Under the pieces are notes generated by a model that was not told where the DNA came from, did no database searches, and saw nothing but the letters and a program-made list of their open reading frames with translations. From positions 1-32,634 of the forward strand of contig CALPUT020000002.1 of the NCBI GenBank assembly GCA_943326825.2: DNA of 32,634 bases, written 5' to 3'. Shown here piece by piece: positions 1-32,634 of this stretch; position 1 is the first letter of the stretch, and every line of letters begins with the position of its first letter. A program made the translations under genes and the position numbers. Origin of the DNA: Chryseobacterium gleum (lineage in GTDB: Bacteria > Bacteroidota > Bacteroidia > Flavobacteriales_D > Crocinitomicaceae).

Positions 1-81
1 CCAGATTTGACAATGAACATTTCACCTAAACTTTATTCGTACAATTCTGTTGGCGTTGGTTTTAATCTTAAAATTCATTAA
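1..81 (+). CDS. C-terminal fragment of a CDS truncated by the window start (…PDLTMNISPKLYSYNSVGVGFNLKIH*), possibly an outer-membrane beta-barrel protein
   Basis: Open frame 1 from base 1 to TAA at 79-81; alternating hydrophobic/glycine C-terminus resembling a last beta strand. Confidence 0.45.
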   Translation, partial: PDLTMNISPKLYSYNSVGVGFNLKIH

Positions 82-135
82 AAAAATAGATTAAACCACT
101 TTAAATTCTAATTTTGTTCAAACAAAAATTTCGAT

Positions 136-852
136 ATGAAAATCGCACTTATTGGTTACGGAAAAATGGGGAAAGCAATTGAAGAAATTGCTATCAGCCG
201 CGGTCACGAAGTTATTCTTAAATGCACAAGTAAAAACACAATTGAAGACGCTGATTTTTCCTTAGTCGATGTTGCAATTGAATTTACAAAACCAGAGTTA
301 GCTGTTAACCATATACATTTTTGTCTAGATAAAAACATCCCTCTTATTGTTGGAACAACTGGATGGAATAAAGAATTGGATTCTATCAAAGACAAAACAA
401 AATCAATTAATGGTTCTTTAATACACGCTTCAAATTTTAGTATTGGCGTTAACATTTTCTTTGAATTAAATAAAAAAATAGCTGAATTAATGTCTGGTAA
501 TACTGATTATTCAGCTTCAATTGAAGAAATTCACCATGTGCAAAAATTAGATGCTCCCAGTGGAACAGCAATTACTTTAGCAGAAGGATTAATTGAAAAA
601 AATTCTAACTATACTTCTTGGAAATTAGCTGATTCTAGTTCGGAAATCGAAAATCAATTACCAATTATAGCCCAAAGACTTCCTGAAGTTCCGGGTACTC
701 ATACCATTCACTATTCTTCTGAAATAGATTCAATATCAATTACACATGAAGCTCATAATCGTAAAGGTTTTGCGTTAGGAGCAGTTATTGCTGCTGAATG
801 GATTAAGAATAAAACAGGAGTTTTTACAATGAAAGATGTCTTAAATTTTTAA
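136..852 (+). CDS. dapB: 4-hydroxy-tetrahydrodipicolinate reductase
   Basis: N-terminal GYGKMGKAI Rossmann motif, E(I)HH…KLDAPSGTA catalytic motif, FAxGAVxAAEW C-terminus. Confidence 0.93.
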   Translation: MKIALIGYGKMGKAIEEIAISRGHEVILKCTSKNTIEDADFSLVDVAIEFTKPELAVNHIHFCLDKNIPLIVGTTGWNKELDSIKDKTKSINGSLIHASNFSIGVNIFFELNKKIAELMSGNTDYSASIEEIHHVQKLDAPSGTAITLAEGLIEKNSNYTSWKLADSSSEIENQLPIIAQRLPEVPGTHTIHYSSEIDSISITHEAHNRKGFALGAVIAAEWIKNKTGVFTMKDVLNF

Positions 853-859
853 ATACAAT

Positions 860-2782
860 ATGAACGCATTATATTTTTACTTATTTATTTTAGTTCACCC
901 ATATTTAGCAATGTGGTGGAAAAGTTTTGAATTAGCAGAACGTAAATCTTGGGAAGCTTTAATACCTGGATACAATTATTTTGTAGCTTTTAAAATTAGC
1001 TGTAAAAAACCTTGGTGGTCAATTCTTATGCTATTTCCAGGTGTACATTTAATTATGCTTGCTGTTGTTAACGTAAGTTACATTCGTCGATTTGGCTATT
1101 TTTCTTGGAGCGACACCTTACAAGGGATTTTCTTTCCATATTTGATATTGGCAAAAATTGCAAATAATAAAGATCAAATTTTACCAGAAACGAATTGGTC
1201 AAACGGTAAAGAAGTACACAATCGTTCAATGGGTGATCATATTGCTTTATTTTTAGCTCTACCAATTGTTGGTCATGCTGTTGCATTTGTGTTAAATGCC
1301 ATTTCAAGAGAAAAACCAGGTAAGAAAACAAAAGTTAAAGAATGGGGAGATTCAATTATTTTCGCATTGATCGCTGCTAGTGTTATTAGAACATATGTTT
1401 TTGAACCATTCCAAATCCCAACTGGATCTATGGAAAAAACATTGTTAGTAGGCGATTTTCTATTTGTAAACAAATTGGCATACGGACCAAAAGTTCCAGT
1501 TACTCCTCTTTCTTTCCCTTTGGTTCATAACAATATTCCTTGGGTAAATGTTAAGTCTTATTCAGGATTAGAAACAGTAAATTATACTCGTCTCCCTGGA
1601 ATTGGAAAAGTAGAACGAAATGATGTAGTTGTTTTCAATTACCCATCAGGCGATACTGCTGTATTTGATCCTAGAATGCCAAATGGATTGATGGGACATG
1701 ATTACCATGGAATTGTAATTAGAGAAGCGCAAAGATTATGGAGAGAAGGAATTGCTAGTAAATTTAAAAACAATGTAAATTACCAAGCAAAAGTAAAATA
1801 CTTCAGTGATAGTCTTTCAAATACTGTACCTGATAAAAGTAGAATTAATTATCAAGCACTTGATGAATACTCTAGAAAATTAGCTGATACTTATTTTAGC
1901 TCAATAGAAGCTAAATCATTCATCGAAAATATTGAATTTTGGAAATCAAAAGCTAGAAAAATGATCGCCATTGATAAAATTACATTGGACAATGAAGGTG
2001 TAATGATTAATCATGGAGGTATCGTATATCGTCCTGTTGATAAACGTGAAAACTACATTAAAAGATGTGTTGGTATTCCTGGTGATTGGTTAGAAATTAA
2101 AAAATCAGTATTATACATTAATAACAAACCTGCTTTTGTTGCTGAAAATCAAAATATAGAATATTTAGTGACTGATTTTATTCCAAAAAGCAACGAACAA
2201 ATGAAAGAACGTTATGGTTTAGAATATGATCGTCAAGACTTTACAATGATTGATCAAAATTTGTATTTATTAAATTTAACTCCAAGTCAATTAGCTAAAA
2301 TCAAACTTGATTTTCCTCAAAGTAAATTTGAAAAACATTTAATACCTCAATATTCGGATACAAGTTCAAGTTTACCTAATGGAGCTCAAATGTTACAAAA
2401 TTTAGAGAGTTTTCCAAAAGATCCTTATATTAATAATACGATTACCGATTTTACAAAATTCCAAATTCCTTTCAAAGGTCAAACGATTAAAATCGATAAA
2501 TCCAATATTGCTTGGTTTAGAAGAATTATTACAGCTTACGAAGGTCATACTTTAAAAGAAACTCAGAATGGTATTTATATAGATGGCAAGAAAACAAATA
2601 CGTATACTTTTGCTATGAATTACTATTGGTTAATGGGTGACAATCGATATAAATCAGCAGATTCAAGAATTTGGGGATTTGTTCCGGAAGACCATGTTGT
2701 AGGAAAAGCATCGTTGGTTTGGTTCTCAAAAAGTGTGAATTATGGTATTCGTTGGGAACGTTTATTCAATGTAATCAAATAA
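860..2782 (+). CDS. lepB: Signal peptidase I (S26), enlarged form with N-terminal membrane domain
   Basis: IPTGSMEKTLLVGDFLFVNK (Ser motif), ENYIKRCVGIPGD (Lys motif), YWLMGDNRYKSADSRIWGFVPEDHVVGKA. Confidence 0.93.
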   Translation: MNALYFYLFILVHPYLAMWWKSFELAERKSWEALIPGYNYFVAFKISCKKPWWSILMLFPGVHLIMLAVVNVSYIRRFGYFSWSDTLQGIFFPYLILAKIANNKDQILPETNWSNGKEVHNRSMGDHIALFLALPIVGHAVAFVLNAISREKPGKKTKVKEWGDSIIFALIAASVIRTYVFEPFQIPTGSMEKTLLVGDFLFVNKLAYGPKVPVTPLSFPLVHNNIPWVNVKSYSGLETVNYTRLPGIGKVERNDVVVFNYPSGDTAVFDPRMPNGLMGHDYHGIVIREAQRLWREGIASKFKNNVNYQAKVKYFSDSLSNTVPDKSRINYQALDEYSRKLADTYFSSIEAKSFIENIEFWKSKARKMIAIDKITLDNEGVMINHGGIVYRPVDKRENYIKRCVGIPGDWLEIKKSVLYINNKPAFVAENQNIEYLVTDFIPKSNEQMKERYGLEYDRQDFTMIDQNLYLLNLTPSQLAKIKLDFPQSKFEKHLIPQYSDTSSSLPNGAQMLQNLESFPKDPYINNTITDFTKFQIPFKGQTIKIDKSNIAWFRRIITAYEGHTLKETQNGIYIDGKKTNTYTFAMNYYWLMGDNRYKSADSRIWGFVPEDHVVGKASLVWFSKSVNYGIRWERLFNVIK

Positions 2783-3384
2783 TGATTTCACTTTTTCCAA
2801 CTTCTTACTTTGGAAATATTAATTATTTCAAAACGTTAGCAAGCGAGCGAAATATCTTAATTGAAGGGAAAGAACACTTTCCAAAACAAACATTTCGCAA
2901 TCGATTTGAAATTCTAACTTCAAATGGAATTCAGTCGCTTTCAATACCAGTAAATAAGATAAACGGTACCAAAACCATAACTGAAGATATCGAAATATCC
3001 TATTTAACAGACTGGAGAAAAGATCATTGGAAAGCTATTGAAAGTGCTTATTCATCGTCTCCCTATTTTGAACATTATGGAGTTGAAGTTCATGAATTAA
3101 TTTATCAAAATGAAAATAATTTAATAAAATTTAATCAGAAAATAATTGAACAAATTATAAATTGGTTAGAGATTCCTTCTGAAATAAATTTCACTTCAGA
3201 ATATACTTTTGGGGAAACTAGTACTAATGATTTTAGAGAAACTTTATGTTCTAAAAAACAAAATTACAATAATCAACTTTTATACACACAAGTATTTGAA
3301 AATCAAATAGGATTTACAGGAAATCTATCCATTTTAGATCCTATATTTTGTTTAGGTCCTATGGCAAGAAAATTAATTATTTGA
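2782..3384 (+). CDS. WbqC-like family protein
   Basis: Start reassigned to ATG 2782 (TAATG overlap with lepB stop) instead of ORF start 2671; MISLFPTSYFGNINYFKTLA… F.KQTFRNR.EI…G.Q.LSIPV resembles the WbqC-like family. Confidence 0.8.
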   Translation: MISLFPTSYFGNINYFKTLASERNILIEGKEHFPKQTFRNRFEILTSNGIQSLSIPVNKINGTKTITEDIEISYLTDWRKDHWKAIESAYSSSPYFEHYGVEVHELIYQNENNLIKFNQKIIEQIINWLEIPSEINFTSEYTFGETSTNDFRETLCSKKQNYNNQLLYTQVFENQIGFTGNLSILDPIFCLGPMARKLII

Positions 3385-3404
3385 TTATTTAAAAAAAACT
3401 CATA

Positions 3405-3431
3405 ATAGTTACCCATGTAACTATTTTTTTT
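3405..3431 (+). terminator. Intrinsic terminator of dapB-lepB-WbqC unit
   Basis: ATAGTTAC-CCAT-GTAACTAT perfect 8-bp stem followed by T-run, 20 nt after the stop codon. Confidence 0.75.
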
Positions 3432-3440
3432 ATATATTTG
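3408..3440 (+). promoter_or_regulatory. Candidate promoter GTTAC-N20-TATATTTG
   Basis: TATATTTG (3433-3440) matches Bacteroidota -7 TAnnTTTG; no gene starts downstream before the terminator at 3478-3513. Confidence 0.55.
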
Positions 3441-3445
3441 TACTG

Positions 3446-3513
3446 ATTTAGGTGGTTAGGTTAGGTTGATTAAAAGGTAGAGAGCAGACGCCCGTTTGCT
3501 CTCTATTTTTTTG
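3446..3513 (+). ncRNA. Candidate small RNA (~65-75 nt), unassigned
   Basis: Bounded by TATATTTG promoter box and a strong intrinsic terminator; no credible ORF inside; G-repeat GGTGGTTAGGTTAGG. Confidence 0.5.
3478..3513 (+). terminator. Strong intrinsic terminator
   Basis: TAGAGAGCAGAC-GCCC-GTTTGCTCTCTA 12-bp stem (one G-U) followed by T7. Confidence 0.85.
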
Positions 3514-3522
3514 TGCTAAATT

Positions 3523-4116
3523 TTAATCAATTACTAACTGATGTTTTTCAATTAATTTTCTAAGATTTATCAAAGCGTATCTCATTCTACCTAAAGCAGT
3601 GTTAATACTAATATCTTCTTTATCTGCTATATCTTGAAAAGATAAATCTTGGAATAATCTCATTTTTAGAATATCTCTTTGCATTTCTGGTAAATATTCA
3701 ACCAAATCAACCATCTGATTTTCAAGTTCTGTTCGTGTAATCTGATCCTCAATATTCTCATCTTCCAATTTCAATGTACTGAAAATATTAAAATCAGCTT
3801 TTAATGAAGATGATTCAGATACAAAACTCACTTTATTTGTTCTTCGAAAATGGTCTATAATTAAGTTGTGAGCTATTCTCATAGCCCAAGGTAAAAACTT
3901 ACCTTCCTCATTATATGTCCCTAGCTTAAAAGTGTTTATTACTTTAATAAATGTTTCCTGAAAAATATCTTCAGCTAAATCTCGATCATTCAATTTAATC
4001 TGAATAAAACGATAGATTTTGTTTTTATGACGCATCAATAATGTTTTGAATGCGTTTTCATTTCCCTGAATGTATAATGAGATTAACTCACGGTCTTCCA
4101 TTAGTTTCATATTCAT
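3523..4116 (-). CDS. RNA polymerase sigma factor, ECF/sigma-70 family
   Basis: Region 2 (DLAEDIFQETFIKVINTF…WAMRIAHNLIIDHFRR) and region 4 (LPEMQRDILKMRLFQDLSFQDIADKEDISINTALGRMRYALINLRKLI). Confidence 0.93.
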   Translation of the reverse strand: MNMKLMEDRELISLYIQGNENAFKTLLMRHKNKIYRFIQIKLNDRDLAEDIFQETFIKVINTFKLGTYNEEGKFLPWAMRIAHNLIIDHFRRTNKVSFVSESSSLKADFNIFSTLKLEDENIEDQITRTELENQMVDLVEYLPEMQRDILKMRLFQDLSFQDIADKEDISINTALGRMRYALINLRKLIEKHQLVID

Positions 4117-4304
4117 AATTCCTCGTTTTAGAAGTAAAACAATTATTCGTTTTTCAATTTAAAAGAGTAAAATTATGCTATAGGCTACCTTATTTTTGAG
4201 TTATTTAATATTGCTAATATACAACTTAATCTATTACTTCCAAGAAAAAAAAATAAAAATTAAGTAATAAAAATTTAAAGTGTAGAAATTATTGAGTAAA
4301 AGAA

Positions 4305-5006
4305 TTAAATCTGTTTATTGTGAAAATCAATTGTTAATTCTCTGTAAGCATCTGAATAATTATTATCATTATTTCTTATTAAAAATGAAACTTCTTCCGT
4401 TTGAATATACGTTTTAGAAAAAACAAGAATTGTTCTTTTGCTTTTACCTGGTTTTGCAAATAATATGATTTCTTTAGTACAAAACAACTCTAACTTTAAA
4501 CAAAATTCTTTCCATTTATCCTTGTTCTCAGTAGTTAATATGATCCAAAACTTACCATTTTCAGTAAGCATCGAATGTACTTTATTAAAAAGCTGATCAA
4601 AAGGTAAATTAGCTTCATGTTTTGCTATTGCCACTTGTGACTTTTCATTTTGAAAAGTAGTTTCATAAAATGGTGGATTTGAAACTATTAAATCGTAATT
4701 CTTTTTACTTTCAAATAAAAGAAAATCTTCACAAAATCCATGTAAACGATTACTCCAATTAGAAAGACTAAAGTTATTTTCTAAATCAATAAAACTAAGT
4801 GAATCAATTTCAATTGCCTCAATCTCAATCATTAGATTTTTTTGAGCAATCATTAAAGACAAAATACCTGTTCCTGATCCAATATCCAAACATTTAAAAT
4901 GTGATTCACATTCAACCAATGCGCCCAAAAGCATTGCATCTGTCCCAACTTTTAAAGCTGAGTTATCTTGATGTATTGTAAATTTTTTAAACGAAAAAGA
5001 CGACAT
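4305..5006 (-). CDS. tRNA1(Val) (adenine37-N6)-methyltransferase-like, class I SAM-dependent
   Basis: CLDIGSGTGILSLMIAQ SAM motif, NPPFY N6-adenine MTase motif, FxFKxFTIHQDxxALKVGTDAMLLGA N-terminus typical of YfiC/TrmN6. Confidence 0.85.
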   Translation of the reverse strand: MSSFSFKKFTIHQDNSALKVGTDAMLLGALVECESHFKCLDIGSGTGILSLMIAQKNLMIEIEAIEIDSLSFIDLENNFSLSNWSNRLHGFCEDFLLFESKKNYDLIVSNPPFYETTFQNEKSQVAIAKHEANLPFDQLFNKVHSMLTENGKFWIILTTENKDKWKEFCLKLELFCTKEIILFAKPGKSKRTILVFSKTYIQTEEVSFLIRNNDNNYSDAYRELTIDFHNKQI

Positions 5007-5009
5007 GAA

Positions 5010-5540
5010 TTAGTCTAAATACAACGAAATTAGACCTGATGGAGCATTAATATGTAAGATTTTATTATCTCTATCCACTTTTTTAACTAAATCATCTAAC
5101 AATGGGATCAAAACTTCTTTTGTACCATTCATTACTTGAATTAATGGATTTACTGATAAATCGATAATTGATTCTAAAACCCCCACTTCTCCATATTGTT
5201 CGTCAATAACTTTATAACCAACAACTTCGTGATCATAAAAGTTATTCCCTTCTAATTTTTTTAGAATTGAAGAAGGTAAATAAAGATTTTTTCTTAAAAT
5301 TATTTTGGCGTCCATTTCAGAATTGATTCCTTCGAATTTTACTGCTGCAAATGGATGATTCTTTAATTTAAATGATTCTATGAAAAAAGGTGTTAACTGA
5401 TTATTAATATCAATAAAAACATTATCAATATTATCATAATCTTCTGGATTAGTTACGTCCAAAAATAGCGAAACTTCACCTTTAAATCCGTGAAGTTTCG
5501 CTACATATCCTAAATTAAAGCAATCTGCTTTATTCATCAA
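5010..5540 (-). CDS. rimM: Ribosome maturation factor RimM
   Basis: LGYVAKLHGFKGEVSLFLD N-terminus, adjacent to rpsP. Confidence 0.9.
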   Translation of the reverse strand: MMNKADCFNLGYVAKLHGFKGEVSLFLDVTNPEDYDNIDNVFIDINNQLTPFFIESFKLKNHPFAAVKFEGINSEMDAKIILRKNLYLPSSILKKLEGNNFYDHEVVGYKVIDEQYGEVGVLESIIDLSVNPLIQVMNGTKEVLIPLLDDLVKKVDRDNKILHINAPSGLISLYLD

Positions 5541-5550
5541 TGATTAAATT

Positions 5551-6105
5551 TTATTCAGCTGAAGTTTCTTCTTCAGTTGATGCTTCAGGCGCTTCATCAG
5601 TCGCTTCTTGTTCAGCAACAACTTCTTCTTCTACCTCTTCTACAACAGGAGCATTTTTAGCTTCAATTGCTTTTGCTTTTGCATCTTTTTTCTCAGCTTC
5701 AGCTTTCAAACGAGCTACTTTATCAGCATCTGCATTTTTACCTAAACCGTCTTTTTTAGCAACAATTTTCGCTTCTTTTTCAGCAACCCATGCAGCAAAA
5801 CGAGTTTCTACATCAGCCTCAGTTAAAGCACCTTTTTTAACACCATTGATTAAATGGTTTTTGTAAAGAATCCCTTTATAAGAAAGAATCGCTCTTGCTG
5901 TATCAGTTAATTCAGCTCCAACTTGAACCCAGTGTAATGTTTTATCAAAATTGATGTCTATTGTTGCTGGATTTGTGTTAGGATTGTAAGTCCCTAATTT
6001 TTCGATGAATTTACCATCTCTTTTAGCTCTTGAGTCAGCAGCTACTAAATGGAAAACAGGTTTCCCTTTTTTTCCGTGTCTTTGCAATCTAATACGTGTT
6101 GCCAT
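5551..6105 (-). CDS. rpsP: 30S ribosomal protein S16 with long acidic/Ala-rich C-terminal extension
   Basis: MATRIRLQRHGKKGKPVFHLVAADSRAKRDGKFIEKLGTYNP. Confidence 0.96.
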   Translation of the reverse strand: MATRIRLQRHGKKGKPVFHLVAADSRAKRDGKFIEKLGTYNPNTNPATIDINFDKTLHWVQVGAELTDTARAILSYKGILYKNHLINGVKKGALTEADVETRFAAWVAEKEAKIVAKKDGLGKNADADKVARLKAEAEKKDAKAKAIEAKNAPVVEEVEEEVVAEQEATDEAPEASTEEETSAE

Positions 6106-6165
6106 TTTTTTTTGTTTTATAAGTTGAAGTACGAAACTTCAGTTAATAAATAAATTATTCGGGTG

Positions 6166-6173
6166 CAAAGTTA
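6166..6173 (-). promoter_or_regulatory. Candidate -7 box (TAACTTTG) of rpsP-rimM-trmN6 unit
   Basis: CAAAGTTA on + strand = TAACTTTG on -, 60 nt upstream of rpsP ATG; no convincing -33 box. Confidence 0.4.
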
Positions 6174-6209
6174 GTCAAAAGTTTTGATAAATCTATATTT
6201 ATATAAAAA

Positions 6210-7016
6210 TTATCTATTTATCATAGATTTCAACTCATGCACCTCTTTTTGTAAATCTTGTAATGAACGTGATAAGTCATGATCATCCATTCGAATTTCA
6301 GGTAGTTCAGGTGAAATATAATTAACAAATTTCCACATCTCTAAAATATCATTCACATGAACAAAATAGGGTTTGTAAAAGGGATTTGTAGAACATAATT
6401 GAAATGACTGAGTCGAATCTAAGAGATTATGAACTATCTTAAAAACAATTCCATCTTCTTTTGTTACTACAATACATGGAGTAGCATTTCTAATTGTCAT
6501 CCAATTCTGAACAAATTCAGCTATTACAAATGAACCTTCAACAACAGGAGGCATTGAATCCCCTTGTATAGGAAAAGTTCTATATTTCTTATTTTTCGAT
6601 AAAAAAGGTAAATTAAATGTCGGTAATACTTTTAAATAATCCGGATCAGCATAGCCACGAGCATAGCCAGCACTAGCTTTTACAGGAATTAACTCAATCA
6701 TTTCCTCATCATGTTCATTAACAATTGAAGTCAATACGCGAAGTTTTTGACCTTTTACATCCGTCAACAAACCTTTATCCATGCGCTCCAATTCGTTTTC
6801 TGTAAAATCTTCAAAATTCTTACGAAGTAATTCATCAATTGAAACTTTAAAATAATCACTAAATGCAACTAAATTTTCAATATTTGGTTGCGCTACACCG
6901 TTTTCATAACCACTATAAGTAGAGCGACTTAGTTTTAAGTCTTGAGCCACATCTTCTTGTGATTTTTTTAAACGTTTACGTAATATTTTAAGATTATTTC
7001 CTACTTCCATTTTCAA
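6210..7016 (-). CDS. XRE-family HTH plus S24/LexA-like peptidase-domain transcriptional regulator
   Basis: N-terminal HTH (LRKRLKKSQEDVAQDLKLSRSTYSGYENGVAQPNIENL), then KASAGYARGY, FPIQGDSMPP Ser motif and FKIV Lys region. Confidence 0.88.
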   Translation of the reverse strand: MKMEVGNNLKILRKRLKKSQEDVAQDLKLSRSTYSGYENGVAQPNIENLVAFSDYFKVSIDELLRKNFEDFTENELERMDKGLLTDVKGQKLRVLTSIVNEHDEEMIELIPVKASAGYARGYADPDYLKVLPTFNLPFLSKNKKYRTFPIQGDSMPPVVEGSFVIAEFVQNWMTIRNATPCIVVTKEDGIVFKIVHNLLDSTQSFQLCSTNPFYKPYFVHVNDILEMWKFVNYISPELPEIRMDDHDLSRSLQDLQKEVHELKSMINR

Positions 7017-7083
7017 TTATATTGAATTCGAAGTAAAGATATATTTTTCTTATTTAATAAGCAAATAAATGATTAAATTATAA

Positions 7084-7995
7084 TCATCTTTTGACAACAA
7101 TTGGTTTTCCTACCGTTTTTGCATACACAGCAGTAAATTTTGCTCCAAAGAATATAATTTGTGAAGAATAATAAGTCCATAACAATATAATCATCAACGT
7201 ACCTGCAATTCCTCCATCTTTTGCGAAAAAATAATGTGCTAAATACGATTTAATTAAAAGTTGACCAAAATAAAGTAGAATTGATGTTACTAAAGCACCA
7301 CCCAGCGCCAATTTCCACATAACTAACCCATCATGTAAGTACCTGAATATTAAAGTAAATATTAACAAATTAGTCAATATAGAAATACCATGTTGAGCAA
7401 ACTCCATAAACACCCAACTAACGGCATTTGTCTGAGTAAAGAATTCATTTCCAACTGAAATAAGAATAGTTTGAGCAAAGTAAAGAACAATAACAATTAC
7501 ACCGAAAATTGCTAACATTGATACAGAAACCAAACGTGTAATAATTGTATCCAGAATCATTTTCTTCTTTGATAAAAAAACTTTTTCAACGTCAAAAAAT
7601 TCATTCAAACTTCCTCTCAAAGACATCAATAATGCCGTACTAGACAATACAAGAGCAATTACTCCTGAAAGATTTAAAATAAAACTTCCTTTTCCAAGAT
7701 TCATTCCATTTAAAAAAGAAATAATCCCACTAATATCCTTTATTCCAACTTGCTCTTTTAACATTTTACCTACAATCTCAACCATAGTATCATGTCCTAC
7801 TATTCTACCAAAAGTGGCAAATGAAAGATATAACATGGGTACTAATGCAAAAATTGTATAATAGGATAAGGCAGCCCCATGAAAAAAACTTTTCTCCTTG
7901 AAAAATTCAATAAAAGTATCTTTAATCAAAACACCTATTTCTGACCAAGATAAATGCCTAATTCCTTTTTTTAATGTTAATTTCTTTGGTTTCAT
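7084..7995 (-). CDS. YihY/virulence factor BrkB family membrane protein
   Basis: FFHGAALSYYTIFALVPMLYL, WxxxLxGALVTSILLYFGQLLIKSYL, GTLMIILLWTYYSSQIIFFGAKFTAVYA. Confidence 0.88.
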   Translation of the reverse strand: MKPKKLTLKKGIRHLSWSEIGVLIKDTFIEFFKEKSFFHGAALSYYTIFALVPMLYLSFATFGRIVGHDTMVEIVGKMLKEQVGIKDISGIISFLNGMNLGKGSFILNLSGVIALVLSSTALLMSLRGSLNEFFDVEKVFLSKKKMILDTIITRLVSVSMLAIFGVIVIVLYFAQTILISVGNEFFTQTNAVSWVFMEFAQHGISILTNLLIFTLIFRYLHDGLVMWKLALGGALVTSILLYFGQLLIKSYLAHYFFAKDGGIAGTLMIILLWTYYSSQIIFFGAKFTAVYAKTVGKPIVVKR

Positions 7996-8890
7996 TTAAA
8001 ATCTCAGTATGATATAATCTAATTTTCTCTTTGTTTTGCGTCAAGAAGTGATTGACAAAATATGCGCCAGAAAATTCACTTTCCATAAATTTAACTTTCA
8101 AACTCAATTTATTTTGCTTAGTCAATTCAAATTCGTTTGGACGAAAGAGAATAGTCCTCTCTCCTATCTTCACTTTATTAATATCACCAAACAACTCTGC
8201 TTCTTTTATGGTTTTGGAATCAAAATAAAAATTTAAAGGTGTATCAATTCGTTTAATTTTACCTTTTTCAAAATGAATAATTTTATTTGCCAAACTTAAA
8301 ACTTCACTTCCATCATGTGAAACGAGAATAATTCCCATTTTACGTTTCTTCTTAAGTTTTAGAATATAAGTAGAAATTTTCGATCTTAATCTTCCATCCA
8401 AATGAACGAAAGGTTCATCCAATAGTAAAATTTTAGGCTCACAAGCAAGAGCTCTAGCTAAACATAAACGTTGCTGCTCACCACCAGATAGAATCAATGC
8501 TTTATGATTTTTAACATGATCTAATTCTACTAAATCTATTAATTCGGCTACTAGTTCATCTCGTTCTTGACGAGGTAAATAAAGAGCTTTTTCACGAATA
8601 TTTTCTTCTACGGTGTGGTAAATATCTAATGCGAAATCTTGGTTAACTAATTGAATATCTTCATGTCCAGGAACTAAATTAAACATCGGTCCTAACACTT
8701 TTGTATCTTGAAAAAACACAGTTCCTGCACTTGGATCTTTTAATCCTGCAATAATTTTTAGCAGAGTTGTTTTTCCAATTCCACTTTTACCAACTATCCC
8801 AACTAACTCGCCTTCATTTAGCGAAAAAGAAATGTTATTTAAAATCTGCTTTTCGTATGAAAAACAAATACCTTCCAATTTCAATAACAT
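7958..8890 (-). CDS. ABC transporter ATP-binding protein
   Basis: Walker A GKSGIGKTT, signature LSGGEQQRLCLARAL, Walker B ILLLDEPF; TOBE-like C-terminus (RTILFRPNEFEL). Confidence 0.9.
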   Translation of the reverse strand: MLLKLEGICFSYEKQILNNISFSLNEGELVGIVGKSGIGKTTLLKIIAGLKDPSAGTVFFQDTKVLGPMFNLVPGHEDIQLVNQDFALDIYHTVEENIREKALYLPRQERDELVAELIDLVELDHVKNHKALILSGGEQQRLCLARALACEPKILLLDEPFVHLDGRLRSKISTYILKLKKKRKMGIILVSHDGSEVLSLANKIIHFEKGKIKRIDTPLNFYFDSKTIKEAELFGDINKVKIGERTILFRPNEFELTKQNKLSLKVKFMESEFSGAYFVNHFLTQNKEKIRLYHTEILNETKEINIKKRN

Positions 8891-8896
8891 TGATGC

Positions 8897-9328
8897 TTAA
8901 TTACCAATTAATTCTTCAGGAAAATCCTGATTTACAATATAAATTCCAGGAATAGGATTTATCGTAGGCTCCTCTCCTTTCATAAAGATTTTTAATATAA
9001 ACTCATCTTTCACTTCTTTCAAATCGAATGAATCTAACGCTTCTTCTGAACAAGCAAATTCTGTAACTGGCCCATCTGTTGAATGAATTTTAAAAACGCG
9101 CATGTTTTCAATTTCAAAAGAAAAATCTTTACCATCGGGAAAGGATCCTGCAATAGAATAACTACCTTTTTCAACGATTTCAACATTTGAAACATTCGAA
9201 TTTAGGGCTAATTCATCTTCCCATTCGATTTTGTAATTATTCTCAGATTCTTCTCCACTGTGCTGTGCATCTGCATGTTCTTGAGAAAAATGTTCGTTTA
9301 AAAGATAAAAATGTGCTATTAGTTTCAT
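8897..9328 (-). CDS. Hypothetical protein
   Basis: 143-aa ORF in gene-dense same-strand context; no recognised motif. Confidence 0.7.
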   Translation of the reverse strand: MKLIAHFYLLNEHFSQEHADAQHSGEESENNYKIEWEDELALNSNVSNVEIVEKGSYSIAGSFPDGKDFSFEIENMRVFKIHSTDGPVTEFACSEEALDSFDLKEVKDEFILKIFMKGEEPTINPIPGIYIVNQDFPEELIGN

Positions 9329-9406
9329 TTGCTTATAATATGATTTTTTAAAATTACGCTTTAAATTGATACCAAGAAATTAAAAATGGACTTAAATCAA
9401 ATAGAT

Positions 9407-10180
9407 CTAAATTGAAATTTGCAAGCCATCATATGCAGTAAAAACATTGTTTGGTAACATTTTTTCAATATCTGAATTAACTCCAAAAAGATGCGAAATA
9501 TGAGTTAAATAGGCTTTGGTTGGGTTTACTTTTTGAATAAAATCTAATGCTTCAGTTAAATTAAAATGTGAAATATGCTCTGATTGATGCAAAGCATTTA
9601 CAATTAAAACTTCAGTACCTTTAATTTTCTCAATTTCACTATCAGAAATTGTTTTTGCATCTGTAATATAGGTAAAATTTCCTATTCTATAACCAAATAC
9701 TGGCATTTTATAATGCATAACCTCTATTGGTTGAACCTTAATTCCACAAGGTAAATTGAAAGAATTATTCTCAATAATATTCATATTAATTTGTGGGATT
9801 CCAGGATTACGATCTCCAGAAAAAACATATTGAAATTCACGCTTTAAAGCTGCTGATACTCTTTCAGTGCAGAACACTTCCATATCTCGCTGTTCTTTGT
9901 AATTAAAAGCTCTGACATCATCTAATCCAGCAACATGATCTTTGTGTTCATGTGTAAATAATATACCTCGAAGTGATTTTACTTTATTCATCAACATCTG
10001 CTGTCTGAAATCTGGACCCGAATCAATAACATAATTTTCTTCACCAATTGAAATTAGAATTGAACTTCTAAGTCGCTTATCTTTTGAATCCAAAGATGAA
10101 CAAACAGGACATTCGCAAGCTATCACAGGAACTCCTTGAGAAGTGCCCGAACCTAAAACAGTTATTTTTATTGATGACAC
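9407..10180 (-). CDS. MBL-fold metallo-hydrolase (PhnP-like)
   Basis: LGSGTSQGVPVIACECPVCSSxDxKDxRLRSS, FTHEHKDHVAGLDDVR, TYITDAK, LTHISHLFG. Confidence 0.9.
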   Translation of the reverse strand: MSSIKITVLGSGTSQGVPVIACECPVCSSLDSKDKRLRSSILISIGEENYVIDSGPDFRQQMLMNKVKSLRGILFTHEHKDHVAGLDDVRAFNYKEQRDMEVFCTERVSAALKREFQYVFSGDRNPGIPQINMNIIENNSFNLPCGIKVQPIEVMHYKMPVFGYRIGNFTYITDAKTISDSEIEKIKGTEVLIVNALHQSEHISHFNLTEALDFIQKVNPTKAYLTHISHLFGVNSDIEKMLPNNVFTAYDGLQISI

Positions 10181-10182
10181 TT

Positions 10183-10572
10183 CTATTTTGCTTTTATTAA
10201 TTTAATCAAAAGTACTATCCAACCTGTAACAATCAATAATCCTCCCAATGGAGTAATAGGTCCTAAAAAACTAAGTTTAACATTTAATATCGGTTGTAAA
10301 GTCAATAAATAAATTGAGCATGAAAAAAATAAATGGCCCAAAATCAATAAATTAAAAACGGACTTTAATGAAAACTTTACTTTTTCAGCAATTAATCCCA
10401 AAAATAAAAATGAAAAAGCTCCATAGATTTGATACTTAACTCCAGTGTCAAAAGAAATGATTTTTTCAGGATTATTCGGCAATAGTGTTTTTAAACTATG
10501 CGCACCAAAAGCACCCAATATTATTCCTGTGAATAAAAAAAAGATCCCAAAAATGATATATTTCCTGTCCAT
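10183..10572 (-). CDS. DUF423 family membrane protein
   Basis: GIILGAFGAHSLK…FDTGVKYQIYGAFSFL…GPITPLGGLLIVTGW. Confidence 0.88.
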   Translation of the reverse strand: MDRKYIIFGIFFLFTGIILGAFGAHSLKTLLPNNPEKIISFDTGVKYQIYGAFSFLFLGLIAEKVKFSLKSVFNLLILGHLFFSCSIYLLTLQPILNVKLSFLGPITPLGGLLIVTGWIVLLIKLIKAK

Positions 10573-10573
10573 A

Positions 10574-11860
10574 TTATGTGTTTTTTAAATTTAAGGTATG
10601 TTCTAAAACAGACTTCCAATCTTTCCATTTCTTATAATCTCCAATTGTTTCGTTGTGCCAAATAAAAACGAAATCTCCTCCATATTTACTAACTTCTTTA
10701 TACAATTCATCGATTAAACAACAACTTTCTTCCGTCGAAATTTTTAAATATTCATTCAACGTTCCATCCATATAAACAAAAGGATGAATTGTTAAATCAG
10801 TAATTTTATTTCGATTTAAATCAAACCATTGAAAAGGTCTTGCTGTTCCTGCCCTAAATCCAACATTATCTGCATATCCCATTGTATAATCGTTCTCAAT
10901 ACCCAATTTCAAAAGAGTTGAATAGGTTTTTGATATAGACAATCTTAAAAAATGTTGTCTTGAATTAACAACTCTTTCTCCCAATATATAAGACAAACGC
11001 TCAATTTCATTTTCTACATAAAGTGGATATGAATTTGATCTATAACCTGGATGTATACCAACTACTGCTTTATTGGCCATTCTTTTAATTAAGCTGACAT
11101 GATCATCATTTTTATAAGTAATGTTTTTGTCAAATTTTGCATAATCAGCCAACAACCAAAAAACATTTACTTTAAATCCTCTATCAATAATTTCTTCAAT
11201 ATAAGAATAAGTGTCATAAGGATCAGCTTTTAATTCTTTCAAAACCAATTTACGCTCAACGATTCTTTCTTTGTCTTTTTTAATAAAATCTCTAATTATT
11301 GACATGTACTTTCTAAAGCCAAATTTCAATCGATAAGCATATGCATTATCGATATCAAAAGTCGGATGAATAGTCACATAATTAGTTAAAAATGAATTAT
11401 CTATTCCTCCTTTAATCGAAAGTAAATTTAAAAAATCAACTGCCCATTGATCACAAACGGCTTTTTGTAACCAACCAAATTCAGAAAGAATACTATTTTT
11501 AGATTGAAACCTTCCATGCTGATCTAAATGAACAGAAGTATACTCTTCCATTCTAGAAAGAATATAAAAAATAGATGCTAAAGGATCTACAATTCTATTA
11601 AAAGACAGACATACTTCTTCATGAAAAAGACCTTTTTCAATCGCATAAACAAATATCGCTTCATCAAACAATAATGTAGAAGGAACCAATTGTGGAATTG
11701 ATTCAAAATATCTTTCAGAATAATTAAACTTTAAATTGTTTGATGTTTCAAATGTGTAATAATCATTGTTTAATTTATACGGCAATCCCCTTTCTTTAAA
11801 GACAAAATCTAAGGTATAGATTAACCTTTCAGAAATTTGATCAACGTATATTTCTACCAT
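10574..11860 (-). CDS. Polysaccharide deacetylase-like protein
   Basis: HPTFDIDNAYAYRLKFG metal-binding motif, VGIHPGYRSNS, FVFIWHNETIGDY. Confidence 0.75.
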   Translation of the reverse strand: MVEIYVDQISERLIYTLDFVFKERGLPYKLNNDYYTFETSNNLKFNYSERYFESIPQLVPSTLLFDEAIFVYAIEKGLFHEEVCLSFNRIVDPLASIFYILSRMEEYTSVHLDQHGRFQSKNSILSEFGWLQKAVCDQWAVDFLNLLSIKGGIDNSFLTNYVTIHPTFDIDNAYAYRLKFGFRKYMSIIRDFIKKDKERIVERKLVLKELKADPYDTYSYIEEIIDRGFKVNVFWLLADYAKFDKNITYKNDDHVSLIKRMANKAVVGIHPGYRSNSYPLYVENEIERLSYILGERVVNSRQHFLRLSISKTYSTLLKLGIENDYTMGYADNVGFRAGTARPFQWFDLNRNKITDLTIHPFVYMDGTLNEYLKISTEESCCLIDELYKEVSKYGGDFVFIWHNETIGDYKKWKDWKSVLEHTLNLKNT

Positions 11861-13005
11861 TAGATTAATTCAATGATTTTTTCACAAATAAATTCAGCCG
11901 CAGCTCCGTTACCGTAAAAATCAGGGAATGTAAAATCTGGTTTTGAATTCAATTTAGAATAAGCATCTACAATTCTAAAATAATCCGCATCCGCTAAAAT
12001 TGCATTTCCATTGTTTACGATCTCAACCCATTCAGTTTGTGGACGAAGAATGACACATGGTTTATGAAAGAAATATGCTTCTTTTTGAAGTCCACCACTA
12101 TCTGTAACAATTAATCTTGCGTTCTTTTCTAAAGCAATAATATCTAAAAATCCCGCTGGATCAATCATTAAGAACTTATCACTCTTCTCTATTTCGTTGA
12201 ATAACTCACTAGATAATTGATCTTTCATCTTCCCTCTTGTTCGAGGATGAGCAGGAAAAACAACTGACAAACCTGAAACTTTACTGATTTCTAATAACGC
12301 TTTAAAAATACCTTCAAGATTTTCAGCAATATCCGTATTGGAATCTCTATGAATAGTTGTTAAAATATATTCATCTTTTTTCAACCCTAGTAAATTCAAC
12401 AAAGTAGATTTTTCATCTGAGATTGACGAAAAATACAAGCTGTTATCATACATGATATCCCCGCATTGAAAAACTCTTGGTGAATTTGCAGTAGCTTTCT
12501 CATTTGACATCAAAGTAAACCCTTCTTTTTCTAAATTTTCTAATCCGGTAATTGTTGGAGAAAAAAGTAATGATGACATGTGATCACATGCAATTCTGTT
12601 TACTTCTTCTGGCATAGCTTTATTAAAACTTCTCAAGCCTGCTTCAACGTGAATTACTGGTATGTGTATTTTAACAGCTGCCAAAGCTCCAGCTATAGTA
12701 GAATTAGTATCACCATAAACTAAAACAGCATCTGGTTTTTCTTTGATATAAATTTCCTCTAAACCTTCAATCATTTTAGCTGTTTGAGAACCATGTGATC
12801 CACTACCAACATTCAAATTGTAATTCGGATAAGGAATCCCCATTTCTTTGAAAAATATCTCAGACATGTTTTCATCGTAATGTTGACCGGTATGAACAAT
12901 AATCTCTTGAATTTCATTTGAAAAATGATTTTTAATCGCTCTACTCATCGCAGAAGACTTGATAATTTGAGGTCTTGCCCCTATAATTGTAATTATTTTT
13001 TTCAC
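11860..13005 (-). CDS. wecB: UDP-N-acetylglucosamine 2-epimerase (non-hydrolysing)
   Basis: IIGARPQIIKSSAMSRAI, HTGQHYDENMS, VYGDTNSTIAGALAA, HVEAGLRSFN…PEEVNRI, TDSGGLQKEAYF. Confidence 0.92.
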   Translation of the reverse strand: MKKIITIIGARPQIIKSSAMSRAIKNHFSNEIQEIIVHTGQHYDENMSEIFFKEMGIPYPNYNLNVGSGSHGSQTAKMIEGLEEIYIKEKPDAVLVYGDTNSTIAGALAAVKIHIPVIHVEAGLRSFNKAMPEEVNRIACDHMSSLLFSPTITGLENLEKEGFTLMSNEKATANSPRVFQCGDIMYDNSLYFSSISDEKSTLLNLLGLKKDEYILTTIHRDSNTDIAENLEGIFKALLEISKVSGLSVVFPAHPRTRGKMKDQLSSELFNEIEKSDKFLMIDPAGFLDIIALEKNARLIVTDSGGLQKEAYFFHKPCVILRPQTEWVEIVNNGNAILADADYFRIVDAYSKLNSKPDFTFPDFYGNGAAAEFICEKIIELI

Positions 13006-13015
13006 TTCAACTTTA

Positions 13016-13708
13016 TTAATTCATTAAACCTTGATCCGCGAAGCTAAAATAACCATTATCCGTGAAAATGATGTGATCCAAAATAGATATATCAATAATT
13101 TTTGCAAATTCCTTTAAATCTTTCGTGATTTTTAAATCTTCTGATGAAGGTTGAAGTTGTCCACTTGGATGATTGTGATACAAAATAATCGTCTGAGCTG
13201 ATTTTTCCAACGCCTTTTTAAAAATCATTTTACCATCAACTACCGTTCCTGCAAAACCACCGGAAGAAATAAATTCGATTGAAATCAATTGATTCGCTCT
13301 ATTCAACATAGCCACATAAAATACTTCATGCGTTAAATCTTGAAAAATATGTCTCACTAATTCATAAGCCTGATTTGATTTTGTAATTTTTTGTTTTTCT
13401 TCAGGTTCAGCATCTTTTCTTCTTCTCCCAATCTCTAAAGCTGCAAGAATTGATATTGCTTTTGCATCTCCTATCCCTTTGAATTTAGTTAATTCATTAT
13501 GAGTCAGTTTTCCAAGTAAAGAAAGATTATTTGAAACTGATGATAATAAATCCCTAGCAAGTTCTAGAGCAGATTTTTCTCTTGAACCTGATCCAAGGAT
13601 AATTGCAATTAATTCTGAATCACTTAAATTATGTTTTCCTTTTAGAAGTAATTTTTCTCTCGGGCGATCATCTTCTGCCCATGATTTGATGGTTATATTT
13701 TCAATCAT
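13016..13708 (-). CDS. radC: RadC family JAB/MPN-domain protein
   Basis: RPREKLLLKGKHNLSDSELIAIILGSG, YHNHPSGQLQPSSEDLKIT, LDHIIFTDNGYFSFAD. Confidence 0.94.
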   Translation of the reverse strand: MIENITIKSWAEDDRPREKLLLKGKHNLSDSELIAIILGSGSREKSALELARDLLSSVSNNLSLLGKLTHNELTKFKGIGDAKAISILAALEIGRRRKDAEPEEKQKITKSNQAYELVRHIFQDLTHEVFYVAMLNRANQLISIEFISSGGFAGTVVDGKMIFKKALEKSAQTIILYHNHPSGQLQPSSEDLKITKDLKEFAKIIDISILDHIIFTDNGYFSFADQGLMN

Positions 13709-13743
13709 AAACTATTTTCTTATTGAATTTAAGAAAATAGTTT
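13709..13743 (-). promoter_or_regulatory. Perfect 14-bp inverted repeat abutting the radC start codon
   Basis: AAACTATTTTCTTA-(7 nt)-TAAGAAAATAGTTT, adjacent to ATG at 13706-13708. Confidence 0.6.
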
Positions 13744-13744
13744 C

Positions 13745-13783
13745 GATAAAACAAAAACGTCCTCAATAAATTGAGGACGTTTT
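13745..13783 (-). terminator. Intrinsic terminator of secDF
   Basis: AAACGTCCTCAA-TTTA-TTGAGGACGTTT followed by TTGTTTT on minus strand. Confidence 0.85.
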
Positions 13784-13803
13784 AAAAGAAATTTATCTAT
13801 TAA

Positions 13804-16797
13804 TTATTTTTTCAACTTTTTAGAAAAATCAATTAAGATTGGTGTTGCAACACATAATGAAGAATATGTACCAATAACAACCCCAACTAATAATGCGAAT
13901 AAGAATCCTTTAATTGCAGGTCCACCAAAGATGAACATAATTAAAACAACCACAAATAAAATCATAGAAGTATTGAAAGTTCTACTTAAAGTAGTATTCA
14001 AAGATCTATTGATAATTTCATGGTGGTGATCGTCTTCTTTACTGTTTCTTAAGTTTTCACGAATACGGTCAAATACAATTACGGTATCATTCATAGAGTA
14101 TCCTATTACTGTTAAGATCGCAGCAATGAAGGCTTGATTTACATCTAAACTGAAAGGTAAAATACCATGTAACAAAGAGAAGATTGTAATAACGAAGAAT
14201 GCATCATGCGCTAAACCAACAATTGCACCAATAGAATATTGCCAGTGACCGAAACGAATTAAGATGTAAGCAAATATTGCTAACAACGAGAAGAAAATTG
14301 CAACAGCTGATGAAGACCATAACTCATTTGAAATAGAAGCAGAAATACTTCTTGTATTCGTTACTTGGTATCCACCCATTTTTGATTTACAAGCATCTAA
14401 ACCTTGTTTAATTTTAGCATTAACTTCATCAGTTGCACCATCATCTTTTAATTTATAGTTGGTAACGATTTCAACATTAAAGTCATTTGATTTAGTTTTC
14501 AAATCAATAGAAGCTATTTCTCCATTTTCAATAAGAACTTTAGATAATTCTTTACGGATTCCTTCGATATCAGCTTTTTGATCGAATTTAACAGTCATCA
14601 TCCTACCACCAGTAAACTCAACTGATTGTTTTAATCCCATTGTAGAGACAGCGATTACACCAACAATTGTAGCAGAAATTGAGAACATGTAGAAGTATTT
14701 TCTTTTTCCAACCCAGTCAAAATTAAAGTTTTGGAATAAACCTTTAGACATTTTAGTATGGAAAGTAATTTCTTTTCCTTTTTTCAACCATGATGTTATT
14801 ACCAATTTAGAAATAATAATTGCAGAGAATAAAGATGTGAAAATACCAATAATCAATGTAGTAGCAAACGATTCAACCTCACCTGTTCCGAAAACTTTCA
14901 AGATAATTGCAACCAATAAGTGAGTTACGTTCGCATCAATAATAGAAGGTAATGCTTTTTTGAAACCTGTATTAATTGAATCTTCTGTGCTTACACCTCT
15001 TGCTAATTCTTCACGAATACGTTCGAATATCAAAATGTTCGCATCGACAGCTGTACCAATTGTTAATACAATACCTGCAATTCCTGCTAAGGTTAACACA
15101 GCTCCAAATGAAGCTAAACTTCCAAAGATAAAAATAACGTTCACTGCTAAAGCAATGTTAGCTACTAAACCAGCTTTTCCATAATACCAATACATGTATA
15201 ATAAAACCGCTAAGAAAGCAAATGCGAAAGAGATTAAACCTGCTTTAGAGTTCTCTGCACCAATTGTCGGTCCTACTTTAGATTGATCTTTAATTACACA
15301 AGGTGCAGGTAAAGCACCACCATTTAATAAACCAGATAAATCTTTAGCTTCATCAATTGTAAAGCTTCCAGAAATCTGAGTATTTCCTTCAGTAATAGCA
15401 TTAATTACTCTCGGTGCACTGTAAACTAAGTTATCCATTGTAATTGCTACAACACGGCCAACATTATCACCTGTCATTTCTCCCCACTTATCAGCTCCTT
15501 CTTCAGACATTTTCAAGTCTACAGTTACCAATGAAGAAGATTGATCAAAACCAGTTGAAGCAGATTTAATATCTTTTCCACCTACTTTAGCAACACCATT
15601 ATCAGGAACACTAATAGCATACAAGAAATGTCCAGAAGTTTTAGATTTTTTGTCTAATTTTTCAACATCTGCAGACCACATGAAACGTAAGTTTTCAGGA
15701 AAAACAGACATTACATCTTGACGTTGTAATAAACGATCTACATCTTCTTTGTTTTCAACAGATACAAAGCCAATTGAATAATCTCCGATTGGAGTTACTA
15801 ATTCAGCTAAACCTTTTGAATTAGTTCCTAATGTAGATGTTAAATCACCTAATTTTTGTGTTTTAATTGTATCAACATTACCTGAATCAGCTTTTGTTGT
15901 ATCAGATGCATCAACCACTTCAATTTCTTTTTGCTTAGAAACTTGAGAAGCTTGCTGCCATTGTCCAGCAATTTCAGATGGAGCAAATGTTTCAAAAAAC
16001 TGAAGATTTGCAGTTGATTGTAATCGGCTAGCTACCGTAGATTCATCTTGAACTCCTGGTAACTCAATATATAAACGATTGTTTATTGGATCTTTTTGAA
16101 TATTTGGTTGAGCAACCCCGAATTGGTTAATACGACGATTCATAATCATCTCAACACCATCCATTGAACTTGCCGCTTTGTCTTTTAAGAAAGAAACAAC
16201 TTCAGAGTTTGATGAATTAATACTTAACTCTTGTAATTCACTAATTGCGAACAAACGAACCAAAGGCATATCTTTATTTACAGCTTCGTTTTCTTTTTGG
16301 AAAATATCAATGAAGTTACCTCCCCTTGAGTTATATTTAGCTACAGCTCTATCAAATGGTTTTTTGAAACGAATATCTCGAGGGTTTTTGATGTAACTTT
16401 TAACCATTTCTGGCACAGAAATTTCAAGTGTTACACTCATACCACCAACTAAATCAAGACCAAAAGCTAAACTTCTTTTCTTGACATCTGTAAAAGTAGA
16501 TCCAAAAATAGGGTATACCTTACTTTCTGCTTTTTCTTTCAAAATTTGATTTACAAACGCTGCTTTTGCTAACTCTCTTGCTTCAGGTAAAGTCAAATCA
16601 ACCTCAGTATCATTTGGCAATTCAGCCATTATTGTTCCTTCTTGCTTATGTTTTGCAAACAATTCATTTACTCGAGCATCAGCTTCTTTACTTGCCTTAT
16701 TTTCAACATTTGAAGCAACCCATGTAAACGATAACTGATATACACAAACAGCAGTCAATAAGATTGTCAGAAACCAAAAAAAACCTTTATTACGCAT
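13804..16797 (-). CDS. secDF: Fused protein translocase subunit SecD-SecF
   Basis: SecD (FGLDLVGGMSVTLEI, IELPGVQD, TIGTAVDANILIFERIREE) and SecF (VEFTGGRMM, IGYSMNDTVIVFDRIRENLR) domains in one 997-aa ORF. Confidence 0.96.
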   Translation of the reverse strand: MRNKGFFWFLTILLTAVCVYQLSFTWVASNVENKASKEADARVNELFAKHKQEGTIMAELPNDTEVDLTLPEARELAKAAFVNQILKEKAESKVYPIFGSTFTDVKKRSLAFGLDLVGGMSVTLEISVPEMVKSYIKNPRDIRFKKPFDRAVAKYNSRGGNFIDIFQKENEAVNKDMPLVRLFAISELQELSINSSNSEVVSFLKDKAASSMDGVEMIMNRRINQFGVAQPNIQKDPINNRLYIELPGVQDESTVASRLQSTANLQFFETFAPSEIAGQWQQASQVSKQKEIEVVDASDTTKADSGNVDTIKTQKLGDLTSTLGTNSKGLAELVTPIGDYSIGFVSVENKEDVDRLLQRQDVMSVFPENLRFMWSADVEKLDKKSKTSGHFLYAISVPDNGVAKVGGKDIKSASTGFDQSSSLVTVDLKMSEEGADKWGEMTGDNVGRVVAITMDNLVYSAPRVINAITEGNTQISGSFTIDEAKDLSGLLNGGALPAPCVIKDQSKVGPTIGAENSKAGLISFAFAFLAVLLYMYWYYGKAGLVANIALAVNVIFIFGSLASFGAVLTLAGIAGIVLTIGTAVDANILIFERIREELARGVSTEDSINTGFKKALPSIIDANVTHLLVAIILKVFGTGEVESFATTLIIGIFTSLFSAIIISKLVITSWLKKGKEITFHTKMSKGLFQNFNFDWVGKRKYFYMFSISATIVGVIAVSTMGLKQSVEFTGGRMMTVKFDQKADIEGIRKELSKVLIENGEIASIDLKTKSNDFNVEIVTNYKLKDDGATDEVNAKIKQGLDACKSKMGGYQVTNTRSISASISNELWSSSAVAIFFSLLAIFAYILIRFGHWQYSIGAIVGLAHDAFFVITIFSLLHGILPFSLDVNQAFIAAILTVIGYSMNDTVIVFDRIRENLRNSKEDDHHHEIINRSLNTTLSRTFNTSMILFVVVLIMFIFGGPAIKGFLFALLVGVVIGTYSSLCVATPILIDFSKKLKK

Positions 16798-16830
16798 TTT
16801 TAAAACTATTAGTTTATTCTTTTAAAGCCG

Positions 16831-16861
16831 CAAATATAAAATTTCAAATCAATACTATCAA
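16831..16861 (-). promoter_or_regulatory. secDF promoter, TTG-N20-TATATTTG
   Basis: Minus strand TTG (16861-16859), 20-nt spacer, TATATTTG (16838-16831); matches Bacteroidota TTG/TAnnTTTG consensus; 33 nt upstream of secDF ATG. Confidence 0.75.
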
Positions 16862-16982
16862 TAAAGTTGACAAAGGTTTTAATGACTTTATTAACAATAT
16901 CAAATGAATAATTTTATAACCACTGATAAACAGACAATTACGTATATTAAAAAATTAATAACAAAAAATGACAAGTTCATTT

Positions 16983-17015
16983 GTTACTTTTATAAAGTAT
17001 TGGATTTTATATTTG
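16983..17015 (+). promoter_or_regulatory. Candidate promoter GTTAC-N20-TATATTTG
   Basis: TATATTTG at 17008-17015, 19 nt upstream of the ATG at 17035. Confidence 0.65.
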
Positions 17016-17034
17016 TACTAAAACTTAAAATAAG

Positions 17035-17556
17035 ATGGATTTTATACTACAACTTGCATTAATTACTATACCTGCTGGAGCAGTATTATACACTTCAATG
17101 CAATTTCTTAAAAAACAAAATGAAAAAGAATTCATTCATTTGAATAATGACTTAAAAAAAGAACGTCAAAATTTCTTCTTACCTTCTAGAGTTGAATCTT
17201 ATCAAAGAGCTGTTCTTTTAATGGAACGAATTCATCCAAATAGCATCGTTATGCGACTTCACAATCCTGCATTACCAGCTAAAATGTTTCAATCTGAACT
17301 TTTAAAGGCGATTAGAGAAGAATACGATCACAATGTTGCTCAACAGATTTTTATTTCTTTACAAGGATGGGAAATGGTTCGTAATTCAAAAGAAGAAACA
17401 ATTAAAATCATCAATTTAGCTGGTAGTCAAATGGACGTTACATCAATGAGTAGTGATTTAGCAGCTAAAATTTTCGAAATCGTTGCAGAAGTCGGTAAGA
17501 TGCCTACTGAAATCGCTGTAGATTATTTAAAAACTGAACTTCAAAAATTATTCTAA
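17035..17556 (+). CDS. Conserved hypothetical protein with N-terminal membrane segment (DUF7935-like)
   Basis: FILQLALITIPAGAVLYTSMQFL TM segment, R.ESYQRA.LLMERI.P..I..R. Confidence 0.8.
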   Translation: MDFILQLALITIPAGAVLYTSMQFLKKQNEKEFIHLNNDLKKERQNFFLPSRVESYQRAVLLMERIHPNSIVMRLHNPALPAKMFQSELLKAIREEYDHNVAQQIFISLQGWEMVRNSKEETIKIINLAGSQMDVTSMSSDLAAKIFEIVAEVGKMPTEIAVDYLKTELQKLF

Positions 17557-17567
17557 TTTAATTAACA

Positions 17568-18965
17568 ATGTATAAAGCAATTGATTCAAACGATATCGCT
17601 TATTTTAAAAGCATTTTAGGAGAAAGATGTTTTACAAATAATGAGTTATTAAAGGAATACGGACATGATGAAACGGAAGATTTATCTTTCATACCTGAAG
17701 TTGTTTTAAAACCTGAAACAGTTGAAGAGGTTGCTTTGATAATGAAATATGCTCATCAACATGCTATACCTGTAACTCCTTCTGGAGCTAGAACAGGCTT
17801 GAGTGGTGGAGCTTTGCCTATAGAAAAAGGAATTGCTTTAACGATGGAGAAATTCAATAAAATAATTGATATTGATGAGAAAAATCTTCAAGTTACAACT
17901 GAGCCTGGAGTAATAACACAGGTGCTACAAAATGCAGTAAAAGAAAAAGGGTTATTTTATCCACCAGATCCAGCAAGTAAAGGAAGTTGCTTCATCGGAG
18001 GTAATGTTTCAGAAAATTCTGGAGGACCAAAAGCTGTAAAATATGGTGTCACTAAAGATTATGTATTAAACCTTGAGGTTGTATTACCGACAGGTGAAGT
18101 AATTTGGACAGGAGCAAATGTTTTAAAAAATTCAACTGGTTATAATTTAACGCAATTGATTGTCGGTAGTGAAGGTACTTTAGCTATAATTACTAAAATT
18201 GTTTTTCGCTTAATTCCACATCCAACAAATGATTTAACTTTATTAGTTCCATTTTTTGATGCCGAAAAAGCGTGTGAAGCAGTTGCTGCAATATTTAGAG
18301 CTGGAATTACTCCAAGTGGATTAGAATTCATGGAAAGAGATGCTTTGATTTGGACGCAAAAATTCACGCAAGACGAGACTATAAAAGTAGCTGATAACCA
18401 TCAAGCACATTTATTAATCGAAGTTGATGGTTTTGACAACGATTTATTGATGCAAGAATGTGAAAAAATCATGTCTGTTCTTGAAAATTTCGAAACTGAT
18501 GAAATCTTATTTGCCGAAAGTCAAGCTCAAAAAGATAGTCTTTGGAGTTTGAGAAGAAAAGTTGGAGAAGCGGTTAAATCTCAATCAATTTATAAAGAAG
18601 AAGACACTGTTGTTCCAAGATTTGAACTTCCCACCCTGTTGCATCATGTTAAACGAATTGGAAATCAATATGGATTTAAATCTGTATGCTACGGTCATGC
18701 TGGGGATGGAAATCTACACATCAATATTATCAAAGGAGATTTATCTGATGAAAAATGGGAAAATGAATTACCAATTGCAATTCGAGAATTGTTCACAGAA
18801 GTTGTAAAACTTGGAGGTACAATTTCAGGCGAACATGGAATTGGACTAGTTCAAAAACCATACATGGACATTGCATTTCCAGATGTTACATTAAATCTCA
18901 TGAAACAAATAAAGTTATTATTTGATCCAAAAAGTATTTTAAATCCTGGGAAGATTTTTGTTTGA
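17568..18965 (+). CDS. FAD-binding oxidoreductase, glycolate/D-lactate dehydrogenase GlcD-like
   Basis: PSGARTGLSGGALP, GSCFIGGNVSENSGGPKAVKYG, CYGHAGDGNLHINI, SGEHGIGLVQKPY. Confidence 0.92.
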   Translation: MYKAIDSNDIAYFKSILGERCFTNNELLKEYGHDETEDLSFIPEVVLKPETVEEVALIMKYAHQHAIPVTPSGARTGLSGGALPIEKGIALTMEKFNKIIDIDEKNLQVTTEPGVITQVLQNAVKEKGLFYPPDPASKGSCFIGGNVSENSGGPKAVKYGVTKDYVLNLEVVLPTGEVIWTGANVLKNSTGYNLTQLIVGSEGTLAIITKIVFRLIPHPTNDLTLLVPFFDAEKACEAVAAIFRAGITPSGLEFMERDALIWTQKFTQDETIKVADNHQAHLLIEVDGFDNDLLMQECEKIMSVLENFETDEILFAESQAQKDSLWSLRRKVGEAVKSQSIYKEEDTVVPRFELPTLLHHVKRIGNQYGFKSVCYGHAGDGNLHINIIKGDLSDEKWENELPIAIRELFTEVVKLGGTISGEHGIGLVQKPYMDIAFPDVTLNLMKQIKLLFDPKSILNPGKIFV

Positions 18966-18971
18966 TAGATT

Positions 18972-19523
18972 TTAATTATTCATAAAATCCATACTACCAC
19001 TTTTCATTTGGTGGTAGGCTCTTGAAAGATAAGCAATCATTACACGCATTGCATCAAAAGCTTCTTCTGTTTCAGCGCTAATCTCTTGTTTTTTCAAGCG
19101 AAGTAATAACTTCATATACAATGCATGAAATACAATTTCAACATGATTCTTATCTTTTAAATTCGATTTGTTTTTAAATTCATCAATGTAAGGAACAGCT
19201 CTTTCATAAACAGCTTTATATTTTTCTTCATTTGATACATTCAAAATTGAATTATGTAAATACGAAATCTCAACCATGATATCCTTCAAATCATTTAAAT
19301 GACCAACTTTTTCAAGTTTTTGATATTGCATTTGAGTTATTATATCAGTATACCATTTTCTATAACTTGATAAAAATGAATCATCTGGCAATTGAGGACT
19401 TACATAATTTTCGATGATGGCTTCTAAATCAAAATGATAGGCACGCACAACATCTTCAATCTGATACATATATAAAACGTATTCAGCAATATTTTCTTTT
19501 AATTTTTGTTGAGCTATGATCAT
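18972..19523 (-). CDS. DUF4924 family protein
   Basis: KLKENIAEYVLYMYQIEDVVRAYHFDLEAI…MKSGSMDFMNN. Confidence 0.82.
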   Translation of the reverse strand: MIIAQQKLKENIAEYVLYMYQIEDVVRAYHFDLEAIIENYVSPQLPDDSFLSSYRKWYTDIITQMQYQKLEKVGHLNDLKDIMVEISYLHNSILNVSNEEKYKAVYERAVPYIDEFKNKSNLKDKNHVEIVFHALYMKLLLRLKKQEISAETEEAFDAMRVMIAYLSRAYHQMKSGSMDFMNN

Positions 19524-19528
19524 CTAAA

Positions 19529-20134
19529 TTATTTTTTACCCATTTCTTTTTCAATCTCTTCCTGATTTTGATTCAAAAAGGCAGTAAATTCTTTTGTTAC
19601 ATTCATTTTAGGGTTGATGTAATTGAACTGCCCCCCTTTTGCATGAATCATCAAAATATCGATATTATGAAGTTTACAGTATTTCTCACTGAATTTATCA
19701 ATTTTGTTTCCAATTGTTTCCAACTTATCAATTGTTTCTTTTTCCAAACGTGCTCCAGCTTCTTGTTGGTATTTTTCAAATTCTAGTTGTTGATTTTGAA
19801 GATTTGCTTGAATCCCTTCAGACTCCACTTGAGACAACTCATTGTTTTGAGCTCTTTTCATGAAACTATTATAATCGGATTGAATTCTTGCCCCTCTTGT
19901 TTCTAATTCTTTCTGAAGCGCCAATTGCTTTTTAGTTACAATAGCATCTTGTTCTTTATAATATTTAAAATTCAATTTTAAAGAATCTTGATTGTAATAA
20001 GCTATTTTCAATTCTCCAATCTTAGAAGGCAAAACTGATGGAACTGTATTTTCTACTTTCTTATCTTCTTTAGAGCTACATGAAACTATAATTGTTCCAG
20101 CTATAAGTAAACTTGCAATTGATAATTTTGTCAT
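19529..20134 (-). CDS. OmpH/Skp-like periplasmic chaperone, lipoprotein form
   Basis: Lipobox (IIVSC), IAYYNQDSLKLNFKYYKEQDA, coiled-coil middle, C-terminal YCKLHNIDILM. Confidence 0.82.
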   Translation of the reverse strand: MTKLSIASLLIAGTIIVSCSSKEDKKVENTVPSVLPSKIGELKIAYYNQDSLKLNFKYYKEQDAIVTKKQLALQKELETRGARIQSDYNSFMKRAQNNELSQVESEGIQANLQNQQLEFEKYQQEAGARLEKETIDKLETIGNKIDKFSEKYCKLHNIDILMIHAKGGQFNYINPKMNVTKEFTAFLNQNQEEIEKEMGKK

Positions 20135-20145
20135 TATGTGAATTA

Positions 20146-20394
20146 TTATAGTGAATTAATTGTTTTAAAAGCATCTGCCCAATCTGATCTCATAGAAACA
20201 AATCGCTCAAGTGAATTGTTTAATAGGTTTTCTGTAATCATTTTCTTTACATCTTCTAAACCATTTACATCAGTCTCAGAAATTTTGAAAGTTTGTTCAA
20301 ATTGAGCTAATTCTATTTTTACAATGTATTTTGAATTGTAATTATGAATTTGAATTTTGTATCTTTCGTGCGGTATATCTGCAACTAATCTCAT
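20146..20394 (-). CDS. Small conserved hypothetical protein (82 aa)
   Basis: ORF in apparent operon with OmpH-like gene; consensus-like promoter immediately upstream. Confidence 0.65.
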   Translation of the reverse strand: MRLVADIPHERYKIQIHNYNSKYIVKIELAQFEQTFKISETDVNGLEDVKKMITENLLNNSLERFVSMRSDWADAFKTINSL

Positions 20395-20408
20395 TTGAAC
20401 TTTTTTTA

Positions 20409-20438
20409 CAAAAATAATAGAATAAGTTAATATGACAA
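20409..20438 (-). promoter_or_regulatory. Candidate promoter TTG-N19-TATTTTTG
   Basis: Minus strand TTG (20438-20436), 19-nt spacer, TATTTTTG (20416-20409), 15 nt from ATG of 20394 gene. Confidence 0.5.
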
Positions 20439-20471
20439 TGTGAGATTAGAAAAGATATGATTTTGGTAAAC

Positions 20472-20500
20472 AAAAAATGCGCCTCATCTGAAGCGCATTT
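20472..20500 (-). terminator. Intrinsic terminator of SiaC-like gene
   Basis: AAATGCGC-(10 nt)-GCGCATTT followed by T-run on minus strand. Confidence 0.75.
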
Positions 20501-20520
20501 GGTATGTTTTAAAATTAACC

Positions 20521-20916
20521 TTAAACTGTTAATACTAAATCTGTATATTCTTTAAATTCAAATGGAACTTTAACCATATAAGCATAATCTTGTCCGACTT
20601 CATACATATCTTCATCTGACTCTCTATAATGCCATTCAACCTTTACTTTAAAACCGTTGTCAGACAATTCATTGAGTTTGTAAAGTAAAAAAAGAATTCG
20701 CTTAGAAGAAGATATATTGAAATATTCCAGATCAATCTTAACGATTGTTTTTTGAAAAGGATTCATCAAGTAAGAATCGAACCAAGAAAGAATTGGCCCC
20801 CAAAATTCGTCTGGATTATCTGGAATAGATCTACCCTTAATTTCCATAATACCACTTTGACAATCAAAATGAATCAATGGAGTTTGAGTAGAAGCTTCAA
20901 ATATTAATTTTTCCAT
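20521..20916 (-). CDS. SiaC-family (DUF1987) protein
   Basis: TPLIHFDCQSGIMEIKGRSIPDNPDEFWGPILSWFDSYL…KIDLEYFNISSSKRILFLLYKLNEL. Confidence 0.85.
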   Translation of the reverse strand: MEKLIFEASTQTPLIHFDCQSGIMEIKGRSIPDNPDEFWGPILSWFDSYLMNPFQKTIVKIDLEYFNISSSKRILFLLYKLNELSDNGFKVKVEWHYRESDEDMYEVGQDYAYMVKVPFEFKEYTDLVLTV

Positions 20917-21060
20917 TCTTTAAATTTGTATGATTATGCAATTTCAATATTATTTTTCTAATACACTAGTTAATTTCTACGAATTATGCTTTTTATTAGA
21001 CTAACACCTTTTTTTATGGAACTAAAATCAAAACAAAGGTTAAAATGTGTTAATTATTGA

Positions 21061-21900
21061 TTAAAATGTATCATTCAAAACGTAATCTGTAATCAATTCA
21101 ATAGGAGAATCGATCATTTTATTTAAAGTCCATCCTTTTTTAATGAATATATTTTTAATTAAATCTGATTGATAAAAACCATATCGACCGATAATTGATA
21201 CTGTTAATGATTCATCTAGTAATATTTCGACATATCGTCTAAAAAAACAAATTAAATTCTCTTCATGAAGTGATACAATTTCATCTAAATGATTTAATTC
21301 AGATAACTTTGAAGCGATTGTTCCAATAAATTGTTTACCGGATTCACCATAAACTGTTGAAATAATTGCATTTCTATCACCCAAAAAATTTGTTAACTGA
21401 ATCGTTAAGTCTTCCGAAAACTCATTATTAAGCAGTTTTTGCAATACTAATTTCCCAAAATGATAACCACTTCCTTCATCCCCCAATAAATAACCAAATC
21501 CTCCATTCATTTGAGTAATATTCTTCCCGTCATATTGACAAACAACAGATCCTGTTCCAAGAATAGCAACAACACCTATGTTATTTCCCAAAGCAGCGTG
21601 ACAAGCACCTTCAATATCTGATAAAATTTCAATGGTCTCAAATCCCCATGATAGGAAAATTTCTTTTAATCGTATTTTATTTTTATCAGAAGAACATCCT
21701 GCACCATAAAAAACAACTTTTGAAGATTTATATTCAGCATGTTTTTCCCAATAGTTAGTATAATCATGCATAAACTGTTCGTCCCATTGTTTTGGATGAA
21801 AAGATGAAGTAGTAAAATGTTTTCGAGCACCAAATGGATCGACATAACACCAATCAGTTTGTGTTCCACCACTATCTGCAATTAAAAATGATTGTCCCAT
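21061..21900 (-). CDS. BadF/BadG/BcrA/BcrD-type ATPase, N-acetylglucosamine kinase-like
   Basis: IADSGGTQTDWCYVD, AILGTGSVVCQYDG…GGFGYLLGDEGSGYHFGK. Confidence 0.85.
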   Translation of the reverse strand: MGQSFLIADSGGTQTDWCYVDPFGARKHFTTSSFHPKQWDEQFMHDYTNYWEKHAEYKSSKVVFYGAGCSSDKNKIRLKEIFLSWGFETIEILSDIEGACHAALGNNIGVVAILGTGSVVCQYDGKNITQMNGGFGYLLGDEGSGYHFGKLVLQKLLNNEFSEDLTIQLTNFLGDRNAIISTVYGESGKQFIGTIASKLSELNHLDEIVSLHEENLICFFRRYVEILLDESLTVSIIGRYGFYQSDLIKNIFIKKGWTLNKMIDSPIELITDYVLNDTF

Positions 21901-22457
21901 TAATCTATGTTATAATGAATCTCAACAGTAGTTGCGCCTTTACCATATTCTCTGAAATCGGCATCAAAATATTCAATTCCTTCTTGTTTAGATAAAAACA
22001 AGCGAACTTCATCTTTTAAAACACCTTCACCTACTCCATGAATAACTACAATTTTGCGAATATATTTCGACTTTGCACGTTTGTAAAAGTTCTTGAATTC
22101 TTTTATTTGCTTGCTAAGAATCTCAAAATTCGATAAACCTGAGTGAGAATCCGTAATTTCTTCAATATGTAAATCGATTTCCCAAATATCAATAGGCTTT
22201 TTATAACCTGTCAATTGACCTTTTCTAACAGTATGCTTATTTGAAGAAAAAGAATCATCATCATTTAAAATCAAATCTGCATCGTCAGGTAATTTATAAT
22301 CATTGCCATAAATTCTAACGATTTCATTCAATAGGAATGGACGTTCAAATCCAAATTCATCTTCTACAACACAAGACTTAGAATCAATTAATTTCTTAAT
22401 TACTCCACTCCCCGACTCATATAATAAGCCTACTTTTTCGCCTACATTAAAGTTCAT
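21900..22457 (-). CDS. Smr-domain (MutS2-like) protein, DUF2027-type
   Basis: C-terminal EIDLHIEEI…IRKIVVIHGVGEGVLKDEVRLFL…YFDADFREYGKGATTVEI. Confidence 0.85.
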   Translation of the reverse strand: MNFNVGEKVGLLYESGSGVIKKLIDSKSCVVEDEFGFERPFLLNEIVRIYGNDYKLPDDADLILNDDDSFSSNKHTVRKGQLTGYKKPIDIWEIDLHIEEITDSHSGLSNFEILSKQIKEFKNFYKRAKSKYIRKIVVIHGVGEGVLKDEVRLFLSKQEGIEYFDADFREYGKGATTVEIHYNID

Positions 22458-23388
22458 TAAAAAAAGCTTTTAGGTCCAAATTCATTACTAAATAAATAGG
22501 CAAAACAAGAGCTGCAATCCAAATCAAAATAGTTATTAATTTAAATATGACAGATGCATCACGAAGCAAAGGTGTTACTAATACATTATTAACTTGACTT
22601 GCTATAATCGGGCTTGTTTCTTCTTCCGGTAATTGATCGACATACATTCTCAATGAAGTAGAGAAAGACAAGATTACTTCTTTTATTTTTGAAAAATCTC
22701 TATTTGAAAGCAATTTATAGGAAACTGTGTAATTTACTTTTTCAGTTTTCAATTCTTTATGAATCTGATAATTCTTCTGAATTGCTCGAACTCTTAATCC
22801 CATTAAGAAACCAAAAATCATGATAATCCATTGATTTAAATATAAACCTATGAGAATCAAAAATAATGAAGAAATAAAAGAAAATATTAACTGAAAAAGT
22901 TCTTGACTTGAATTAACTAATATTCTTAAGATCTGACCGCCATCTAAAGGATCTAAAGGTAATAAATTCATCATGTTCAAGAACAAAAATAAAAACCCTA
23001 TTTCTATAAGTGAAAAAAAATGATTTATTGAACCAATATAAACTAAAACGGAACCAATAATTATACCAGGCAAAGGTCCTGCTAAAATTACTAAAATGCT
23101 TTGTTTTTGTTTGTATTCATCTTTTTTTCCTTGAACAAATGCTCCCATTAATGGAACAAATAAGAGTCTCACATTTTCATATTTAAACAACTTCATCATT
23201 GAAAAATGACCTAATTCGTGGATCAATAACACAATGACCAAATAAATAATAAAATTTAAAGAATCTGAAAAAACCAATAATAATGAAAGCACAAAAAGCA
23301 CAATCGAAAAAACAGTCCTACTACTATTTTTTTTTACTTTTGTTTCTTTAAGATCTGGTTTTTCAGGATAAAAATCGAATGCTTCCAT
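22447..23388 (-). CDS. Site-2 protease family (M50) intramembrane metalloprotease
   Basis: LLIHELGHFSMMKLF zinc motif and NLLPLDPLDGGQILR second motif; multiple TM segments. Confidence 0.85.
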   Translation of the reverse strand: MEAFDFYPEKPDLKETKVKKNSSRTVFSIVLFVLSLLLVFSDSLNFIIYLVIVLLIHELGHFSMMKLFKYENVRLLFVPLMGAFVQGKKDEYKQKQSILVILAGPLPGIIIGSVLVYIGSINHFFSLIEIGFLFLFLNMMNLLPLDPLDGGQILRILVNSSQELFQLIFSFISSLFLILIGLYLNQWIIMIFGFLMGLRVRAIQKNYQIHKELKTEKVNYTVSYKLLSNRDFSKIKEVILSFSTSLRMYVDQLPEEETSPIIASQVNNVLVTPLLRDASVIFKLITILIWIAALVLPIYLVMNLDLKAFFNEL

Positions 23389-23426
23389 TTATATAATTAA
23401 GATATATATTGTCTAAAAATTGACGA

Positions 23427-24398
23427 TTATTTTTTTACAAACTGAGCAAAGTCTTTTGCAAAATAAGTTAAAATTCCATCTGCACCTGCTCTACGAATAC
23501 TTAATAGCATTTCAGACATAGTTGCTTCATAATTTAACCAACCATTTTGAGCAGCTGCATATACCATAGCACATTCGCCACTTACATTGTATGCAGTAAT
23601 AGGTGTGTTAAAATTTTCTTTCAATAAATGAATGATATCTAAATAGCATAACGCCGGTTTAACCATAATAAAATCAGCTCCTTCTGCAATATCCAATTCA
23701 GCCTCGATTAAAGCTTCCCGTTTATTCGCAGGATTCATCTGATATGTTTTTTTGTCCCCTAATTTTGGTGCAGAATTCAACGCATCTCGAAAAGGTCCAT
23801 AAAATGCACTTGCATATTTTGCAGTGTAAGACATAATACTTACATCCGTGAATCCATGCCTATCTAGTTCATTTCTTAAATAACCAACTCTTCCATCCAT
23901 CATATCCGAAGGACCAAGAATATCAACACCTGCTTGAGCTTGAGCAATTGACATTTTAGCTAAGATTGGTAAAGTTTTATCATTAACAATACGTCCATCT
24001 TCAACCAAACCATCATGACCGTCTGATGAGTATGGATCCATAGCAACATCACTCATTACAACGATATCTGGAAATTCTGATTTTAATTTTCGAATTGCGT
24101 TTAAATAAAAATTGTCTTCAACATAACTGTAAGATGCAATTTGATCTTTCAAATCATCATTAACAGCAGGGAAAATATCGAATGTTTTTACTCCTAATTC
24201 GATACATTTTTCAATTTCAGGAAGCAACAAATCAATAGACCATCGATAATTATTAGGCAACGATTTAATTTCAGTTTTTATACCTTTACCGTCTTCCAAA
24301 AAAATTGGATAAATCAGATTTTCAACTCCTAATTTAGTTTCTTGAACCATATCGCGAATTGCACTATTCTTTCTATTTCTCCGAGGACGAATATTCAT
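23427..24398 (-). CDS. hemB: Porphobilinogen synthase (delta-aminolevulinic acid dehydratase)
   Basis: RPRRNRKNSAIRDMVQE, DVAMDPYSSDGHDG, YQMNPANKREAL, ADFIMVKPALCYLDII. Confidence 0.95.
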   Translation of the reverse strand: MNIRPRRNRKNSAIRDMVQETKLGVENLIYPIFLEDGKGIKTEIKSLPNNYRWSIDLLLPEIEKCIELGVKTFDIFPAVNDDLKDQIASYSYVEDNFYLNAIRKLKSEFPDIVVMSDVAMDPYSSDGHDGLVEDGRIVNDKTLPILAKMSIAQAQAGVDILGPSDMMDGRVGYLRNELDRHGFTDVSIMSYTAKYASAFYGPFRDALNSAPKLGDKKTYQMNPANKREALIEAELDIAEGADFIMVKPALCYLDIIHLLKENFNTPITAYNVSGECAMVYAAAQNGWLNYEATMSEMLLSIRRAGADGILTYFAKDFAQFVKK

Positions 24399-24536
24399 TA
24401 CTTTCTATTTTACCACAGTAAATATAATGAATAATAAAACCTTCAAATTCATTTTCAATATTTTTTTCAAAACAATTTTAGTTTTAAAAAGAATATTTAT
24501 TAATTTTAGCAGAACAAAAAGACAATTCGCACACTT

Positions 24537-25421
24537 ATGAAATTAAATTTTAATAAAATAGCTACTATTATTTTAGGTGGATTTATTATTGCATCATGTA
24601 ATGGATCTTCCGATAAAAATGAAATCGACAAAGACGTTCTTGATCCTAACAGCTCTATTAATACTAATTTCGACGGTAAACTTTTCAGTATTCCTTCACC
24701 TATACAAATGTCCCTTTTACTAAAGGAGGCAAATATACCATTTAAAGAATCTTTATTGAATCAAACTGATAAAAGCAAAAATTACACAACTGAGTATAAA
24801 CAAGCTTTAAATCTAGGTATTTACGGTACAGATTTAGGTTACGCTTCAATTAACGAACAGAATGGAATTGCATTGAAATACTTATCAGTTGTTGAAGGAC
24901 TAACTTCTAAATTAGGATTAGAAGGTGCTTTCGATAAAAATTTCATGACTCGTTTTGAAAAATACCATACTAACAAGGATTCAGTTATGGGTATTATATC
25001 AGATGCTTTTAGAAAAGGTGATAACTTCCTGAAAAATGCAAAAAGAAAATCTACCTCTTCTTTAATTTTAGCAGGTGGATGGATTGAATCAATGAATTTT
25101 GCTTGTAAATTAAATAGCATTAAAGAAAATCAAAATATAATAAACAGAATTGGAGAACAGCAACAAACTTTAACTTCATTAATTGATATCTTAGTTGAAT
25201 ACAATTCAAATAAGTCGAATGATGAATTGATCGCTGATTTAAATGAATTAAAAACAATTTATGACAAAGTTGTTATTGATTATCAATTTGTAGCACCAAA
25301 AACAGATGAAGTTAAAAAAGAAACTACTCTTCAACACTCTTACAAAGTAAAAATTGACAAAGAAGTTCTAGCTGAAATTGAATCAAAAATTAGTGCAATT
25401 AGAGCTAAAATAACTAACTAA
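24537..25421 (+). CDS. Hypothetical lipoprotein
   Basis: Signal peptide with lipobox (GGFIIASC); conserved-looking FSIPSPIQMSLLLKEANIPFKESLLN segment; no named family recognised. Confidence 0.8.
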   Translation: MKLNFNKIATIILGGFIIASCNGSSDKNEIDKDVLDPNSSINTNFDGKLFSIPSPIQMSLLLKEANIPFKESLLNQTDKSKNYTTEYKQALNLGIYGTDLGYASINEQNGIALKYLSVVEGLTSKLGLEGAFDKNFMTRFEKYHTNKDSVMGIISDAFRKGDNFLKNAKRKSTSSLILAGGWIESMNFACKLNSIKENQNIINRIGEQQQTLTSLIDILVEYNSNKSNDELIADLNELKTIYDKVVIDYQFVAPKTDEVKKETTLQHSYKVKIDKEVLAEIESKISAIRAKITN

Positions 25422-25438
25422 TTAAAAAAATAAATACG

Positions 25439-25867
25439 ATGAAAACTATTATAAGTTCTTTATTATTCATTTTTGTTATTTCTCAAAGTTCATTAGCTCA
25501 GGATTGTAATGATGTTGTGAAAGTTTGTGAAAGATACTTAAAAGGAAAAGAAGGGAAAACTTTATTCATTTCTGATGGTCAAGTATATACAGCATTTTTA
25601 GATAGAGAAAAAGCAGAATTTAGAACAACATTTTTCGGTGGTTCTAAATATAGAATTGCAGCTAGCGCAGGAAGTGATGATGATTATGTTATTTTCACAG
25701 TGAAAGACCTAAAAGGGAATACAATATTCACAAATAAAAACCATAAAAATGCCCCTTATTGGGATTTTGTAGTACCAAATACAATTCCTGTAATTATCGA
25801 AACTGAATTAGATTTGGATAAAAAAGTAACTGGCTGCGCAGTAATGTTAATTGGATTTAAACAATAA
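25439..25867 (+). CDS. Secreted hypothetical protein
   Basis: Signal peptide (MKTIISSLLFIFVISQSSLAQ), predicted beta-rich domain, three Cys in the mature part. Confidence 0.8.
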   Translation: MKTIISSLLFIFVISQSSLAQDCNDVVKVCERYLKGKEGKTLFISDGQVYTAFLDREKAEFRTTFFGGSKYRIAASAGSDDDYVIFTVKDLKGNTIFTNKNHKNAPYWDFVVPNTIPVIIETELDLDKKVTGCAVMLIGFKQ

Positions 25868-25882
25868 TTCTGCTGTTTCTTA

Positions 25883-28800
25883 ATGAGTGAAAGAATTCTA
25901 AAAGCTTTAATGCAACTTTTTGCAATCATTGCGAAAGTAGATGAAGAAATTGAAAACAATAATTCACATTTAGAAACGAAAAGTACAAATAGTCGAAAAA
26001 TAGTTGAATCCTTTTTAAGGTCCGAATTAAATGCTTCATTAGTTGAAATTTACTTAAAACTATATGAAGAATTCATCTTAATTCATAAAGGGAATCTTAA
26101 AAATAAAATTGCTGAGAAAAAAAGAACATCTGTCAATTCAGTTAAAATCTTACGTATTTGCTCTCAAATAAATGAAGAGTTAACTCAAAAACAGAAAGTG
26201 GTCGTACTTTTCAGAATTTTTGAATATATACAATCAAACTCAGAGATAACTTCGCAAGAAATAGATTTTGTTACTACTGTTTCTGAATCATTCAATGTTT
26301 CCGAACATGAATTTAGCCTAATTAAATATATTCAAAAAAATGATTGGTCTGAAAAAATAGATGACAAAGATGTTTTATACATCACTCCTAATCAGTTCCA
26401 TTTTGACCATGCAAAAACGTTCGTAGTTGATGGTTTAGATAATGAAATTCGAATACTTCGAATAAAAAGCATAAACGCCTTATTTTTCAGATATTTTGGT
26501 CAAGATGAACTGGTAATGAATGGACAAATTGTGTCTAATGATAGAACTTACATTCTAAATCATGGCTCGTCAATAAAGACATTAAAAAGTAAAACCGTTT
26601 ATTACAGCGATGTTATTACTCGTTTTCTTGAAGATAATCATTTTGAGAAAATAGTTTATTCTGTCAATCATATTGATTACAATTTTAAGAATGGTAAAAA
26701 AGGAATTCATAAAATAAATTTAAAAGAAGAATCCGGGAAATTAGTTGGTATAATGGGGGGATCCGGAACAGGAAAATCTACTTTAATCAATATTTTCAAT
26801 GGAAACATTAAACCTTCAAACGGCTCGATAACTATAAACAATATTGATATTCACGCTAACAAACATGATTTAGAAGGTGTAATTGGCTATATTAGTCAAG
26901 ATGATTTATTAATTGAAGAACTTTCCGTTTTTCAAAATTTATATTTCAATACAAAATTATGTTTTGACCAACTTTCAGAATTGTCAATTAATAAGAAAGT
27001 TATTGAAGTTTTAAACGCTGTTGGATTAATTGATGTGAAAGATCTTATCGTTGGGAATGTTTTGGATAAAACAATTTCAGGAGGACAACGAAAACGACTT
27101 AACATAGCTTTAGAATTAATTCGTGAACCTTCTGTTCTGTTTGTTGATGAACCAACCTCAGGATTATCTTCAAGAGATTCTGAAAACATCATGGATTTAT
27201 TGAAAGAATTGGCTTTAAAAGGAAAACTTATTTTCACTGTTATTCATCAGCCTTCTTCAGATATTTTCAAAATGTTTGATCGACTAATCGTATTAGATAA
27301 TGGTGGTTATCCAATTTTTGATGGAAATCCGCTTGATTCGATTGTTTATTTTAAAACACATATTCATCACGTAAATGCTGAAGATAGAGAGTGTAATTTA
27401 TGTGGAAATGTTAATCCTGAACAAATATTCAATATAATCGATGCTAAAGTAGTTGATGAATTTGGAAACTTTACGGATACTAGAAAGACCTCCCCACACG
27501 AATGGAATGAGTTATACAAGCAATATCAATATATTCTCAATAATGAAAAAGTTAGCGAAACTGAAGATAAATTATTACGTGTAAAAACAAATAAGCAATC
27601 AAATAAAAGAACTCAATTCAAAGTGTTTTTTAGTAGAGATGTATTAAGTAAAATTGGAAATACGCAATACATATTAACAAATTCGTTGGTTGCACCGATT
27701 TTAGCTTTAATATTATCATTATTTGTTAGATACTATAAAAAGACAAATAGTTTAAGTGAATATTCATTTTTTGAAAACGAAAACATTCCTCAATACCTAT
27801 TTATTAGTGTTATTGTAGGGCTATTTTTAGGTTTAACCGTTTCAGCTGAAGAAATCAATAAAGACAAGAAAATCCTTAAACGAGAAGAATTTTTAAATTT
27901 ATCTAGAAGTAGTTATTTAGCTTCTAAAATTTCAATTCTCTTTTTAATATCAGCAATTCAAAGTTTCTTGTTTGTTCTAATTGGTAATTACATTTTAGAA
28001 ATCAATAATATGTTACTTCCATTTTGGTTTGTATTATTTTCGATTTCTTGCTTGTCAAATATAATGGGACTTAATATTTCAAGTGCATTTAATTCAGCCA
28101 AAGTAATATACATTGTTATCCCTTTATTGATAATTCCTCAACTTTTACTTAGCGGTGTAATTGTGAAATTTGATAAATTAAATCCAACCATTTCAAAAAC
28201 CAATGAAGTTCCTTTTATAGGAAACATGATGGCTTCTAGATGGGCTTACGAAGCAATTGTAACTGAGCAAGCAACTTACAATGAATATAGTAAGCAGTAC
28301 TTCAAGCTTAAAAAAGCAAAAAGTAAAGCTGCATGGAAAAAAGATTATTGGCTTCCGGAAATGAAAAATGCACTAAATGCATCGAAGCAAATTTTACTTT
28401 TCAATGAGATAGCTGAAGAGCTGAATAATTGGGAGAATTTAAAATGTGAAAGTTGCTTAGACGATTTGAAAAACATTTCTTATTTGTCGAAAAGTGAAAA
28501 AACACACAATTCAATTGCAAAATTTCTAGATGTATTAAACAATCAGTATACTTCTGACTACAATAAATTAACTGTTGACATTGATAACATAACACAAAAA
28601 ATAGGACGCTCCAAATTTGAAAAATTACAAAATGAAAATGAAAATGAAAGTATCAATGAATTAGTTACAAATAAACGAGAAGTAGATAAAATCATTGCAA
28701 CTGAAGATGAATTAATTCAAAAGTCAGATCCTATTTATATTAATCCTTCTGAATATTCATTTTTTAACACACCATTCTACAGCTCTTCTAAATTTTTATT

Positions 28801-28942
28801 TGGTATTGAAATCTCAACATTTTGGGCTAATTGTTTAATCCTTTGGTTCATGACAATTATTACTGGTATCGCTTTATATTATAATTGGCTTAAAAAATTC
28901 ATCGATTACATTCAATATATATTCAGTAAAAATAAAGCATAA
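25883..28942 (+). CDS. ABCG-like ABC transporter (ATPase-permease fusion) with N-terminal TerB-like and FHA-like regions
   Basis: Walker A GGSGTGKST, signature ISGGQRKRLNIALEL, Walker B SVLFVDEPTSGLSSRDS, VIHQPSSDIFKMFDRLIVL, C-terminal TM segments; N-terminal ~150 aa helical region. Confidence 0.88.
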   Translation: MSERILKALMQLFAIIAKVDEEIENNNSHLETKSTNSRKIVESFLRSELNASLVEIYLKLYEEFILIHKGNLKNKIAEKKRTSVNSVKILRICSQINEELTQKQKVVVLFRIFEYIQSNSEITSQEIDFVTTVSESFNVSEHEFSLIKYIQKNDWSEKIDDKDVLYITPNQFHFDHAKTFVVDGLDNEIRILRIKSINALFFRYFGQDELVMNGQIVSNDRTYILNHGSSIKTLKSKTVYYSDVITRFLEDNHFEKIVYSVNHIDYNFKNGKKGIHKINLKEESGKLVGIMGGSGTGKSTLINIFNGNIKPSNGSITINNIDIHANKHDLEGVIGYISQDDLLIEELSVFQNLYFNTKLCFDQLSELSINKKVIEVLNAVGLIDVKDLIVGNVLDKTISGGQRKRLNIALELIREPSVLFVDEPTSGLSSRDSENIMDLLKELALKGKLIFTVIHQPSSDIFKMFDRLIVLDNGGYPIFDGNPLDSIVYFKTHIHHVNAEDRECNLCGNVNPEQIFNIIDAKVVDEFGNFTDTRKTSPHEWNELYKQYQYILNNEKVSETEDKLLRVKTNKQSNKRTQFKVFFSRDVLSKIGNTQYILTNSLVAPILALILSLFVRYYKKTNSLSEYSFFENENIPQYLFISVIVGLFLGLTVSAEEINKDKKILKREEFLNLSRSSYLASKISILFLISAIQSFLFVLIGNYILEINNMLLPFWFVLFSISCLSNIMGLNISSAFNSAKVIYIVIPLLIIPQLLLSGVIVKFDKLNPTISKTNEVPFIGNMMASRWAYEAIVTEQATYNEYSKQYFKLKKAKSKAAWKKDYWLPEMKNALNASKQILLFNEIAEELNNWENLKCESCLDDLKNISYLSKSEKTHNSIAKFLDVLNNQYTSDYNKLTVDIDNITQKIGRSKFEKLQNENENESINELVTNKREVDKIIATEDELIQKSDPIYINPSEYSFFNTPFYSSSKFLFGIEISTFWANCLILWFMTIITGIALYYNWLKKFIDYIQYIFSKNKA

Positions 28943-28972
28943 AAAAAGAGCAACTAACATTGTTAATTGCTC
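28941..28972 (-). terminator. Intrinsic terminator of fabG (possibly bidirectional)
   Basis: GAGCAA-c-TAAC-ATT-GTTA-a-TTGCTC stem with T7 on minus strand, between convergent genes. Confidence 0.75.
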
Positions 28973-28995
28973 CTCCAAAAAATTTTATTTATTGA

Positions 28996-29742
28996 TTACA
29001 TCAACATACCACCACAAACATTAATCGTTTGACCTGTAATATAACCTGACATATCTGATGCTAAAAACACAGTTAAATCAGCTACATCTTTCGGTGAACC
29101 ACCTCTTTTTAATGGAATTGAATTTCTCCAATCTTGAACAACTTTTTGATCTAAAGCAGCAGTCATTTCAGTTTCGATAAAACCAGGAGCAATTGCATTG
29201 CAACGAATATTTCTTGAACCTAATTCTTGAGCGATAGATTTAGTAAAACCAATTAAACCAGCTTTTGATGCTGCATAATTTGATTGACCTGCATTACCAC
29301 TAACTCCAACAACTGAGGACATATTGATAATAGAACCTTTTCTAGCTTTCAACATTGGACGTTGTACAGCTTTTGTTAAGTTAAATGCAGATTTAAGATT
29401 TGTATTCATTACTTCATCCCATTGTTCTTCTGTCATTCTCATTAACAAAGTATCTCTTGTGATACCAGCATTGTTTACTAAAACATCAATTGTTCCAAAC
29501 TCAGCTACTACATCATCAACTAATTTAGATGCTTCGTCAAATTTTCCAGCATCAGACTTAAATCCTTTTGCAACACCACCATTCGCAGACAATTCTGTTT
29601 CTAATGCACTTGCTTTTTCTTCTGATGACAAATAAGTAAATGCCACTTTAGCACCTTGTCTTACACATTCTTCAGCAATTGATTTACCAATTCCTCTTGA
29701 AGCTCCAGTGATTAAAACCACTTTATCTTGTAATAAACCCAT
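28996..29742 (-). CDS. fabG: 3-oxoacyl-[acyl-carrier-protein] reductase
   Basis: ITGASRGIGKSIAE, NNAGITRD, INMSSVVGVSGNAGQSNYAASKAG, APGFIETEMT, SGYITGQTINVCGGMLM. Confidence 0.95.
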   Translation of the reverse strand: MGLLQDKVVLITGASRGIGKSIAEECVRQGAKVAFTYLSSEEKASALETELSANGGVAKGFKSDAGKFDEASKLVDDVVAEFGTIDVLVNNAGITRDTLLMRMTEEQWDEVMNTNLKSAFNLTKAVQRPMLKARKGSIINMSSVVGVSGNAGQSNYAASKAGLIGFTKSIAQELGSRNIRCNAIAPGFIETEMTAALDQKVVQDWRNSIPLKRGGSPKDVADLTVFLASDMSGYITGQTINVCGGMLM

Positions 29743-29820
29743 AATTGTAATTTTCTATTTTAGTAAAGCTTTTGGCTTTAGATTTTCAAAGATAATAAAA
29801 TTGTTAAAGTTGAATTAGAA

Positions 29821-31581
29821 TCAGTTGAAGAAATCCCAAGTAATTCCTAATTGAATTAAGTTCTTTTGAATTGGATACCCCACCAATTGCTGGTTTAATC
29901 GGTTGTTCCAGAAATATCCGATATTACTCATTCTAGCATACATTCTGAATTCGTTGATGGTAATGCCGAAAAATGCTCCCACATTCAACATACTTTGAAA
30001 AGTACTTTTAGTTTGATTCAAAGTCATTACATCCAATACTCTGTTGTAATTTATTAGTTTATAATCTGAAATCCATGAAACATCTGCACCATAGATATAT
30101 TCTAGTTTTTTAGATTTAAACGCTCTCCCTTTTCTAAAAATCCGTGCATTCAAATTATATTTCGGAACATATTGAAAGTTTGATGTTGGAAAAGAAAAAA
30201 TACATCTTGGTTGAATCGTTATTTTACGAAATGTATAACTTCCAAAAACGGTCAAAGTCGTATTAGAAAAACTTTTTATTGTATCATTCCTCCATAGAGA
30301 ATCAATAAAAAAGTAATTATTGTTCATCGTCAAAAATGAAGCTTCTAATCCAATTTGTTTCAATGAATCGAATACATATTTCAACGATCCATCTAAGAAT
30401 ATTCTACTTTGTAGTTGATAATTACTTAGTGAGGTTGTGTAATTATTCGAATAATAATAGCGTTGAAATGGAATAGGTAATTTTTGTTCAACCTTTCCAT
30501 AGATAGATGCATTCAATTTTGAAATTTTAGACGAAATTGAAGTTTCATTGCTCCATTCATTTTTTGCTCCAACCAAATTAAAATTAAATGAATTGACAAG
30601 CGAATATTTTTTATTCAACATTTTTAAATTAGAGCTTAAATTAATTTCACTCGTATCATGATGGATATTACTATTTTGTGTATTCCAATAACGATAGTTC
30701 AACAAAGCATCAAAATAAACATTTCTTAGTTTTGTAAAAATACCTGCCCCATTTTTTAAGCTTGCTAATTGAAATTGATCTCTTGTAATCAAGCTATCAA
30801 TGTAATAATGATTATAATTAGATAGACTTGTCATTTGCTCATTGTAAACTCTGTTGTCTATTTTCAGATGATGACGAGTGATGAATCCTAAAAAACGCAA
30901 TGAATCTTTAAGCACGTTAAAATGATTATCAATTAGCAGATTAACATTCTTTTGTTCTGAATATGTTTTATTTGCTAATGAACTCAAAACATTTACATAT
31001 TCTAAGCCATTCGATAAAATAGTTGAATCATTATAAACACCTCCGTTTAATTTTGTTTTTTTATAGGAATAATTTCCTTCTAATTTAAATGAGTAAAACT
31101 TCCCGTTGCGTCTCAGATTAATCTGAAATGAACGAGAAGTAAAATCACTGTTTTTCAATATACCTTGAGAACTATTTTGATTGATAAAAACATTCAACAA
31201 TACATTTTTCTTAAACGCTTGTTCGAAATCAACGTTTAAGAGTTGAGTCCCTTTTGATCCAAAAGAATAATTAAATCCAATATGAGGTAATGCGGAAAAT
31301 TTGAATGATTGATTTAGAGAATTCCCTTGTAATAATTGAAATTGAGTATGATTCATTAAAAAATCATTCGTCAAATAATTTTGATTTCCAAAACTACCAC
31401 CAGGAATATTTGTAAGAATTCCTGATACTTTAAGATCCATTGAATCAATCGCCCCAGATGATTGATAACCGTATTTTATAGTATCCTTTTCAGTATAAAT
31501 GCTGTTGATTTGACCTTTTACAGAAAAAGCAAGAGAAAAAAGAAAAAGAAAACTTAAACACTTCATGTATCGATAGCTCAA
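29821..31581 (-). CDS. Putative porin / outer-membrane beta-barrel protein (PF14121-like)
   Basis: Signal peptide (MKCLSFLFLFSLAFSVKGQ; likely true start at 31566), beta-rich repeats, C-terminal LIQLGITWDFFN. Confidence 0.8.
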   Translation of the reverse strand: MSYRYMKCLSFLFLFSLAFSVKGQINSIYTEKDTIKYGYQSSGAIDSMDLKVSGILTNIPGGSFGNQNYLTNDFLMNHTQFQLLQGNSLNQSFKFSALPHIGFNYSFGSKGTQLLNVDFEQAFKKNVLLNVFINQNSSQGILKNSDFTSRSFQINLRRNGKFYSFKLEGNYSYKKTKLNGGVYNDSTILSNGLEYVNVLSSLANKTYSEQKNVNLLIDNHFNVLKDSLRFLGFITRHHLKIDNRVYNEQMTSLSNYNHYYIDSLITRDQFQLASLKNGAGIFTKLRNVYFDALLNYRYWNTQNSNIHHDTSEINLSSNLKMLNKKYSLVNSFNFNLVGAKNEWSNETSISSKISKLNASIYGKVEQKLPIPFQRYYYSNNYTTSLSNYQLQSRIFLDGSLKYVFDSLKQIGLEASFLTMNNNYFFIDSLWRNDTIKSFSNTTLTVFGSYTFRKITIQPRCIFSFPTSNFQYVPKYNLNARIFRKGRAFKSKKLEYIYGADVSWISDYKLINYNRVLDVMTLNQTKSTFQSMLNVGAFFGITINEFRMYARMSNIGYFWNNRLNQQLVGYPIQKNLIQLGITWDFFN

Positions 31582-31597
31582 TAAAAGTTAAAGGTAT

Positions 31598-31620
31598 AAA
31601 AAAAGGGGCAAATGCCCCTT
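31598..31620 (-). terminator. Intrinsic terminator of rpsT
   Basis: AAGGGGCATTTGCCCCTT followed by T-run on minus strand. Confidence 0.85.
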
Positions 31621-31645
31621 CAATATTTTCTAAGATCGTAACAAA

Positions 31646-31894
31646 TTATTTTTTGTTAACGAAAACTTGTAATCCTGATTTCAAGTTAGCTGCTTTGTTA
31701 GAATGAATAACATTAACTTTCGCTAATTTATCAATCATTGCAATTACACTTGGTAATAAAGTCACAGCTTCATCTTTAGTAGATGCACGTAATTTACGTA
31801 CCGCATTACGAGTAGTTTTATGAACGTATTTGTTACGTAATCTTTTAGACTCGTTTGATCTAATTCTTTTTTGTGCAGATTTATGATTTGCCAT
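31646..31894 (-). CDS. rpsT: 30S ribosomal protein S20
   Basis: [36 protein letters not shown]. Confidence 0.96.
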
Positions 31895-31931
31895 TTTTTT
31901 CTTTATTATTATTTACAGAACTTAATCCTTG

Positions 31932-32003
31932 TAGCCCATAGGAGAATCGAACTCCTGTTTCCAGGATGAAAACCTGATGTCCTAACCACTAGACGAATGG
32001 GCC
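31932..32003 (-). tRNA. tRNA-Glu (anticodon TTC)
   Basis: GGCCCATTCGTCTAGTGGTTAGGACATCAGGTTTTCATCCTGGAAACAGGAGTTCGATTCTCCTATGGGCTA cloverleaf; CCA not encoded. Confidence 0.95.
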
Positions 32004-32048
32004 TTATTCCTTTTAATTAACCTTACAATATTTCAATTGCTACTTTTG

Positions 32049-32120
32049 TAGCCCATAGGAGAATCGAACTCCTGTTTCCAGGATGAAAACCTGATGTCCT
32101 AACCACTAGACGAATGGGCC
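32049..32120 (-). tRNA. tRNA-Glu (anticodon TTC), identical second copy
   Basis: 72-nt sequence identical to the copy at 31932-32003. Confidence 0.95.
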
Positions 32121-32167
32121 TTAATCCTTTTGTTTCACTTATTAAGCCGCTGCTCAATTTCGGAGTG

Positions 32168-32199
32168 CAAATATAAGCACGATTTTCTTTAATCTCCAA
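32168..32199 (-). promoter_or_regulatory. tRNA-Glu/tRNA-Glu/rpsT promoter, TTG-N21-TATATTTG
   Basis: Minus strand TTG (32199-32197), 21-nt spacer, TATATTTG (32175-32168), 48 nt upstream of the first tRNA. Confidence 0.75.
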
Positions 32200-32252
32200 A
32201 TAAAAACGACTTTTTTTTTATTTTTTTTTGATCTAAATAATATTTTTTTGAA

Positions 32253-32304
32253 AATCAATTATTTAAAAAATAATTTTTCGTTATTATCTTTTAAATAATT
32301 GATT
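32253..32304. repeat. Perfect 16-bp AT-rich inverted repeat downstream of proS
   Basis: AATCAATTATTTAAAA / TTTTAAATAATTGATT with 20-nt loop containing an inner AATAA/TTATT. Confidence 0.7.
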
Positions 32305-32316
32305 AATTTTCTGCTT

Positions 32317-32634
32317 CTAATAAGCTTTCGCAATAACAACTCTTCTTTTTGAAGGTTTACCTGTTACCATACAAACACCTTCTTCATCTTCTGCATCTAA
32401 AGGAATGCATCTAATTGTAGCTTGTGTATCTTGCTTGATTTTCTCTTCCGTTTCTGAAGTTCCATCCCAATGAACCAAATAGAAACCACCTTTTTCTTTT
32501 AATTGAGTCTTAAATTCTTCGTAAGTATCAACTTTATGAAAATTCTCCGTTCTAAATTTTGCAGCTCTGTTGTAAAGATTCGTCTGTATATCTTCTAATA
32601 AGTTATGGATATAAGTTTCCAATCCTTCAAAGTC
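32317..32634 (-). CDS. proS: Proline--tRNA ligase, C-terminal part (5' end beyond window)
   Basis: Frame continues past the listed start (TTG) to window end (…[11 protein letters not shown]); [32 protein letters not shown]…[18 protein letters not shown] matches class II ProRS C-terminus. Confidence 0.88.

Follow-up and report, generated by a model that had tools for sequence, protein, structure and literature searches.

The three genes at positions 24537-28942 of the window (the whole stretch of DNA that was analysed, 32,634 nucleotides) encode a lipoprotein (LP), a small secreted protein (SP) and an ABC exporter, and our analyses point to an envelope exporter that is gated by a partner switch of the SiaABC type. 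We put the probability of this reading at roughly 0.55; the parts of it that we infer are co-transcription, the direction of transport, the substrate, the roles of LP and SP, and direct contact with SiaC. The proposal builds on direct observation of the gene arrangement, its conservation and its domain content, of a genetic link to SiaC, SiaB and SpoIIE genes, and of one lineage in which a STAS switch takes the place of SiaC.

The ORF coordinates agree with the original prediction of three closely spaced plus-strand genes between minus-strand neighbours, with gaps of 17 nt between LP and SP and 15 nt between SP and the exporter in the ORF list (Table 1). Scans of the sequence for transcription signals contributed little: the hairpin scan was weak (1 found vs 1.3 expected in shuffles), and the sigma-70 promoter scan was uninformative (23 found vs 29 expected). 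Comparison with relatives in the Bacteroidota supports a single conserved operon, as LP and/or SP lie alongside the exporter in 95 of 115 distinct relative loci, 81 of them in the exact order LP-SP-ABC and 14 further loci in other arrangements. The adjacency persists despite changing flanking genes, and we therefore regard the operon as genuine. Crocinitomix catalasitica, Cryomorpha ignava and Brumimicrobium salinarum are among its cultured, non-pathogenic carriers. LP, SP and the exporter would be co-transcribed as a single envelope export unit.

Table 1. Features of the LP-SP-ABC operon and its surroundings (positions in the window; aa, residues of the encoded protein)
Feature	Position	Strand	Remarks
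hemB-like upstream neighbour	23427-24398	-	ORF list
LP, lipoprotein, 294 aa	24537..25421	+	operon gene 1; MKLNFNKIATIILGGFIIASC lipobox, ..IIASC at residue 21
SP, small secreted protein, 142 aa	25439..25867	+	cleavable-type signal sequence
ABCG-type exporter, 1019 aa	25883..28942	+	TerB-containing N-terminus, NBD, TMD, enlarged loop before last TM helix
TerB domain, aa 74-147	26102..26323	+	weak Pfam match in exporter; homologues stronger
Nucleotide-binding domain (NBD; ABC_tran), aa 276-426	26708..27160	+	Pfam
CxxCGNVNPEQIF motif, aa 504-516	27392..27430	+	between NBD and TMD
ABC2-type membrane domain (TMD; ABC2_membrane), aa 577-768	27611..28186	+	TM1-TM5; Pfam
Extracytoplasmic loop, ~200 aa	28190..28792	+	before TM6, at ABCG EL3 position, enlarged; hydropathy
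Last TM helix, aa 971-1003	28793..28891	+	
Terminator-like hairpin	28944..28976	-	T-run on minus strand; between convergent exporter and fabG genes; weak
fabG-like downstream neighbour	28996-29742	-	ORF list
Lone SiaC-family gene, 131 aa	20521..20916	-	3.6 kb from LP; possible operon-associated candidate; phosphoacceptor Thr replaced by Ile

The LP-SP pair could instead be the main functional unit, serving for instance in envelope stability or surface binding, with the exporter only a carrier of its ligand in one subclass. Such an idea would fit the exporter-free LP-SP pairs that stand beside polA and near genes for DHH-phosphatase and FKBP-like proteins in many genomes, as well as genome G039, where LP-SP occupies the hemB/fabG site and the exporter is absent. 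On the scale of the phylum, however, LP is restricted to exporter-bearing genomes (8/9 vs 0/387 others, p 6e-16), and the exporter is accompanied by LP-like genes even in another class (L252 and L253), which makes this explanation quite improbable. Given the exporter-less pairs and the exporters that lack LP and SP (18/115 loci), LP, SP and the exporter are not obligate partners.

Both exported proteins were originally described as belonging to no recognised family, and neither LP nor SP reaches any Pfam or NCBIfam cut-off. The lipobox cysteine of LP, C21, is invariant across 66 homologues. The AF2 model of LP is mainly helical (pLDDT 85), and profile and fold searches against the PDB returned no relative, a match to EfeO (E 0.54) being noise; judged by sequence and model, LP is a protein without known family or fold. 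SP, modelled with a pLDDT of 91, is predicted to be a GOLD-like beta sandwich. Its best Foldseek match is the p24 GOLD domain (E 3.5e-4, prob 1.0), with a TM score of only 0.43-0.51 and with PliG and subtilase domains almost as close. A profile match of SP to BspA (E 0.0065) was dropped because the fold search favours the GOLD, PliG and subtilase-domain sandwiches. LP and SP thus define two conserved exported-protein families of no known function.

Domain order, motifs and solved relatives all bear out the assignment of the third gene product as an ABCG-type exporter. The NBD lies N-terminal to the TMD in a single polypeptide, and its motifs are intact (Walker A GGSGTGKST at aa 292, signature ISGGQRKR at aa 398, Walker B LFVDEP at aa 419). 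The closest solved relatives over NBD and TMD are CDR1, ABCG1 and ABCG2, and a match to TIGR00955 spans aa 239-795, below the cut-off of that model. Each cysteine of the CxxC motif is conserved in at least 90% of exporter homologues. The predicted TerB domain is likewise upheld by the homologues: 22 of 26 homologous N-termini match it in Pfam (best 3e-9), the exporter of the window falling just below the cut-off and the distant homologue L250 above it.

The N-terminus had also been described as FHA-like, with the FHA-ABCG fusion Rv1747 of mycobacteria as a precedent, and the exporter would then be a phospho-regulated transporter of the Rv1747/PknF type. The order of NBD and TMD and the presence of a cytoplasmic regulatory N-terminus are indeed alike. 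Neither part of that description survived closer comparison: Pfam finds no FHA domain in the homologous N-termini, and in profile-profile comparison (hhalign) the middle region of the exporter matches FHA with a probability of 0.04 vs 99.7 for an FHA control. No Ser/Thr kinase gene lies in or beside the LP-SP-ABC operon. Because a true FHA-FHA-ABCG protein is encoded at a separate locus of the same genome, on contig C20 within a cluster of Ser/Thr-kinase, PP2C and FHA genes, we reject the Rv1747/PknF model as very improbable.

The evidence for regulation comes from the genes that accompany the exporter in other genomes. SiaC, a STAS-like phosphoprotein, is encoded within 551 bp of an exporter-family gene in 34 of 85 exporter-bearing genomes, where about 0.1 would be expected, a count taken from related and hence not independent genomes. 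Orientations vary, and the kinase gene siaB is usually present too. There are three arrangements: a convergent SiaC-SiaB pair downstream of the exporter; a same-strand (SiaB)-SiaC-ABC-LP-SP order (L002/L160, L067, L069-L071, L077, L245 and L254), in which SiaB and SpoIIE are mostly present and several loci add Che-type genes; and SiaC-LP-ABC-SpoIIE (L128). The second forms one supported clade across f1, f6 and f19, and in L067, L069-L071, L245 and L254 siaB, siaC and a SpoIIE phosphatase gene share one operon with the exporter. The phosphoacceptor threonine (T68 of Pseudomonas aeruginosa SiaC) is kept in 35 of 43 SiaC sequences, as read by eye.

Phylogenetic profiles agree with this neighbourhood. 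SiaC is present in 85/85 exporter genomes vs 16/34 exporter-less ones (p 2.4e-12; cytochrome bd as control, p 0.78), and across a phylum-wide sample in 8/9 exporter genomes vs 14/387 others (p 2e-10). SiaC and the exporter are both missing in some members of genera g2, g8, g10 and g17; genome reduction may account for part of this joint absence, as exporter-less genomes are often small. The sole SiaC-less exporter genome of the phylum sample (L249) has genes for a STAS protein, an RsbW-like kinase, histidine kinases and a response regulator-SpoIIE protein adjoining ABC-LP, so that a classical STAS switch replaces SiaC in this lineage. Some genomes have SiaC but no exporter, and a single genome can encode as many as 14 SiaC copies, so SiaC has other targets as well. 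The original view of a self-contained machine is therefore doubtful: the exporter is tied to SiaC and SiaB by neighbourhood and phylogenetic profile, and LP-SP pairs exist without it.

In the source genome, which is Fluviicola-like, the operon of the window consists of LP-SP-ABC only, and in the source family, the Crocinitomicaceae, SiaBC mostly do not adjoin the LP-SP-ABC operon. Evidence for the Sia link of this copy thus comes from relatives and from a paralogous Sia-ABC-LP-SP set of the one-operon kind on contig C38 of the same genome. Control by Sia proteins would act in trans here, since contig C108 carries the canonical SiaB-SiaC genes. The lone SiaC-family gene of the window was not adopted as the regulator because its phosphoacceptor position is Ile, its neighbours differ, and the Ile form was seen in the source genus only. 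One could argue that the operon is an export unit beside which Sia genes lie through inherited gene order or a shared niche, with no control. Besides the lack of adjacency in most Crocinitomicaceae, a single conserved SiaC-SiaB-methyltransferase-transporter block is found repeatedly downstream of the exporter, the SiaB-SiaC pair and methyltransferase gene on contig C108 stand without an exporter, and the relatedness of the genomes inflates the counts. This explanation nevertheless seems unlikely in view of three different arrangements, with one-operon versions in f1, f6 and f19, the universal presence of SiaC among the 85 exporter genomes, and the STAS switch that takes its place in the SiaC-less case.

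Gating by a Sia-type switch, our preferred reading, suggests the following model. Working as a homodimer, by analogy, the exporter would remove from the inner membrane a substrate that is probably hydrophobic or similar to a lipid. The large loop on its periplasmic side may cooperate with the lipid-anchored helical LP and the secreted GOLD-like SP, which would receive the substrate or carry it across the envelope. A sensor-tied SpoIIE/PP2C phosphatase and the kinase SiaB would set the phosphorylation state of SiaC, one form of which may dock on the cytoplasmic TerB/NBD part and alter ATPase activity. Because the exporters of relatives adjoin or share an operon with these genes, the pump is probably switched on and off by the Sia phospho-switch. 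There are precedents for such contacts: the authors who described SiaC as STAS-like proposed that DUF1987 proteins modulate adjacent proteins (PMC8457831), and the STAS protein MlaB binds the ABC ATPase MlaF (PMC7367683). A bolder reading, which we consider somewhat less likely than not, is an undescribed, phylum-wide class of regulated exporter. In it, STAS-fold switches, either SiaC or an antagonist of the classical STAS type, would gate ABCG-type pumps reversibly by way of the cytoplasmic part that contains TerB, and export through LP and SP would thereby be coupled to sensing by Che-like and SpoIIE proteins. Our literature search found no published description of such an operon, nor of SiaC or TerB with ABC transporters in Bacteroidota. 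The SiaC and SiaB proteins of Bacteroidota, for which the literature searched describes no target, gain a testable candidate other than a diguanylate cyclase. Our results also suggest that partner switching can serve as post-translational control of ABCG-type exporters in bacteria, an extension of the precedent set by MlaB and MlaF to a protein under phosphorylation control.

The exporter shares with ABCG1, ABCG2 and fungal CDR1 a single chain with the NBD before the TMD, the ABC signature motifs and a long loop before the last TM helix; unlike them, it adds a TerB-containing N-terminus, a loop of ~200 aa, a CxxC motif between NBD and TMD, and the operon partners LP and SP, and it is bacterial. 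Rv1747 of Mycobacterium (FHA-FHA-ABCG) with PknF is likewise an ABCG exporter of bacteria whose cytoplasmic N-terminus is regulatory and which is paired with a phosphorylation system, whereas here TerB stands in place of FHA and SiaB/SiaC/SpoIIE in place of a Hanks-type kinase, with LP and SP in addition. Like MlaFEDB with MlaB, the system pairs an ABC transporter with a STAS-fold cytoplasmic protein and likely serves an envelope function, but its transporter is an ABCG-type exporter without MCE or MlaE protein and SiaC is a phospho-switch protein. With SiaABCD of P. aeruginosa the related loci share a SiaB-family kinase, a SiaC-family phosphoprotein with a conserved threonine and a SpoIIE/PP2C phosphatase; where that system has the diguanylate cyclase SiaD in the output position, the loci described here place an ABC exporter there, accompanied by LP and SP.

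The lipoprotein gene (LP), the gene for a small secreted protein (SP) and the ABCG-type exporter gene form a sound, conserved and apparently undescribed system built from parts of known kinds. The ORF coordinates agree with the original prediction of three closely spaced plus-strand genes, with gaps of 17 nt between LP and SP and 15 nt between SP and the exporter, bounded by a hemB-like and a fabG-like gene that both lie on the minus strand.

Coordinates of features in the window and at related loci
Feature	Location	Coordinates	Strand	Remark
LP	window	24537-25421	+	ORF with lipobox
SP	window	25439-25867	+	ORF with signal sequence
ABC exporter	window	25883-28942	+	ORF with ABC exporter motifs
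CxxC in NBD-TMD linker	window	27392-27430		ECxxCGNVNPEQIF
Lone SiaC-family gene	window	20521-20916	-	phosphoacceptor Thr to Ile (LEYFNISSSK)
Same-strand operon	L071	180-13619		CheA, CheR, CheB, response-regulator/SpoIIE, three SiaB, SiaC, exporter, LP, SP
FHA-FHA-ABCG gene	own genome, contig C20 (L244)	1915-4311		798 aa, Rv1747 architecture
Partner switch	L249	984-4847		STAS protein, RsbW-like ATPase, two histidine-kinase-type genes, response-regulator/SpoIIE phosphatase

Gene order was compared across 122 exporter loci (40 from a genome set, 80 from named genome contigs, the window and its paralogue), including loci from Fluviicola MAGs, Crocinitomix catalasitica, Brumimicrobium salinarum, Cryomorpha ignava and many Bacteroidota MAGs. 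The order LP-SP-ABC was kept in 81 of the 115 loci left once duplicates were removed, a sample biased towards close relatives because the 80 named loci are the search's best matches. The others were LP-SP-x-ABC (4), ABC-LP-SP (6), other partial forms (4), exporters without LP or SP (18) and contig-end starts (2). The flanking genes vary from family to family, so overall conservation of gene order does not explain the triple. In an even Bacteroidota sample, the exporter was found in 9 of 396 genomes and LP in 8 of those 9 and in none of the remainder. Four loci (L112, L127, L139, L146) encode a further secreted protein (cluster c53, about 160-175 aa), its gene lying between those of SP and the exporter; the L112 copy has no Pfam match. 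The MAG names "Candidatus Kuenenia stuttgartiensis" and "Chitinophaga pinensis" given to the records of L083, L087, L124 and L126 look wrong, since these loci resemble those of Fluviicola or other Flavobacteriales.

LP and SP had been described as exported proteins of no recognised family, and neither reaches any Pfam or NCBIfam cut-off. The lipobox cysteine of LP, C21, is invariant in 66 homologues. Its model is confident and mostly helical (pLDDT 85) and has no match in the PDB. SP is modeled confidently as a beta sandwich (pLDDT 91), with p24 GOLD domains as the nearest structures (E 3.5e-4, TM 0.43-0.51) and PliG and subtilase domains near. LP-SP pairs also exist without the exporter, beside polA (L178, L180-L183, L188, L193, L194) or beside DHH-phosphatase and FKBP-like genes (L184, L189-L191), these neighbours being labeled by eye from sequence; in genome G039 the pair occupies the hemB/fabG site with the exporter absent. 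LP-SP is thus an independent module, either joined to the exporter in one lineage or having lost it.

The exporter is of the ABCG type, as predicted, with CDR1, ABCG1 and ABCG2 as its closest solved relatives; its hydropathy profile shows five TM segments followed by a ~200-aa loop and a final TM helix. The proposed TerB-like part held up: TerB is real in this family, since the window protein falls just below the cut-off but matches were obtained for 22 of 26 homologues (best 3e-9), and one distant homologue passes the cut-off. The FHA-like part found no support, as N-termini of the family gave no Pfam FHA match and a profile of 19 FHA domains scored a probability of 0.04 against aa 150-256, versus 99.7 for an FHA-vs-FHA control. 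The Rv1747 precedent belongs instead to a true FHA-FHA-ABCG protein on another contig of the same genome (C20), whose gene lies among Ser/Thr kinase, PP2C phosphatase, vWA-FHA and FHA-peptidase-like genes. A CxxC in the NBD-TMD linker is almost invariant in the exporter family. Bigger homologues of another class (f59, L250-L253; about 1200-1300 aa) show TerB in L250 and adjoining LP-like genes in L252 and L253.

Clustering of neighbour genes revealed SiaC (PF09345) and its kinase SiaB (PF19788, DUF6272) as recurrent companions of the exporter. In several families they lie convergent, immediately downstream of it. At other loci (L002/L160, L067, L069-L071, L077, L245, L254) they precede it on the same strand as (SiaB)-SiaC-ABC-LP-SP, often behind a sensor-linked SpoIIE/PP2C phosphatase and CheB/CheR/CheA/CheY-like genes; these loci form one supported clade spanning families f1, f6 and f19, and L002/L160 is a second Sia-exporter set in the window's own genome (contig C38). 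L128 reads SiaC-LP-ABC-SpoIIE. The L071 operon is, from its gene content, apparently a Che-like array fused with a Sia switch and the pump. In 34 of 85 exporter genomes (expected, about 0.1), an exporter of this family has a SiaC gene ending no more than 551 bp away, these genomes being related and the events not independent.

Among 119 relatives, SiaC occurs in 85/85 exporter genomes versus 16/34 exporter-less ones (p 2.4e-12), and a cytochrome bd control family shows no association (p 0.78). Within genera g2, g8, g10 and g17, some members are without both SiaC and exporter and others keep both. The phylum sample agrees (8/9 exporter genomes versus 14/387 others; p 2e-10). In its sole exporter genome without SiaC (L249), a classical partner switch adjoins ABC-LP; this different STAS-based switch in SiaC's place is the strongest single hint at function.

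The phosphoacceptor Thr is retained in 35 of 43 SiaC sequences read; its replacement in the lone window gene was seen elsewhere only in that gene's counterparts within the genus (L040, L078, L080-L082). Because the canonical SiaB-SiaC pair for the window copy lies on contig C108, Sia regulation of this exporter would act in trans. By analogy with two known systems, we propose that one of its phosphorylation states may let SiaC dock on the cytoplasmic part of the exporter. In P. aeruginosa, the STAS-like SiaC is phosphorylated at T68 by SiaB and dephosphorylated by SiaA, and in its unphosphorylated form it binds SiaD and activates it; the authors of the SiaC work see DUF1987 proteins as likely modulators of adjacent proteins (PMC7647112, PMC8457831). 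Similarly, MlaB, a STAS protein, binds to MlaF, an ABC ATPase (PMC7367683).
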